Shown: positions 1 through 64,000 of the stretch, in pieces
Numbering within the stretch: the first letter of the stretch is position 1
How the letters are laid out: the number at the start of each line of letters is the position of its first letter
Assembly (NCBI GenBank): GCA_019359285.1
Contig: JAHHHQ010000036.1
Span: 62,001-126,000 of the forward strand
DNA length: 64,000 nucleotides
Source of the DNA: Nodosilinea sp. WJT8-NPBG4
GTDB lineage: Bacteria > Cyanobacteriota > Cyanobacteriia > Phormidesmidales > Phormidesmidaceae
Reading direction: 5' to 3'
The notes under the pieces: model-generated
The model's input: the letters and a program-made list of their open reading frames with translations, nothing else
Databases searched by the model: none
Told to the model about the DNA's origin: nothing
Translations under genes and position numbers: made by a program

Positions 1-124
1 TGGGGAAGCTTTTGCAGACTTGATCAAAGACTAGAAAGCCTTGGTCGGAGGAGGGTTGGGTATAGTCGGCCTGTTCGGGATGGGTGGAGCGGCGAGACTT
101 GATCTTGAGAGGGGTGGGTTGCAT
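1..124 (-). CDS. nrtD: Nitrate ABC transporter ATP-binding protein NrtD, N-terminus only (runs off window edge)
   Basis: Minus strand from ATG at 124 reads MQPTPLKIKSRRSTHPEQADYTQPSSDQGFLVFDQVCKSFP..., an ABC ATPase N-terminus, directly downstream of nrtC in the canonical nrtABCD order; not in the ORF track because it is truncated. Confidence 0.7.
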   Translation of the reverse strand, partial: MQPTPLKIKSRRSTHPEQADYTQPSSDQGFLVFDQVCKSFP

Positions 125-431
125 AGTTTACTCCTGAATTCTGGATTGGGATGTTCTAAGCGTTGCGACGTTGTTTACAGAGAAGGCTGGAGATGAGGGT
201 GGGGAGCCAGGGCCGCCGCTGGGGACATTTCGATTGTCCCCAGACCCCCTCGACCAAGGCCGTTCCGCCGCCCTGGACCCAACGGAAAGGATTGACCGAT
301 CATCGGTTTAAACTCCTGTTCTGCCAATGGAGGTGTTGGGGGCACTTAACTTTGAGGTTCTAAACCCCGGCTTAGATGAATGAAGAATAGGCATCACCCA
401 TCCACTCATCCACCCCCTACCCCTTAACTCC

Positions 432-2438
432 CTACGCAGCCAAGGCTGCCATTCGCCCATCAAACACCACCTCGGCAATAGTGATGTCGCGCTTAATGGC
501 GAGGCTGTTGAGGTAGCCGATCGGGTCTTGGGCGTCGAAGTCGGTGCCGTCGAACAGGTGAATGCTACCGCGAGTGAATTTGGCGTCGAGCAGGCCCAGT
601 TCGCGGGCGGCGGTGCTGTAGACATCGACCCGCACAATGCGTTCGAGAATCTCTAGCCAGTTGCGGGGGAAGGGAACGTCGCCCCAGCGGGCGAGCTGGG
701 TCATGTGCCAGAGGTGTTCGGTGCGGCTGGGGCGGTTGGCTCCGTCGCCAAAGAACAGGTGGTGGGCGTACTCGCGCATGGGCTTTTGCAGCTCGCAGAC
801 TTTGGTGTTGGGGTCGCCCAGGTGAATGTAGTCAATTGGGGTGCCCAGGTAGGCCCGCTGGGAGAGAATCTGGCGAATCTCCAGCTCGTTTTCGGGGTCA
901 GCGCAGTAGCGACAGGCATCGAGCAGGGCCTTGGTGAGGGCGATGTGGGTGTTGGGGTAGGCGGCGGCCCAGTCTTCGCGCACACCGAGCACTTTGCCGG
1001 GGTGGCCGTCGTAAATTTCGCGATCGGTGGCGATGGTAAAGCCTACCTCGTCCATGGCGGCGCGCAGGTTCCAGGGTTCACCGACGCAGAAGCCGTCGAT
1101 CGCATTGTTCTTCAGATCCACCACCATCTGGGCGGGAGGAATGGTTTGCAGAGCCAGGTCGCGATCGGGGTCGATGCCGCCCGCCGCTAGCCAGTAGCGC
1201 AGCAGCAGGTTGTGCATCGACGACGGGTGCACCATGCCCATGCGGTGCTGGGTATCGGGGGTGCGGTGCAGCATGTCCCGAAAGGCATTCAGGCTGTGGA
1301 CGCCTTGGTCGTAGAAACGGCGAGATAGAGTGATGGCGTTGCCGTTGCGGGTCATGGTCAGCGCACTGACCACAGGCAGCGGGGTATTTTTGTGGCCGCC
1401 TAGGGAAAACCAGAGGGGCATCCCGGAGGGCATTTGGGCAGCATCCAGGTATCCTCCAGCGATGCCATCGACAATGCCGCGCCAGCTGGTTTCGCGGGTC
1501 AGGTTGACTTCCTCCAGGCCGTGCTTGGCAAAGAAGCCTTTTTCCTTGGCGATCGCCACTGGGGCGCAGGCGGTCAGGGGCACAAAGCCAATGTCCAGAT
1601 TTACTTTCTCTAGCCCGTGGCGAGCCACCGCTGTAGTTTTTCTGGCCCGCAGCTTTTTGATCCGTTTTTGCTGGTTGAGGAAGTAAATAATTTCGCTGCG
1701 CAGACTGTAGTAGCTGGGGTGCTCAACCACCTCCATGCGCTGGCGGGGGCGGGGAATATCGACCTCTAAAATGTTGCCGATTTCGGCTCCGGGGCCGTTG
1801 GTGAGCATGACGATGCGATCGCTGAGCAGCACCGCCTCATCCACATCGTGGGTAACCATCACGACGGTGACGTTGTTCTCATCGCAGATGCGCATTAGCT
1901 GGGTTTGCAGATTGCCGCGAGTCAGGGCATCCAGGGCGCCAAAGGGTTCATCCAGCAGCAGCAGCTTGGGGCGAATCGCCAGGGCGCGGGCGATCGCCAC
2001 CCGCTGCTTCATCCCCCCCGAGAGCTGGTCAGGCCACTTGTCGGCGGCCTGTTGCAGACCTACTAGATTAATGTGCTCTTCGACAATGGCGAGGCGCTCG
2101 CCCTTGGGCTTGTCGCCATAGACTGAATTCACCGCCAGAGCAATGTTTTCGCGCACCGATCGCCAGGGCAGCAGCGAATAGTTTTGAAACACCACCATGC
2201 GATCGGGGCCGGGTTCGGTAATTTTTTTGCCCTCCAGGGTGAGCACCCCTGAGCTAGGCAGCGAGAGGCCAGCAATCATATTTAGCAGGGTCGATTTGCC
2301 ACAGCCCGAATGGCCAATAAAAGAAACAAACTCTCCTTTTTTAATCGTTAGATCAATGCCTTTAAGGGCGATATATTCATCGCCATCGGATAAGGAGAAT
2401 ACTTTATCAACCTGGTCTACTGCCACCAATAAGCTCAT
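432..2438 (-). CDS. nrtC: Nitrate ABC transporter NrtC: ATPase fused to a C-terminal NrtA-like substrate-binding domain
   Basis: Walker A GHSGCGKST, signature LSGGMKQRVAIARAL, Walker B LLLLDEPFGALD, then NrtA-like domain (DIGFVPLTACAPVAIAKEKGFFAKHGLEEVNL...). The ORF begins at 2549 but MSLLVAVDQVDKVF at 2438 is the likelier start. Confidence 0.95.
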   Translation of the reverse strand: MSLLVAVDQVDKVFSLSDGDEYIALKGIDLTIKKGEFVSFIGHSGCGKSTLLNMIAGLSLPSSGVLTLEGKKITEPGPDRMVVFQNYSLLPWRSVRENIALAVNSVYGDKPKGERLAIVEEHINLVGLQQAADKWPDQLSGGMKQRVAIARALAIRPKLLLLDEPFGALDALTRGNLQTQLMRICDENNVTVVMVTHDVDEAVLLSDRIVMLTNGPGAEIGNILEVDIPRPRQRMEVVEHPSYYSLRSEIIYFLNQQKRIKKLRARKTTAVARHGLEKVNLDIGFVPLTACAPVAIAKEKGFFAKHGLEEVNLTRETSWRGIVDGIAGGYLDAAQMPSGMPLWFSLGGHKNTPLPVVSALTMTRNGNAITLSRRFYDQGVHSLNAFRDMLHRTPDTQHRMGMVHPSSMHNLLLRYWLAAGGIDPDRDLALQTIPPAQMVVDLKNNAIDGFCVGEPWNLRAAMDEVGFTIATDREIYDGHPGKVLGVREDWAAAYPNTHIALTKALLDACRYCADPENELEIRQILSQRAYLGTPIDYIHLGDPNTKVCELQKPMREYAHHLFFGDGANRPSRTEHLWHMTQLARWGDVPFPRNWLEILERIVRVDVYSTAARELGLLDAKFTRGSIHLFDGTDFDAQDPIGYLNSLAIKRDITIAEVVFDGRMAALAA

Positions 2439-2645
2439 AGTTCTATCCTCGCGAGCGTCGTAGAGTAATGCCGTAGGGTGGGCAATGCCCACCAACAAAA
2501 TTTTCAAGCGTTGTAGATTTCCGGTCCGTTGAGTTTCGGCTTCAACCAACCTACAGTTCTGGGTTTGACTCCCCTCTCCTCTCTGGGAGAGGGGCCGGGG
2601 GTGAGGGAAAATCTAGGCTGAATCAATTCTTTTCCCTCAAAATTC

Positions 2646-3497
2646 CTACTTCCTGGCCGGAGCAATCTTCGTCTGCAAAAAGGCGATCGCGCGATCGAGC
2701 AGCAGCCCCACAAAGCCGATATAAAACACCGCCAAGATAATCTCACTGATGTAGTTCTGCTGGTAGGCATCCCAGATAAAGAAACCGATGCCCACAATCC
2801 CCGACATCACGATTTCTGCCGCAATAATCGCCAGCCAGGCCAGACCGATCGCAATCCGCAGCCCGGTAAAAATGTAGGGTAGCGCCGACGGAAACAGAAT
2901 GTTTAAGTAGTAGTCCTTGCGAGACAGTTGCAGCACCTTAGCCACGTTGTCGTAGTCTTCTGGAATCTGCCGCACGCCCTCAATGGTGTTGATCAAAATG
3001 GGCCACACAGCGGTAATGAAAATTACGAAGATAGCGGCGGGCTGGTTTTGTTGCAGCGCCACCAGGGCAATGGGTACCCAGGCTAGAGGCGCTACCATGC
3101 GCAAAAACTGAAAGATTGGGTAGGTGGCCTTATTGAGCCAGGGGTTGGTGCCCACCAAAACCCCGACTGCAATACCTACTACAGCCGCAGCGGTGTACCC
3201 CTGAGCCACCCGACCCAGGCTCGCCCAAGTCTGCCAAAAGAGCCCTTTGTTTAACCCGCCCAGGTCGTAAAACGGGTAGAGCAGCAGCTCACGGGTGCGA
3301 GTGTCAGTCCACAGGCTGAGAGGACCCGGTAGCCGAGTTATCCCCGACGACGACACCAGTTGCCAGACCGTTAAAAATACCGCAATACCAATAATGGGAG
3401 GAATCAGGTCAGGGCTGCGCTTTTGCCAAAACTGCTGGATCGGAGCCAGAGCTGGATTAGGGCGCGCCTGCTTGCGAACTTGAGGATGAGTAACCAT
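2646..3497 (-). CDS. nrtB: Nitrate ABC transporter permease NrtB
   Basis: BPD-type permease with EAA-like segment (LPYIFTGLRIAIGLAWLAIIAAE), between nrtA and nrtC. Confidence 0.95.
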   Translation of the reverse strand: MVTHPQVRKQARPNPALAPIQQFWQKRSPDLIPPIIGIAVFLTVWQLVSSSGITRLPGPLSLWTDTRTRELLLYPFYDLGGLNKGLFWQTWASLGRVAQGYTAAAVVGIAVGVLVGTNPWLNKATYPIFQFLRMVAPLAWVPIALVALQQNQPAAIFVIFITAVWPILINTIEGVRQIPEDYDNVAKVLQLSRKDYYLNILFPSALPYIFTGLRIAIGLAWLAIIAAEIVMSGIVGIGFFIWDAYQQNYISEIILAVFYIGFVGLLLDRAIAFLQTKIAPARK

Positions 3498-3799
3498 AGT
3501 TGCTGTACCTGGGTTAAAAGGAAAAAATCACAAACGGTTTGAGGAGGAAACCCACCTCGGCCTTTCTTTGGGGAGACTGACCGAGGTAGGCTGGTTCAGG
3601 CACCGAGGCAAGAGGGAATGGGGCTGCTGTTGACGGTGGACCCCATGTTCTCGCCTTTGGTCATCTCTCTCTGAACCAGTGCTGTTGCAAGGATTAGGGG
3701 TAGATGGGTAATTGGGTGGGCGGGTGGATGGGTAGGCGGGGAAGTGACTTGATTCTTGCTTTACCCTCTTACTCATCCACGCATCTACCCCTCTCCCTC

Positions 3800-5149
3800 C
3801 TAGACCCGCTTAATCTGGAGACTGTTGAGATATGCCTCAGGGTTAGCAGGGTCAAACTTGATGCCGTCGAAGAAGGTTTCAACGCCGCGAGATGTATCGG
3901 CTGGAATATCGGCGGTAAACCCTGCTTCAGTAGCAGCCTCGCGCCAGAGGTCTTCGCGGTTGACAGCGTCGACCATGCGTTTAATGGTGTCGATGTCGGC
4001 GAGCTTATCTTTGTGGAAGCCCCAGCGCAGACTTTCGGTGAGAAACCAAAGGTCGTGGCTCTTGTAAGGATAAGAGACGCTACCCTTGGGGTCTTTCCAG
4101 TACAGCGGCCCAGCATCAAAACTATTGACGTCGGCCTTGTTATCGCCCATGGTGTAATTGCCTTTGAACGGATTCGCCAGCACTTCGGGAGGAATGTTGA
4201 AGTAATTGCGACCGGCGGTGATCTGCACTAGCTCATCGCGGTTTTCGGGCTTATCGGCCCATTGTTGAGCTTCCATAATGCCTTTAAGTAGGGCCTTGGT
4301 CGCTTTGGGGTTAGCATCAACCCAATCGGCGCGAATTGCCAAATATTCCTCAGGATGAAAGGCCCACATTTCTTGGGTCAGTGCCCCCAAAAAACCAACT
4401 TTGTCGCTCACAATTCGGTAGGGCCAGGGGTCACCAGTACTGAAGGCATCCATGGTGCCATTACGCATGCCCTGCAACGTTTCGGCAGAGGGCACCGTCA
4501 ACAATTCAATGTCTTGGTCAGGGTCAATGCCGCCAGCGGCGAACCAGTAGCGAATCCAAAAATCCTGGTTGGCGTTAGGAAAGGTGAAGGCTGCCTTAAA
4601 CTTGCGGCCCTGGCTAGCGGAGAAACCTTTGATGTAGTCTGCCGCCCCCGAGAGATCTAGCCCCAAGCCTTTACCTTGGTGCATATTGGCAACAGCAATG
4701 CCATTTCCCTGGGTGTTGAGCATCGCCAACACATACATAGGAACTTTTCTGCCGTCGGTAATAATGCCTTCGCTGAGCAGATGGGGCATGGGCATTTGCC
4801 ACTGGCCACCGTCAATGCCGCCTCCAGCAGAACCAATGGTGACGTTATCCCGCGCAGCGGCCCAACTCGCCTGCTTGGCGACTTCTACCTCAGTCATGCC
4901 GTACTTGGCAAAAAAGCCCTTTTCCTGGGCAATGATCAGCGGGGCCGATTCTACGATGGGAATGTAGCCCAGCTTGACCTTGGTAGTTTCGGGGGCTTCA
5001 CCGGCGGCCACAGGGCCGGGGGCAGCCGTGGCTGCCGAGGTGGTGACCGTAGCCGAGGGGGGATTGCCCAAACAGCCTTTGAGTAGTAGCGAACTAGCCG
5101 CCGATACACCAGCGGTAACCAGAAACTTGCGACGTGAATAATCAGACAT
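3800..5149 (-). CDS. nrtA: Nitrate-binding lipoprotein NrtA
   Basis: Tat/lipoprotein-like N-terminus ([24 protein letters not shown]), then [28 protein letters not shown]; first gene of the nrt cluster. Confidence 0.95.
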
Positions 5150-5295
5150 AGAACCTCCTTTCAGCAGTCTCCACAGGGGGAGCGCCGGTAGCTAAATGAC
5201 TATGGGTTAGTTGAAAAGCTGTGGGTGAGCAGACTAGACCACGAGGCTTCCGCCCCAGGGAGCCTAGGGCTTTGACTAAAGAGAACATCTAGACC

Positions 5296-5320
5296 GTGCA
5301 TTGATTTAAGTCAATTGCAC
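5296..5320. promoter_or_regulatory. Imperfect palindrome GTGCATTGATTTAAGTCAATTGCAC upstream of nrtA; possible LysR-type (NtcB-like) operator
   Basis: GTGCA/TGCAC and TTGA/TCAA half-sites with a one-base offset, about 150 bp upstream of the nrtA start. No GTA-N8-TAC NtcA consensus seen nearby. Confidence 0.3.
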
Positions 5321-5488
5321 ATTTCTTTTGCATGAAAGTAAGTCTATAGCTATTTGTAAGCCAGTGGATCATCTTGATGAGCAGGTTTGCAATGCAATTT
5401 TTAATTCAATTGATAGGTCTGGCTTATTTGGGGTGATTTATCTATAGCCTCAATTAATATTGCCGCCATATTTACGGCATGCATGCGG

Positions 5489-5544
5489 TTGGCGTCATTC
5501 TCTGAGTCGTTCTATGGAGGGGAAGACTCAGAGAATGACGCCAA
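5489..5544. repeat. Perfect 20-bp inverted repeat with 16-nt loop (TTGGCGTCATTCTCTGAGTC ... GACTCAGAGAATGACGCCAA)
   Basis: Direct reading: arms 5489-5508 and 5525-5544. Confidence 0.9.
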
Positions 5545-5703
5545 AAATGCCGGGCATAATATAGAGCACCTCGCGCCAACTGGGGTTGAATCGGAGCCAA
5601 GCTTGGAGCAATGGGCGATCGCACCAAATCGCTGCTGCGCTAAAAGAACTGGCTAGACACCAAAGCACAGCAGCGAGCCAACGTTTGTTTAATGCCAAAA
5701 GCA

Positions 5704-5738
5704 GTGCGCCTCGCATCGGTTTCCGACGCGAGGCGCAC
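5704..5738 (-). terminator. Stem-loop downstream of tonB
   Basis: GTGCGCCTCGC / GCGAGGCGCAC arms (11 bp) about 50 nt after the tonB stop; followed on the minus strand by TGCTTTT. Confidence 0.55.
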
Positions 5739-5789
5739 CAAGACAAACAAGACTTGGCTTCAGAATATAAGTTCAACCTTGCTCTGCAT

Positions 5790-7409
5790 CTACTCCCCAG
5801 TCGGTGCAACTGACGCAGCCGGCTCCGCTGCTGGCGGAGGACTAGCCGGGGGCGGTGTGGGTGGTGCAACTGGGGCGGGTGACGGAGCTGCCGGGGCCGC
5901 CGGAACAGGAGCTGGGGGAGCGCTGGGCGCAGGTGGAGGGGTAGGCGACTGCACCGGCGGCGGGCTCGCTGGTTCTGGCTCTGGCTCTACAGGCTCTGGC
6001 TCCGCCGGTTCTGGTGCTGGTTCTACCGGTTCTGCCTCTGCGGGCTCTGCCTCTACGGGTTCTGGCTCTGCGGGCTCTGGTTCTGACGTCGCTGGTGATG
6101 TTGGGGCTGGCTCAGCGGCGTCAACGGGTGGAGTCGGCGTGGTCGTTGGTTCGGGGGTAGGCTCATTTGTTGCTGTCTCGGGAGTGGGGTTGGCCTCAGG
6201 CGGTAGCTCTACCGCCTGGCGATCGCCCCGGCGACGGGCATCGCGGTTGCGACGCGACCCTTCAATGGTCAGGTCATACTCGATGGGAACGCTGGCTCCG
6301 CCGCTGACGGGCTGAAATTGTGAGTTGCGGGCGGCCTGAATGGCGGCTTGGTCGATCGCCGGGTTGCCGCTGGAGCGAGTCAGGGTGACACTGCGAACGC
6401 TACCATCGGGATTGATATCGACGCTGACCATAGGTTGCCCTTCAGCACCGGCATCCAAGGCGCTTTGAGGATAATTGGGACGCACGCAGTTTTGACAGGC
6501 TACAGTGCGCGAACCCTGGCCGTTTCCGCTGCCACTGCCGCTGCCGCTACCACTCCCACTACCGCTGCCGCTTCCACTACCGCTGCCACTCCCACTACCG
6601 CTGCCGCTTCCACTACCGCTGCCACTCCCACTACCGCTGCCGCTTCCACTACCGCTGCCGCTTCCACTACCGCTGCCACTGCCACCGCTGCCGTTGGAAG
6701 GAGCAGTGGCTACTCCATTGCCGTCTCCAGCAACACCATTTCCAGCAGCAGCTGAATCAGCGGCGGTCTGAGCTTGTGCATCGCGCAGACGCTGCAAAAA
6801 GTCGCGCAGGTTCTCAGCCTGAGATTCCGTAGACTCAGCAGTTAGATCTTCCTGCTCTAGGTCTTCTGTTTCTGAGGTTTCTGGCTCAGTCTCTGGTTCT
6901 TCCTCTGAGATTTCTGGCTCTTCTGTTTCTGAAATTTCTGGCTCAGTCTCTGGCTCTTCTTCTGAGATTTCTGGCTCAGCTTCAGGTTCCTCAACGACTG
7001 AATCGGCTTGGGTGTTTCGCACCGGCTCAGGCTTTGCTTCAACCCGCTCTACAGAAGGTGCGACCCGGGCAGGGGCAGGGGGTGCTATGACCCGAGCTGC
7101 CGTAAAGTTTCCGCCGCCGCCGCCACCGCCGCCACCGCCACCAGGTGCGGAGTCATTGACATCGGCGCTGAGTTCGGCAGGCAGGTTAGGGTCGGGAATG
7201 GCTTCAGGTGTATCGGACAGAGGTTCGACGACAATCAGCTCGATTGGCTCAATATCATCGGCAGCCAGCCTCTGCCAAAAATCGAGCTGACTAAGGCCAA
7301 AACCTACCCCGTGCACTCCCACGGAGCCTAAAATTCCCCAAAGCAGAATCTTGCGGAGTTTTTGCTGATCGTGCTGGTGTTGTTGACTGCAAATCTCTGA
7401 AAGACTCAT
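5790..7409 (-). CDS. Energy transducer TonB-like protein with Glu-rich and (GS)n periplasmic linker and a Pro/Glu-rich tail after the TonB domain
   Basis: N-terminal TM (KILLWGILGSVGVHGVGFGL), TonB-type domain RPNYPQSALDAGAEGQPMVSVDINPDGSVRSVTLTRSSGNPAIDQAAIQAARNSQFQP; divergent from exbB/exbD. Start at MSLSEICSQQ rather than the upstream TTG at 7433. Confidence 0.85.
   Translation of the reverse strand: MSLSEICSQQHQHDQQKLRKILLWGILGSVGVHGVGFGLSQLDFWQRLAADDIEPIELIVVEPLSDTPEAIPDPNLPAELSADVNDSAPGGGGGGGGGGGNFTAARVIAPPAPARVAPSVERVEAKPEPVRNTQADSVVEEPEAEPEISEEEPETEPEISETEEPEISEEEPETEPETSETEDLEQEDLTAESTESQAENLRDFLQRLRDAQAQTAADSAAAGNGVAGDGNGVATAPSNGSGGSGSGSGSGSGSGSGSGSGSGSGSGSGSGSGSGSGSGSGSGSGSGSGSGSGSGNGQGSRTVACQNCVRPNYPQSALDAGAEGQPMVSVDINPDGSVRSVTLTRSSGNPAIDQAAIQAARNSQFQPVSGGASVPIEYDLTIEGSRRNRDARRRGDRQAVELPPEANPTPETATNEPTPEPTTTPTPPVDAAEPAPTSPATSEPEPAEPEPVEAEPAEAEPVEPAPEPAEPEPVEPEPEPASPPPVQSPTPPPAPSAPPAPVPAAPAAPSPAPVAPPTPPPASPPPAAEPAASVAPTGE
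6521..6690. repeat. Coding tandem repeat (period about 36 bp, CCGCTGCCGCTTCCACTACCGCTGCCACTCCCACTA) encoding the GSGSGS linker of the TonB-like protein
   Basis: Near-identical units read directly; translates to (GS)n on the minus strand. Confidence 0.9.
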
Positions 7410-7706
7410 TAGTGCTTGCCCAAGTAACGGCAAAAATCTTCTTAGCTATATTACACAATCGGCAAGCAGTTGCATTAAGACCAACATTTTTAATGCCGGA
7501 TTATCCTTAGAAACGATCGCTAATAAAGCTCGAGATTTTAGCCAAAAGCATCCTTGGGCAAGGGTTATATATGTTTGCGTCCTTAATTTACTCTCTGACA
7601 TTGCTGCCAAGCCCAGACCTACTGATGAAAATAATCCTGATTTAACCTTGACATTGGCTCGCAAATCGGAGTGAATGCTTGTTGACACTATTTTGCAGCA
7701 AAGCCT

Positions 7707-8354
7707 ATGGGTACTATTTTTGCAGCGGGCGGCATCGTCATGTGGCCACTGCTGGGGTTCTCGATTCTGGCGATCGCGCTCATCATCGAGCGGACGGTCT
7801 TTTGGTTTCGCATCAATCGCCGCCAGCGTCCAGTAATGCAAGACGTTTTGCGCACCTACCGGCAAGCCCCGATGGATGTGTACCCCAAGCTGCGACAAAA
7901 CGTGAATCTGCCCACGGCCCGCATTTTTCTTGAAGCTCTAGAGCTAGAAGGCGCTAAACCCAGCCAGTTTCATTTGGCTCTGCTCAGCGCTATGCAAGCT
8001 GAACTACCTCATTTGCGCCGGTTTAATACTGTCTTCTCCACCATTGTCACGCTCTCGCCATTGCTGGGCCTGTTAGGCACTGTTTTGGGTCTAATTGCGG
8101 CCTTTAGCGCCTTAGGAATTGGCGACATCAACTCGAATGCGGCTGCCGTGACGGGTGGTATTGCCGAAGCTCTGGTCTCAACCGCCGCAGGGATGGTCGT
8201 AGCCATCGGCACACTGCTATTTGCCAATATCTTCAAGGGTCTCTACAAGCGGCAGGTATCGTTGATTCAAGAATACAGCGGGCAACTTGAGATCCTCTAT
8301 GAAACCCACTACGACCGAAAGTCTCAGCTTAGGGAAGAGACCTTTGCCAGATAG
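7707..8354 (+). CDS. exbB: MotA/TolQ/ExbB proton channel family protein
   Basis: Three TMs, FNTVFSTIVTLSPLLGLLGTVLGLIAAFSALG motif, followed by exbD. Confidence 0.9.
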   Translation: MGTIFAAGGIVMWPLLGFSILAIALIIERTVFWFRINRRQRPVMQDVLRTYRQAPMDVYPKLRQNVNLPTARIFLEALELEGAKPSQFHLALLSAMQAELPHLRRFNTVFSTIVTLSPLLGLLGTVLGLIAAFSALGIGDINSNAAAVTGGIAEALVSTAAGMVVAIGTLLFANIFKGLYKRQVSLIQEYSGQLEILYETHYDRKSQLREETFAR

Positions 8355-8407
8355 GAAATAGGTGTCAGGTATTAGGTATCGGATATAGGTCAAAAAACTA
8401 TACCTGG

Positions 8408-8461
8408 CACCCATCCACTCCCCACTCTCCTACCCATCCACCATCCCACCCATCCACCCCT
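8408..8461. repeat. C-rich copy of the dispersed repeat family, abutting the exbD ATG
   Basis: CCCATCCACTCCCCACTCTCCTACCCATCCACCATCCCACCCATCCACCCCT immediately before ATG at 8462; preceded at 8354-8405 by another repeat type (AGGTGTCAGGTATTAGGTATCGG). Confidence 0.85.
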
Positions 8462-8869
8462 ATGTCCTACCTTCCTGAAGAGCCAGAAGAAGAGTTTGAG
8501 CTAAACGTCGTGCCCATGATCGACGTTATTTTTGCGATTTTGACATTCTTTATTATGTCTAGCCTGTTTTTAACTCGCTCTGAGTCGCTGCCGGTAAATT
8601 TGCCCAAGGCGGTCAGTGCTGAGATGCAAAAACAAGATCAGATCACCGTAACGGTGCAGGAGTCGGGGGATATTGCCCTGAACAAAGAGGCGATCGCCCT
8701 AGATAAGCTGCAAACTGGCGTGCGCGATCTAATGGGCACATCCCAGGAATCGGTGATTGTGATCAACGCCGATGAAGCCGTCAACCACGGTCGCGTAATC
8801 GCGGTTATGGATGAACTGCGGGCGATTGAGGGTGCAACTTTGGGGATTGCGACTCAGCGAGGAGAGTAG
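8462..8869 (+). CDS. exbD: ExbD/TolR family protein
   Basis: FELNVVPMIDVIFAILTFFIMSSLFLT motif; adjacent to exbB. Confidence 0.92.
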   Translation: MSYLPEEPEEEFELNVVPMIDVIFAILTFFIMSSLFLTRSESLPVNLPKAVSAEMQKQDQITVTVQESGDIALNKEAIALDKLQTGVRDLMGTSQESVIVINADEAVNHGRVIAVMDELRAIEGATLGIATQRGE

Positions 8870-8899
8870 GGATCGGTTCAGCGTTTTCGACGAATTGAT

Positions 8900-9928
8900 A
8901 TGGATGCAAAGACGGTGCAACCCCAACCCCTAGCTCTCTCTAAATCGCCTGTATCTCTAGCGCTGGGGTTAGGGCTGGGCAGTGGTCTTTTGCTGGTCTG
9001 CCTGTTAGGCAGCATTTTGTTGGGCGCGGCGGAAATTGCCCCAGAGACGGTGTGGCAGGCCATCTTTCAATTTAATGGCTCGACGGAGCACCTAATTATT
9101 CGCACGGTGCGGCTGCCGCGAGCAATTTTGGCGGTAGTAGTGGGGGCGGCGCTGGCGGTGGCTGGAGCCATCACCCAAGGACTGACCCGGAATCCCCTGG
9201 CCGCGCCCGATATTTTGGGCATTAACGTGGGGGCGGCGCTGGCGATGGTACTGGCGGTGTTTTGGCGGGGCAGCGGCGGCAGCTATGTGGGGTTTGCCTT
9301 TGGGGGAGCGGCGATCGCAGCCATTGCCGTCTACTGGCTCGGCTCCCTAGGGCGCAGTGGTCTTACCCCTCTAAAGCTCGTCGTCGCTGGTGCTGCCCTG
9401 TCTTACCTGCTCAGCTCGCTCACCTATGGCATTCTCATTCTCAGCCAGCGCACGTTAGATGAAATTCGCTTTTGGCTGGCCGGGTCGTTGGCCGGGCAGG
9501 ATATGGCCTCTATGCTGCCTGTGCTGCCCTACCTCGCGGTGGGGCTAGTGGCTTCCCTAGCCCTGGGGCGACAGCTGACGCTGATGAGCCTGGGAGAAGA
9601 AGTGGCTCAGGGCTTGGGGTTGCAGACGGCTTGGGTAAAGGTGGGCGCGGCGATCGCAGTCGTTTTGCTGGCGGGTAGCGCCGTGGCCCTGGCTGGCCCT
9701 ATTGGTTTTGTGGGTTTGGTGGTACCCCACGTCGTGCGCTTTGCGGTCGGGGTAGACTACCGCTGGATTTTGCCCTACACCATGATCACCGGGGGCATTT
9801 TGCTGTCGGTGGCCGACACGATCGCCCGCCTGGTGATTCGTCCCCAGGAACTGCCGGTAGGCATTATGACCGCGCTGGTGGGGGCGCCGTTCTTTATTTA
9901 TTTGGCGCGATCGAAGATCAAGGGGTGA
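8900..9928 (+). CDS. FecCD-family iron-siderophore ABC transporter permease
   Basis: [45 protein letters not shown]-terminal [16 protein letters not shown]. Confidence 0.95.
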
Positions 9929-10035
9929 GGCACACGTTGATGGTGGGCCGTGCTCACCCTACACAGGCCGTTCAACGGTAAGGATTTTGGTGAAACAAGA
10001 CGGTGCATCGCTACGCGGATGCACCCTACGCTCCC

Positions 10036-10098
10036 CTCATTCACCCATCCACCCACCTACCCGCCCACCCATCTACCCGCCCACCCATGCACCCCTCC
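10036..10098. repeat. C-rich copy of the dispersed repeat family overlapping the start of the second FecCD gene
   Basis: TTCACCCATCCACCCACCTACCCGCCCACCCATCTACCCGCCCACCCATGCACCCCT. Confidence 0.85.
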
Positions 10099-11136
10099 AA
10101 ACCCTGGCTCTCCATCCGCCCCCGGCGATTTCCGGTCTCTGTTCGAGTCGATCGGCGAGTTCCGGGTGTGCTCGGCATGTTGATCTTGGTGGCTCTGCTC
10201 GCTTTGGTCTTCAACGTCAGCCAGGGAGAATATGCGGTGCCTCCGCTGGAGGTGGTCAAAACCATCCTGGGTTTTCCAGCCAGCTCTGACTATGCCTTTG
10301 TGGTGAATACGTTGCGTTTGCCCCGCGCCCTGGTAGCCTTGCTGGTAGGTATGGGGCTGGCGACGGCGGGGACAATTTTGCAGGGGCTGACTCGCAACCC
10401 GCTAGCAGCACCAGAAATCATCGGCATTAATTCAGGCGCCAGTTTGGTGGCGGTGGCGGTGATTGTTCTGTTTCCGCAGGTGGCGACGGGCTGGCTGCCG
10501 CTCGCCGCGTTTTTGGGCGGGTTGGGGGCGGCGAGCGCCATCTACCTCCTGGCCTGGAACGGTGGCAGCTCCCCCATACGTCTCATCCTCATCGGCATCG
10601 GCCTCACCTCGCTGACCGGGGCCTTCACCAGCTTAATGATCACCTTCGGCAACATCTACGACGTCAGTCAGGCGCTGATCTGGCTGACCGGCAGCGTCTA
10701 CGGTCGTAGTTGGGAGCACCTGTGGCCGCTGCTGCCCTGGCTGGCGGTGTTTTTGCCATTAACCCTGGTGCTGGCGAGAGATCTCGATACCCTCAACCTG
10801 GGCGACAACCTGGCCCAAGGCCTCGGCAGCCGAGTGGAATGGACCCGCAGCCTGCTCCTGCTCTGCACCGTCGCCCTAGCCGGAGCCGCCGTCGCCACCG
10901 CAGGCACCATCGGGTTTGTTGGCCTCATGGCCCCTCACCTGGGGCGGCAGCTGGTAGGGCCTTCCCACGTCGGGCTGATTCCTGTGGCGGCACTGATCGG
11001 GGCCTGCATTGTCGAACTGGCCGACATCGTGGGTCGCCTCGCCTTCGCCCCCATCGAACTGCCCTGCGGCGTAATTACAGCGGTAATCGGCGCACCCTAC
11101 TTTTTGTGGCTGCTGTATCGCGATCGCAACCAGTAA
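10087..11136 (+). CDS. FecCD-family iron-siderophore ABC transporter permease (second subunit)
   Basis: [44 protein letters not shown]. The ORF opens at 10003 but residues 1-28 are encoded by repeat DNA; ATG at 10087 (MHPSKPW) is the likelier start. Confidence 0.9.
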   Translation: MHPSKPWLSIRPRRFPVSVRVDRRVPGVLGMLILVALLALVFNVSQGEYAVPPLEVVKTILGFPASSDYAFVVNTLRLPRALVALLVGMGLATAGTILQGLTRNPLAAPEIIGINSGASLVAVAVIVLFPQVATGWLPLAAFLGGLGAASAIYLLAWNGGSSPIRLILIGIGLTSLTGAFTSLMITFGNIYDVSQALIWLTGSVYGRSWEHLWPLLPWLAVFLPLTLVLARDLDTLNLGDNLAQGLGSRVEWTRSLLLLCTVALAGAAVATAGTIGFVGLMAPHLGRQLVGPSHVGLIPVAALIGACIVELADIVGRLAFAPIELPCGVITAVIGAPYFLWLLYRDRNQ

Positions 11137-11183
11137 CTTCAAAATTCAAAACTTAAAATTCAAAACTCAAAACTTCCCTCCCC

Positions 11184-11996
11184 ATGCTCACCAACACCGT
11201 CACCCAAATCGCCCTCACCACCCGCAAACTCACCCTGGCCTACGACGGCAACGTGATCATTCAAGGGCTTGATCTGGCCATTCCCCAGGGACAGATCACT
11301 ACGCTGGTAGGGCCAAACGGCTGCGGTAAGTCAACGCTGCTGCGGGGCATGGCACGGCTGCTCAAGCCCCAGGGCGGTACGGTGTATTTAGATGGTGATG
11401 CGATCGCCCACCTGCCCACCAAAGACCTCGCCAAACGCCTGGGCATGTTGCCCCAAAGCCCCGCCGCCCCAGAAGGGCTGACCGTGCGCGAGCTAGTCGC
11501 CCAGGGCCGCTACCCTCACCAAAACTGGCTACAGCAGTGGTCAAAACAGGATGAATTAAAGGTGGAGGAGGCGATCGCCACCACCCATCTACACGAGTTT
11601 GCCAACCGCCCCCTCGATACCCTCTCTGGCGGCCAGCGCCAGCGAGCCTGGATTGCCATGGCCCTAGCTCAAGACACCGAAACCCTACTGCTCGATGAGC
11701 CCACCACTTACCTCGATCTGACCCATCAAATTGAGGTGCTAGATCTGCTCTACCAACTCAACCGCCAGGCAAAGCGCACCATCGTCATGGTGCTCCACGA
11801 CCTGAATATGGCCTGTCGCTACAGCCATCATCTGGTTGCTCTGCGCGACGGACAGGTGATCGCCCAGGGGCAACCCGCCGCGGTTGTGACCGAAACCATG
11901 GTGCAGCAGGTTTTTGCCTTAAAGAGCCGCATTATTACCGACCCCGTGTCTAATACCCCGCTGTGCCTGCCCATCAGCCAATCTATCGAGAATTAA
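11184..11996 (+). CDS. Iron-siderophore ABC transporter ATP-binding protein (FecE/FhuC-like)
   Basis: Walker [42 protein letters not shown]. Confidence 0.95.
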
Positions 11997-12032
11997 TCTT
12001 ATCACCGGCGTCAGTAGGAGGACCAGCAGCTT

Positions 12033-13019
12033 GTGACGATTACCTTTCAGGATGGTGAGTTGCGCCAGCTCCTTCGAGACCATGTGCAGCACACACAGCC
12101 AGAGCTATTGGCCAATGAAAAAGATCAGACCTTAACTTATCCTGACTGGTTAGGTGCTGGGTACAAGCGCGATATTGGCCTGCCCAGCGGGATTGATCTA
12201 ACTCTGCACCGCTACCATTTACACAAAGATTTAGTACAAGTCTGTTCAGCAGACCAAAGCGACTGTTTCGAGTTTGTTTTTGGCCTTACAACCCAGAGTC
12301 AGTACAACGAAAGACCTGTGTTTAGCGATCGCCACGCCCACTTACTTGGTCCAGAACAGCAAGACAGCCGATGGCGTGAATTTGCCAAAAAAGACTATTT
12401 AGCTGTGGATATTCACCTCGACCCACCCCTGCTGGCGGCGTTAGTCGAAAGTCACAGCGCCAGGCTGCCAAAACCACTGCAAAAAATGCTGGCGGGAGAC
12501 TCCGAAATTTCTCTCGCTGAGCCCATTGCGATCACGCCCGAGATGCAGACCGCTCTCTGGCAAATCCTCCAGTGTCCTTACCAAGGGCTAACCAAAACCC
12601 TTTACCTAGAGGCTAAATCCCTCGAACTGATTGCTCTTTTTCTAGACACCATCGACGATGGCACCACCGCTAAACCTATTCTCCATCAAGACGATCTAGA
12701 ACGTATCCATCAGGCGCGGCAAATCCTGCAAAGTAACCTTCAAACACCCCCTTGCTTAATCGATCTGGCACGACAAGTGGGCCTCAACGATCGCAAGCTC
12801 AAGGAAGGGTTTCGCCAGGCATTTAACACCACTGTTTTTGGCTATCTCACCCAGCAGCGGATGGAAAAAGCTTGCCAGTTGCTCGGGCAACAGCGTTCCG
12901 TTGCGGCCGTTGCGGCGATCGTGGGCTACGCCAGTCCAACCGCCTTTAGCGGTGCCTTTCGGCGCAAATTTGGGGTGACGCCAAAGGCGTATCAGTTAGC
13001 AAGTTGTCGGGGAGCTTGA
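12033..13019 (+). CDS. AraC/PchR-type transcriptional regulator
   Basis: C-terminal double HTH: LARQVGLNDRKLKEGFRQAFNTTVFGYLTQQRMEKACQLL...AAIVGYASPTAFSGAFRRKFGVTPKAYQ. Confidence 0.9.
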   Translation: MTITFQDGELRQLLRDHVQHTQPELLANEKDQTLTYPDWLGAGYKRDIGLPSGIDLTLHRYHLHKDLVQVCSADQSDCFEFVFGLTTQSQYNERPVFSDRHAHLLGPEQQDSRWREFAKKDYLAVDIHLDPPLLAALVESHSARLPKPLQKMLAGDSEISLAEPIAITPEMQTALWQILQCPYQGLTKTLYLEAKSLELIALFLDTIDDGTTAKPILHQDDLERIHQARQILQSNLQTPPCLIDLARQVGLNDRKLKEGFRQAFNTTVFGYLTQQRMEKACQLLGQQRSVAAVAAIVGYASPTAFSGAFRRKFGVTPKAYQLASCRGA

Positions 13020-13207
13020 AGGTTAGGTTCGAGGTGTAAGGTGTAGGGTCTGAGGCTGAAGAAGTGGCCATGGACTTAGCGCTTTGCACGTCTATTCTCT
13101 TGCTGCTTCAAAAAGTCCCGATCGAAGAGAAAAAAGTCCGGGTCGCAGAGAAAAGCCCTGCCTAAACCCCATAGTCTAAAGCTGGCCTAATTGAGAATAC
13201 TTCTCGT

Positions 13208-15787
13208 TTGCAAGGGCTGACGAACTGGTGGCTAGTTGTGGTGTGGGGAATGATGACTTCGAAAACCTTGGGTTTTGGACTGTTTGTGATGGGCTTGCTG
13301 GCGGGCGTGACCGCCCCTTTGGCTGGGGCAGAGTCGCTAGAGATTCAGGAAGCTGAGCCAGTTCCAGCGGCGACGACTCAGAATCTTGACTCAGCGGCAC
13401 TTACTGTGGAGGAGTGGCTCGCCCAGGGACAGGCCGCCGCAGCGGTGATTACCGACGCTTACATTAGCGATACTCCAGAGGGCTTGAGAATTGAACTGGT
13501 CAGCGATCGCCCCCTGGCGATCGGCACCTCTCGCACCGAGGGCAACGCGCTAATTGCTGACATTGCCAATGCAACGCTGGAGTTGGTCAACGAGGCTGCC
13601 GCCGAGCAGTTTGCCCCTGCTGAAGGCATTGCCCTGGTCCAGTTGACGAGCCTGCCCGATGGCACTGTGCGGCTGTCCATTACCGGCACCGAAGGACCAC
13701 CCACCGCCCAGATTGACACAGCCGCAGGAAACCTGGTCTTCAACGTTGTGCCCGGAATTGCCCAGATTGACGGTGCCGAAGACGCCATTCAAATCGGAGT
13801 CACGGGTGAGGGGCAACAGGATTACCGAGTTCCCAACGCCGCCGTCGGGAGTAGAACCGATACCCCCCTGCGCGATTTACCGTTTTCGGTGCAGGTAGTG
13901 CCCCAAGAACTTCTGGAAGATCGCCAGGTACAAAGCGTCAACGAAGCCCTGCGGACTGTGGTGGGCGTTACCCCTGACAACTCCTCTCAGTCCGCCTTTG
14001 AGGGCTATACCATTCGCGGTTTTTCGGGTAGAAATATCCTGCGCAATGGATTGCGCGATGACACCAACATTACCTCCCGCATCGCGATTCCTAACATTGA
14101 ACGGATTGAGGTTCTAAGAGGTCCCGCGGGGGCCTTGTTTAGCCAGGGTTCTCCCGGTGGTACCGTCAACATTGTGACCAAAAAGCCGTTGCCGACCCCC
14201 CACTATATCGTGGAGGGAACGATTGACAATTTTGACACCTATGGCGGCTCCATAGACTTTACCGGGCCGCTCAATCAGTCTGAAACTTTGCTCTACCGTC
14301 TCACCGCCGGCGCTTCTAGTTCGTCAACCTTCATTGACTCGTTTGAGCGCCGGAATTATGTCATTGCACCCACTATCAGTTGGCAAGTTGGGCCTAATAC
14401 CCAGATCGACTTTGAAGGCGAGTATACGATTTCTGAGCAGCCCAACGATCGCGGGCTACCTGCATTGGGCACAGTTCTGCCTAACATCAATGGACAGTTG
14501 CCCCGCAGTCGGTTCATCGGTGAACCCAATGATGAGCTAGATAAAAACGATCGCTACGTGCTGCGACTAGGGTATACCCTCGATCACCAAATCAACCCCG
14601 ATTGGCAGCTGCAAAATTCGTTTCGAGCTAGCTTTCAGCAGCAGCCACAAAATTCGCTCTTCCCCACGGATCTACTTGCCGACCAGCGAACTCTAGAACG
14701 GGGCCTTTTCGTCGCCAGCGATCAATCGCAAGATAACTACTCCTTTGACACCAGCCTAACCGGCACGGTGCAAACGGGCAGCATTTCTCATCGGCTCCTA
14801 CTCGGCTTTGATGTCAACCGCGATATCTATGCGTCCGGCGGTCAAGAATTTAGCCTTGATCCCATTGACATCTTCAACCCAGTGTATGAAGTCGCTCAGC
14901 GGCAGTTCATTGCTGAGTATCCGAGAGAGCCCTTTATTACTAACTCGGTGGGGGTTTACGTTCAAGATCAAGTCGACCTATTGTCTCAGCTAAAACTGTT
15001 GTTAGGTGGGCGGTTCGATTTAGTGAGTCAGCAAACGCTCTTTGCCGATGGGTCAGAAGCTTTCCAAGATGATCAAGCGTTTAGCCCGCGCCTGGGGTTA
15101 GTCTATCAACCCAGTGATGAACATGCGCTTTATGCCAGCTACAGCCGCTCGTTTTTGCAAAGCGTGGGCACAGCCTTTGACAATACTCTCTTTGAACCTG
15201 AGCGAGGCAACCAATACGAAGTTGAGATTAAATCAGACTTGCTTGATAATCGATTGTCGACCACTCTGGCGCTCTATCAAATTACGCGAACTAACGTGTT
15301 GACTGAAGACCTCGTTAATCCCAATTCCTCGGTACAGACAGGGGAGCAGAGAAGTCGCGGGGTTGAACTCATGGCTATGGGTGAGATTTTACCGGGATGG
15401 AAGATTGTAGCGGGCTATGCCTACACCGATGCCCAAATTACGGCCGATAACACGTTTACTGTGGGCAATCGCCTCAACAATGTGCCCGAACACGCGGCTA
15501 GCCTTTGGACAACCTATGAGCTGCAATCGGGATCGCTCCAGGGTTTAGGCTTTGGGTTAGGGCTGTTTTATGTGGGCGATCGCCAGGGCGATTTAGACAA
15601 CTCATTCCAAGTGCCAGGCTATACCCGCACCGATGCCTCTATATTCTATGAGCGAGAGGATTTTCGAGTTGGGTTAAACCTCGAGAACCTGTTTGATATC
15701 ACCTACTTTGAAGCCGCAGAAAGCCCGTTGCGCGTTTTCTATGGCGCACCTTTTACCATTAGAGGCACAGTTTCCTGGTCATTTTGA
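13208..15787 (+). CDS. TonB-dependent siderophore receptor with N-terminal AMIN domain
   Basis: Plug (RTDTPLRDLPFSVQVVPQELLEDR...RIEVLRGPAGALFSQGSPGGTVNIVTKKP) and barrel ending FTIRGTVSWSF; AMIN-like VITDAYISDTPEGLRIELVSDRPL. Likely start at 13250 (MMTSKTLGFG). Confidence 0.92.
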   Translation: MQGLTNWWLVVVWGMMTSKTLGFGLFVMGLLAGVTAPLAGAESLEIQEAEPVPAATTQNLDSAALTVEEWLAQGQAAAAVITDAYISDTPEGLRIELVSDRPLAIGTSRTEGNALIADIANATLELVNEAAAEQFAPAEGIALVQLTSLPDGTVRLSITGTEGPPTAQIDTAAGNLVFNVVPGIAQIDGAEDAIQIGVTGEGQQDYRVPNAAVGSRTDTPLRDLPFSVQVVPQELLEDRQVQSVNEALRTVVGVTPDNSSQSAFEGYTIRGFSGRNILRNGLRDDTNITSRIAIPNIERIEVLRGPAGALFSQGSPGGTVNIVTKKPLPTPHYIVEGTIDNFDTYGGSIDFTGPLNQSETLLYRLTAGASSSSTFIDSFERRNYVIAPTISWQVGPNTQIDFEGEYTISEQPNDRGLPALGTVLPNINGQLPRSRFIGEPNDELDKNDRYVLRLGYTLDHQINPDWQLQNSFRASFQQQPQNSLFPTDLLADQRTLERGLFVASDQSQDNYSFDTSLTGTVQTGSISHRLLLGFDVNRDIYASGGQEFSLDPIDIFNPVYEVAQRQFIAEYPREPFITNSVGVYVQDQVDLLSQLKLLLGGRFDLVSQQTLFADGSEAFQDDQAFSPRLGLVYQPSDEHALYASYSRSFLQSVGTAFDNTLFEPERGNQYEVEIKSDLLDNRLSTTLALYQITRTNVLTEDLVNPNSSVQTGEQRSRGVELMAMGEILPGWKIVAGYAYTDAQITADNTFTVGNRLNNVPEHAASLWTTYELQSGSLQGLGFGLGLFYVGDRQGDLDNSFQVPGYTRTDASIFYEREDFRVGLNLENLFDITYFEAAESPLRVFYGAPFTIRGTVSWSF

Positions 15788-16803
15788 GGATGTTAAATGA
15801 GGGGTTTAAGAACGTAAAGCTTATGGCCTACAAATCTTGGTGGCGACGCATCCAACTATTTTGGGGCGGAGTCTTGATGGTAGCTCTGATCCAGAGCTGT
15901 ACTGGTTCAAGTAACCAACTGCCTGCCAGTTCACCATCAGCGCCTGAGTCGTCAAACTGCCACATGGTTCGCCATGCGTTGGGAAAAACCTGTGTGCCCA
16001 ATCAGCCGCAGCGGGTCATTACCCTGAGTGTGCCTAGTCTAGGAGATGCGATCGCCCTAGGGGTCAAACCAATTGCCACCGTTGTCTATTTTGACGAGCC
16101 CCCGCCTTACCTAGCGGAGCATCTAACCTCCATTCAAGTATTGGGAAAAGAAGAACAACCCAGCCTTGAAAAGATCGTAGCCCTAAAACCCGACCTCATC
16201 ATCGGCATCAAATATTCTACCGAGGCCATTTATGATCAGCTAGCTCAAATTGCCCCTACGGTCGCTGATGACTGGGAAGGATTTCCTTCTTGGCGTCAAC
16301 ACGTTGACTTTGTCGCTAACGTATTGGGAAAAACAGATTCAGCCCAGCAGGTTTGGAATCGATATAACCAACGCATTGAATCTCTAAAAGTCGCCTTAGA
16401 AAACAGTCAGAAAAATTTAGAAGTCTCCTTTGTCCATACTTGCTGTGGCACGATCGACTTGGACTTAAAAAATTCTTTCAATGGCAGCATTATGGCCGAT
16501 GCAGAATTACGTCGACCACCGGCTCAAGCTGTATCGGTCTCTGGCGGCATCGTGAAATTGTCTGAAGAACGGCTGATGGATATTGACGGCGATGTTCTAT
16601 TTGTCGCCACCGATGGCCCTGAAGCGGCTCAGACAGTCACCAAACTCAAGCAAAATCCGCTGTGGCAGAAGCTGAGGGCTGTTCAGAGCGATCGCGTTTA
16701 TTCGGTCAACTATCCAACCTGGAGAGGCGGCAATCCTTTGGCTGCAGATGCGGTAATAGACGATTTATTCAAGTACTTGGTGGAAGATAAGCAGCCAGCT
16801 TGA
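15784..16803 (+). CDS. Iron-siderophore ABC transporter substrate-binding lipoprotein (FecB-like)
   Basis: QPQRVITLSVPSLGDAIALGVKPIATVVYFDEPP...LEKIVALKPDLIIG; overlaps the receptor stop by 4 nt. Confidence 0.9.
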   Translation: MRMLNEGFKNVKLMAYKSWWRRIQLFWGGVLMVALIQSCTGSSNQLPASSPSAPESSNCHMVRHALGKTCVPNQPQRVITLSVPSLGDAIALGVKPIATVVYFDEPPPYLAEHLTSIQVLGKEEQPSLEKIVALKPDLIIGIKYSTEAIYDQLAQIAPTVADDWEGFPSWRQHVDFVANVLGKTDSAQQVWNRYNQRIESLKVALENSQKNLEVSFVHTCCGTIDLDLKNSFNGSIMADAELRRPPAQAVSVSGGIVKLSEERLMDIDGDVLFVATDGPEAAQTVTKLKQNPLWQKLRAVQSDRVYSVNYPTWRGGNPLAADAVIDDLFKYLVEDKQPA

Positions 16804-16972
16804 TTGGCGTATTCCGTTAGAGCCGTCTATGTTTTAGCTGCTTAAATGCTTGTGAAAAAGCTCTTTCGCCCTGTAGATTTTTGCTCTTGGGCATATGGGT
16901 TTGTGTTAGGTGCCAGCCCGTATACCATCAACTCCAAAAACACCTTTAACCAAAGTAGCCTCTGGACCAGTC

Positions 16973-17383
16973 ATGCCAAAATCCACACTCTTTATCTGTC
17001 GCTCTTGTCATCACTCAGAGCAAAGGCCTCCAGAACAGCCTGCGGACGGCACAGCTTTGTGCGATTGCATCCAAACCTTACATCAAACCTGGTCGCGCCA
17101 GCCAGAGCTAGAGGTTCGCGGCGTAGGTTGTCTGTGGACTTGCGATCATCCCTGCTCCATTGCGTTGGCGGCAGACAGCAAGTCAACCTACGCCCTGGCA
17201 AAAGTCTTAGTCAAAGACGGCAATCATGGCGAAATTGCTGAAGCACTTCTGCAACTGAGTGAACGCTATCTCGATAGCAAGAGCGGCACCATTCCCTGGA
17301 AGCAATTCCCAGAGGTCTTAAAAACTGAGTTTATCGCCTGCGTTCCACCCACAACTTCTAGCGATTTAAACGAAGCATCCTAA
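16973..17383 (+). CDS. DUF1636 family (2Fe-2S ferredoxin-like) protein
   Basis: CRSCHHSE...GVGCLWTCDHPCSIALAADSKSTYALA, matching the DUF1636 pattern; start at MPKSTLFICRSC. Confidence 0.85.
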   Translation: MPKSTLFICRSCHHSEQRPPEQPADGTALCDCIQTLHQTWSRQPELEVRGVGCLWTCDHPCSIALAADSKSTYALAKVLVKDGNHGEIAEALLQLSERYLDSKSGTIPWKQFPEVLKTEFIACVPPTTSSDLNEAS

Positions 17384-17400
17384 GGCTATACATTAATTTT

Positions 17401-18663
17401 GTGCGTACTTTTACGATTATTTGGCTCGGTCAGCTCGTCTCGACTATTGGCAGCTACATGACCGAGTTTGCCCTTACTATCTGGGCCTGGGAAGCTACCG
17501 GATCGGCCACTGCCCTGGCGTTGGTGGGGTTCTTTTCTCAACTTCCTCGCATCCCCATCACCCTTTTCGCAGGGCTAATTGTCGATCGCTTTAGCCGTAA
17601 GCGCCTGATGATGCTGGGGGATGCTGTCGCCGCCCTCTCCACAGTTGGCATTGGACTGCTTTACTTAACAGGCGACCTACAAATTTGGCACTTGTATCTA
17701 GCCACCACGCTAAACGGTGGCTTTGGCCAAATTCAAAGTTTGGCCTATCAGACCTCGATTTCTAGCTTGGTGCCGCCTTCCCAACTGACTCGGGCCAACA
17801 GCATGAATTCGGCAGTACATTACGGAGCGGCTATTTTTGGCCCAGCCCTAGCTGGGGTGCTCTATCCGCTGGTGGGCCTGCTGGGAATTGTAGGGATTGA
17901 TATGGTGAGCTTTGGGGTGGCGATCGCCACGCTCCTTTTCCTTCGAATTCCTCAGCCTGCGCCCCCAGCCACGGCTGAAATTGAAACGCTGTTGACCAAG
18001 CTGACCTTTGGCTTTCGGGAAGTTTGGCGACAGCCCAAGCTACGGGCCTTGCTGCTGATTAGCACTCTGTTTTGGTTTTTCCACGATCTGGGTGGTGCTA
18101 TCTATGACCCCATGATTTTGGCCCGCTCTAACGGCAGCGCCCAGGTGCTGGCTAGCACTGCAACAGCAGCCGGCATTGGTGGCGTGGCTGGGGCAGTCAT
18201 TCTCAGCGCTTGGGGTGGCCCAAAACAAAAAGTGAGCGGCATGCTGGCTGGATTTATCGGTGCGGGGCTGAGTAAAACGGTGTTTGGGCTGGGGCGATCG
18301 CCCCAAATCTGGGTGCCCGCTCAGTTTTGCTCATCGCTCAACTTTCCGCTGCTGGGCAGCTCCGAAACAGCGATCTGGATGACCCAGATTGCCCCCGCAC
18401 AGCAGGGCCGAGTCTTTGCCGCCAATGCCCTGGTGTTGCAGGTCGTGAGTGCCGGAGCGGCGCTGATTGCTGGCCCCCTAGCAGAGCACATCCTAGAGCC
18501 AGCCATAGTTCCTACGGGATATTTAGCCGGCATTCTTGGCGGCGTGGTGGGCACCGGACCTGGTGCGGGAATGGCACTGCTTTTTGTAGTTTGTGCAATG
18601 GCTATGGTGGGAGTGGGTCTGGGCGGTTACTGGATACCGGCGCTGAAGCGAATTGAAGCTTAG
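17401..18663 (+). CDS. MFS transporter, candidate siderophore exporter
   Basis: 12-TM-type sequence (FTIIWLGQLVSTIGSYMTEFALTIWAW); VDRFSRKRLMMLGD loop motif; directly downstream of the siderophore uptake genes. Confidence 0.85.
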   Translation: MRTFTIIWLGQLVSTIGSYMTEFALTIWAWEATGSATALALVGFFSQLPRIPITLFAGLIVDRFSRKRLMMLGDAVAALSTVGIGLLYLTGDLQIWHLYLATTLNGGFGQIQSLAYQTSISSLVPPSQLTRANSMNSAVHYGAAIFGPALAGVLYPLVGLLGIVGIDMVSFGVAIATLLFLRIPQPAPPATAEIETLLTKLTFGFREVWRQPKLRALLLISTLFWFFHDLGGAIYDPMILARSNGSAQVLASTATAAGIGGVAGAVILSAWGGPKQKVSGMLAGFIGAGLSKTVFGLGRSPQIWVPAQFCSSLNFPLLGSSETAIWMTQIAPAQQGRVFAANALVLQVVSAGAALIAGPLAEHILEPAIVPTGYLAGILGGVVGTGPGAGMALLFVVCAMAMVGVGLGGYWIPALKRIEA

Positions 18664-18710
18664 AAGAATTCCACAAAATCAGCTAACTTTTCAGCCAAGA
18701 GCAAAGCCAA

Positions 18711-19139
18711 TTACAGGACTAAAACCAAGGTTCCAGCTAACATCAACGCCGTGCCCACCACGACCTGCATCGTTAACGGTTCACCCAAAAACAAAACAGA
18801 TAGTACCAGCACCAAAATCAACTCAGACTTATCTACAGGCGCAACTAAAGAAGCATTGCCAAGCTGCAAAGCTCTAAAGTAGCAAAGCCAGGATAGTCCG
18901 GTCGCGATTCCCGACAGGACCAAAAATACAAGCGCCCTAGGCGAGAGGGTCAACAGCCCCTGCAACTGCCCATTTGCCCAGACTATGCTCCATGCAATCG
19001 CTAAAATGACTACCGTGCGAATAGCCGTGGCCAAATTGGAGTTGATGTTTTCAACGCCAATTTTCGAAAAAATGGTGGTCAACGCGGCAAAGAAAGCAGA
19101 AAGCAGGGCAAAAATCCACCAGGCTTTTTCATCGGCCAT
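18711..19139 (-). CDS. EamA/DMT family small membrane transporter (single EamA domain)
   Basis: MADEKAWWIFALLSAFFAALTTIFSKIGVENINSNLATAIRT...LYFRALQLGNASLVAPVDKSELILVLVLS-type sequence. Confidence 0.85.
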   Translation of the reverse strand: MADEKAWWIFALLSAFFAALTTIFSKIGVENINSNLATAIRTVVILAIAWSIVWANGQLQGLLTLSPRALVFLVLSGIATGLSWLCYFRALQLGNASLVAPVDKSELILVLVLSVLFLGEPLTMQVVVGTALMLAGTLVLVL

Positions 19140-19163
19140 GCCGGTTAAACCTCAAAATTACGA

Positions 19164-21200
19164 CTACGTTACAGACTCAATGCGACCATTCTCTAAAAAC
19201 AGAATTTGATCGGCGCGATTGAGCACTGAGGGGCGATGGGAGACGACGAGGCAGGTGGGTGGATGGGTGGATGGGTGGGCGGGTGGATGAGTAGGCGGGT
19301 GGATGGGTAGGCAGGTGGATGGGTTTTGGGTATTAGGTGTTGGGTGCTGGGTATTGGGTTTTGCCTTACACCTTGTACCTTGCACCTGATGACGTTCAGC
19401 CTCCGCATCTTCTCTATTTCCAAACAACTGCTCCCACAGGAGTTGCTCGGTTTCGACATCGAGGGCGCTGGAGAGGTCATCGAAAACCATCAAGGCGGGC
19501 TGGCGTAGCAGCATGCGGGCGGCGGCGGCTCGTTGTTTTTGTCCACCAGAAAGGCGAAAGCCGCGAGTGCCGATCAGGGTTTCTAGTCCCTCCGGCATTT
19601 GGGCGAGATCGCGATCGAAGACGGCGGTGGCGATCGCTCGATCAAACTGTTCTGGGCCAACGGCATCTCCTAGCCCCAGCAGCAGATTCTCCCGTAGTGA
19701 GGCGCTGAAAAGTTGGGGAATCTGCGGTGTATAAGCGGCCCGAGGCGGCACCAAAAAATTTGCCGGGTCGAGAATCGGCTGACCATTCCAATACAGCGCG
19801 CCAGCCTGCTTGGGTAGCAGGCCCAACAGCACCCGCAGCAGGGTGGTTTTGCCCGCGCCCACCCGCCCGGTGATCACCGTCAAACTGCCCTGGGCGAGGG
19901 TAAAACTGATGTCGCTGATGCCGCCACCGCCTGGATAGCGGTAGGTCAACCCTTCAACCCGCAGCTCGTGAAGGGGTTCGGATGCAATAGCCGTCGCCAT
20001 CGACGGCAGCACAGGCTGTGAGCTAAGCAGGGGCTTGAGGTAGAGGGGGTGGGGGTGGGTGAGGGGGTGGATGGGTAGGCGGGTGGATGGGTCGGCGGGG
20101 GGATGGGTAGGCGGGTGGATGGGTAGGCGGGTAGGCGGGTTGGTAAATATCTGAGATTCGGTTATTTCACGGGTGCTGGTCTCGTCCACCCTCCCACCCT
20201 CCCACTCATCCACGCGCCCACCCTCCCACGCGCCCACCAACTTCCCCATGCGCTCAAAGGAAACTTCGCTCTGCTTAATGGTGGCGATAAAGCCGCCGAG
20301 GAAGGCGAGAAAGTAGGTGACAAACGATAAGTAATAGACAAACAGGGCAAAGTCGCCCACGGTGAGATCGCCTTGGGCACCGAGGCTTTGGGAAGCGACC
20401 AGCAAGATTAGCCCGGTGCCGATGCTGACGATATTCTCAAAGCCGGAGTTGAGCACAGCGGTGAAGACCTGGTCGCGCACCATCAGGTCGCGGCGGCGAT
20501 CGCACCTTTTCCGCAATTCCTCCAGCATTTGGGCCTCGGCTCCGGCCACCTTTACAGCCTGCACAGCGGTAAACAATTCGCCAATTAGCCCGGTGACTTG
20601 CTGGGTAGCCTGGCGGCTGGCGCGGCGGTAGCGTTTGAGGCGGTGTTCGGCCTGGTGGGCGAGGAGGGCGATCGCGCACAGCGGCAAAAACACCAGCAGC
20701 GTCATCGTCGGGTTGACGCTGATCAGCAGCGCCACCGACCCCACGGCAAACACTCCGGCAGCAAAGATCTCGTTGGTGCCCACCACCACATCCTCAATCT
20801 GCGCCGCATCGTCGCGAAAGTAGCTGAGAATTTCACCAGGGGAGGCATTTTGGCCATTGGCTCCACCCGTTGCCAGCTCGGCCCCAGGGCGCTTGAGCAG
20901 TTCATGCAGCAGGTTGTGTCGCACCAGACCACTGATCAAAAAGCGGTGCTGAGTTTTAGTGATCCGCCCGACAAAGATTGCCACCACCCGCGCCAGCCCC
21001 ACCGCCAGCAGTAGCCCAATCCATACCCAAGGCGAACTGCTAAAGCGAGCCTCTCCGGTGAGGGTGTCAAAAAATTCGCGAATGATCAGCCCCGGCACCG
21101 CTGGAAGGCCAAGGATGAATAGCCACAGCAGCGTATCGACCCAGTAGAGCCGCTGGGCGTAGCGGATGAGCTGCCAGAGGAGGTGGGTGATGGGGGGCAT
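19164..21200 (-). CDS. ABC exporter half-transporter (TMD+NBD) carrying two in-frame repeat-derived insertions
   Basis: Walker A GRVGAGKTT, LSGGQKQRAAAARMLL, DDLSSALD, H-loop VVSHR; insertions at about 20036-20246 (TMD-NBD linker) and 19242-19406 (inside NBD just before the H-loop strand). Confidence 0.9.
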   Translation of the reverse strand: MPPITHLLWQLIRYAQRLYWVDTLLWLFILGLPAVPGLIIREFFDTLTGEARFSSSPWVWIGLLLAVGLARVVAIFVGRITKTQHRFLISGLVRHNLLHELLKRPGAELATGGANGQNASPGEILSYFRDDAAQIEDVVVGTNEIFAAGVFAVGSVALLISVNPTMTLLVFLPLCAIALLAHQAEHRLKRYRRASRQATQQVTGLIGELFTAVQAVKVAGAEAQMLEELRKRCDRRRDLMVRDQVFTAVLNSGFENIVSIGTGLILLVASQSLGAQGDLTVGDFALFVYYLSFVTYFLAFLGGFIATIKQSEVSFERMGKLVGAWEGGRVDEWEGGRVDETSTREITESQIFTNPPTRLPIHPPTHPPADPSTRLPIHPLTHPHPLYLKPLLSSQPVLPSMATAIASEPLHELRVEGLTYRYPGGGGISDISFTLAQGSLTVITGRVGAGKTTLLRVLLGLLPKQAGALYWNGQPILDPANFLVPPRAAYTPQIPQLFSASLRENLLLGLGDAVGPEQFDRAIATAVFDRDLAQMPEGLETLIGTRGFRLSGGQKQRAAAARMLLRQPALMVFDDLSSALDVETEQLLWEQLFGNREDAEAERHQVQGTRCKAKPNTQHPTPNTQNPSTCLPIHPPTHPPAHPSTHPPTCLVVSHRPSVLNRADQILFLENGRIESVT

Positions 21201-21201
21201 A

Positions 21202-21312
21202 GGGGTGGATGGATAGGCGGGTAGCGGGTAGGTGGGTGGGAGAGTGGAAGAGTGGGAGGGTGGGGAAAGATTAAAGGAGAGGTATTGGGGGGATTTGTGG
21301 GATGGGTAGGGG
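21202..21312. repeat. G-rich arm of the dispersed repeat family, upstream of the four-helix-bundle ORF
   Basis: GGGTGGATGGATAGGCGGGTAGCGGGTAGGTGGGTGGGAGAGTGGAAGAGTGGGAGGGTGGGG...GATGGGTAGGGG. Confidence 0.85.
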
Positions 21313-21691
21313 ATTTGTGAGGAGGTATCAGGATTTAGAGGTTTATCAAGCTGCTTTTGAAGAGGCGATGCGTATTTTTGAGGTTTCTAAGACTTTTCCA
21401 GTTGAAGAGCGATACTCACTGACAGATCAGATACGTCGATCGTCCCGTTCAATTTGTGCCAATTTGGCAGAGGCATGGCGCAAACGATGCTACGAAGCGG
21501 CCTTCGTTGCCAAGTTGACAGACTGTGCGGCCGAGGCTGCTGAAACTCAAACTTGGATAGCTTTTGCCGTCCGCTGTCAGTACCTTTCGTCCGAGGTTGG
21601 ACAAGCCCTCGCCGAAGCCTACGACAAAATTTCAGGCATGCTAGTCACCATGATCCGCAACTCCCATCAATGGACAACCCCCAAACCCTAA
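21302..21691 (+). CDS. Four helix bundle protein (S23 / 23S rRNA intervening sequence family, TIGR02436-type; bAvd-like)
   Basis: YQDLEVYQAAFEEAMRIFEVSKTFPVEERYSLTDQIRRSSRSICANLAEAWRKRCYEAAFVAKL is a close match to the family. Confidence 0.93.
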   Translation: MGRGFVRRYQDLEVYQAAFEEAMRIFEVSKTFPVEERYSLTDQIRRSSRSICANLAEAWRKRCYEAAFVAKLTDCAAEAAETQTWIAFAVRCQYLSSEVGQALAEAYDKISGMLVTMIRNSHQWTTPKP

Positions 21692-21748
21692 TCACCCTCT
21701 CACCCTCCAACTCTCCCACCCTTCAACTCTCCCACTCTCCCACCTTCC
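21684..21748. repeat. C-rich arm of the repeat family, downstream of the four-helix-bundle ORF
   Basis: ACCCTAATCACCCTCTCACCCTCCAACTCTCCCACCCTTCAACTCTCCCACTCTCCCACCTTCC; inverted relative to 21202-21312 (shared GGTGGGAGAGTGG). Confidence 0.85.
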
Positions 21749-21971
21749 TCAGGAGCCTTTGCCGGATATTTTTGGCTACTCAGCGGAGTTTCTGTAGTCG
21801 GCGATCGCAGGACGAACTTGCGGAGTGCTGGGTGAAGACGGCGGAAGAATGGATGCACCACTGGCATCGGGTTCGAGATATTCAACAGCCAAAGTGCTGG
21901 ATAATACGGAAAATATAGGGTCTCATCTGGCAAATCTGACACTTAATACATAGTTTGCTGAGGTATGGGTT

Positions 21972-22529
21972 GTGAAAAGGTCAAACTCTATCTTCTGGGC
22001 GCTCGCAGGCGCAGCACTCTTATGGGGAAGCATCGCACTCGTCAGCGCCAGTGATGGAGTGTCCATGTTGGATTTCGTATTCTACTTCCTGGGCGGCCTT
22101 GCCTTTGGCGCGGTCACAGTCGCCACTGCTATTGGCCTGCTAGGAAAAGGTCTGAGGAAACGCGAGCGGCTGATTAAAATACTCCCTTACCCCTTCGTAA
22201 TCCAGTTAGTTTTTCTTGTCATCGTCTTTGCGGGCGTCAGTTTCGATCTCGCGTTCGCGGCTAGATTCGCTGCAAGTCGCTCTGCGCTTGAGATGGCTGC
22301 AACAGACACGCGCTCAGGGACGGGGCCAGGCGCCCCGACGTGGATTGGCCTCTTTAAAGTTAGCGAGATAGACAAGGCTGGCAACGCGGTACGCTTCATC
22401 GTTGGTGAGTGCGGTCTGGCGGATGACTGCGGCGTTGTCCATAGCCCGGACGGTACGCCTCCGATTGTTGGAGAGGATTGGTACTCGCCGATGAAAGGCT
22501 CTTGGTGGAGTTGGAGGCGGAGCTGGTAG
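21972..22529 (+). CDS. Hypothetical membrane protein
   Basis: Three hydrophobic segments; no family recognised. Confidence 0.5.
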   Translation: MKRSNSIFWALAGAALLWGSIALVSASDGVSMLDFVFYFLGGLAFGAVTVATAIGLLGKGLRKRERLIKILPYPFVIQLVFLVIVFAGVSFDLAFAARFAASRSALEMAATDTRSGTGPGAPTWIGLFKVSEIDKAGNAVRFIVGECGLADDCGVVHSPDGTPPIVGEDWYSPMKGSWWSWRRSW

Positions 22530-22669
22530 ACCGGGGAAAAGATCGGTTATGGGTGCTGCAACCTAACATCGGCATGCAGTGGACGCGCATCTGGCAGGTC
22601 TCTCATCATCAAGGGCTATAGCGCGCCGCTGATGCCCGGCATTGGCTTTTACGCTAGAAGCGGAATTGC

Positions 22670-23551
22670 TTGATATCTATCAAATCTGTTGGGTACATAA
22701 ATAAAGGAGTCGCCGTTTTGAAAGAATGGAAACGATCTCTACGTATTAGCCTCAAGTACGCTAGGAGCCTGCTTCGTGGCTACCCTTTCTTTTATGCTTG
22801 GCAACAAACTCCTCATCAGTCATACCTTTACCCTCATTTGTGGTGTGATTCCGTCACAGCCATTCCAGATCGTGGTAGTCCAGAAATTCGGGAAAATCGT
22901 GTCATAAACTTGCAACTGGCTGCAAGCAAAATTCACCAACTTCAACTTAATCCTGGGCAAATCTTCAGCTTCTGCAACTGCGTAGGCGATCCAACCTTAA
23001 GTAATGGGTTTAAGGCAGGACCCGTGTTTGTGCGCGGTCAAGTGCAGACGGGAGTTGGTGGCGGACTGTGCTTAATTGCCACCAATCTGTTTCATACGTT
23101 TTTGGTTTCAGGTTGCCAGATTCTGGAGCGACATTGCCATAGCATTGATGCTTATGGGAGCGATCGCTTTTACCAGCTTGGTCAAGATGCTTCGATCTCC
23201 TATGGCTATAAAGACCTGATCGTTCGGAATCATAGTGATGTGGCACTACAGTTGCGCTTACAAGTGTTGCCAGAGAAGGGTCAAGTGGTCTCTAGCTTAT
23301 GGGGGCAGTCTCCTTGCCCCTGGCAGGTTAAGGTTGACTCTGTGGTTTTGCAAGAGTTGTTATCTCCTTCAACAACTAACTCAACAAGCAACATTTCTGG
23401 TTGGATTGTTGAAACTCAACGATCTGTGCGCGATCGGGCGGATAATTCAAGGGCAAGAACTAGATCGAAAGACATGGCTCAAGAACCTTCATGGCAACTC
23501 GATTACCGCGCTGTTAGTGTTTATAAACCTTGTACCGACAGCAGTTTGTAG
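22670..23551 (+). CDS. VanW family protein
   Basis: ENRVINLQLAASKIHQLQLNPGQIFSFCNCVGDPTLSNGFKAGPVFVRGQVQTGVGGGLCLIATNLFHTFL resembles the VanW core (GGGxCQxST...). Confidence 0.8.
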   Translation: MISIKSVGYINKGVAVLKEWKRSLRISLKYARSLLRGYPFFYAWQQTPHQSYLYPHLWCDSVTAIPDRGSPEIRENRVINLQLAASKIHQLQLNPGQIFSFCNCVGDPTLSNGFKAGPVFVRGQVQTGVGGGLCLIATNLFHTFLVSGCQILERHCHSIDAYGSDRFYQLGQDASISYGYKDLIVRNHSDVALQLRLQVLPEKGQVVSSLWGQSPCPWQVKVDSVVLQELLSPSTTNSTSNISGWIVETQRSVRDRADNSRARTRSKDMAQEPSWQLDYRAVSVYKPCTDSSL

Positions 23552-23660
23552 ACTACTGCTAGGATCGACAAAACGGTATGGGCAATGCCTGTGAAAGTGA
23601 GGCTATTGTTTATGAAAGCTGTTAGTGACAAAAACCAGCTTCTCTAAACAGCGACCTCAA

Positions 23661-23744
23661 TAAGCTATACAGCTGTGCCACTTTGCTTTACATCGGCTTA
23701 TGTAAGCTATACAGCTGTGCCAGTTTGCTTTACGGCGGTCTTAA
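23661..23744. repeat. Two tandem copies of a 42-bp unit (TAAGCTATACAGCTGTGCCACTTTGCTTTAC...)
   Basis: Copies start at 23661 and 23703. Confidence 0.8.
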
Positions 23745-24235
23745 TTTGTTAAATGGGCTGCTCAGTAGACCAAGTTGCGAGCGGTGGAGCTTGATGTTGG
23801 TTGCCGCCCCCGACGACAAAGGGTGGTGCCATCGGGGGCGGGCTGGGTGCGTTACTCAATTAGATCGCCTATAATTTTGCATACAACCATGAGTATTCCC
23901 ATGTTCTTCGGTTCGGCAATCCGTTTCTCCAGCAAATGCAGTGGCCTTTGTTAGGCAAAGGCTTCTACACTAACTTGGCAAGGATTTATAGAGAAAAAGA
24001 GATTGCATATTACTGAACTCAATAAGGGGGCAAAAGAAAAAGTAACTGTAAAGCATATTACTTACCTATGTGTAGATATTGATAAGTTCTACACAATTTG
24101 TTGGCGATCAGAAGTAAATATGTTTACTTAAGCATAGGGCGAATAGAGCTTATTCAATAGGGTGCTGATAACTAAATCTTATAGAGTGACGTAAACCTCT
24201 ATCTACCTTGGTGGCTTAGCCTCCAAAAGACTGAA

Positions 24236-24913
24236 ATGAATTCAGAACCTAATAGTGCAGAAACAGATTCGGCTCAAGTAGTCACAGAATCTCTAAGTCA
24301 GTCTGAGAAAAACATAGCAGCAACCCCAAGCTTTCCCAATCCACTTTCCGAAGCAGAAACAGATTCGGCTCAAGTAGTCACAGAATCTCTAAGTCAGTCT
24401 GAGAAAAACATAGCAGCAACCCCAAGCTTTCCCAATCCACTTTCCGAAGCAGAAACAGATTCGGCTCAAGTAGTCACAGAATCTCTAAGCCAGTCTGAGA
24501 AAAACATAGCAGCAACCCCGAGCTTTCCCAATCCACTTTCCGAAAAAGTACCGAATACTCGTCCCGGTTATTGGGTTAAAAATTTGATTGGAAATGTTGG
24601 GGAGCCATTATACTTTTTAGCGATCTCTCTTATGGGAGAAGAACTCGCCCTTCAAGTCTGGGAAGAAGTACGGGAGATGATTGCTTATGCCCTGATTCTT
24701 CAACTACCTGATTTAATCGGTCAGTTAATCCTTAAGCAACAGTTTTCTAGCTTTAATGTATGCCAAGCTGAGGATGCGCTTGATATTAATCGTTATGCCT
24801 GCTATACCATCGTTGGATCTGACTTTTTACTTTGGATAGCTATTGCTAGTCGAATTATAGGACGTTTCTTGGCTAGTCTATTGGGGATTACTAATAGATC
24901 AAGAGGGAGTTGA
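24236..24913 (+). CDS. Hypothetical membrane protein with three tandem 32-aa repeats
   Basis: (AETDSAQVVTESLSQSEKNIAATPSFPNPLSE)x3 followed by hydrophobic segments. Confidence 0.7.
   Translation: MNSEPNSAETDSAQVVTESLSQSEKNIAATPSFPNPLSEAETDSAQVVTESLSQSEKNIAATPSFPNPLSEAETDSAQVVTESLSQSEKNIAATPSFPNPLSEKVPNTRPGYWVKNLIGNVGEPLYFLAISLMGEELALQVWEEVREMIAYALILQLPDLIGQLILKQQFSSFNVCQAEDALDINRYACYTIVGSDFLLWIAIASRIIGRFLASLLGITNRSRGS
24257..24544. repeat. Near-perfect 96-bp coding tandem repeat x3
   Basis: Unit starts at 24257, 24353 and 24449; only a few substitutions in copy 3. Confidence 0.95.
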
Positions 24914-24917
24914 TATA

Positions 24918-25790
24918 ATGAATTTTCTTTCAAGGCGAAGTAGGCACAATAGAATTTTCAGTTTTCTTTCAAGGCGAAGTAGGCATAATAGAATTTTCAA
25001 TATAATTTACAAAAAGCTGTTTTCTGTAATTCATGATTTAATTCCAGGAATTATAGGAATTTTTTCTGTTCTGGTCATTACAGGTGGAAATCCGTCAGGA
25101 TTTACTATTGGTCTTCTATTCTTTGTGGGTACAGCATTTCTTGCTATTAGACGTGTAAACAACATAATTAGACAGCAACAAATTTTTCGATTAAATTATG
25201 TTAGTCAATATGATACAAGTAAGCAAATTGTAATCTCAGTATTAGAGGGCTGGAAACAGTTAGATGCAGATGCCCGCGCATGGCTTTTTAGTGTAGGTAA
25301 AAGTGAGCGAATCTTAAAAGGTGAGCATTTGATTTTTGAGGGAACGCCTATTACCTCACTTTACATTGTGCTGAAAGGAGCGTTAGAAGTTCGAATTAGT
25401 GCTTTACCCAATCGAAAGGTCGCTATGTTGCGACCCGGTGATGTAGTTGGAGAAATGTCTTTTGTGAAAGAAGGACATCCTCCTTCAGCTAGTGTCATAG
25501 CCTTAGAAGATTCATGCGTCTGGTCTATTCCTTGCTCCCAATTGCTGCAAAAACTAAAGAGAGATAAGATTTTTGCTGCTCGCTTCTATGAAGCACTTGC
25601 AGGTATTCTTGCAGGAAGGCTTTACATTACAACACTCATTCAACATAGCCTTGAAACGGGTTCTGAAGAAAGTGAAAAAATTCTAAGGAGCTTAGATAGT
25701 GTAGGAATTGTAAGCTTCTCACCAACAACTTCACCCGACCTAAGTCTGCTCAATATTCGCGACCGCCGTAAAGACTATACTGTAAGGTAA
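24918..25790 (+). CDS. Membrane-anchored cyclic-nucleotide-binding (cNMP/CRP-like) domain protein
   Basis: Two hydrophobic segments, then GEHLIFEGTPITSLYIVLKGALEVRISALPNRKVAMLRPGDVVGEMSFV (cNMP-binding fold); 39-bp tandem duplication at 24923-25000 in its 5' end. Confidence 0.85.
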   Translation: MNFLSRRSRHNRIFSFLSRRSRHNRIFNIIYKKLFSVIHDLIPGIIGIFSVLVITGGNPSGFTIGLLFFVGTAFLAIRRVNNIIRQQQIFRLNYVSQYDTSKQIVISVLEGWKQLDADARAWLFSVGKSERILKGEHLIFEGTPITSLYIVLKGALEVRISALPNRKVAMLRPGDVVGEMSFVKEGHPPSASVIALEDSCVWSIPCSQLLQKLKRDKIFAARFYEALAGILAGRLYITTLIQHSLETGSEESEKILRSLDSVGIVSFSPTTSPDLSLLNIRDRRKDYTVR

Positions 25791-25930
25791 CCTCAGCCAT
25801 AGCAGCTCTAGCAAAAGCCTTATTTTAAGCTTGACCTATCCCCACATCGAAAAAATCGAGCAACAGCCCGCAAGATTGCAGCGTATTCTCCGCATTCGCG
25901 TTGCTTAAGAGGCTATTTATAAAGTTCGGT

Positions 25931-26344
25931 CTAGGCGGCCAGGCGCTTGAGCATGATACGAGTCATGACCGCATAGATGGCGGCCTCACTCATCTCGGGT
26001 AATCGCTCATAATCCTTACTCAACCGTCGATACCAGTTCAACCAGCCAAACGTGCGTTCCACAATCCAGCGCTTGGGTAAAAGTTCAAAGGCCTTGCCAG
26101 AGCGACTCATGACCTCAACGCGAGCCTGAATCATGAGCCACACCGCGAGGGCAAAAATATCGCCGCTGTAGCCTTGGTCGACCCAGAGCACCTGGCCTCG
26201 CTTCAGACTCGTAGCGTACTCTTCCAGCAACAGCATGAGCGCATAAGCCGTCACCAATCGTTCACTGGCGTTAGCCTCTGTGACTACAGCTTTCAAGACT
26301 AAGCCCAAACTATCCACCAGCAGATGACGCTTTCGGCCCTTCAC
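25931..26344 (-). CDS. IS5-family transposase, C-terminal part (orfB, DDE domain)
   Basis: KGRKRHLLVDSLGLVLKAVVTEANASE...VERTFGWLNWYRRLSKDYERL. Confidence 0.92.
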   Translation of the reverse strand: MKGRKRHLLVDSLGLVLKAVVTEANASERLVTAYALMLLLEEYATSLKRGQVLWVDQGYSGDIFALAVWLMIQARVEVMSRSGKAFELLPKRWIVERTFGWLNWYRRLSKDYERLPEMSEAAIYAVMTRIMLKRLAA

Positions 26345-26733
26345 CTGCTTGCCGCCATCGTAGCCGTATACCTCCCCCTTTTTTCTGCGGTTTTCACCGA
26401 CTGACTATCTGCCGCAATCGCACTGGGGGAGGGGTCTCGTCCGGCTTGAATCCGGCACTGTTCGGACAACGTGCGGTTCATACGTTCCCAGATGCCTTGG
26501 CGCTGCCATTTTCGGTAGTAGGCATACACCGTATTGAACGACGGAAAGTCATGGGGCAACAGATGCCACTGGCAGCCGGTTTTCAGCTGGTAGAAAATTC
26601 CATTGCAGACCGCTCGCATGTTCGTCGTTCGCGGACGGCCACCCGCTTTAGCCGGTGGGATCAGGGGGGCTAGAATGGCCCATTCCGTATCACTAAGGTC
26701 TGTCGCATAGGTTGAGGACGATATCACTGTCAC
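26341..26733 (-). CDS. IS5-family transposase, N-terminal part (orfA)
   Basis: YATDLSDTEWAILAPLIPPAKAGGRPRTTNMRAVCNGIFYQLKTGCQWHLLPHDFP. Confidence 0.92.
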   Translation of the reverse strand: MTVISSSTYATDLSDTEWAILAPLIPPAKAGGRPRTTNMRAVCNGIFYQLKTGCQWHLLPHDFPSFNTVYAYYRKWQRQGIWERMNRTLSEQCRIQAGRDPSPSAIAADSQSVKTAEKRGRYTATMAASR

Positions 26734-27064
26734 CTGCTACGCTCATCTACCTTGATCCTATGACCCTACTCACCGCCTCGGAGGTTCGGCAAACCCTACT
26801 TTGTAAATAGCCTCTAATTTGTGATGGATTGCCTCACCTACAGTTGGTTAGCCGAGTAACCCCGCCACCAGACTCCTACTTAACCCCGCCGAAGCCGATG
26901 CCGCTTGTTGTTGTAGTTTGGATACAACAACAAATTGATGGAAAGTTTCAGCGCAATCGCAGATCTTTTGTAGGTTAGGTTTATGGTTGGCAGAAAATTG
27001 CATTAGGCAGCGCCAGTCCATTGTCTAGCGTTTATCGCCATTAGTCTTAAAGACCGCAATGAAA

Positions 27065-27274
27065 TTATTCAGAGTCTTGGTCATCGACTTGACCCATACC
27101 TGCGCCATCTTCGTCGCGGCGATCGCCGAGCATTTGAGGGACGACAGCAGGATTTGAAAGGATTTCTTGGGGGTCTTTGTCGTAGCCACCCTTAGTGACT
27201 AGGTCACGAGGATCAAAGGTTTCCGCATCAGTAGATTGGGCGTTGTCGGGATTGTTATGTTGATTCTCAGTCAT
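27065..27274 (-). CDS. Small acidic hypothetical protein
   Basis: 69-aa ORF DPRDLVTKGGYDKDPQEILSNPAVVPQMLGDRRDEDG, plausible composition and codon usage. Confidence 0.55.
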   Translation of the reverse strand: MTENQHNNPDNAQSTDAETFDPRDLVTKGGYDKDPQEILSNPAVVPQMLGDRRDEDGAGMGQVDDQDSE

Positions 27275-27530
27275 AAAACCACTTCTTTTACGTCGGCTCC
27301 TAGGAGCACATACTTGTCAGCGTAAGCAGCAACAGCGATCGCTTCATCCCTCATCCGCTATACATTGAGTGCGATCGCAAATCTCTTGTAAGTAGGTTGA
27401 CCAAGGAAACCCCAACAGTCCCAGGTGGTATTACATAGTGCTAGATTAACGGCGGGTGTTGGGTTACTCTGCGAGAAGGCAAAGTTTACGCTACCTCAAC
27501 CCAACTTACTGACTCCTTCCTATCGCCAGC

Positions 27531-28133
27531 ATGCGCATAGCAATCCTCACATTTCAGGGGTTCAACGAACTGGATTCTCTCGTTGCACTAGGCGTGCTCA
27601 ACAGAATCAAGCAGCCAGATTGGCAAGTGACGCTGTGCTGCCCCGAGCCAACTGTCACATCAATGAATGGAGTCACGATCCACGCTCAATCCAGCCTCGA
27701 CGAAGTTGAGGCTGCCGACGCCGTCATCATTGGCAGTGGCGTCAAAACCCGAGAGGTAGTAGCTGACAAAGACCTTATGTCGCGCCTGCGCCTAGATCCC
27801 CAACGCCAATTGATCGGAGCGCAATGCTCCGGAACGCTCATCTTGGCAAAGCTCGGCATGCTCGGTTCCGTACCCGCCTGCACAGACCTCACAACAAAGC
27901 CCTGGGTTCAAGAAGCCGGGGTCGAAGTTCTCAACCAGCCATTCTTCGCAGCGGGTAACGTCGCCACAGCCGGCGGTTGCTTCGCCTCGCAATACCTGGT
28001 GGCTTGGATTATCGCTCGAAGCGAAGGCGAGGAAGCCGCAAAGGCAGCATTGCACTATGTCGCGCCCGTGGGCGAAAAGGAAGAGTACGTCTCGCGGGCC
28101 ATGAAAAACATTGCTCCGTATCTTGAGCACTGA
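27531..28133 (+). CDS. DJ-1/PfpI (GATase1-like) family protein
   Basis: IAILTFQGFNELDSLVALGVLNRI...LIGAQCSGTLILAKLGML nucleophile-elbow-like Cys. Confidence 0.88.
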   Translation: MRIAILTFQGFNELDSLVALGVLNRIKQPDWQVTLCCPEPTVTSMNGVTIHAQSSLDEVEAADAVIIGSGVKTREVVADKDLMSRLRLDPQRQLIGAQCSGTLILAKLGMLGSVPACTDLTTKPWVQEAGVEVLNQPFFAAGNVATAGGCFASQYLVAWIIARSEGEEAAKAALHYVAPVGEKEEYVSRAMKNIAPYLEH

Positions 28134-28243
28134 CGCCTAACCCCTCGCTCAACCGGGCAAACAACTGCATGCGATCGCATCAGCCACGATTCACTGGGTG
28201 ACGTGAAAATATAACGGCAGCGTCGTCCCCAGCTATAAATCAC

Positions 28244-28615
28244 CTAAGGTGCGGGTGGAATTCGCGCCATTCTGCGAGATTGCAGCTCATCAGGCAACTT
28301 GAAGCAGGGCACCATGCCGTCTTTGCTGTCGAGATATAGCTCAGCAGCGGTGAGCAGATCGGCAGCGCCGGTGGCAGGGTCAAGGTCGGCAAAGAGATAG
28401 GTGGGCTTGCCGGTGCCCACGTAGGCGATCGCGCAGGGCTTTTCACAGATGCACAAACACCCTGTCGTCTCGATCGCCAGTTCACCCTTGCGAGGCCACT
28501 GATCATAGAGCGCTGCCAGGTGCTTCAGCAGGTGCTCCCCGCCCGTTTCCCCATCGCGCTTCTCTTCATCCTCAGAAAAGCCACAGCTTTTGCAAACAAT
28601 CAACTGGTCGGGCAT
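28244..28615 (-). CDS. DUF1636 family (2Fe-2S ferredoxin-like) protein
   Basis: CKSCGFSEDEE...TTGCLCICEKPCAIAYVGTGKPTYLFADLDP; paralogous to 16973-17383. Confidence 0.87.
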   Translation of the reverse strand: MPDQLIVCKSCGFSEDEEKRDGETGGEHLLKHLAALYDQWPRKGELAIETTGCLCICEKPCAIAYVGTGKPTYLFADLDPATGAADLLTAAELYLDSKDGMVPCFKLPDELQSRRMARIPPAP

Positions 28616-28617
28616 GC

Positions 28618-29622
28618 CTACGATGGCTCCACAAGATATTTGAACAGGTCATCCAGAATGGCATTGGCTGCGATCGGGCCGCTGCCAATCCAGTAGCTGG
28701 GTACGGTGTAGACACGCCCAGCCTGCACCGCTTTGAGCTGTCGCCAGAGCGGGTCTTGTCGCAGCGTTTCTAGTTTTTGCTCGGCCGATGCCATCGCCTC
28801 AGGGGTGTTCTCACCCGTCCAGAGAAAAATGACATCGCCATCGGCCTGCCCCAGCAGCTCTCGGCTAATGCTGGTTTGAATCGGGTTGTCGAAAAGGTTC
28901 GCTGCCTCATCGGCTCCAATATCCTGAGCGGTCGGTCGGGCCAACCCCGCATCTTGCAACACAGTGCCCACAAACGAATCGCGCAGGTAAAGATTGATGG
29001 TGTCAGGATAAATTCGCACCACCGACACCTGAAGGTCGTTGAGGCGATCGCCCATCTGAGCCTTAAAGTCTGCTGTTCTCGCATCGTAATCGGCCATCGT
29101 CTGCTGCGCCGCATCCGTTTGCCCCAGAGCCGCCGCCATCTGCTGAAACAATGTTTTCCACTGACCGCTATGCTCAAAGGTAAACATAAGCGTTGGCGCA
29201 ATTTGAGTGGCCTGGGCATAGGCCGCCTGATTGTCGTTAAGCCCCACAATCAAATTGGGCTTGAGGGCCAGCACCTGCTCTAGATTGGGCTCTCCCGTCT
29301 GCCCGACGTTCTCGACCTGGGCCACTTGCTCCGCCATGTGCTCCATCAAGCCGCCCATAGCTGTGGCAATGGGGGAGAGACCCGATGCGATCGCATACTC
29401 AAACGTCACCCCATCTAGCGTCACCAACCGCTCATAGGTCTTCGGCACACAGGTCGTTCCAGCTGCATGTTCAACCTCAGTGCAATCCACCGCAGCCGAT
29501 TGATCAACGGTTGATTCTCCCCCCTGACAAGCAACCACTAATCCCAGGGTCACTAGCGCCAGGGCAAGGTTGATTGCCCACTGTCTTAGAACTTGTAAGC
29601 TCAAATGTCTAACCTCACTCAT
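28618..29622 (-). CDS. Iron-siderophore ABC transporter substrate-binding lipoprotein (FecB-like)
   Basis: Lipobox-like LVVACQ; YERLVTLDGVTFEYAIASGLSPIATAMGG...LEQVLALKPNLIVG. Confidence 0.9.
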   Translation of the reverse strand: MSEVRHLSLQVLRQWAINLALALVTLGLVVACQGGESTVDQSAAVDCTEVEHAAGTTCVPKTYERLVTLDGVTFEYAIASGLSPIATAMGGLMEHMAEQVAQVENVGQTGEPNLEQVLALKPNLIVGLNDNQAAYAQATQIAPTLMFTFEHSGQWKTLFQQMAAALGQTDAAQQTMADYDARTADFKAQMGDRLNDLQVSVVRIYPDTINLYLRDSFVGTVLQDAGLARPTAQDIGADEAANLFDNPIQTSISRELLGQADGDVIFLWTGENTPEAMASAEQKLETLRQDPLWRQLKAVQAGRVYTVPSYWIGSGPIAANAILDDLFKYLVEPS

Positions 29623-29700
29623 TTATCTTGCGATCGCTTATTCACTCAGGTTCGTCCCAATTTTGTCGGCCCACCCTGCAGGAAGGAAGCTGCACCTAAA

Positions 29701-29765
29701 TTCCTCTCTCTGAGGAAGAGGGACGTTGAAAGTCCGGTTCCCCTTCTCCCCAAGGAAGAAGGGGA
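29701..29765. repeat. Purine/pyrimidine palindromic dispersed repeat (CTCTCTCTGAGGAAGAGGG...CCCCTTCTCCCCAAGGAAGAAGGGG)
   Basis: Related sequences at 2571-2610 and 36069-36157. Confidence 0.75.
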
Positions 29766-29832
29766 TGTAGAGCTATGCTCTTCCCGCAAGTTGGGTCAAC
29801 TTGCAGAAGTAGGATGCACCCTATTTACTGTC

Positions 29833-32319
29833 CTAAAATTCCACCCCCACCCTAGCTGAAACCGACAGCGGTGCTCCGGGAGTTACACCCAAAAACTGAT
29901 CCGACGAGGTGAAATAACGGCTATTGAATAGGTTTTCGACATTGAGCTGGGCTCGCCAGTTGTCGCGGCGATAAAACAGCGCTGCATCGGTGCGAAAATA
30001 GCTGGGCAGCGTAAAACTATTGTCAGAATTACCCGCTCGCTGACTGACGTAATACAATCCCAGGCCAAAGCCTAGCCCCTCCAAACTTCCCTCTTGTAGC
30101 TCGTAGGTGCTCCACAGGCTAAATTGGTTGTCGGGCACATTGGCCAGACTATTGCCCACCGGAATGGAGTTGTCTTTGCTGACAAAGGCATCTAGCAAGG
30201 TGTAGTTGGCGGTGAGGTTCCACCCCGGCAAAACTTCGCCGCCTAAGCCCAGTTCAAAGCCTCGGCTCGCCACCTCGCCCGTCTGCACTGAAAACAGACG
30301 ATTGTTGGGGTCAGGAGTTCGCACATTCCGGCGGCGAATGTCGAACAGGGCCGCAGTAAAGCTTAAGCTGTCGGTAATATCGCCCTTAACCCCCACCTCA
30401 AACTGTCGACCCCGCTCGGGGTCAAAGGTGGATTCGTCAGCGTTGCGGCTGACCCCAAAGGAAGGCTGAAATGAGGTGGTGTACGACGCATAGAGCGACA
30501 CCGGCTCAATCGGTTGATAAACAATGCCGACCCGAGGCGAAAAAGCGCTGTCTGACTGGCTAAACTCTTCGCGGGGCTGGCCGATATCTCGGGTCGTGCG
30601 AAACTGGTCGGCGGTGTCGTACCGCACCCCGGCCAGCAGCTTTAGATTCGGCAAAATATCGATCTGATCTTGCAGATAAATGCCCAAAGTTCTAATCGTG
30701 TCGTCCCTAAAGAACTCGGGTTCGATGGCGTAGGGAATGCCCGTGTAGACCGGGTTAAAAATATTGATGGAGTTGTAGGAATTGCTGAACTGAAACTCGG
30801 GTTGCTCCAGCGTATTGCGATATTCAACGCCAAACAATACCTGGTGAGGAATGGAGCCGGTGTTAAAACGCCCAACAGCTTCTGCATTGGTGTAAAAGCG
30901 CTGGTAGGTGCCACCTGCAAAGTAAGCCAAGCGCCCCAGCTCGCCAGTCGTTTCATCCAGCGAATCGAATAGGGGGGCGTAGCGGCGCGGCGCATATCGT
31001 TGGTATCGAAGGGTGTGGCGCAGGTCAAGATTCTCGTTGACCTCGTGGTTGAGGCGATAACCCAGGTTGAACTGCTCTTGGGAAAATTCGCCAAAATCTT
31101 CGCCCAAAAAGCGATCGCGCGGCAGATCGATAATGCCATTGGCACCCACCACCAAACCTTCGTCGATAGTTTCGCGATCGCTCGTATACTGCCCATACAC
31201 ATCCAGCGAGGTGCTGGGGCTAATATCCCAGGTGATGATCGGCGAAATCAGCAGCCTGCGGCCATCCACCAAATTGCGAAAACTGTTGAAATTTTCGTAG
31301 GACACATTGAGTCGGTAGCGAACAGCGCTGTCCTCTGTGATGGGTCCCGATAGGTCAACCGCTCCGTCGTAGCTGCCAAAGCTATCGACACCCGCAGAGA
31401 TGTCATAAAACGGCTCACTCAGCGGGCGCTTTGGTACCAGGTTAATAATGCCACCCGGCTCACCCTGGCCAAACAGCACCGAGGCAGGCCCGCGCAGCAC
31501 CTCGACCCGCTCAATGTCGTTGGTGCTCAACCCCCCCAACGAGAATGTCTCGACCCCATCGCGAAAAACGCCGCCCCGATTCTCAAAACCGCGAATTAGA
31601 AAGCCTGGGCCAAACGCGCTCAGGCCCCGACCACCGTTGTCGGCCACCGAACCCGCTGTCTCTAGGGTATTGCCCAACTCCCGCGCATCGCGGTCTTCAA
31701 TCACCGCCTGGGGGATCACCTGAATCGACTGGGGAATGTCGCGCAGGGGCGTATCGGTGCGGGTTGCGGTGCTGGAGTCACTGGGCGCATAACCTTCATC
31801 GCCCTCACCCGTCACCCCAATGCGAATGACTTCTTCCTCTCCAGAGGCCAAGCTTAGCCCTGGTGTAACACCCAGCACCAGCCCGGCCGCCCCAGAGCTC
31901 ACATTCACCGCTGGTGGCCCATCGCTGCCGGTAATCGACACCCTTACTCGGTTATCCCCCAGGCTGGTCACACTCACCAGGGCAATGCCCTCGGCAGGGC
32001 CAAACTGCTCAAAACTCTCGCCCTCCGGCAGCGCCAGCACCGCATTGGGAATGTCTGCCACCAGCGCATTGCCGACTACCGAGGTGGTAGGCTCTCCCAG
32101 CGCCTCATTGGCATCTAGCACCAGGCGAATTCCCTGACCGTCGGGTTCCACCCGCACGCCGGTAATCTGCGTTGCCCCCTGGGCCAGATTGAGATCTGCC
32201 GCCTGCCCGCTGGGTGCCACCTCCACTAACGGCAGCGCCGTTTCAGCCTGAGCCGCCATTGGCACCAGCGCCAGCCATCCCGCCAACCACACCAACCGCT
32301 GCAATCGAACTCCCATCAC
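29833..32319 (-). CDS. TonB-dependent siderophore receptor with N-terminal AMIN domain
   Basis: RTDTPLRDIPQSIQVIPQAVIEDRDARELGNTLETAGSV...RIEVLRGPASVLFGQGEPGGIINLVPKRP. Confidence 0.93.
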   Translation of the reverse strand: MMGVRLQRLVWLAGWLALVPMAAQAETALPLVEVAPSGQAADLNLAQGATQITGVRVEPDGQGIRLVLDANEALGEPTTSVVGNALVADIPNAVLALPEGESFEQFGPAEGIALVSVTSLGDNRVRVSITGSDGPPAVNVSSGAAGLVLGVTPGLSLASGEEEVIRIGVTGEGDEGYAPSDSSTATRTDTPLRDIPQSIQVIPQAVIEDRDARELGNTLETAGSVADNGGRGLSAFGPGFLIRGFENRGGVFRDGVETFSLGGLSTNDIERVEVLRGPASVLFGQGEPGGIINLVPKRPLSEPFYDISAGVDSFGSYDGAVDLSGPITEDSAVRYRLNVSYENFNSFRNLVDGRRLLISPIITWDISPSTSLDVYGQYTSDRETIDEGLVVGANGIIDLPRDRFLGEDFGEFSQEQFNLGYRLNHEVNENLDLRHTLRYQRYAPRRYAPLFDSLDETTGELGRLAYFAGGTYQRFYTNAEAVGRFNTGSIPHQVLFGVEYRNTLEQPEFQFSNSYNSINIFNPVYTGIPYAIEPEFFRDDTIRTLGIYLQDQIDILPNLKLLAGVRYDTADQFRTTRDIGQPREEFSQSDSAFSPRVGIVYQPIEPVSLYASYTTSFQPSFGVSRNADESTFDPERGRQFEVGVKGDITDSLSFTAALFDIRRRNVRTPDPNNRLFSVQTGEVASRGFELGLGGEVLPGWNLTANYTLLDAFVSKDNSIPVGNSLANVPDNQFSLWSTYELQEGSLEGLGFGLGLYYVSQRAGNSDNSFTLPSYFRTDAALFYRRDNWRAQLNVENLFNSRYFTSSDQFLGVTPGAPLSVSARVGVEF

Positions 32320-32477
32320 ACCACCTGTAAATCGTTGAGGACAATGCCCTAGCTATCCATAGCTTTGAGACAATCAGGAATACTTCTCAACAAGATACAG
32401 GTCAGTGGGAACCACTAAAGCGAAGGATGATCCCTAGACGGAGTTTTTGCGATCAGATTTGGGAGTTTCTGGGAGCA

Positions 32478-32552
32478 AGTGGGAGAGTAGATGAGTGGGC
32501 AGGTGGATGGGTAGATGGGTGGATGGGTAGGCGGGTGGATGAGTGGATGGGA
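32478..32552. repeat. G-rich arm of the dispersed repeat family
   Basis: GAGAGTAGATGAGTGGGCAGGTGGATGGGTAGATGGGTGGATGGGTAGGCGGGTGGATGAGTGGATGGG; inverted partner at 32800-32872. Confidence 0.88.
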
Positions 32553-32799
32553 TACGATTCCGGGCGTTGCTTAACGCAAGTATGATTTGCCCCACCAGCC
32601 CCCATTTTTGGGGGGAGCCAGAGTCTCAAAGTCCCCCAGAATTCGGGGATTTAGGGGGCCAGGCAGAGTCTAAAGGTTTTGCCGGTTCATTCCTCGATTC
32701 AGCAATGCCCGATTCCGCTTTATGCTCTGCACCACACACCTACACGCCTAATAAATATAGGGAGATTGTCTTTCTACCCTTCACTCGTCGCACACTTCA

Positions 32800-32872
32800 C
32801 CAACCCATCCACCCATCTACCCATCTACTCATCCACCCGCCTACCCGCCTACCCACCCACCCCCTACGCCCT
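32800..32872. repeat. C-rich arm of the dispersed repeat family, reaching the stop codon of the AraC gene
   Basis: CCAACCCATCCACCCATCTACCCATCTACTCATCCACCCGCCTACCCGCCTACCCACCCACCCCCTACG. Confidence 0.88.
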
Positions 32873-33796
32873 CCTCCCCCTCACATACACCCCCGGATTC
32901 ACGCCGTACTTGCGGCGAAAGGCGGCGGCGAAGTGTCCCCGGCTGGCAAAGCCTACGGCCTCGGCGGCGGCGGTGACGCTGAGGTCGCCCGATTCGAGTA
33001 GCTGGCGCGATCGCTCCATGCGGTGCTCGTGCAAATAGCCAAATACCGTAGTGCCAAAAACCTGACGAAAGCCCACCTTGAGCTTGTGGTCGTTGATGCC
33101 TACCGCCCGCGCTAGCTCAATCAGCGTGGGGGGATGGGCAATCTGACGGCACAGCAGCTTGCTGGCATAGTGAATGCGTTCTACATCGTCGGCTTTGAGG
33201 GTCGGTGGGCTGAAGCTGTCAGACATTGATTTCAGGTCTTCAATCAAGAGCGCCAGCAGCTCCCACACTTTGCTTTCCAGATAAAGCCGTTGGGTTAACC
33301 CTTGAAATGGACAGTGCAAAATCGCCTGCACCGCCATTTGCATAGCCGCCGTGGGGGTGCCAGAGCGCTCCAGGTAGCGTTGATCCGCAGGGCGCAACAG
33401 GTCTGGGAGATCGTCGCAAGCCTCCCCAATCCACTGGTGGAAGGCGTAGGGATCGATATGGACGTTGATCCCTACAATCCGTCGATTACCGGGGACCCGC
33501 CAGGCCTCCGCCGGGGCCAGACCACTGCCAAAAAAGACGTAGCGCTGACTACTTTTGCCGCCGCTCTGAACCTGCTCAAAAATAAATTCCAGTGGATGTT
33601 CGCGATCGCAGTGTCTGATCTCCAGATCATCGTGCAGACAGATCTCTTCCAGACAGAGTTCGACGCCCTCGCGCAGGGCCACATAGCGCTGTTGCCCCTG
33701 CCCGAGAGCAGCAGGATAAGCCGTTACTTCGCCGTCTGTTGCGGTAGCCTCGTCGAGCCAGTTCGCGTAGTCAGCTTGGGAAAGGGTAATGGTCAT
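32864..33796 (-). CDS. AraC/PchR-type transcriptional regulator
   Basis: LARAVGINDHKLKVGFRQVFGTTVFGYLHEHRMERSRQLLESGDLSVTAAAEAVGFASRGHFAAAFRRKYGVNPGVY; likely start MTITLSQADYANW. Confidence 0.92.
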   Translation of the reverse strand: MTITLSQADYANWLDEATATDGEVTAYPAALGQGQQRYVALREGVELCLEEICLHDDLEIRHCDREHPLEFIFEQVQSGGKSSQRYVFFGSGLAPAEAWRVPGNRRIVGINVHIDPYAFHQWIGEACDDLPDLLRPADQRYLERSGTPTAAMQMAVQAILHCPFQGLTQRLYLESKVWELLALLIEDLKSMSDSFSPPTLKADDVERIHYASKLLCRQIAHPPTLIELARAVGINDHKLKVGFRQVFGTTVFGYLHEHRMERSRQLLESGDLSVTAAAEAVGFASRGHFAAAFRRKYGVNPGVYVRGRRA

Positions 33797-34011
33797 AGCG
33801 ACGGGCGCAGCAGCGCTATAGCAATAAAACGGGAGTGATAAAACGGGGTTGCCCCAACGCCAGCCGACAATTCCTTGCAGACAGGCCTTTGGAGCAACCC
33901 CTAGCAATTACATCCAAAGCATTAGATGTGAGAGAGGATAGAAAAAAGCTTAGCTTAATTGGTATTAATTCTCAATAGCTTAAGTTTGGGTTTTGCCTTG
34001 GGCCTCAGCCC

Positions 34012-34975
34012 CTACCTTGGGCAGAGAGCCAAAGTCTTCACCTGGTAAGGGGTGACCGCAGACAATGCCTTACTGGCACAGGAGCCTTTGAGCTGAGCGG
34101 TGCCGGTTGAGTCGGCAACCACCTCAGCTCGGTGGGTTTGCTGCTCGCCCCCTGAGGTTTTGTAGGATAGCTCTACTCGGTTGAAGGTTTCGTCTTCGTC
34201 GTGCTCTAGCACTTGAGCAGACACCGAGTAGGTCAGCCAGTCCCAACCGTGGGTGAGCAATAGCTGTTTTTCGAGCATCTGGGCGGCCCAGGGCAACAGG
34301 CCCCAGCCCCGATAAATGGTGTCTAGGGTGTGGATATCGCCGCTGTGGGTGAGCACTGACCGCAAAGACTCGGCATCTAGGTAGCCGTAGTAGCGGGCGG
34401 AGGGAAAGTCAATGGCAGTAGGGGCCATGCGGTGGCCGCCGATGTGGCTAGCCTGCCAGATGCGGATGTTTATGCAGGCCCAGTTCGGCAACGAGTTTGC
34501 GGGCCTGGTGGTAGAGGGGTGCGCCAAAGCGGGAGCAGCAGCGATCGCGGCTACCGTGGGTGCAGACCAAAATATCGCGACTGGGCTCATCTACCGGGAT
34601 CGCATTGACGGGTTCCCCCATCACCACCTGTTGCACCAAGGGTGCAACCTCTTCAGTGCTTGCCAGATGAAATTCTTGCTTTTCATAACTCGTGGCAAAG
34701 CCGGAGGGTTTGCGAAACACCAATACGCGAGTGCAGTTCTCCAGCTGGAGTTGCTCGTTGTGGATCAGTAGAAAGCGGGTTTGGTAGCGATCGTAGTCGT
34801 CGTAGAGCGCTTTGCCGAGCGATCGCAGGTTTTCGGGAATGCCTTTAGAGTCGAGGTCAGCGGGTTCCCAGGGAGGCGGGCAGGCGATCGCTACGTAGAG
34901 GTGGTGCTCAGAGGCGGTACCGACAATATCAATGCCAGACTGACGAGCCTGCTCAGCACAGAAGAGTTGTTCCAT
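34012..34975 (-). pseudogene. Sucrase/ferredoxin-like (thioredoxin-fold [2Fe-2S]) protein split by a frameshift into two ORFs
   Basis: 34448-34975 ends ...DILVCTHGSRDRCCSRFGAPLYHQARKLVAELGLHKH|PHLAG*, while the other frame (34012-34590) continues IRIWQASHIGGHRMAPTAIDFPSARYYGYLD..., together matching one family. Confidence 0.8.
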
Positions 34976-34976
34976 G

Positions 34977-36008
34977 TTAGTTAAGAGGGGTCAAAAAACT
35001 TAGATAGCTCTCCAAAATAGCCGCCGCTGCTACAGGGCCTCGCATGGTGGATAAACGCGCATCTAAGAAAAAGACTCGCTCGGCTTGAGACGCTGGCATT
35101 TGCCTTAACACAGGAACGCTGTTCCACTCTTGCTGTATTTTTTCCCATCCCTGGGCATCACCTTTGTCAGCATCATTCCAAGCAACGACAATAGTAATAT
35201 CAGATTCTAGCTGCGGCAAGATTTCAAGCGAAATTGTAGGGTTGTCAGAAAGAACTGATTTTGTGTCTACAAGCTGAAAGTTTAGTTGCTCAATCAGTTC
35301 TGAAAACACGGTATCGTTGTAAGGATAAATCGCCTGAGATAAGCTTCCAGAACTGATCAGCAATACCCGAGGATATTTGCTTGCAGCTGAGGCTAACTGA
35401 GCGCGGGCAGCTGAGACTTTGGCATCATAGTCAGCCTTGATTTGCTGTAACTGCTTTGGTTTCTCTAAGGTTTTGCTGACAATCTCAATACTGTGCTGCC
35501 AACCGTCCTTGGTATCGTCAACCAACACCGTCGGCGCAATTTTAGACAATAAATTATACTTGCCTTGGGTACCCTGCCAGCTCTCACCTAAAATCAAATC
35601 TGGCTGCAATTGAGCAATCGCCTCTAGAGAAGGGCTGTGGCGATCGCCTAAATTAACCGGCTGACCGTTTAATTGACTTCCCAAATAAGGAATTTGTTGC
35701 TTGGGGTTGTCGAATTTAGGCCGTTGCAACATATCTTTGGTCACATCGGCCGCAGCATATCCCGCTGGCTCTACGCCTAGGGAAAGCATCATATCTAGAA
35801 TGTAGGGACTGAGGGCAACGATGGTAAGAGGCTGCCCGCAAACCTCCGTCTGCCCAGCATCATGGGCGATCGTTCGACAATCTGGGGAAACGCTTGAAGA
35901 ACTTTGAGATGGGTTATTTGACGGACGATAGCTACAGCCCCAGCTCAATAGCAGAGTTAGACAAAATAGCAAAAAAGGCTTGAGAATCCGATAACTAGCG
36001 ATCATCAA
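34977..36008 (-). CDS. Iron-siderophore ABC transporter substrate-binding lipoprotein (FecB-like)
   Basis: LLSWGCSY lipobox; LTIVALSPYILDMMLSLGVEPAGYAAADV...LEAIAQLQPDLILGESW. Confidence 0.88.
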   Translation of the reverse strand: MMIASYRILKPFLLFCLTLLLSWGCSYRPSNNPSQSSSSVSPDCRTIAHDAGQTEVCGQPLTIVALSPYILDMMLSLGVEPAGYAAADVTKDMLQRPKFDNPKQQIPYLGSQLNGQPVNLGDRHSPSLEAIAQLQPDLILGESWQGTQGKYNLLSKIAPTVLVDDTKDGWQHSIEIVSKTLEKPKQLQQIKADYDAKVSAARAQLASAASKYPRVLLISSGSLSQAIYPYNDTVFSELIEQLNFQLVDTKSVLSDNPTISLEILPQLESDITIVVAWNDADKGDAQGWEKIQQEWNSVPVLRQMPASQAERVFFLDARLSTMRGPVAAAAILESYLSFLTPLN

Positions 36009-36068
36009 TTTAGTTGACTTACCAGGTAAATCTATAGGAAAAGCTTAGGGGCCATCCTAGGTTTGTAG

Positions 36069-36157
36069 CCCTCTCCCTAAATCCCTCTCCCTGAGGGAGA
36101 GGGACGAAGCCTGGCTCCCCTTCTCCCTAAGGGAGAAGGGGTGGGGGGGTGAGGGAG
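36069..36157. repeat. Palindromic dispersed repeat (CCCTCTCCCTGAGGGAGAGGG ... CCCCTTCTCCCTAAGGGAGAAGGGG)
   Basis: Direct reading; related copies at 2571-2610 and 29701-29765. Confidence 0.85.
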
Positions 36158-36236
36158 GCGAACTGGCAAAATTGGTATGCACCCAGAACATTTCCCCAAG
36201 GTTTACAGTTATCTCCGCCTCAGCACTATTACCTCC

Positions 36237-38903
36237 CTAGAACGTTGTTCGATAGCTGAGACTCATCGTTCGGCCCTGGCCCGCTCGGTTGTCGCTGTCA
36301 GAGAAGGGGGCGAAGTACTGAGAATATACTGGGTAATACTGGGTATTCAACAGATTTTGAATGCCCAGCGCTAGCTCTCCATTCCCAAGGCGGACGCCGC
36401 TCAAGAGATCAAGGGTGATATAGCTATTGATGGGGGCATCATCGGCACCAGCATTGAAGCCGCGATCGCGGTCACCAGAAAACAGCAGTTGCAAGCGATT
36501 TCGCCAGCCCGGCAGGGTTTCGTTCTCCACGTAGGCAGTTAGCTTAAACGGCGGAATGATAATGCTGTTAAGCGCCGTAAAATCGCCATCTTCATCAGCA
36601 TCATCTCCACCCTCTAACCAGGCGGCCGTGCCCCCGAGGCTCCAGCGATCGCTGGGTTGCCAATCAAGGGCACCTTCTAGCCCGTAGACCCGTTGGGGCG
36701 ATCGCACGGTTTGCAGGGGGCCATCATCCACTACGGCAAACCTCGTGCCCAAACTGGAGTAGTTATAAAACGCGGCTACAGACGCCTGCACGGTGTTCCA
36801 GTTGCCCCGCAGGCCGATTTCGTAGTTATCGACCTTTTGGGGCTGCGTCAAATCAATGCCGCTTTCAACGGCAAAGCCGGCAGGGGCAAAGCGCAGCACC
36901 CGGCCAATATCCGGTAGCGAAAAGCCCTGGGAAAAGCTGGCAAAGGCCGTCAAGCTATCCACAACTTCGTAGGCTAAGCCCAGATTAAAGACCACATCAT
37001 CCGCAGTCAGCGTGCCCCCTTCAACGCTATTGCCGTCATAGGTGGTGTAGTCGTCGGTATCAATATTGAGATTGACATACCGTGCCCCGCCGCTCAGGGC
37101 GAGGCGATCGACAACATCCCACTGCAGCTGAGCAAAAATGCCCAGGTCGTTCAAGCGGTAGGGAGGGACAAAATCAACCTCGCCAATCTTGCGAAAAACC
37201 AGTCCGCCGCTGGCGTCAAACTCACCTGGGTCAAACAGGTTAAACCGCTGAGAACTGTCTTCCCGCACATAATCGAGCCCCCAGAGCAAGCTCAGGGTGT
37301 CTTCAGGATTAAACGACGTATTGACCTGAAGCCGGCCCCCCCACTGCTGAGTACTTCCGGGGGATTGGGAGATAATGCCAAAAAACTCCCGGAGATCGGT
37401 GGGCAGGCCGCCAACAAACTCATAGTTGCGGAAAAAGACCTGCCCCGAAACCTCACTGTTGAGCAAGTCATCATGGAAGTACTGGAGGGTGAGGTTCGTC
37501 GTTTCTAGAGAGGCCTCATTGGGGGCATCAATAATTTGAGTGCCTGCCGGTAGTTCAATGGCTTGGGCTTTCTGTACCCCCTCAATATCGTTCACCTCAG
37601 GGTCACTGATATAGGAGACGTTCTGGATTTGGCTGAAGTGGTTAAAGGTGAAACTCAACCGCTGCTCTGGGCTGAGTTCCCCCCCTAGCCGAATCAGCAG
37701 GTTCACCTCGTCCGTCTCGGCGTCGGTTAAGTCGCTGGGGATGCGATCGCCCTCCGCATCGTAATACACCCCGCGCGAGGTGTAAGACAGACTGCCCAAA
37801 ATGCTGGCCGTCTCCGTCGCCGCTGATACTGAGTAAAGCGCGTTATAACCAAACCCATCCCCAGTCAGAAAGGCCTCGTTGAAGGCGGCACTGCCACCGA
37901 TGTCGATCGTCTGGCTCACGGGACTCGCATCCGGTTGCCGCGTGATGATGTTGATTGAACCGCCTGTGGCCTGCCCGCCATAGATTGCGTTGGGGCCACG
38001 GAGCACTTCAATTCGTTCAACCGAGCGCGGATCAATCGTCGTCAGCGCGGCGGGGACAGAGCCCAGGTTGCTGTTTTGGGGAATGCCGTCAATCAACACC
38101 GAAATATCGCGTCCCCGCAGGGTTTGCCCAAAGGTACTGGTGCGGCTGGTGGGGGCACTAAAGCCAGGGACGAGCTGAGACAAGATATCCCCCAGGTCCT
38201 CGCTGAACCGAGTTTGTTGCTCAATATCTTCCCGGGTAATCACCGTGACGGAGCGAGGAACGTTCTGTAATTCTTCTTCGGTTCGAGTCGCGGTCACCAC
38301 CAGCTGAATGGCCTCCTCGGTCGCTTCGGCTTCGGTTGCCAACCCGGGGGTGACTGCCAAAACTAAGCCCTGGGCCGCCGAACTGACCGCCACGCTGGGC
38401 GGGGCATCGTTGCCGGTAATGGAAACTCGCACCTGATTGTCTGGCAGACCCGTAACGCTAACAAAAGCAATACCTGCCGTTAAGCTGGCCTGTTGAAACT
38501 CACCCCCATCGGGCAGAGCCAGCACCGCATTGGGGATATCGATAATCAAGGCGTTGCCGAGCGATCGCGTGGTGGGTGCCGACAGCTCACCCGCCGCCGT
38601 TTCCAGCACCACCTGCAAGCTCGCCTCGGTAGACTCTACCCGCACCCCGGTAATTTGCACTGTGGCCTGGGCGATCTGGGTCATCCACTCGTCTACGGTG
38701 GTGACAGGGTGGATGGGTAGCGGGGTGGATGGAAGCGTGGGTTGTTCGGACTCATCCACTCGCCCACTCATCCACCCATCCACAGTCTCATCATTTGCCT
38801 GGGCCGCCAGCGGCTGAGCCAGGGCTGCGATCGCCCCCATCACGCCAACCCACACGCTCCATCCCATCCGCTGCTGAGTCATATCCCTCACACCACCGTT
38901 CAA
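36237..38903 (-). CDS. TonB-dependent receptor with AMIN domain; repeat-derived segment after the signal peptide
   Basis: NVPRSVTVITREDIEQQTRFSEDLGDILSQLVPGF...RIEVLRGPNAIYGGQATGGSINIITRQP; N-terminal VDGWMSGRVDESEQPTLPSTPLPIHPVTTVDEW encoded by repeat DNA at 38705-38785. Confidence 0.92.
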   Translation of the reverse strand: MNGGVRDMTQQRMGWSVWVGVMGAIAALAQPLAAQANDETVDGWMSGRVDESEQPTLPSTPLPIHPVTTVDEWMTQIAQATVQITGVRVESTEASLQVVLETAAGELSAPTTRSLGNALIIDIPNAVLALPDGGEFQQASLTAGIAFVSVTGLPDNQVRVSITGNDAPPSVAVSSAAQGLVLAVTPGLATEAEATEEAIQLVVTATRTEEELQNVPRSVTVITREDIEQQTRFSEDLGDILSQLVPGFSAPTSRTSTFGQTLRGRDISVLIDGIPQNSNLGSVPAALTTIDPRSVERIEVLRGPNAIYGGQATGGSINIITRQPDASPVSQTIDIGGSAAFNEAFLTGDGFGYNALYSVSAATETASILGSLSYTSRGVYYDAEGDRIPSDLTDAETDEVNLLIRLGGELSPEQRLSFTFNHFSQIQNVSYISDPEVNDIEGVQKAQAIELPAGTQIIDAPNEASLETTNLTLQYFHDDLLNSEVSGQVFFRNYEFVGGLPTDLREFFGIISQSPGSTQQWGGRLQVNTSFNPEDTLSLLWGLDYVREDSSQRFNLFDPGEFDASGGLVFRKIGEVDFVPPYRLNDLGIFAQLQWDVVDRLALSGGARYVNLNIDTDDYTTYDGNSVEGGTLTADDVVFNLGLAYEVVDSLTAFASFSQGFSLPDIGRVLRFAPAGFAVESGIDLTQPQKVDNYEIGLRGNWNTVQASVAAFYNYSSLGTRFAVVDDGPLQTVRSPQRVYGLEGALDWQPSDRWSLGGTAAWLEGGDDADEDGDFTALNSIIIPPFKLTAYVENETLPGWRNRLQLLFSGDRDRGFNAGADDAPINSYITLDLLSGVRLGNGELALGIQNLLNTQYYPVYSQYFAPFSDSDNRAGQGRTMSLSYRTTF

Positions 38904-38999
38904 GTATTTAACAAGCTAGATGCGAATAGTTTTCATCTAGGTATAGGAACTTTAGGGCGAAAGGTGCGATCGCGTCTGCCTCGGCACGGAACAATTCAG

Positions 39000-40103
39000 T
39001 CACAGCACGGAATTTTTGAAGGCTTTGGGGCTGACCCCAAACTCGCGCTTGAAGGCGGCGGCGAAGTGCCCCGCGTGGCTGTAGCCCACCTGATAGGTGA
39101 CCTCTGCCACGCTCATCTCGGTGTCTTGCAACAGCTGTCGCGCTTTAATCAGGCGCTGCTGTCGCAGATAGCCAAACACCGTCGTACCCAACACTTGGCG
39201 AAAGCCACGCTTTAGGGTGCAGTCGTTGAGACCTACGGCCCGGGCCAGTTCCAGCAGTGACAGGGGATCGTCCAGGCGTTGGGCAACCAGATCTCTGGCC
39301 TGATAAATGCGGTCAACATCTGAGGGCTTCAGCCGCTGGGCCAGCCTAGAGGGGCCAGCCTCTAGCCACTGAGCCGTTTGCAGGGCAATCAGCTCCAACG
39401 CTTTTCCCTCTAAATAGACCTGTTGAATGGAGCCAGTGTAGGGGCAGTTGAGAATTTGTTCGAGCACCAGCTGAACCGCTGGGGAAATTGATCCCACAGG
39501 CTGGTACCAGATGTCTCCATCGGCGGTGATCGCGGCCTGTAGTTCTGCCGGAATCAGCTCTAATTGTTCAGCACTAAAGGCCAAGGAGCCAGCTTGAGTG
39601 ATCAAGTGCAGATCGATTTTCAACACTCGCCGCTGCCCAGACCAAGCTTGAAAAAGACTTTGGGTGCGAGTTTCGTTGAATTCAAGAAAATTATTCGGGC
39701 TAGTTGGCTCTGCTGAGTGCTCATCGTCTGGGACAATGTGCAGGTTAAAGCCAAATTCTAGGGTTCGCCCAGGTGCTTCCGGCAATTTTTCTTCAACCAA
39801 GGTGTCTTGCAACCAGTAGTCGCGGATCAGCAAGTTCAGTCCACGGCTGAGGTTGAGCGATCGCTTATAGCCTCGGCTGGTCGACTGGGGGGCTTGAATC
39901 ACCAGCTCGTAGTTGCCCGACAGTGACGGGTGAGCCGTAGCTGATAAGGATGCCGACTGTTCTTTTTCTGAAAGGAGAATGGTCATGGGAGTGAAAGCAG
40001 CGTGCCAAAGGAATTCAGGAACCGTAGCCAGCAAATAAGACTTATTCTCATTTATTGATTTGATTCTGGCAAGCGGCCCAATCACCCGGTTGGGGCCATT
40101 CAA
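39000..40103 (-). CDS. AraC/PchR-type transcriptional regulator
   Basis: LARAVGLNDCTLKRGFRQVLGTTVFGYLRQQRLIKARQLLQDTEMSVAEVTYQVGYSHAGHFAAAFKREFGVSPKAF. Confidence 0.92.
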   Translation of the reverse strand: MNGPNRVIGPLARIKSINENKSYLLATVPEFLWHAAFTPMTILLSEKEQSASLSATAHPSLSGNYELVIQAPQSTSRGYKRSLNLSRGLNLLIRDYWLQDTLVEEKLPEAPGRTLEFGFNLHIVPDDEHSAEPTSPNNFLEFNETRTQSLFQAWSGQRRVLKIDLHLITQAGSLAFSAEQLELIPAELQAAITADGDIWYQPVGSISPAVQLVLEQILNCPYTGSIQQVYLEGKALELIALQTAQWLEAGPSRLAQRLKPSDVDRIYQARDLVAQRLDDPLSLLELARAVGLNDCTLKRGFRQVLGTTVFGYLRQQRLIKARQLLQDTEMSVAEVTYQVGYSHAGHFAAAFKREFGVSPKAFKNSVL

Positions 40104-40158
40104 GCCAGTCCGCTATCCTTGCTGAACTGGGGATGCAGCATTGGCAACAGTTTCAAGA

Positions 40159-42048
40159 TTAATCGGGCATCGCTCCGACCTTAAGCAAGCGCGAAAACTG
40201 GGAATTGGGGTTGGTCAAGAGGGTAGCGCGATCGCCGTACTCCACCGCCTGCCCCTGCTCCAAAATCAAAATCTGGTCAGCCCGCTCCACGGTCTCTAGC
40301 CGGTGGGCGATGATAACTCCTGTACGGTTCACCAACAGCCGATCCACCGCCCGCTCGATCAGCTGCTCCGTCAGCGGATCGAGCCGCGACGAGGCTTCAT
40401 CTAGCACCACCAGCCCCGGATCTTTGAGAAACACCCGCGCAAAGGCCAGCAGCTGTGCTTGCCCCGCCGACAGCCCGCCGCTGTCGGCTCCTAGTTCTGT
40501 ATCCAGCCCTTGCGGTAGTGCTTCCAGCCAGGGCATCAAGCCTAGCTCATCCAGGGTTTGCAAAATGGCGCGATCGCCAATGTGCCCATTAAAAAACGTC
40601 AGATTATTGCGCACCGAAGTCTGAAACAACTGCACATCCTGAGTCACAAACCCCACATGGTGCGGCAACTCCCGCAGCGATACCTGGGCGATATCTACTC
40701 CCCCCAGGCGGATTTGCCCCCGCTGGATGTCGTACAGCCGCAGCAGCAACCGTGCCAGAGTGCTCTTGCCGCTGCCCGTGCGGCCTAGCAGGCCGAGGGT
40801 TTGACCGGCGGGGAGGTGGAGGGTGAGGGATTGGAGGGTAGGTGGGTGGGTGGGTAGGCGGGTGGTTGGGTAGGCGGGTGGATGGGTCGGTGGGTCGGTG
40901 GGTGGTTGGGATTTGTTTATCTCATCAGTACTAGTTTCGTCTATGCTCCCACGCTCCCAGTCGCCTACTTCTTGGTAACCAAACCAAACCTCTTCAAGCT
41001 CCACCGATAGTGCGCCTCTGGGTAAAACTCCTTGACCACCGGGGCTCACCTGAGCCTGGTACCCCAATAGATCCTGAATACGCTGGATGCTGGCTTGGGC
41101 CTGTTGGAGCTGTTCTAGCTCTTCGCGGATGCGCTCGATGGGGTCTTGCAGCAGGGTGGCGTAGTAAAACAGCAGGTAGACGGTGCCGATGGTGATGGCG
41201 GATTGGCTCCAGAGGTAGGCACCAACGGCTAGGGCGATCGCATTCCCTACCGTAAACAGCCCCACGGTGCTGCCCCACAGCAAAGTGCTGGTAAAGCGAG
41301 CCTGATGAAAGGCTGCCAGCCACCGCCGCAGAATTTTGTAAAACCGATCCATCACGTAGCCGACGGCCCCGTTGGCGCGGATGTCCTCCAGCCCGCTGAG
41401 GTGCTCAGCCACAAAGCCGTAGAATTCGGCGCTGATCTGGCGGTAGGTACCCCAGGGGCCAACGGCCAGGTTTTGCAGGCTACCCAAAACGCCAAAGGCC
41501 ATCAGGGCAAACAGGCTCAGGCTCACTCCGGCGCGCCAGTCTTCGCGCCACACCATAAGTAAGACGCCGACCACCAGCAGGCCATTGCCTACCACCTGCA
41601 ACATAAACTGCGAGAAAAACCGGGAGAGAGCATCCACATCGCCATCGACCCGCTCCACCAGTTCGCCGGGGGTGTGGGCTTTGTGAAAGGCCAGATCAAG
41701 GCCCATTGCGTGGCGGGCCAGATCAAGGCGCAGGGTATTCGTAGCGCGCCAGGCAATGGTTTCGCTGAAGTAAGTGGTGGCGATCGCTAGCCCCTGCTGC
41801 AAAATTGCGATCGCCATAAACGCCCCCGCCGCCAGCAGCAGCGATCGCTGCTGCCCACCCGCGATCGCAGTATCGATGAAGTAGCGCAAAATCTGAGGGT
41901 TTAGCAGCTGTAAGCCAATCCCTCCCAGCAGGGCGATCGCCAACCACCCAAACCGCCCTCGCTGCGGTTTCAGATACGTCGCCAAAATCGTTTGATACCC
42001 CTGTGCTGTTGCTCCCATGGCGAGCCTACCTCGCAAAAACCAGCCCAC
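40159..42048 (-). CDS. ABC exporter half-transporter (TMD+NBD) with in-frame repeat-derived insertion after the A-loop
   Basis: Walker A GRTGSGKST, LSAGQAQLLAFARVFL, VVLDEASSRLD, IIAHRLETVERAD; insertion VGDWERGSIDETSTDEINKSQPPTDPPTHPPAYPTTRLPTHPPT at about 40836-40968. Confidence 0.92.
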   Translation of the reverse strand: MGWFLRGRLAMGATAQGYQTILATYLKPQRGRFGWLAIALLGGIGLQLLNPQILRYFIDTAIAGGQQRSLLLAAGAFMAIAILQQGLAIATTYFSETIAWRATNTLRLDLARHAMGLDLAFHKAHTPGELVERVDGDVDALSRFFSQFMLQVVGNGLLVVGVLLMVWREDWRAGVSLSLFALMAFGVLGSLQNLAVGPWGTYRQISAEFYGFVAEHLSGLEDIRANGAVGYVMDRFYKILRRWLAAFHQARFTSTLLWGSTVGLFTVGNAIALAVGAYLWSQSAITIGTVYLLFYYATLLQDPIERIREELEQLQQAQASIQRIQDLLGYQAQVSPGGQGVLPRGALSVELEEVWFGYQEVGDWERGSIDETSTDEINKSQPPTDPPTHPPAYPTTRLPTHPPTLQSLTLHLPAGQTLGLLGRTGSGKSTLARLLLRLYDIQRGQIRLGGVDIAQVSLRELPHHVGFVTQDVQLFQTSVRNNLTFFNGHIGDRAILQTLDELGLMPWLEALPQGLDTELGADSGGLSAGQAQLLAFARVFLKDPGLVVLDEASSRLDPLTEQLIERAVDRLLVNRTGVIIAHRLETVERADQILILEQGQAVEYGDRATLLTNPNSQFSRLLKVGAMPD

Positions 42049-42679
42049 AGCTTACCGACTCGCCCGCCCTAAAAGGATTCCTAAACGGAGTATCTTGACT
42101 CCCAACGGGAATCGTTTAGCCCTCAAAGAACAAGGGTTAGGCTCTCTACTGGCAAAAAAACCCAGCAATGCCTGAGCAAACTGCTCTGGAACATCCTGCT
42201 GTATCCGTTGGGGGTTTAAGGCTGACAGCAAGGCTGTGATCAACCACACCTGATCTTGCAAGGATCGGTCAAAGCGATCGCGCCAGTCTAACTAGCCATG
42301 GCCAAAAAAATCGGAGTCAGTCCCTAATAGCTTCTCAGCACCAGAGACGGAATCATTGCTTAGGAGTGGTTGTGAGCTACCTAGCTAGGGTGAGCAGCGC
42401 CTTTATCTACAAACACTACCAAGCTTGCGCCTGCTGCCCCATCATTTCGGAGTTCTGACTAGGAGAATTTCCCTACATTTTGTGCCTGGACTCCAACCGG
42501 CCTAAAACGCCCAACTGGCACGAGGGCAAAACGCTTAAAATCTCGTTGCCAAGGGGTGAAGGTAGAATATGTGACCCAAAGACGGCAAAGGCCCCATCAG
42601 ATAAGGGGTTTAGACTACAGGCAAGGCCTTGGATTAGTTGCCTCGCATGGCAGCTAACCGTAGAGTAGACAGCTCTGAA

Positions 42680-43795
42680 TCAGGGGGTAGTTGTCTTCCC
42701 CGTCTCCGGATCAACGACCAGTTCTTCACAGTCGCGGTCTGGCTCGATGGTGATGTCTTGAGGCAGAGTGGTGATGCAAAGTTTGGCTAGGGCGAGTTGG
42801 TCTTGAGTTAAAGTTGCGCTATACAGGAAAGCTCCTGTGAGGTTGGCACCCTCCAAGTTAGCCCCTGTGAGGTTGGCGTTCCCCAGGGAAGCCCCTGTGA
42901 GGTTAGTGTTTTTCAGGTCAGCCCCTGTGAAGTTGGCGCCATACAGTTTAGCCCCTTCGAGCTTGGCGTTCTTCAGGTCAGCCCCTGTGAGGTTGGCGTT
43001 CTTCAGGATAGCCCTTCTAAGGTGGGCGCTGTCCAGGATAGCCCCTTCGAGGTTAGCGCTGTCCATGATAGCCTCTGTGAGGTTAGCGCTCTCCAGGTTA
43101 GCCCCTTTGAGGTTGGCGCCATTCAGGATAGCCTCTTGAAAATCCAAGCGGGACAGATTCACCCGTCGCAAATCTAAGCTGGACAGATTCTGCCACCTGA
43201 AGCTAATAACAGGTGCTGCTGAGAGGTCCTCTGTTTTTGATAAATCTATTGCTAATAAATTTGAAGCTTGAAGAAAATCAATAAGTTGGGTTCTTCTAGA
43301 GCGATCTAGTTCACGAAGTGCAGCAACCGTTCGCCCTCGAGCCAACACGATCGCACCCTCATTAGGTGTTTCAGCTAAAAGATTCCGTGCAAAGGTCAGC
43401 TCCTCAAGCTTGTCAAAATACGTCTTAAGAACCGCATTCTGATTGGCTTCCCTTTGGAGTCGCCCTGTAACAAAGCTAGTGGCAGCAGCTAAGACTAGAG
43501 GAAGCGCCAGTATTTTCATCAATTCTCCCAGGTGGGGCAAGAAGAATAGGAGCCACTTCGGGGCATCCCGGGCTATGAACCTAAAAACTTGCCTTGTAGA
43601 TTTGCCGTCTTCAGGGACAAGCCGTTGACTGGCAAACAGCCTCATTTTTGTTGGGCTACGGACAATTTTCTCGGCCTCTATCCAGTCACTTCGTTCATCC
43701 CCTAGTTCACCCAGCCGTAGCCGTTTGTGATAAAGCTCAAGAGCTATACGCGCGATATCCTCTTGAGGCTTCTCTGCCTTGGGTTTTCGGGGCAC
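42680..43795 (-). CDS. Pentapeptide-repeat protein with N-terminal TM region
   Basis: Runs of A(N/D)LxG(A): ANLKGANLESANLTEAIMDSANLEGAILDSAHLRRAILKNANLTGADLKNAKLEGAKLYGANFTGADL. Confidence 0.92.
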   Translation of the reverse strand: MPRKPKAEKPQEDIARIALELYHKRLRLGELGDERSDWIEAEKIVRSPTKMRLFASQRLVPEDGKSTRQVFRFIARDAPKWLLFFLPHLGELMKILALPLVLAAATSFVTGRLQREANQNAVLKTYFDKLEELTFARNLLAETPNEGAIVLARGRTVAALRELDRSRRTQLIDFLQASNLLAIDLSKTEDLSAAPVISFRWQNLSSLDLRRVNLSRLDFQEAILNGANLKGANLESANLTEAIMDSANLEGAILDSAHLRRAILKNANLTGADLKNAKLEGAKLYGANFTGADLKNTNLTGASLGNANLTGANLEGANLTGAFLYSATLTQDQLALAKLCITTLPQDITIEPDRDCEELVVDPETGKTTTP

Positions 43796-43890
43796 CGATT
43801 GCTATCCTCACGACTAACCCATAGCTTCACCTGAGATGGGCCACATTCCAGACGGTCACCGTGAGCGCACCCCAAGGCTTTAACTAAGGT

Positions 43891-43920
43891 GGCGCGCTCA
43901 GCCATATGGCTGAGCGCGCC
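43891..43920. repeat. Perfect 30-bp palindrome GGCGCGCTCAGCCATATGGCTGAGCGCGCC (no loop)
   Basis: Direct reading; lies between tRNA-Phe and the pentapeptide-repeat gene. Confidence 0.9.
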
Positions 43921-43994
43921 CTGCTCCTACCCGCCTAATCGCGTCACGCAGCAACATATCAGATTAAATTATCGAACTAGCGAGGCTAGAATAA

Positions 43995-44067
<73 letters not shown>

Positions 44068-44298
44068 TAGGGGCGCAAATTTCAGCGCTCAATTAAGATA
44101 GCAAGCTGATGTCACCCCTGACAAGGCTATTGGGAAAAAATACTGCAAAATCCTATAAAAACTAGCGTTCAGGTATCGCTTTAAGCGGCAAAGCCGCAGA
44201 TACACAAACGTTAACCATTGTCTATGAGTATAGTTACTTATCAAGAGTGACTTAGTAGGCATTTTAGGCTATGTCAGTTTTAAGTCAGGGTGTCTTAA

Positions 44299-45462
44299 GT
44301 GAAAGAGATAACGCCTAAAAATAACAATGGATCCATTGTCTTACGTTTCTCAGTAGCAGGTAACAGATATAGCTTTAACCCTTCTCCGGGGGGTAAGTAC
44401 GGAGATCCTAAGGCTATGGCTAAAGCTCAATCTATAGCCTCTCAGATAGCCCTAGACGTACTCTCAGGCAACTTTGACTACACACTTACCCGGTATAAGC
44501 CCAATGCCCATGTAGGCCGCACAGTAGCCGATGCTCAGCGTGACTTGGATGAGGCTAGACGTATCCAGTCTGATAGAGACTTAGTTAACGCAGTAGACTT
44601 ACCTGATTTATTCAGGCAATTTACCGTATTCAAATCTAAATCCTTAAAGCTTAATAGCCTCATCGATTACAACCGAATTCAAAATAAACTTAATCGTTGT
44701 CCTTATAAGTTAGCCAAACAAGCTACTGAAATTGTTACTTGGTTAGTTGATGACCATAAAGGTAAAACTACTAAAGGGATTGAAAAACAACTTAAATTAA
44801 TTAACGCTTGTTGTAATTGGGCAGTGAGTACAAGAGTTCTTAAATCAAATCCATTTAAGGGCTTAAAAACACTTATCCCTTTAACTAAAATAACAGCGAG
44901 TAACAAACGATTTTTTACAATTGAAGAACGGGATTTAATTATTGAAGCTTTTGATTCAAGTAGATATTACAAACATTACAGCCCGTTAGTTAGATTCATT
45001 TTCAGCACTGGATGTAGACCGTCTGAAGCGTTAGCGCTTCAATGGAAACATATTAAGCCGCCTAAAATTAACTTTGTTCAAAAGTTGACTGATTCAGGAG
45101 TAATTGAGTTAGGCACTAAAACTGAAGAAAGAAGGGCTATTACTATGAATGCAAAAATAGCCGCTATTGTGACTGGACAACGGAAAGAGAACCAAGCACT
45201 TGATAGCCTTTTATTTCCTGCCCCTAAAGGCGGGTTTATCGATTGGCATAACTTTAATAACAGGGCTTGGCAAACTGTTCTAGAAAGCCTCTCAGGCATT
45301 GACTACCTAACGCCATACCACATGAGGCATACCTTTATTAGCCTAGCTCTAAGGGCTGGTGTAGATGCTGTGATGATTTCAAAATGGGTAGGTAATTCAC
45401 CAGCAACGATTGCTAAATATTATTTAGGCGACGTTTCAGACATTGAAATGCCCGACATTTAG
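44299..45462 (+). CDS. Tyrosine recombinase / phage-type integrase
   Basis: FIFSTGCRPSEALALQWKHI (Arg box), YHMRHTFISLALRAGVDAVMISKWVGNSPATIAKYYLGDV (HxxR...W...Y); GTG start. Confidence 0.93.
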   Translation: MKEITPKNNNGSIVLRFSVAGNRYSFNPSPGGKYGDPKAMAKAQSIASQIALDVLSGNFDYTLTRYKPNAHVGRTVADAQRDLDEARRIQSDRDLVNAVDLPDLFRQFTVFKSKSLKLNSLIDYNRIQNKLNRCPYKLAKQATEIVTWLVDDHKGKTTKGIEKQLKLINACCNWAVSTRVLKSNPFKGLKTLIPLTKITASNKRFFTIEERDLIIEAFDSSRYYKHYSPLVRFIFSTGCRPSEALALQWKHIKPPKINFVQKLTDSGVIELGTKTEERRAITMNAKIAAIVTGQRKENQALDSLLFPAPKGGFIDWHNFNNRAWQTVLESLSGIDYLTPYHMRHTFISLALRAGVDAVMISKWVGNSPATIAKYYLGDVSDIEMPDI

Positions 45463-45499
45463 AAAAGCTAAAATAAGGGTTAGCCCATTAAGTTGATTT

Positions 45500-45931
45500 A
45501 TGTCTTATTTAGGCTACCCTGCAATAGAGTTAACTGGCTTTTGGGAGGATACAAAATCTCTCTCAATTCGTCCCATTGAAGTATCAACTTCTGAAGGTGG
45601 GGTAGTTTCTCGCAGTCCTAGAGACTTTATCAATAAAGCTAGGATTACTTGGTCTATATCGGGTGTAGTTAAAAATGGCTTAGAAGTTGATCAATTTCTG
45701 AAAGATTCTGAAAATGCACCATTTGCTTTTACGCCAGGATTTGATGCAGACCCTAAGCTATTTATTTGTAACGAATGGAATCTTGAGCTTTTAAGGGTCG
45801 ATCCTTCCCCTCTATGGAAATTCACTTCTACATTCAAACAAGTTTTTAGGGCAAGGAATACAGATGCCAATCGTTTCGGAAATTCAGGCATTAAGCCAGA
45901 GTACAACTATTCAGTTGTTCACTTTGTCTAA
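45500..45931 (+). CDS. Phage minor tail protein, lambda gpM-like
   Basis: ITWSISGVVKNGLEVDQFL...PKLFICNEWNLELLRVDPSPLWKFTSTFKQVFR; first gene of an M-L-K-I-J series. Confidence 0.7.
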   Translation: MSYLGYPAIELTGFWEDTKSLSIRPIEVSTSEGGVVSRSPRDFINKARITWSISGVVKNGLEVDQFLKDSENAPFAFTPGFDADPKLFICNEWNLELLRVDPSPLWKFTSTFKQVFRARNTDANRFGNSGIKPEYNYSVVHFV

Positions 45932-46526
45932 TTACAATAGACAAAGCCCTTATGATGAATTTAATTTTACTAACCATGTAGGTGTAGTTTTTGGCAGCAA
46001 AAGCTATGTACCGTTAGCCTGTGGCATTGATAAACTTAAATTAACTTCTGAAGGTACTCAGCCCGAGATTGGGCTTACTGTGGCTGACAAAGACGCAACA
46101 ATTACTAAATTAATTCAAGAGTTTAAGCATATTGAAGGTGCAAAACTTAGAGTTGTAATTACTAAAAAGCGATACCTAGATGGTCAGCCTCTAGGCGTTG
46201 GTCAATTAAGCGATAGAATTATCACTGAATTAAATATGAGAATTGCCCGTAGGCAGTCCCATAAGCCATCAGACGGCATTGTATTTGTACTTGGTAATCC
46301 CATAGATGTAGAAGGTGTTTTCCTACCCCGTAGGCTAGCCTTGCGTAAGTGTGTATGGGATTACAGAGGGCCACAATGCGGATACACAGGGACTCGCTAC
46401 TTCACTAATCAGGGTACTCCCACACTTGATCCTAACGCTGATAAATGCGGTAGAGAAATTTCAGACTGTGATGCAAGAGCTAATACTGCCCGCTATGGCG
46501 GTTTCCCTTCACTCCAAAGGCGCTAA
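45864..46526 (+). CDS. Phage minor tail protein L-like with C-terminal four-Cys motif
   Basis: PRRLALRKCVWDYRGPQCGYTG...DKCGREISDCDARANTARYGGFP, as in gpL-family C-termini. Confidence 0.85.
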   Translation: MPIVSEIQALSQSTTIQLFTLSNYNRQSPYDEFNFTNHVGVVFGSKSYVPLACGIDKLKLTSEGTQPEIGLTVADKDATITKLIQEFKHIEGAKLRVVITKKRYLDGQPLGVGQLSDRIITELNMRIARRQSHKPSDGIVFVLGNPIDVEGVFLPRRLALRKCVWDYRGPQCGYTGTRYFTNQGTPTLDPNADKCGREISDCDARANTARYGGFPSLQRR

Positions 46527-46528
46527 AC

Positions 46529-47395
46529 ATGGAACTAAATCTAACTGAACATTTTCCTATTGAAGTAAAAAAAGAGTTAGCGGCTTATGCCTTAGAAAAC
46601 TCTGATATTGAAACTTGTGGATTTTTACTTAAAGACGGAACGTTTAAGCCTGCTGAAAATATAGCAGATACGTTTACATCACATGAATTAAAAGAAATGG
46701 GTTTAGACTTCATCGGTGATTCCGATGCTAGGTCACATGTGTTTGTAATGGATTCAGAAGCTCAATCATTCTTCAGGGATAATCCTGATAAGATTGCTGC
46801 TGTATTCCATAGCCATTGTAGAGATGATAAACCTGGCTACCTATCAGACCCAGATATTAGAAATTCTAGAGCATCTAAAATACCTTACTTGCTTTATCAC
46901 TGTCACCCTGATATTGATGATTGGGATTTGTTTGATCCAAAAGCCCTACACCCTTATCCATTAAAAGACAGGCGTAAGTTTCCAATAACTGACGTTGAGT
47001 ATTATCTTGGGTGGCCTTACAATCATCCGCGCTGTGATTGTCTAACGTTGTTTAGGTCTTACTATAAAGGTGTTTTAGGTATTCATGTAAACGATTACCC
47101 TAGACCTAAATCAGTACGTGATTATATAAAAGGTGTGTGGAATGCCTATGATGAGAATTTAGGTAATGAAGGTTTTGTTAAAATTGAATCAAGCCTTAAA
47201 AAGCACGATTTAATTCTAATGCGGTTAATAGGCACTATTCCACATCATATAGCCATTATGCTAGACCCTGATAAAGGGATAGCTTTAGATTTAGACCCTG
47301 CCAAAGGTAGCTCTAAGACTTTTGTGTATGGTGGTACTGAACATATTAATCAAACCCATTCAATTTGGCGGCATACGTCTTTAATCAATGCCTAA
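46529..47395 (+). CDS. Phage tail tip protein K-like: JAB/MPN metallopeptidase + NlpC/P60
   Basis: JAMM motif HSHCRDDKPGYLSDPD; NlpC/P60-type Cys in NHPRCDCLTLFRSYY and His in IPHHIAIM. Confidence 0.88.
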   Translation: MELNLTEHFPIEVKKELAAYALENSDIETCGFLLKDGTFKPAENIADTFTSHELKEMGLDFIGDSDARSHVFVMDSEAQSFFRDNPDKIAAVFHSHCRDDKPGYLSDPDIRNSRASKIPYLLYHCHPDIDDWDLFDPKALHPYPLKDRRKFPITDVEYYLGWPYNHPRCDCLTLFRSYYKGVLGIHVNDYPRPKSVRDYIKGVWNAYDENLGNEGFVKIESSLKKHDLILMRLIGTIPHHIAIMLDPDKGIALDLDPAKGSSKTFVYGGTEHINQTHSIWRHTSLINA

Positions 47396-47981
47396 TACAA
47401 GGATAGTATTACACGGTGAATTAGCGGATATTGCTATCCCTGACTTTGTAGCAAACGTGCATTGCGTAAGGGATGCCGTTAGATTACTTGAGGTTAATTT
47501 CCCTAGGTTCAAACCTTATATGTGCAATGCCCATGAAAATGGCATAGCTTTTTCAGTTAAAGTATTAGACCCTGAAAAAGAATATTTAGAGAAATGTTGG
47601 GAACTTGAAACCGAAGAGTTATTTGATCCTACACAGGGGAAAGAGATTCATATATCTCCTGTGCTGATGGGTTCTGGTAACATCGGTAAAATTATTTTAG
47701 GTGTTGCTTTAATTGGATTAAGTTTCTCAGGTATTGGCTTACTAGGGTTGTCGCCATTAATGACCGGCCTTATGGGCGGCTTACTCATTCTCCAAGGTGT
47801 GATGGGTGGTAAACCTCCGGCACCTGACCCTAATGAAGAAAATACTAAATCGTTTGTATTTAGTGGTGCTGTAAATACGGTTTCTAGTGGTACGCGCGTA
47901 CCAATACTCTTCGGATATGAGCATACCATTGGAAGTATTGTTATTTCAGCAAATATTAGGACGTTTGATATTAGGCAATAA
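47388..47981 (+). CDS. Phage tail assembly protein I-like
   Basis: N-terminal VLHGELADIAIPDFVANVHCVRDAVRLLEVNFPRF and Gly-rich hydrophobic middle; between K- and J-like genes. Confidence 0.8.
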   Translation: MPNTRIVLHGELADIAIPDFVANVHCVRDAVRLLEVNFPRFKPYMCNAHENGIAFSVKVLDPEKEYLEKCWELETEELFDPTQGKEIHISPVLMGSGNIGKIILGVALIGLSFSGIGLLGLSPLMTGLMGGLLILQGVMGGKPPAPDPNEENTKSFVFSGAVNTVSSGTRVPILFGYEHTIGSIVISANIRTFDIRQ

Positions 47982-50329
47982 TGGAAAACCCTTTTGAATT
48001 TGACCCATTGGATTATCTATTCCAACTTCGCGGTGCAGGCGGAATCATTGGAGGCGGTGGAGGTGGCAAAGGTGGGGGTGCTAACCGTAGCCCTATTGAG
48101 CAGCAAGCCGGTACTCCTAGCTCTGCCTATGCTCAAGTAGTAGAATTATTGTCTGAAGGGCCATGTAGAGGCTTTAGGGATGAACAAGATATATTCCTTG
48201 AAAATACCCCTATTAAAAATGCAGATGGTACTGAAAACTTCAAAGGTTACGCATTATCTCAGCAAAACGGTTTTAATAATCAAGGGCTTCTAAGCGGATT
48301 TTCTAGTTTTCAAGGGTCAGAGAAAAGTGTAGGCGTTGAAGTATCTAACGTAATTCCTTCAACCCGTTCAATTATTAACAATCAATTAGACGGTGTAATT
48401 GTTAGATTTGGTCTTCAATTACAGCGCTTTGAAGAGAACGGGGATATCAATGGTAATACCATGCGATATCAGATTTATATCCAGGAAGGTTCAGGGCCAT
48501 TTACTTTAAGGTTAGACAACACAATTACTGAAAGGTATCCTGATACACGGGAATTTGAACATTATTTTCCCATTAATAATCAAAATGGCGCAATAGATAG
48601 ATTCGCTGTCCGGTTTACTAAAGTCACACCCGATTCAGAATCATCTAAAGTTATTCAAAATTTAAGATGGCAAAGCTATACAGAAGTAATTGATGCTCAA
48701 TTAACTTATCCAAATAGCTTTGTAGTTGGATTACAATTTAGTGCTGAACAATTTAGTTCAGTTCCTACAAGGTCTTACCGAATTGGCGGTAGGATGGTGG
48801 CTATTCCAACTAATGCTGTAGTTGATACTAACGGCACTAGAAATATTAATAAAGGCTACTCAGGTGGATTAAATTTTACAGGTATTTGGGATGGTAATTT
48901 ATACATCCCTAGCGAACCAACATCCGATGTAGCTTGGCAAGTATATGATTTACTTACCAATGAGGTTTACGGGTTAGGTAAAACAATTAATCCTAATCAA
49001 ATTGCTATTTCTGACTTATATGAAATAAGCCAATATAACAATCAAGTTATTAAGGATGGTTTTGGTAACGTTGAGCGTAGATTTAGATGCTGTACCTACC
49101 TTCAATCTAAAGAAGAAGCATTTAAGTATATTCAATCAATGTTGTCTAACTGCAACGCTCATCTTTATTGGGATGGCTCACAGTTAAGATTTTGGCAAGA
49201 TAGACCCGGCATTATCACGCATCAGTTTACCAACGCAGATGTAAGCGATGGTAGCTTTACTTATAGCTCAACTGATATTAGGTCTAGAAACTCCATTGCC
49301 TATGTAACGTGGAATGACCCTGACGACTTCTTTAGACAGGCTGTAGAGCCTGTAGAGCTAGAAGAAGCCGTAGATATTTACGGCATTAGAGAAACTGAGT
49401 TTACCGCCTATGGCTGCTTCAGTCGTGGTCAAGCGGTAAGGGCTGGCAGGTATCAATTAGCTACTAACTTCTATGAAACTGAGACTGTAAACTTTAGAAC
49501 CCGACATTTAGGCGTTTACTGTAGACCTGGTGACATTATCGCGGTTGCTGATAGCCGTAGGTCGCTAGTACAGGCAGGCGGCTTAATCATGGAAGCTAGA
49601 GCCGATTCAATCAAGCTAGACAGGTCTGTACCACTTAGGGCGGGGGTTCTATACTCAATTCAAATTAAGCTGCCTAGTGGGGCTGTAGAGTCGCGTAATA
49701 TAGCTAACCCTACAGGGTCATACACTAGCATTGAAACAACTATTCCTTTTAGTGAAATTCCTAACCCGGAATCAAACTGGATTGTTGACTTAGTTGATAC
49801 TCAGTTATTTAGAGTATTGACAATGGAAGCCACAGGCGAAGATTTAAGCGGTATTGAAATAATCGCCGCGCAATATGAGCCATCCAAGTATGACTTTATT
49901 GAAAATGAATTTAGTATTCAGCCTAGGCAGATTCAGTCATTAGCTCCTGTTGTAGCTGAACCTCCTATTAACTTACTAGGTACGGTTTCAGTAACTAGAA
50001 GTTCAACCGGCATTATTTTATCAAACACAATCATTTGTAAATGGCAACCGCCTCCTAACTCTTCTGAATTTGTAACCGCTTATATTGTTGAACATAAGCG
50101 GGGTGTCCTCGGTTCATGGCGAGAAACTAAAACAGTTTATTCAAATCAATTTGAAATTATTGATGCCTTAGATGACAACTTTTATTATTTTAGAGTGGCT
50201 TGTCTATTAGTGAATGGTAAGGTATCAACTTGGCAAACATCGGCTGAAATCTATATTGGTTACAATGGAATAGGATTGAACTTTGAAGATCCATTAGATT
50301 TATTGACTTTACCATTAGGATTATTGTAA
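47981..50329 (+). CDS. Phage tail tip attachment protein J-like (host specificity)
   Basis: GGGGGGKGGGANRSPIEQQAGTPSSAYAQVVELLSEGPCRGF; C-terminal FnIII-like ICKWQPPPNSSEFVTAYIVEHKRG...FEIIDALDDNFYYFRVACLLVNGKVSTW. Confidence 0.88.
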   Translation: MENPFEFDPLDYLFQLRGAGGIIGGGGGGKGGGANRSPIEQQAGTPSSAYAQVVELLSEGPCRGFRDEQDIFLENTPIKNADGTENFKGYALSQQNGFNNQGLLSGFSSFQGSEKSVGVEVSNVIPSTRSIINNQLDGVIVRFGLQLQRFEENGDINGNTMRYQIYIQEGSGPFTLRLDNTITERYPDTREFEHYFPINNQNGAIDRFAVRFTKVTPDSESSKVIQNLRWQSYTEVIDAQLTYPNSFVVGLQFSAEQFSSVPTRSYRIGGRMVAIPTNAVVDTNGTRNINKGYSGGLNFTGIWDGNLYIPSEPTSDVAWQVYDLLTNEVYGLGKTINPNQIAISDLYEISQYNNQVIKDGFGNVERRFRCCTYLQSKEEAFKYIQSMLSNCNAHLYWDGSQLRFWQDRPGIITHQFTNADVSDGSFTYSSTDIRSRNSIAYVTWNDPDDFFRQAVEPVELEEAVDIYGIRETEFTAYGCFSRGQAVRAGRYQLATNFYETETVNFRTRHLGVYCRPGDIIAVADSRRSLVQAGGLIMEARADSIKLDRSVPLRAGVLYSIQIKLPSGAVESRNIANPTGSYTSIETTIPFSEIPNPESNWIVDLVDTQLFRVLTMEATGEDLSGIEIIAAQYEPSKYDFIENEFSIQPRQIQSLAPVVAEPPINLLGTVSVTRSSTGIILSNTIICKWQPPPNSSEFVTAYIVEHKRGVLGSWRETKTVYSNQFEIIDALDDNFYYFRVACLLVNGKVSTWQTSAEIYIGYNGIGLNFEDPLDLLTLPLGLL

Positions 50330-50824
50330 ATGGCAGAAGGAACGTATGAATTACCCGTTACAGGTAGAGATAGTAACCTAGCATCCTTTGATGTTTTTCA
50401 AGACGGCCTAGATTCATCAGGTAACGCACTACTACGCTCAATTGTTAAACAAGAGGTTGCATTTACCGCAATTGTCAACGCTATTAAAACGGCTGTAGAA
50501 ACGTCTATTCCCGTTGTAACTGAACCTCTTAAAATTGTTGATACCAATTCTTTCACTGTCGCAGTATCCGCCACTAAAGCTAACGTAGTCGCAGCCGAAC
50601 CTAACAGAGGTTCATTCTTTGTTAGAAATATTGGCGCTGAAACTGTTTGGCTACACTTAAAGGTGTCTACAAACGCCAATGTAGTAGCAGGCCAGGGTAT
50701 TCAAATGAATCCCGGTGATGCCTATGAAATCACAGTTAATAACTTGTATACCGGGGCTATCTCTGCTGTATGCGGTGTAGGTGATACCAGTTCTCTAGCC
50801 GGTTTTGAGGGGTATATAGTTTAA
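50330..50824 (+). CDS. Hypothetical phage structural protein
   Basis: Tightly coupled to flanking tail genes; beta-rich FFVRNIGAETVWLHLKVSTNANVVAGQGIQMNPGDAYEI. Confidence 0.65.
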   Translation: MAEGTYELPVTGRDSNLASFDVFQDGLDSSGNALLRSIVKQEVAFTAIVNAIKTAVETSIPVVTEPLKIVDTNSFTVAVSATKANVVAAEPNRGSFFVRNIGAETVWLHLKVSTNANVVAGQGIQMNPGDAYEITVNNLYTGAISAVCGVGDTSSLAGFEGYIV

Positions 50825-51654
50825 TGCCTTTTTATCCTTCTCCTTCTACATCTGGTAGCGGTGAGGCTGTAGCTATCACTGACTATGGTTTTTCTTTACC
50901 TGAAGTAACCATAGCTAACAATGTCACTGATATTAATAACGATATTGATTTTAGTGCCGGTAGGCTTATTGTTACTAACGGTACTACTAGATTAAGTGCT
51001 TTATTTACTGCAAAAACTAAACGCTTAGATGCTGCATGGGTAGCCGGTAATAATGTAGGCGGTTTGGATACGGGTAACATTGCTAATACTACTTATCATT
51101 GTTACGCCATTTTTAATCCTGCTACCTCAGCAAACGATTTTATTTTCAGCATTTCAGCAACAGCCCCAACCTTACCAAGTGGTTATACTCACTATAGGCG
51201 AGTAGGTTCAATTATTCGCAATGGTGGCTTTTTAGTTCCTTTTATCCAAAGAAGTGATACGTTTCTATTTGTTACTTCTAGACTGGACGTTGATACCACG
51301 ATTGCCACTACTCAGACCAATTACACTGTATCTGTACCTTTAGGTATTTCAGTTAGAGTAATTGGAAATTTAGATGCTGGGTATACCGTTGCTGCATCGA
51401 ACAATGAATTGTATATAGCTGTGGGTAGTCCTGCTGTTACGCTTCCATCTAACGCATTTAATAACTCAGCCTACAACTACTGGGGTTCTACTGCAATTGA
51501 CTTTAGACAATCTCCTAGCAAAGCTTCTGGGCATTGGATTACCAACACATCAGCGCAACTAGCTTTTATTAAAGCAGGGCCAGGTGTTTACTCCCTAAAT
51601 ACAAAATTCTATACCCACGGATGGGAAGATATTAACTTAGCCGTAGGTAAGTAA
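50824..51654 (+). CDS. Phage tail-fibre-type protein
   Basis: AGNNVGGLDTGNIANTTYHCYAIFNPATSANDFIFSISATAPTLPSGYTHYRRVGSIIRN, a segment commonly seen in phage tail fibres. Confidence 0.7.
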   Translation: MPFYPSPSTSGSGEAVAITDYGFSLPEVTIANNVTDINNDIDFSAGRLIVTNGTTRLSALFTAKTKRLDAAWVAGNNVGGLDTGNIANTTYHCYAIFNPATSANDFIFSISATAPTLPSGYTHYRRVGSIIRNGGFLVPFIQRSDTFLFVTSRLDVDTTIATTQTNYTVSVPLGISVRVIGNLDAGYTVAASNNELYIAVGSPAVTLPSNAFNNSAYNYWGSTAIDFRQSPSKASGHWITNTSAQLAFIKAGPGVYSLNTKFYTHGWEDINLAVGK

Positions 51655-54600
51655 TGGTAGTCCCTGTCTTAACATTAGACCCTAGCTTAAATATTAGGGC
51701 TAAGCCTAAATATCCGGTATATGAAAATCAATTAGGTGATGGCTATACAGCCAATGAACCCGCAGCCTCTAACATTCTAATTGAATGGGAATTATCTGCT
51801 GTATTAACTAAGGCTGAATCTGATTCTGTCTCAGCCGATTTAACGCTTTATAACGGGTTTATCCCGTTTCAATGGCAACCTTACCCAACTTACCCTAAAC
51901 GCACTTACGTTTGTAAAGAATGGAAACTTACCAGTAAAGGAACAAATGGCGTTACTAACATCTATGCATTCTCAGCAACGTTTTTAGAAGATTCTAGTGG
52001 TGCATGTTTAGAACTATTAGATGAATTTAGTGAAAATGATATTCTAGATTTATTGGATGGGGCTGATTTATTCCTATTTACCTATACAAGGAATACATTA
52101 CCCTTCCTACTTAACGCTAATTCTATTTCAGTAAATAGCTTTCACCCTTTATTAAAGAAAGGTAGTTACTTACCTGCTAGCTCAGGTACTACTCTAGGAC
52201 AAGCCTTGGGTAGCAAAGCATCTCTAGCAGCCTACCAGCAGACTAACGATGTAGCATGGCTTAACAGGGCTGTAGCAATGGCTCAAGCTCTAATCGCTAA
52301 CTACTATAGAGGCGCTACTATCCCTCTACAAGGTGCTGAAAATACGTTATTTATGCCGCACCGATTAATTAACGTAAAAGAACCTTTAGTGAGCAAGGGT
52401 ACTTTAGTTAATCCTCCCCTTAATTCAGGACACTTTAGCGAAGTATTTACTTTTACAAATGGTGTAGCTACTATTCCAGGTGGTTTACTTTCAAATGTCT
52501 ACAAAGTATATTCACTTACGGGTAGATTACTTTGGAATTATGTTAAAGCGCCAGTCATCAGCGGTACTGAGTATGTAGTTAGTTACTGGGTATCTAACTA
52601 TGAATTAAATGGCACTAACTACGCTATGAATAAAAGTAGTGAAAGTATCACAGGTGATCCCTTCCTACAAACAGCAGAACCCGCTGGTAAAGTTGTTTTA
52701 CAAAACACTTCCTTTAACGGTAATTTAATTGTTGTATACTCTGATTATTCAGGTGAAACGATTGGAACAAATACGTTATTTGAAATTGACCCTATTACTA
52801 GGCCATTGGTCGGTAATGAGGTAAGTTTTGCGTTTGATGCAGCACCCTACTTATATGAAGCGTTTACTCTGCTAGCTAGTGAAACTGAAGATACTAGTTG
52901 GGCTAGAGCAGCCGCCGCTACACGCTATACCACTATTCAGAATGCCAATGTTCAAGCTACGTCTTACTTTTATAAAAAAGAAGTATTCCCCGACCCGTTA
53001 AGATGGCCAGGTTCACAAATCTTTTATCTCAATAATGCTAACGGAGGTTCAACATCCCGTGTAACATTTGGTGATAAAACAGATTGGCTACAAATTAACA
53101 GCAATCTATCAGCAACACCTTTAACACAAGCAACTGAGTTTCAAAACGCTTCCACTATTGTTACCGCTTTTACTGATAGCACTATTACAGTAGAGGCTGA
53201 ATCTTCCGTAGGTACAGTACTTACAGTTACTCTTTCAACTAGCGCAAATACATCAGCTAAGACTGATTTATATTCAGTTTATTTAGTTTTGCTAGGGGAT
53301 ATTCTAAGAGGGCGTACTTACAATATCAGAGAATTTATAAGATGGTCTAGAGGGCCAAATATTGGTGATGTTGTAGCTGGGGGCGATCAGTACCTAGTAT
53401 GGCATCCAAGGATCTCAGATAACCCTGTATACACATTGGCTGATTCAGAATCAGTGGTTTCCACTTATTTAGCAGACTCAAGTTATAAATTTGATGAAGG
53501 CACTGAACTAGAATTTATAACTGATGTTCTAGTTTCTCGAATTGAATTAACTAGACGGGTAACTGCAAAAGCAGGTTTAATTTTAATCCAGGGTAATGGT
53601 GCATCCTTTGGTGCTCAAGCATTCGCCCCACCTAAAGTAGTACTTAAAGTGTCTGGTACTGATATCAGACTAGTATTTACCGATGCGGCTGATAATAAGT
53701 TTGCTGTAACTATTCCTGCTACAGGTGAATGGACTGAATACAATGATGGATGGTTAGGTGTAACGGCTGTAGAACATTCTTTTGCACCTAATACGGGTGC
53801 TCAAATTAAAGCAATTGAATTTGAAGTGCTTACTTCTAGAGTCACTGCCGTTATTGATGTATTTTATGTAGGTAATGCACCACTTGAACGATTAAACCTA
53901 CCCTCTCAGATTTATAAGGGTGTAATCACAAGTAACGTAAGAGGCGCAAATTCTTTATTTATTGGTGATTTTAAGCAAGATAGCAACCCGCTAGACCTAT
54001 TACTCTATAGCCCTGGTATATGGCCTGCTACGGCTACCGCGATAGATGGCGTTGTAGAGGCTTGGACGGGTGAACCCTATACAGGATACCAAAACCCGCA
54101 TATATGGCTTGAATGGGGTGTTACTGCTAATGCTCAGAACGTGTTTAACTTCCTAGCAGCCGCACAAGAAGCCTATGTAGCTCAAGTACCTAATTCACAG
54201 ATAGGGCCATTTGCCCCAGTGTTTAATTGGGCATCGTGGGATACTCTATCAGTACGTCAGCAAGATATTAATAAATTTAGTTGGTTAGGGGCTGACCCTA
54301 ATGTAGATTGGTCAGTTTATCAATTCAGAGCATTAGAGGCCGCTGCAAAAGCTTGGACGTTAGTACCTACTAATCCAATCGCTCAAAAGTTAGTGATGCG
54401 GTTTTTGACATTCTTAAATAATAATTACTACGGTAGGTTAACCCTTAAACCCTTAACCACTTTTGACAACTTAGGCGGATTACCTTTTGCTGAATCAAAT
54501 GATCCACAATCAGCCGCTTTATTATTAAAAACCGCTATCTATGCAAACTTAGCAGGCGGTAATGAAAATATTACATTCCCTTTAATCCTGCATTGTTACA

Positions 54601-55076
54601 GATACCTTAAATCTGAGTATATAAATACTGGTGTGATGGCGGGTTCTTTTGCTAAATCACAGTCTACTTTTACTCAAAGTTCCATTGATTATAAAGAGTA
54701 TTATTTTAATGCTCATATGGAAGTAGTTGATGCTTTAAGCTTATTAAATCAATATCGGAATGAGTTAACCGTGCCTCCATGCGGGTTAATTTACTTAGAC
54801 GGTAGAGCTTCAGAACTATTTGATGCTACTTTTTATCTTGCTACTTATTCTGATGTTCAACCTTTAATTGCATCAGGTACTTATGCAGATGCTTACGACC
54901 ATTACTTAAAAGTAGGACAGTCTGAGGGTAGGTTCTTTTACTTTGATGAGGAATACTACTTAGCTACTTATAGAGAAATTCAGCCTGCTATTGATGCTGG
55001 GTTAATTTCACCTGTAGTAATTGACCATTGGTTTATGTTTGGCATATTCCAAGGTAGAAGACCGCATCCTTTTTAG
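51654..55076 (+). CDS. Large tail-associated protein: gpM-like N-terminus, central alpha-rich region, C-terminal YLATYxxVQP/EGR surface-type repeats
   Basis: N-term ILIEWELSAVLTKAESDSVSADL...TYVCKEWKLTSKGTNGVTNIYAFSATFLED parallels the 45500 gene; C-term has two copies of a FDxxYYLATYxxxQPxI...DHxxxxGxxxGR unit. Confidence 0.75.
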   Translation: MVVPVLTLDPSLNIRAKPKYPVYENQLGDGYTANEPAASNILIEWELSAVLTKAESDSVSADLTLYNGFIPFQWQPYPTYPKRTYVCKEWKLTSKGTNGVTNIYAFSATFLEDSSGACLELLDEFSENDILDLLDGADLFLFTYTRNTLPFLLNANSISVNSFHPLLKKGSYLPASSGTTLGQALGSKASLAAYQQTNDVAWLNRAVAMAQALIANYYRGATIPLQGAENTLFMPHRLINVKEPLVSKGTLVNPPLNSGHFSEVFTFTNGVATIPGGLLSNVYKVYSLTGRLLWNYVKAPVISGTEYVVSYWVSNYELNGTNYAMNKSSESITGDPFLQTAEPAGKVVLQNTSFNGNLIVVYSDYSGETIGTNTLFEIDPITRPLVGNEVSFAFDAAPYLYEAFTLLASETEDTSWARAAAATRYTTIQNANVQATSYFYKKEVFPDPLRWPGSQIFYLNNANGGSTSRVTFGDKTDWLQINSNLSATPLTQATEFQNASTIVTAFTDSTITVEAESSVGTVLTVTLSTSANTSAKTDLYSVYLVLLGDILRGRTYNIREFIRWSRGPNIGDVVAGGDQYLVWHPRISDNPVYTLADSESVVSTYLADSSYKFDEGTELEFITDVLVSRIELTRRVTAKAGLILIQGNGASFGAQAFAPPKVVLKVSGTDIRLVFTDAADNKFAVTIPATGEWTEYNDGWLGVTAVEHSFAPNTGAQIKAIEFEVLTSRVTAVIDVFYVGNAPLERLNLPSQIYKGVITSNVRGANSLFIGDFKQDSNPLDLLLYSPGIWPATATAIDGVVEAWTGEPYTGYQNPHIWLEWGVTANAQNVFNFLAAAQEAYVAQVPNSQIGPFAPVFNWASWDTLSVRQQDINKFSWLGADPNVDWSVYQFRALEAAAKAWTLVPTNPIAQKLVMRFLTFLNNNYYGRLTLKPLTTFDNLGGLPFAESNDPQSAALLLKTAIYANLAGGNENITFPLILHCYRYLKSEYINTGVMAGSFAKSQSTFTQSSIDYKEYYFNAHMEVVDALSLLNQYRNELTVPPCGLIYLDGRASELFDATFYLATYSDVQPLIASGTYADAYDHYLKVGQSEGRFFYFDEEYYLATYREIQPAIDAGLISPVVIDHWFMFGIFQGRRPHPF

Positions 55077-55120
55077 GTATACGCTACAATGTGTGTACTA
55101 TTAGGATTATCTGAGGGAAT

Positions 55121-55774
55121 ATGAGACCTAAAAAAGACGAACCAAAATGGCAGACGTTTTTATACTTTTTTGCTAGTCGGGTAATGGTTCCTCCTGTACT
55201 GTATTTAGCAAAACGAACTACAACAAATTATCCTGAAGCTGGGGATGTCTTCGCTAGGGCGCTAGTAATCAGTGGTAGTATTCCAGTTGCAGACGTACTA
55301 AAAGACATTCATTTTAAGAGTCTTGAAGATGTATTAAACAAACTTAAACCAGAACCATTAAGCCCTCGATGGGTTGACGATTTACTTTGGGCGGCGAGAG
55401 TCAAGGGTGTGGACATGTGGTTGCTCCTGATTCACCACTCAGTTGAAGGTCTCATTACTCCAAGAGAGGGGCCGCTTCGGCAGGCAAATCAGGATCTTAT
55501 GGATATTGATAAACGAATAAACATTGACCTTAGTTTGATTGAAGGTATTGATGCGACAAATGTAGATTCTGTAGCCCGTTGGGTAGCACATGAAACATTA
55601 AAGTCGATGTTCACGACCAGTAACGAGACCAGTTATTACTTTTCATCTGGCAGAGGTCGTAGGGCTAAAACAAACAAAGACCTTATTCAAGAATGGCTTG
55701 ACAGAGGATTTGTTGAGGGAGATGGACAGGTAACAGCAATCGCACTACACAAATACGAACTGGTAGAAAAGTAA
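55121..55774 (+). CDS. Hypothetical protein at end of the phage plus-strand operon
   Basis: 217-aa ORF with plausible start; no family recognised. Confidence 0.55.
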   Translation: MRPKKDEPKWQTFLYFFASRVMVPPVLYLAKRTTTNYPEAGDVFARALVISGSIPVADVLKDIHFKSLEDVLNKLKPEPLSPRWVDDLLWAARVKGVDMWLLLIHHSVEGLITPREGPLRQANQDLMDIDKRINIDLSLIEGIDATNVDSVARWVAHETLKSMFTTSNETSYYFSSGRGRRAKTNKDLIQEWLDRGFVEGDGQVTAIALHKYELVEK

Positions 55775-55787
55775 TAACACGGTTGAC

Positions 55788-55830
55788 AAAAATCCTAGGG
55801 TGTATTAATCCTTAGGCTTTTTTATTTTTA
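55788..55830. terminator. Probable bidirectional terminator between convergent phage operons
   Basis: AAAAATCCTAGGGTGTATTAATCCTTAGGCTTTTTTATTTTTA: imperfect CCTAGG/CCTTAGG stem with A-tract and T-tract. Confidence 0.6.
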
Positions 55831-56082
55831 ATTACAACCTAGTTCAGTGGATTTTAACTGGTATTGAAGTCTATGATTTATTTCTAGGCTAGTCGCCTCT
55901 ATTTCTTTAACAGGGTTGCCACTAGCTTTTAACATTTTAATTTCTTGAGCAACATCATCAGACTCCCTTGTAAGTTCTTCACAAGGGGTTAAATTTGATT
56001 CGTAGTGATAGTTCCCTAAGATAACCCCTACAGCCCCAGCAAAGCAAATGCCTAGTGCTGCATATTGAATATAGCGTTTCAT
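55828..56082 (-). CDS. Small single-TM hypothetical protein
   Basis: 84 aa, N-terminal TM (YAALGICFAGAVGVILGNY) then charged helix-like region. Confidence 0.6.
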   Translation of the reverse strand: MKRYIQYAALGICFAGAVGVILGNYHYESNLTPCEELTRESDDVAQEIKMLKASGNPVKEIEATSLEINHRLQYQLKSTELGCN

Positions 56083-56211
56083 ATTATTTAAGTTAGCAAT
56101 ACCTATTAGTAGCTTACCAACGTAACAACGTCAATGAGTTTATGAAAGGTTTATGTTAGCGAAGTTACTTTTAGTTGCTACCTTTATAAGAGTTGTATTC
56201 AATCTAGTTAG

Positions 56212-59200
56212 TTAACCGTTATACAATTGACCATTAAAACGCTTTTCCCGTTGTATTAGTTGTAATGTAGTTTTTTCAATAGCATCCGATAATTTGCGGG
56301 TAAAGTCTGCATCATTTTCAGTATTTCCGCTACTTTGAATATTGATAGGAATGCTAATGTTTGGCCCTGTCTTAGTTGCTGTTTGGCTTAGGTTTACACC
56401 AGTACTAACGGCAGCACCAGGCACCACGCCGCCATTCTTAAACCCTAAGACGTTCTCAATGCTTTGTCCTTGATAAGCTAATACTCCATTTAAGACGTTT
56501 TGCATTTTCTCATTGAGAACGTATTCTCCAGGAGTTAAAGTAGCTAGGACAGAATTGCTACCTTCTTTTCTTAAAGCATCTTCTATGGTGGTGTTGACCA
56601 TGCCCATTTGGCCGACTACCCCACCATCCTTAAAGCCTAATAGCCCAGTGACCATACCGATTATGCTCCCTAGACCTCCTCCAGAACCCCCACCGCCAAA
56701 CAAGGATCCAATTATTCCCCCTAGACCACCTCCCCCTTGGCCCCCACCGCCGCCGAAGATGTTACCGAATAGGTTTGAGAAGAACCCGCCGCCTTTCTCA
56801 GACCCTTGAACAATGGCTTGACCTAGATTCCTAGCACCGCTTTCAAAGCTCAGGTTTAGGTTGCTAGTGTCTACCTGCAAGCCGCCTCTACCCGACTTGT
56901 TACCTCCTCCACCTAAGAAACTGAAAGCACCTGAGCCAAAGTTCTCAGCCTGTAAACCGCCAAACATGCCGCTATGGCCTGTAGCATTTAGAGAACTTTC
57001 AAAACTCAATGCAGCCTGCTGAATAGTGGCGGCAAATTGGTTTCCTGCTTCGATAAACATTTGAGAGGATACTTGAGCTGCGTTAGCTAACGTATCACCT
57101 GGAGTAGCGCCTTCAAGCGCAAACCCGGTATCTCCAGCCGTATCAGATTCAGACCCAAACAACCCGCCAAATATATTTTCTGACATACCGGCTGTAAGCT
57201 TTTGAGCAACCATGCTAGCGAGAGAAGAAATCATACTGCTGATAAATCCTCTAAAGGCTTCACCTACAGTCTTTGACCCGTCTAAAATTCCGGTGAACAT
57301 TTCAGTCATGCTAGATTGCATACTGCTAATAATGGGTGTCAGTTCACTAAATTCTGTGTTTATAGAATCTAAGTTAAGCCCATTAAGTTGCGTTGCATTA
57401 TCAGTCATTGCCTTAATAGATTCTGCTGACAATGTGGCATCATTTTGAATCTGCTGTAATTGCTCACGAAACCTTAAATTCTCGGCCTGCTGTGCTTGTT
57501 GTCTTGCTTGGCCTTGAGTAGCGTAAGCATTGCTAAAGCCAAGTGTGTTAGCCCGTTGCATCCGTGCATCGTTTACGGCTGAACTTGAATCAAACACAGC
57601 ACGTTCATCACGCATGGATTGGTCGTTAGTAGTTCTAGCAGCATCTTGACGCTGAATTTGTAAACGATTATTAGAATCAGTTTCAATAACACTTACTCGC
57701 AATTCATAATCTTCTTGAGTAATGTTACCATCTAGCAATTCTTTTCTAAGGGCGTTTAATTGCTCAAGTTTAGCCAAATCAATCTCATCAATTTCAATAT
57801 TGAATTGCATTTGATTAGCTTGAGATTGTTGACCAGCCCTACGTAGTAACTCTATAGTTGGGCCGCTAGTCTCTCTATCAAAGTCAACCCTAGAACGTAG
57901 TTTAGCAATACGTTCAGCTTCAATAGCAATTTCACCAGCAATTATTAATTGCTCTTTTTCTTTGTCATGAAGTTCTTCTAATTCAGCAAGGTACTCTCTA
58001 CGTGATTCTAATTCAGGCTCTAGGGTATCTTGAGCAGTCTCAAGAATACCTATTTGAGTTCTAATTGCTTCAATTTGAGCAGGGTTTGCCCCTTGCGCAA
58101 TAAGAGCTTTAATTGCTTCATTAAATGCTGCAATCTGAGCATCAGCGTTTTCAGAAGATAGACTCATATCCTCCATTTCGCGGTATAGCTCACGGTTAGA
58201 ATCTTCAAACTCACGTTGTAGCTTGATTAAATCTTGAGCTAAAGCGGTATCAGCGGTTTGAGGTGCCAAAGCTAAGGTTCTGTCTTCTAACTCTCTATCT
58301 CTACCACGTTGGGAATCTTCCTCAGCCCACGCATCCTGTAGCAACTGCTGTTCAAGCTTACGGGTATTTAGATTGATTTGGGCAGTCCTGATCGCATCCC
58401 TAGCCGCCTGAGACTGCTGTACCGCATCAATCTGAGCATTAGCCCCTTGTAGCGCTAGGTTCTGCCCCTGCTTAATACCTGATGTATTAACAGAAGGCTG
58501 CATAATCGCGCTAGGTACACCAGTTGCGGTAGACCCACCTCCACCCATAACAGCCGCAGCAATCGCTTGAGCTTCTGCATCCCATCGTCTAGGAGCATCT
58601 GGGTGGGCTGACCGTTGGACACGGTGAGAAGCCCTATAGATGTCTGAGCGGTCATTTACATCTAGTAAACCGATATTGCTACCCCTGCCCTGGAAAAAGG
58701 ACTCAGCAGCAAATTCAGGGTTAGTAATTTGAGAACGATTACCCCATTCCATACTAGGGCGTTGTTGGAACATCCCTAGTGAGTCTCTATCTCCACCATT
58801 TAAGTTCTGTAGAGTAGATTCTTGAATAGCCGTTGCAATAGCCCCCTCAATGTCCCTCTGGGTAGCACCTAAGCGTCTACCAGTCTCCGCAATGGTTTGG
58901 GCTAGCCTAATTTGCTCTTGTGTGGCTTGAACACCTTTGACTGTCAGGCTAGAGGCTTGAACAGGTGCGGATGATCGTTGTCCGTGATCATGACCATCAC
59001 CCTCATGATGCCCAGCCGTTAACTGAGTATTGGATTGATTGTTAGTACGCCCCTTATAGTTAGCAAACACTTGATCTGGTGCTGCAAAGGGATTGATACC
59101 CCGTTGATTCAAATATTGGATAGGGTCAACCGTTCCTCTAGAACCATAACCACCCTGACCCTGGGAGTTAGCATCGTTTCTAATTTCGTAGTGGATAACC

Positions 59201-62200
59201 CCTGTCTGAGTCTCCCCCCTACCTACAGCTTGGCCTGGTGCAATGGTATCTCCTACCTGAACTAGACCCGTTGCAAACTCAGCAATCCTTTCAACTACGC
59301 CTAGAGCTTCATTAAATACATCTACATAGTGACCATAGCCGCCAGGGTCGTTACCTACGTTAGTAACCCTACCGCCGATAAAGCTTACGGCATTAGCGTT
59401 AGGCCCGCTAATATCAAAGTCTTCCCCAGCGTGTGAACGTGAACCTCCACCCCTAGAAGCACCGTACTTTTGAGCGGCTAAGGTATTTCGATATTGCTGA
59501 CTAAGCTGATTGTTTACAGGCCCGCCGCTACTACTAGATCCTCCGCCTAGAGTGGCACTGTTATTAGCCTGATTAAATAAATCATTACCTTGCTGCATTA
59601 CCCCGGCTAACTGAGCGTTAATATCAGCAACTTGCTTTGCTGAATTAAGGGAGTCCATAATCCCCTCAAAGATTGTTTCAAGGGTACTTGTAATTACGTC
59701 AAAATAACTACCAAGGAAATCATCAGTAATCCCTGAAATAGAATTAGTTAATTCCGCCTTTAAGTTATCAAAACCGGCTTGAGCTAAGCTTGCTTTAACG
59801 TCAAGCATTGTCGATGTAAAGGATTCTTGAATACCTTTGTAATAATCAGTAATAGACTTGCCTAGTTCAGTTAATTGATTTTGAGCCTCAGCGGCAGATT
59901 CATCAATTGTCGCTTGAATGTCTAAAATCTGAGATTCAAAATCTTTAACTTGGATTAAACCTTCCAATGCTTTTTGCATTTCAGGGGAATCTTTGCCAAC
60001 ATCCTCGGCCATTGTTGCGAGTTCATTTGGCCCAAGGGATGTTAGAGAAGCACTACCACCCATCGAATTAATAGCGGATGCTAATTCAGGCGTATTCAAT
60101 AATGCTTGAATATCAGAAATAGCTTTCTGTGCCGCTATTAACTGGGCTTGCAACGTTTGCCGTTCTAACTGCCCTTGTAGGTTCGTTACCTGCCCATCGG
60201 TAGCGCCTGACATTCTAGCTCTAGCAATAGCGCTACGCCCCACGGAATCGGCATTCTGAGAGCTTAGAACAGCATCTTGGAATGCTGCACCTACATCCCG
60301 TAAAGACTTACCAATTCTATCTAAAGACGTTACCGATTTATCAAGTTCATCAGTCCAAGCCTGTTGCTCTTTCTCAAGTTTAGTAATTTGAGGTGTAATT
60401 TTAGCAACAGCTTCAGCATAAGTATTTTGAGTAATTGCACCTGAATCTCGCATTACGGTAAGCGCTTCTAATGCAGACTTTTGAGCAGCTAATTGATCAT
60501 CAACCGCTTGTCTAGTACTGGTAATATCACCAATTAAACCTTTACGTGCTTCTAGCCTGGTGTTAATCTCTTCTTCAAGCTTAGCTCTACCTTTTACATC
60601 TTCAGGGTTTAATGCTTTCAAAGCTCTAAGCTTTTGCTGCATCATATCTATTTGAGCGTCAACTTGCTTAAACTCATCAAGTTTGGCTCTACCTGCACCT
60701 CTTAAAAAGTCATTAGATGCGGCTAAAACTTGATTTGAATTATCTACAGTAGTATCTACAGCCTTAGTAGTATCTGTCTGTTGCTGGCCTGCTCTAATAT
60801 TTCTAGCTAACTCAATAGGGTTAGTTGTTAGACCTCTAGCAGCATTTGATAAGAACTTACCACCTACAGGAGACTTTTCTAGGAATCCATATAGTTTTTC
60901 CTTGGCTCCTGCAAGCCCACCTAGTGGGCTATCCATTAACCCACCAATGACACCATCAACTTTTACATCTTTAAGTGAATCAGCAGCATTTTTACCGGCC
61001 TCTGCTACACCTTCAAGGGATGCCTTAAAGTTATCTAGCTTTTGGGTAGAGCTTTCGGCTACATCGCCCATTTCACCGCCAGCATCTTGGAATAGCTGAA
61101 CTACAGCAGCAACAGCCATTACAGCCGCTTGCAACGCTATAGTCTTAAGCATGAATATACCAAAAGCCTTAGCCGCAGCTAGTGCTGCTAACCTAGTAGC
61201 CGCAAAGGTGGCAGGTAGAATACCCATTGCTTGAGCAGCAGCAAAAGCAGCCCCGCCTAATTTAAGCGCAACTGAAGCGGCTAACGTTGTGATCGCAGTA
61301 GATAGCAACGCAGCATTATTAGCTGCAAACTCCATTGCATCAGCAGCAATCTTTAACCCTAGTTGCCTAGCAGGTAATATACCTTCTCCAACGTTAGACT
61401 GAAGTTCCAATAACGCAGTATTGAAGTTATTAATGGATGCTTGAGCACTGCTGGCCGCACCCGCTACACCTGAATCAGTTTCAGCACTTAACTGTTGTGC
61501 AAACTTGGGCAAAAACTCAGAACTGGTTACTTGCCCAAGCTCTAGTAGCTTGTTCAACTCGCTTGTTGTAGTTCCCATGGCACGAGCCGAAATCTGAAAA
61601 GCACCGGGCAATACTTCACCTAGCTGCCCTCTCAATTCCTCAGCCTGTACTGAACCTTTAGACATGATTTGCTGTAAAGCAAGCATTGCCCTTTGGGTTT
61701 CTTCAGGATTTAATTGATATACAGAGCTAGCTTGTTGAACAGCGCTAAATACTTCTTGAGTACTCTGACCTTCTAATGAAGTACCTTTAGCCGCCGCCGA
61801 TAAGCCAACGTAACCGGATACGCTTTGCTTGAAATCAACACCCAGTTCCTTAGATGAGTTCTTAATGTCTTCAATCTTGTTATTAGCAGATTCGGCATCA
61901 CCTTCAACAAACTTGAGCACGTTACGATATTTCTGCATTTCAACCGCCGCTTTTGTAGAAGCCGCTGCAAAATCTAAAAACATCGGCCCAATAAAGGCTA
62001 ACGATGTATAACCTAAAAAGCCTCTAAGTACCTCTAAGGCTTGTTCTTTAATACCTTTAAGCATCCCTTCACCGCCTAGGATACCTTCAGATTTAAGTAA
62101 TCTATTTACTCTACTAATTAACGTTTCAGCACTTTCACCCTCATTAGCCAGGTTCTTCATTACCCCAGCTTGAGCAGCATTAGCCCGATTATTTATATTG

Positions 62201-63990
62201 CTTTCAGCGTTATCAAATTTATTAGAGTTCTTTTGAAAGCTAGCGTGTGCGTTATGTGCATCAATTTCAGCATCTTGCACAGATACATCTTTAGTTAAAT
62301 TGCCAATGTAAGATTCAAATAGTTTTTTGATATCTTCCATTGCATAGGCAACATCGTCGTCTAATGCATCATTAACATTAGGTAATTCGTCTATTTTAAT
62401 TGAATCAAAGAAAGCATCTACATCGTCAATAGTGCCATCAATTAAATCTTTTTTAGCTTTATCTAATAACGTTTCAATTGATTCTGTAGACAGGCTAATA
62501 TTGCCAGATTCTTCACTCGCAGAAGAAACAAGTTTGGCTAATTGTTGCTCTGATTGTTTTATAGCTTTTGTAATCTGACCTTTACGGTTAGCTAGTTTAT
62601 TACCTAAGTCAGAACCAAATTGAGCATCTTGGCCTAAGCTATCTGTTAACTCTTTAATCTCACCCTTAGCTTTATTACCTAATTCTTTAACATAAGCTAG
62701 CAGGTTATTGGCTTTATCAACATCGCCATCCTTAACAGCAGAGTTGATAGCTTTATACGTTTCCCAAAATGACTTGGCAATGGTATCAGCTTTCTCTAAC
62801 GATGCTGTTGGCCCCATACCAGCACTTATATTTAAGCCTTTACCCTGAGTAGCAGCCTTAACTTTGGCTACGCTACTACCAGCGCTAGCGGTACTGTAGG
62901 GTACTGATTCACCTTTATCGTTAACTGCCATTTTCATGGTATTAGCAGCAACTTTAGGAATTGCTTCAACTAATACCGCTTCTTTTTCCTGATTAGTTAG
63001 TGATAGTGGCTTACCATTGGCCAAATCTTTGAATGTTTTTAATTCAACTAATACAGCTTTTTTAGCAGCCGCTAGGGTACTAACTAAAGCCTCTTGAATC
63101 GCTTTAATATCTTCAACGGGTAAATCTTCTACATTAGCTAGGGCATCAAGCGCTTTGATAAAGTCTGAATTAATAGAATCAAACTTACTAAGTACTTCCT
63201 GAGTAGCCGCCCCCATATCTACAGGAGAAGACGCTTTAATCTCAGTCATTAGCTTAAGCGCTTTTAACTGAGTAACTTTAAGGTCTTCTTGTAAGTTACC
63301 CCCACCTACACCCACAGACTCATCCAGACTGCGTAATGCTTGGGTTTTGGCTAGACGTTGTTGAATGGCTGGGGTTTGTCTATCTGCAAAGGTATAAGCA
63401 TCGGCTTCAATCTCGCGGCGATAGGCACTATCCCCACCTCTACCACCCTTAGTAGACTTTTCAATTAATGAACCTAGCCGCTTAGCCTCATCATTATTAG
63501 GCTTAAGTGCTTTAACTGCAATTTGTTCACCTTCTACTCTGCCAAAATCAGCCTGTACGGCATGGCGTAATTCGTGAACAAGGGTTTCTAGTTGCTTATT
63601 GGTTACTGTACCCTGATTAATCGCTTCCAATACTTCAGGGGCTACCTGAACGGTATTGTTGTCTCTTAAATACGCCGCATTAGTCCCTTTAGGTAAATCA
63701 GCCGCAACTAGTCTAGGGATGTCATCAGTATTGATGTTAACACCTGAAGCCGAACCTACTTCATCGACTACATCTTTGTAGAATCTAGAAATTTGTCTAG
63801 CTTGCTTTGATTTATTATTACTAGCTTTTGAAACTGTTTTATTAGATGCCACCATACTTTGAGGTACATCTAGCAAAGCATAGTTTTCAACGGCTGACGT
63901 ATAGCGTTGCAGTTTCCTTTCCTGAACCGCTAGTTCATCATCAGCTAGTTTAATATCTTGAATGGCACCCTTAAACGTATTAGCAACCAT
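56212..63990 (-). CDS. Phage tail tape measure protein with M23-like and transglycosylase-like domains and an N-terminal HELRH motif; may extend past the window
   Basis: Tape-measure core LGVDFKQSVSGYVGLSAAAKGTSLEGQSTQEVFSAVQQASSVYQLNPEETQRAMLALQQIMSKGSVQAEELRGQLGEVLPGAFQISARAMG; M23-like SHAGEDFD...GVIHYEIR; lysozyme-like AIATAIQESTLQNLNGGDRDSLGMFQQRPSMEWGNRSQITNPEFAAESFF; no stop between 63990 and the window end. Confidence 0.92.
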   Translation of the reverse strand: MVANTFKGAIQDIKLADDELAVQERKLQRYTSAVENYALLDVPQSMVASNKTVSKASNNKSKQARQISRFYKDVVDEVGSASGVNINTDDIPRLVAADLPKGTNAAYLRDNNTVQVAPEVLEAINQGTVTNKQLETLVHELRHAVQADFGRVEGEQIAVKALKPNNDEAKRLGSLIEKSTKGGRGGDSAYRREIEADAYTFADRQTPAIQQRLAKTQALRSLDESVGVGGGNLQEDLKVTQLKALKLMTEIKASSPVDMGAATQEVLSKFDSINSDFIKALDALANVEDLPVEDIKAIQEALVSTLAAAKKAVLVELKTFKDLANGKPLSLTNQEKEAVLVEAIPKVAANTMKMAVNDKGESVPYSTASAGSSVAKVKAATQGKGLNISAGMGPTASLEKADTIAKSFWETYKAINSAVKDGDVDKANNLLAYVKELGNKAKGEIKELTDSLGQDAQFGSDLGNKLANRKGQITKAIKQSEQQLAKLVSSASEESGNISLSTESIETLLDKAKKDLIDGTIDDVDAFFDSIKIDELPNVNDALDDDVAYAMEDIKKLFESYIGNLTKDVSVQDAEIDAHNAHASFQKNSNKFDNAESNINNRANAAQAGVMKNLANEGESAETLISRVNRLLKSEGILGGEGMLKGIKEQALEVLRGFLGYTSLAFIGPMFLDFAAASTKAAVEMQKYRNVLKFVEGDAESANNKIEDIKNSSKELGVDFKQSVSGYVGLSAAAKGTSLEGQSTQEVFSAVQQASSVYQLNPEETQRAMLALQQIMSKGSVQAEELRGQLGEVLPGAFQISARAMGTTTSELNKLLELGQVTSSEFLPKFAQQLSAETDSGVAGAASSAQASINNFNTALLELQSNVGEGILPARQLGLKIAADAMEFAANNAALLSTAITTLAASVALKLGGAAFAAAQAMGILPATFAATRLAALAAAKAFGIFMLKTIALQAAVMAVAAVVQLFQDAGGEMGDVAESSTQKLDNFKASLEGVAEAGKNAADSLKDVKVDGVIGGLMDSPLGGLAGAKEKLYGFLEKSPVGGKFLSNAARGLTTNPIELARNIRAGQQQTDTTKAVDTTVDNSNQVLAASNDFLRGAGRAKLDEFKQVDAQIDMMQQKLRALKALNPEDVKGRAKLEEEINTRLEARKGLIGDITSTRQAVDDQLAAQKSALEALTVMRDSGAITQNTYAEAVAKITPQITKLEKEQQAWTDELDKSVTSLDRIGKSLRDVGAAFQDAVLSSQNADSVGRSAIARARMSGATDGQVTNLQGQLERQTLQAQLIAAQKAISDIQALLNTPELASAINSMGGSASLTSLGPNELATMAEDVGKDSPEMQKALEGLIQVKDFESQILDIQATIDESAAEAQNQLTELGKSITDYYKGIQESFTSTMLDVKASLAQAGFDNLKAELTNSISGITDDFLGSYFDVITSTLETIFEGIMDSLNSAKQVADINAQLAGVMQQGNDLFNQANNSATLGGGSSSSGGPVNNQLSQQYRNTLAAQKYGASRGGGSRSHAGEDFDISGPNANAVSFIGGRVTNVGNDPGGYGHYVDVFNEALGVVERIAEFATGLVQVGDTIAPGQAVGRGETQTGVIHYEIRNDANSQGQGGYGSRGTVDPIQYLNQRGINPFAAPDQVFANYKGRTNNQSNTQLTAGHHEGDGHDHGQRSSAPVQASSLTVKGVQATQEQIRLAQTIAETGRRLGATQRDIEGAIATAIQESTLQNLNGGDRDSLGMFQQRPSMEWGNRSQITNPEFAAESFFQGRGSNIGLLDVNDRSDIYRASHRVQRSAHPDAPRRWDAEAQAIAAAVMGGGGSTATGVPSAIMQPSVNTSGIKQGQNLALQGANAQIDAVQQSQAARDAIRTAQINLNTRKLEQQLLQDAWAEEDSQRGRDRELEDRTLALAPQTADTALAQDLIKLQREFEDSNRELYREMEDMSLSSENADAQIAAFNEAIKALIAQGANPAQIEAIRTQIGILETAQDTLEPELESRREYLAELEELHDKEKEQLIIAGEIAIEAERIAKLRSRVDFDRETSGPTIELLRRAGQQSQANQMQFNIEIDEIDLAKLEQLNALRKELLDGNITQEDYELRVSVIETDSNNRLQIQRQDAARTTNDQSMRDERAVFDSSSAVNDARMQRANTLGFSNAYATQGQARQQAQQAENLRFREQLQQIQNDATLSAESIKAMTDNATQLNGLNLDSINTEFSELTPIISSMQSSMTEMFTGILDGSKTVGEAFRGFISSMISSLASMVAQKLTAGMSENIFGGLFGSESDTAGDTGFALEGATPGDTLANAAQVSSQMFIEAGNQFAATIQQAALSFESSLNATGHSGMFGGLQAENFGSGAFSFLGGGGNKSGRGGLQVDTSNLNLSFESGARNLGQAIVQGSEKGGGFFSNLFGNIFGGGGGQGGGGLGGIIGSLFGGGGSGGGLGSIIGMVTGLLGFKDGGVVGQMGMVNTTIEDALRKEGSNSVLATLTPGEYVLNEKMQNVLNGVLAYQGQSIENVLGFKNGGVVPGAAVSTGVNLSQTATKTGPNISIPINIQSSGNTENDADFTRKLSDAIEKTTLQLIQREKRFNGQLYNG

Positions 63991-64000
63991 GTCTCTTACA

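Follow-up and report, generated by a model that had tools for sequence, protein, structure and literature searches.

Whether the S23-family gene that lies between two inverted, G-rich repeat arrays in the genome of Nodosilinea sp. WJT8-NPBG4 is a chance neighbor of these repeats, or forms an element together with them, is the question raised by this locus. The window analyzed here is the whole stretch of 64,000 nt (contig JAHHHQ010000036.1, positions 62,001 to 126,000 of the forward strand), and all coordinates refer to it. S23 proteins and rRNA intervening sequences (IVSs) have been recognized for decades, and we know of no function for them. Bacterial arrays of 7-8-nt G-rich units have also been described, and their role is open (PMC4692102). 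The locus comprises the following features:

19164-21200, minus strand: ABC transporter gene, bordering the element with its start codon and containing in-frame ORF-less arrays in its coding region
21201-21264, plus strand: left G-rich arm, a degenerate octamer array (GGGTGGAT / GGGAGAGT type), its boundary set by orthologous-site comparison
21302-21691, plus strand: S23 gene in the loop that the arms enclose, encoding a four-helix-bundle protein of 129 aa (PF05635, TIGR02436, AF2 model)
21693-21748, minus strand: right C-rich arm, in inverted orientation to the left arm, with which it pairs in the RNA fold
21750-21791, no strand assigned: conserved right flank (GGAGCC..GCCGGATATTTTTGGCTACTCAGCGGAGTTTC), shared by orthologous loci with and without the S23 ORF (orthologous comparison)

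The element sits between the divergent ABC transporter gene, whose start codon the left arm directly abuts, and a hypothetical gene. Both arms are degenerate 8-mer tandem arrays, and the sequence that the preliminary description reported as shared between them is indeed present in each, with exact copies of GGTGGGAGAGTGG at 21235-21247 (plus strand) and 21732-21744 (minus strand); when up to two mismatches are allowed, the window contains 24 matches, whereas shuffles give an expectation of 1.3. The left and right sides are linked by inverted pairs of 23-38 nt that are 82-86% complementary, and in the minimum-free-energy RNA fold the two arms pair with each other and the loop holds the ORF (-207 kcal/mol, compared with a mean of -191 and sd of 7.3 for shuffles; z -2.2). 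The C-rich array begins 2 nt past the S23 stop codon, as close as had been described, while the earlier placement of the ATG inside the G-rich arm holds only in part: the arm proper stops 37 nt 5' of the ATG, and the spacer is likewise G-rich.

The ORF at 21302-21691 is a true S23-family gene, as first assigned, with profile-search scores above the curated cut-offs for both PF05635 (E = 3.1e-29; 101.7 bits vs. a cut-off of 33.8) and TIGR02436 (E = 4.2e-28; 97.7 bits vs. a cut-off of 24). Its start at the ATG at 21302 agrees with that of homologs (N-terminus M-x-R/K-G-x-V/I-R), and it is the only PF05635 gene in the Nodosilinea genome. The AF2 model of the protein (pLDDT 94.5) has the S23 structures 2gsc and 2rld as its best Foldseek hits (TM 0.7-0.9), and the protein is thus predicted to share the four-helix-bundle fold of solved S23 proteins. 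With 17 K+R and 16 D+E residues it is not notably basic, which counts against the hairpin-element explanation developed below. In relatives, pairs of S23 genes (mostly from orthologous sites) have dN/dS values of 0.03-0.32, showing that purifying selection acts on S23. As regards phage carriage, the protein has no relative among 50,697 phage records.

The Avd structure 4dwl is a weaker Foldseek match to the same model (TM 0.75-0.89), and S23 and Avd have a common fold and remote sequence similarity. Together with reports of PF05635 proteins near the reverse transcriptases (RTs) of diversity-generating retroelements (DGRs; PMC10053308), this would fit a role for S23 as a trans-acting RT partner, as Avd is in DGRs, with reverse transcription of the hairpin RNA generating or copying the arms. 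We regard such a role as improbable: unlike Avd and bAvd proteins, the window protein falls below the family cut-offs (25.8 bits under the bAvd profile, cut-off 40; 19.6 bits under the Avd profile, cut-off 80), and the ORFs examined at 17.4-25.8 kb include no RT.

The arrangement seen in the window recurs at S23 genes generally. For each gene, the 250 nt upstream were aligned with the reverse complement of the 250 nt downstream, and a score of at least 15 was taken as positive. Complementary flanks were detected at 111 of 178 testable S23 genes (62%) from cyanobacteria and many other phyla: 27/41 in relatives from the genus, family and class, 40/63 in a class-wide cyanobacterial sample, 12/15 in named cyanobacteria and 32/59 in other phyla; the loci are partly orthologous and not all independent, and the effect persists in the diverse sets. 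The expectation that such arms are commoner around S23 than around unrelated genes is therefore borne out, since among the other ORFs of the same loci only 27 of 627 were positive (9/75, 3/68, 8/120, and 7/364 per set), as were none of 27 PIN genes and none of 26 HepT-like genes. When the upstream flank of one locus was paired with the downstream flank of another, positives amounted to 16%, 4%, 23%, and 3% in the four sets.

In the 85 strong cases, the upstream arm invariably has more G than C (85/85), the median arm is 40 nt, and the unit is 7 nt long in 31 (plus 6 at 14 nt) and 8 nt long in 28. The units themselves vary widely among loci (GGTGACAA, GGAGGGTA, GGGCAAAT, GGGAGTC, and GAGCGTA, among others), and the two arms of one locus agree better with each other than with the arms of different loci. 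The single repeat family that had initially been proposed was rejected for this reason: units differ by locus and species, while arms within a locus agree. Detectable arms are absent from approximately 38% of the 178 S23 genes in the flank test, which again counts against a hairpin element. In one layout exception, on a plasmid of Oscillatoria PCC 7112 (L396), G-rich arrays flank S23 as direct rather than inverted repeats. The S23 genes without detectable arms include the tandem pairs of L071-L074, which are located behind an ORF with, by eye, a Cas2-like C-terminus. A reading of three loci (L019, L020, and L070) as CRISPR operons was dropped, as the annotated neighbor is a DUF499 gene.

The site of the window element was located in 11 genomes of the genus by means of the common ABC start codon and the conserved right flank. 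Seven of these carry S23 (in one case broken by a MITE-like insert and in another containing stops), and the other four carry short ORF-less hairpins or arrays built from other units, in agreement with the suggestion that this locus is an ORF-carrying version with ORF-less copies elsewhere. The fold of the short forms is convincing relative to shuffles in some instances (z -3.2 and -5.0) and not in others (z -0.2 and +0.3), the latter counting against a hairpin element. Between G000 and G019, the left flank is 93.7% and the right flank 89% identical, whereas the S23 genes are only 66% identical (those of G021 and G019 are 96% identical), and the tree places the G000 gene together with the copy from G026 (support 100/99), apart from the other S23 genes at this site. 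Different S23 lineages thus occupy conserved flanks, which implies that the loop was swapped or that insertion occurred twice. At one orthologous site, the match between arms within a genome exceeds the match across genomes (permutation p = 7e-5). A second site presents a similar series: S23 copies in G027, G001, and G013 (the copy in G013 belonging to another lineage), ORF-less arrays of four different units in G014, G015, G003, and G010, and a near-empty junction of 16-20 nt in G016, G002, and G017, with G020 also lacking an array. One S23 subfamily is found at several chromosomal sites. No target-site duplication was established at the near-empty sites, where the low-complexity arms hide the ends of the element.

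Copies also occur inside protein-coding genes. At 12 loci, the frame of the host gene runs uninterrupted across both arms and the whole of S23, on the same strand and always in the S+2 frame; six of these belong to one host family, which reduces the number of independent events. Open S+2 frames numbered 11, against 1.7 expected from synonymous-codon shuffling, while the four other frames were near expectation (1 vs. 0.7, 6 vs. 6.0, 1 vs. 0.2, and 4 vs. 2.5). The hosts are DNA methylases of defense systems: RM type IIG, DISARM DrmMI, type III Mod, BREX PglX, and Hma HmaB. In Gloeocapsa PCC 7428 and Tolypothrix PCC 7601, the HmaB homologs are uninterrupted, and precisely the inserted stretch is missing from them. 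In one intragenic copy (L166), the left arm and S23 each contain a stop, which shows decay. Some annotated defense proteins (RM, BREX, DISARM, and Hma) therefore contain S23-derived sequence read in another frame. The S23-derived linker of L163 (aa 253-374) is also matched by the PADLOC PglX profile PDLC02522. This suggests that insert-bearing proteins went into building the model, and the profile itself apparently contains S23-derived sequence as well. In the same L163 HmaB, an in-frame DUF559 endonuclease domain (aa 490-595) adjoins a stretch encoded by PHPLTPSPTGGEGE repeats, and is possibly a third cargo family.

These comparisons bear on a reading in which nothing is mobile, and the arms serve gene control (as terminators, RNase III sites, or G-quadruplexes) and insulate an S23 gene useful to the host. 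Purifying selection on S23 would be expected of such a gene, and G-rich heptamer arrays do form G-quadruplexes in vitro and are mostly transcribed in X. axonopodis (PMC4692102), but this reading accounts for neither the distinct S23 lineages within conserved flanks, nor the ORF-less and near-empty sites, nor the in-frame intragenic copies, and we consider it very unlikely.

Arrays are far more numerous than S23 genes, and the window itself contains three further inverted pairs without an ORF:

20054-20240, no strand assigned: inverted arrays (G..C) around a ∼40-nt loop, part of the ABC transporter linker, in which they are translated in frame
3706-3795, no strand assigned: inverted array pair (G..C) with a short loop, read from the sequence
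32473-32867, no strand assigned: inverted arrays (G..C) around a ∼240-nt loop that contains a MITE-like repeat

The ABC transporter linker of relatives carries other in-frame units than does the window's gene. In a 400-kb sample of the genome, skewed arrays numbered 29 with periods of 7/8 nt, 6 with 6/9 nt, and none with 10/11 nt. As the genome has one S23 gene and many arrays, the idea of one S23 gene per element copy was rejected. The MITE-like repeat in the ORF-less loop (32560-32790, GGCGTTGCTGA/TCAGCAACGCC-type ends) is the same that breaks S23 in G004 (L018/L191). Repeats of other kinds in the window include three 96-bp copies, 98% identical, at 24257-24544 within the ORF at 24236-24913, and a 15/30-bp array at 42816-43137 whose coding pattern appears pentapeptide-like by eye.

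Nor is S23 the sole cargo, as genes of the GxxExxY family (PF13366, PD-(D/E)XK-type) occur in the same layout: in cyanobacteria (L333-L362), 13 of 21 have complementary flanks, with longer arm units (e.g., ACGCAGATGA; ∼9-10 nt by eye). These similar arms count against the hairpin-element explanation developed below. The class of elements may accordingly be wider than S23, and of the element/protein pair put forward in the preliminary description, the link between S23 and the arms stands and its exclusivity does not. Across 111 cyanobacterial genomes, the excess of 7/8-mer arrays correlates modestly with S23 copy number (Spearman 0.42, kinship ignored), compared with 0.0 for the 9-mer control; a 9-nt spacing was used as the control because GGG patterns read symmetrically backwards. 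Three genomes (G200, G212, and G131) have abundant arrays and undetectable S23, which counts against a hairpin element and led us to reject a strict dependence of arrays on S23.

The abundance of ORF-less arrays, the array-rich S23-negative genomes, the unrelated units found at one site in different species, and the presence of two unrelated protein families in the loops would all be natural if hairpins arose by themselves, through replication slippage and through template switching from one inverted copy to another at intergenic hot spots, and if S23 and GxxExxY were passengers captured at insertion-tolerant sites. However, PIN and HepT-like genes, which are also small and mobile, are never found in the loops (0/53), the association spans many phyla with unrelated units, and the 7/8-mer excess, unlike that of 9-mers, rises with S23 copies in the kinship-blind comparison above. 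We therefore hold capture of passengers to be rather unlikely, if a serious contender.

The explanation that we favor, with modest confidence, is that the locus is a copy of a small selfish hairpin element, and that S23 probably binds its own folded nucleic acid and so aids copying or maintenance. Such an element would consist of S23 in a loop flanked by a pair of inverted arms, both of them tandem arrays of 7-8-nt G-rich units, and would insert or exchange, as a selfish unit, in tight junctions between genes and in intragenic linker positions. S23 is the only recognizable gene in the element and no transposase is encoded; a catalytic activity encoded by the element is not known, which counts against this explanation. 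The transcript of the element could form a long stem that places S23 in the loop, similar to the 23S rRNA IVS; S23, as a small Avd-like four-helix bundle, would most likely bind this folded nucleic acid and help the element to be copied or maintained, and the ORF-less hairpins would be non-autonomous or decayed copies. Three parts of this account are inferred from the genomic patterns, namely movement of the entire unit, binding of the stem by S23, and spread driven by this binding. Taken together, the observations point to small elements, apparently mobile, that form an undescribed class, with the S23 layout present in many bacterial phyla.

A broader proposal is more speculative, and we offer it tentatively: these loci could belong to a pan-bacterial class of selfish hairpins, of which rRNA IVSs would be the rRNA-borne members, with single small genes (S23, GxxExxY) in the loops of self-matching 7-10-nt arrays. 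Insertion inside protein genes would be tolerated via the open +2 frame of the cargo, which would serve as a disordered linker so that host and S23 are read in overlapping frames, and anti-phage methylases would be recurrent hosts. The link between S23 and G-rich arrays, in which most tested stand-alone S23 genes lie in array-hairpin loops, provides a candidate origin for both the arrays and the rRNA IVSs.

Several known systems resemble parts of this arrangement. G-rich heptamer arrays were described by Rehm et al. (2015) from Xanthomonas and Nostoc, mostly in intergenic positions and often as convergent inverted pairs (70-75 in Xanthomonas; PMC4692102). The window arms are likewise inverted pairs of G-rich short-unit tandem arrays, but their unit is 8 nt rather than 7 (many S23 loci elsewhere have 7-nt units), and whereas Rehm et al. 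name no protein partner (PMC4692102), S23 and GxxExxY genes lie between the arms here. We found no prior report linking S23 with G-rich arrays in the open-licence PMC literature. In CPR bacteria, S23-family (23S_rRNA_IVP) ORFs occur in insertion sequences of 16S and 23S rRNA genes (PMC11270868); these involve the same protein family, and their sites also hold ORF-less insertions, but unlike the window element they reside in rRNA genes. The closest parallel is the IVS of 23S rRNA, which in Coxiella and Leptospira encodes S23p in the loop of a stem, and has been called selfish, with its origin unclear (PMC4990558). Both have an S23 ORF in the loop of a terminal-inverted-repeat stem, at 428 nt in Coxiella (PMC4990558) and ∼550 nt in the window. 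The element described here differs in that its stems are 7-8-nt tandem arrays whose unit changes from locus to locus, and in that it lies between or inside protein genes, including in frame in defense methylases; a location in 23S rRNA was unsupported, as five conserved 23S motifs were unmatched in any fetched locus. A stem-loop with S23 in its loop is thus already known from the rRNA IVS, and what appears to be new is the link between S23 and the arrays.

Follow-up and report, generated by a model that had tools for sequence, protein, structure and literature searches.

Rickettsia palindromic elements (RPEs) are small palindromes that lie in-frame in unrelated genes as well as between genes, each of them open to translation and encoding a conserved peptide (PMC10969869). 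Filamentous cyanobacteria carry short tandem repeats (STRRs) whose units are usually 7 bp long and have hairpin potential (PMC2670836), and in Nostoc the P6b stem of the trnL (UAA) intron is built from degenerate heptanucleotides, the whole hairpin having been repeatedly swapped for one of another repeat class (PMC4476775, PMC3488679). GTAG/CGTC-tagged REPs are palindromes that are sometimes genic, and the recB genes of two Xanthomonas species have different REPs at nearly the same position (PMC3733652). Here we analysed a 64,000-nt stretch of DNA from Nodosilinea sp. WJT8-NPBG4 (the window), in which two ABC exporter genes carry in-frame palindromic inserts with a related peptide core (Table 1), together with the orthologous loci of related genomes (genome labels run up to G046, G000 being the window's own).

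By behaviour, RPEs are the closest described system, since they too combine in-frame palindromes, genic and intergenic copies, and an open frame; here, palindromes were found in-frame in the two exporters and in an unrelated sucrase/ferredoxin-like gene of G026. The likeness is one of behaviour, kinship in sequence not being expected, and the host phylum differs: RPEs span ~150 bp and have a family-wide conserved sequence, whereas the present elements have degenerate octamer or heptamer arms and mostly different spacers, and their families swap at one site. By make-up, the nearest counterparts are STRRs, with their short units and hairpin potential. Tandem units of ~7-8 bp are likewise dispersed in these genomes (octamer arrays here, heptamer arrays in orthologues), and most inserts can form hairpins, those of G034, G029 and G012 being the exceptions; the units here are mostly 8 bp and lie in frame within coding sequence, whereas the published STRR examples compared are intergenic (PMC2670836). 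For replacement at a fixed site the best parallel is Nostoc P6b; that loop is intron RNA, whereas the present one belongs to a protein, and its translation requires an open frame. REPs are 20-40 bp long and have both a defined tag and a family sequence; in the elements described here GTAG is present inside GGGTAGGC units, with no defined GTAG tag end, and, as to a RAYT that might move them, the genome has weak Y1_Tnp matches. The elements do not fit the definition of MITEs, their arms being degenerate tandem arrays of variable length rather than defined terminal inverted repeats, and one near-empty-site comparison (G013 versus G026) showed no visible target site duplication or transposase signature.

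Table 1. Exporters, inserts and a related intergenic site, in window coordinates.
Feature	Position	Strand	Details
Exporter 1, host of two inserts	19164..21200	-	second ABC exporter; Pfam ABC_membrane and ABC_tran, translation
Composite insert of exporter 1	19255..19400	-	before the H-loop strand, near the C-terminus; heptamer hairpin (GGTACAA / AATACCC type) adjoining an octamer C-rich array
Palindromic octamer insert of exporter 1, DETSTREITESQ spacer	20033..20240 (core 20151-20186)	-	membrane/ATPase linker; fold z = -4.8 against dinucleotide shuffles
Intergenic octamer site, 3' end of AraC-type gene	32479..32880	.	G-rich array 32479-32550, C-rich array 32798-32880
Exporter 2, insert host	40159..42048	-	ABC exporter, membrane and ATPase domains; Pfam ABC_membrane and ABC_tran, translation
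In-frame palindromic insert of exporter 2	40836..40968	-	loop directly after the A-loop (VWFGY)
C-rich octamer arm of exporter-2 insert	40836..40905	-	units CYACYCNY
Spacer/core of exporter-2 insert	40906..40941	-	encodes DETSTDEINKSQ
Short G-rich arm of exporter-2 insert	40942..40968	-	GACTGGGAGCGTGGGAGCATA

The evidence makes it likely that the exporter-2 insert is a palindromic short-tandem-repeat hairpin lodged in a tolerant exporter loop, its spacer copied locally and held under moderate constraint until the element is replaced. Translations confirmed the initial annotation in placing a related peptide directly after VWFGYQE in exporter 2, at a site other than the one used in exporter 1: the exporter-2 insert reads VGDWERGSIDETSTDEINKSQPPTDPPTHPPAYPTTRLPTHPP, and the exporter-1 peptide, ...GGRVDETSTREITESQIFTNPPTRLP..., sits in the linker that joins the membrane and ATPase domains. 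Beyond that annotation, the shared core proved to be the spacer of a palindrome with degenerate octamer-array arms, and exporter 1 proved to carry a second, composite insert, which in orthologues is variable or minimal. On the coding strand, the layout runs from a G-rich octamer array through a spacer of ~40 nt, which holds the core, to a C-rich octamer array with units fitting CYACYCNY; because the two arms are complementary, the insert is a palindrome. Most inserts fold clearly below shuffled sequence (MFE z from -1.0 to -8.7; -2.9 over a 138-nt segment for exporter 2, relative to dinucleotide shuffles), and the sites in G034 (+2.6), G029 (+0.2) and G012 (-0.7) are poorly or not palindromic. 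The sequence flanking the inserts on either side aligns with solved ABC transporters in the PDB, confirming the fold and the insert positions, a comparison that is uninformative on the inserts themselves; an AlphaFold model of exporter 2, built with 14 orthologues, was unusable (mean pLDDT 46.9). Given the known ABC fold and solved homologues that do not have these stretches, the insert loops probably lie on the protein surface.

Exporter 2 belongs to an iron-siderophore uptake neighbourhood (window 28618-42048) with two TonB receptors bearing an AMIN domain, two periplasmic binding proteins and two AraC-type regulators, and the exporter is also present in the close relatives Nodosilinea sp. 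FACHB-131, Phormidium tenue FACHB-1052, Leptolyngbya sp. FACHB-60 and Nodosilinea LEGE strains. The draft assembly of Nodosilinea sp. LEGE 06152 breaks inside the exporter-2 insert (L224/L227), as expected if repeats hinder assembly. The window has further repeats. A dispersed 35-bp repeat (AAGTCCGGTTCCCCTTCTCCC...) at 29730-29764 and 36107-36141, its copies 86% identical, is unlike the octamer arrays; three near-identical 96-bp tandem repeats (24257-24544) lie in the ORF at 24236-24913, and a 39-bp tandem duplication (24923-25000) lies at the start of the ORF that follows, both of which look like recent duplications.

The cores of the two exporters, 12 codons each, differ at 12 nucleotides, 10 of them transitions, distributed 3/2/7 over the codon positions, so that the differences fall mainly at third positions, as the initial annotation had described. 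The shared peptide it had noted is borne out by eight identical residues of 12; a null that scatters as many transitions and as many transversions as observed, with no stop allowed, reaches at least eight with p=0.009. Searched against the whole 5.9-Mb genome, the peptide match between the exporters has E=3.7e-6, and no third confident copy of the peptide core was found there. Whenever a genome was found to have both exporters, the two are linked. The inserts are not unrelated insertions: both are copies of a single element.

When 27 genomes of the genus were searched with a sequence model of the spacer, 18 confident copies were recovered, and in 64 genomes of the family no match of comparable score fell outside the genus. 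Weak matches of ~33 nt (E 0.01-0.1), found in nearly every genome, were set aside because they seem to represent a single conserved gene. The DETST spacer occurs in the genus at only three sites, all linked: exporter 1 (five genomes), exporter 2 (four) and, in G016, an intergenic copy (L098) ~1.2 kb from exporter 2. That intergenic site corresponds to the AraC-adjacent site of Table 1; in G016 the DETST spacer sits there within a compact hairpin, and the window copy has a different, longer middle. G026 carries eight copies of a variant spacer (TAEIEKS) that equals the DETST spacer in length and encodes VDEAETAEIEKS. Its genic copies lie in exporter 2, at both exporter-1 sites and in the sucrase/ferredoxin-like gene 9 kb further, and its intergenic copies at C2:216252, 216896, 559438 and 735279, the last without the C arm; six of the eight fall within 27 kb. 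In the sucrase/ferredoxin-like orthologue of G013, only two to three G-rich units stand where G026 has the full hairpin. Within the window, a sucrase/ferredoxin-like gene (34012-34975, minus strand) is apparently frameshifted near 34460-34490, through sequencing error or as a pseudogene, and appears as two overlapping ORFs (34448-34975 and 34012-34590), of which the latter matches PF06999 in its C-terminal part alone. Wherever the core or its G026 variant is genic, at four sites in three genes, it is read in one frame and one orientation.

The same loops hold unrelated repeats in sister species. At the exporter-2 site, octamer hairpins with the DETST spacer occupy four genomes (the window's genome, G018, G004 and G016), octamer hairpins with other spacers G008, G011 and G026, AAGGTTT/AAACCTT heptamer hairpins G020, G023 and G013 (doubled in G013), and a GAAGAGGT repeat G012; G034, a more distant relative, has a composite repeat, and orthologue comparison showed no insert of such kind in the distant relatives G029 and G046. 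The exporter-1 site holds the octamer-DETST element in five genomes, a GAGTTTT/AAAACTC hairpin in three, the TAEIEKS variant in one and a minimal octamer hairpin in one. Gene trees, built from the rest of each gene with the insert excluded, require at least eight changes of repeat family at the exporter-2 site and at least four at the exporter-1 site. At both sites almost all orthologues have some repeat insert, in most cases a hairpin, with the reading frame open in every case. Because unrelated peptides stand at one site in sister species, the DETST peptide is not a conserved part of the protein; to judge from the aligned orthologues, what they have in common is the loop or linker, not the peptide. 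The GAGTTTT insert of G013 resembles those of G004 and G016, from which the gene tree separates it, and recombination between strains may therefore account for some of the swaps.

A CarB-like gene, named from its sequence (L190, G000:C50:44226-44525, and orthologues), shows similar turnover. Its loop is short and without a repeat in G015, G023 and G002; most of the genus has an octamer C-array there, G024 and G013 have a GC hairpin, and G025 has a GGAGGCGG repeat. The CarB octamer array is thus conserved across most of the genus, and the DETST core is kept in exporter 1 across ~13% flank divergence, indicating that inserts are not always short-lived. In-frame octamer C-rich arrays were also seen in other large ORFs (G000:C66:20689-20721, G000:C34:206173-206226, G000:C36:43316-43747), which comprise a MutS2-like and a polyketide-synthase-like ORF, both named by sequence motifs, and a 1299-aa ORF with two arrays. 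Together with the turnover in CarB, the arrays of the MutS2-like and polyketide-synthase-like ORFs indicate that in-frame repeat inserts in tolerant loops are general in these genomes. Octamer arrays occur at many places in the window's genome, as counted over the 791 kb surveyed, reversed sequence being invalid as a control for these counts because reversed octamers fit the pattern too; one pattern match in C50 (L012) was rejected as a chance match within a gene. Comparable octamer hairpins whose spacers differ from the core occur in other parts of the genome, mainly between genes. Where arrays fall in large ORFs, the strand that is read is the C-rich one, and its units are stop-free in all frames; the G-rich strand has a TAG in one frame wherever the unit is GGGTAGGC.

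The initial annotation had suggested that the inserted peptide itself may be under selection. In its full form, with the peptide kept for a function in the exporters (for instance as a regulatory or docking segment), we consider this reading unlikely. Among orthologues, core dN/dS (Nei-Gojobori, resting on 11 codons) was not near 1, at 0.22 in exporter 1 and 0.23 in exporter 2, with 0.13 and 0.09 in the flanks (membrane and ATPase domains). Parsimony changes by codon position numbered 9/7/18 in the DETST family (p=0.017), 6/6/10 in the G026 family (p=0.12) and 20/16/30 over all 16 copies (p=0.04), most third-position changes falling on one internal branch that separates exporter 1 from exporter 2 plus the intergenic copy. 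The retention of eight residues between paralogous copies despite saturated synonymous divergence also favours selection on the peptide, as does the constant frame. However, the paralogous genic copies of G026 are near neutral (0.79), and the same estimator yields 0.46 for its intergenic copies, so that in these short, transition-rich data the estimate falls below 1 even without coding constraint; relative to this baseline the 0.22 of the core is only modestly lower, and the case for selection on the peptide is genuine but of modest strength. The intergenic copies that the annotation had proposed to inspect (L098 of G016 and the four G026 variants) likewise keep the core open between genes, and openness is therefore no evidence of selection. 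The peptide is dispensable: in both exporters, sister species have an unrelated peptide in its place. Selection on the peptide is thus supported in part, in that the core is under moderate constraint among orthologues, yet it is replaceable. Most simply, the pattern is read as that of a linker which, once inserted, came under ordinary coding constraint.

Selection might instead act on tolerance rather than on exporter function, the spacer of a selfish coding element keeping one harmless open frame at every site, an idea already put forward for RPEs. We hold this only as a tentative alternative: constant length, almost no indels, the single frame and orientation of the genic copies and the openness of all intergenic ones fit it, and since further open frames exist on the reverse strand of the DETST core, the use of one frame at four sites is mildly unexpected. 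Yet three of those four sites lie within the two linked exporters, so that the insertions may not be independent, and stops in the forward frames other than the used one explain much of the frame constancy. The corollary, that protein-level selection shapes a cyanobacterial repeat element as a translatable selfish hairpin, with repeat families in competition for shared protein loops, is similarly speculative, if conceivable. An account with no mobile element at all, in which slippage expanded Pro/Thr/His-rich linkers and the likeness of the cores arose by ectopic gene conversion confined to the two exporters, draws on the commonness and degeneracy of octamer arrays, for which slippage is expected, and on the linkage of the exporters wherever both are found. 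It leaves unexplained the complementary arms around a spacer, the intergenic copies of that spacer and the replacement by other palindromic families, and we judge it quite improbable.

Under the preferred reading, that of a locally copied hairpin in a tolerant loop, a palindromic element in-frame would be translated as an extra hydrophilic, proline-rich linker, probably leaving exporter function unaffected. The DETST core would be the spacer of one element subfamily, copied among neighbouring hairpins in exporter 1, exporter 2 and the nearby intergenic site; the arms of neighbouring elements may provide the homology, with the spacer copied by gene conversion or by template switching at hairpins. 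Local clustering and the G026 copy that lacks a C arm fit copying via repeat arms. An initial mobile step could have preceded such spread, and the presence of unrelated families at one loop would call for an additional mobile step or for exchange between strains. Once genic, an element would come under ordinary moderate coding constraint until replaced by another hairpin, often of another repeat family.

In a partial literature search, no earlier account emerged of repeat families turning over within protein loops in this genus, and what appears new relative to that literature is that unrelated short-repeat families swap at one protein loop between sister species, in the exporters and in CarB. 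DETST is the middle of one repeat, not a fixed functional motif, which carries a caution: a peptide common to two proteins, with synonymous differences in the DNA, need not be a functional motif. These loci represent a cyanobacterial counterpart of in-frame palindromic inserts, and they offer a natural series of tolerated protein insertions as well as a route to study the origin and exchange of hairpin repeats inside genes.
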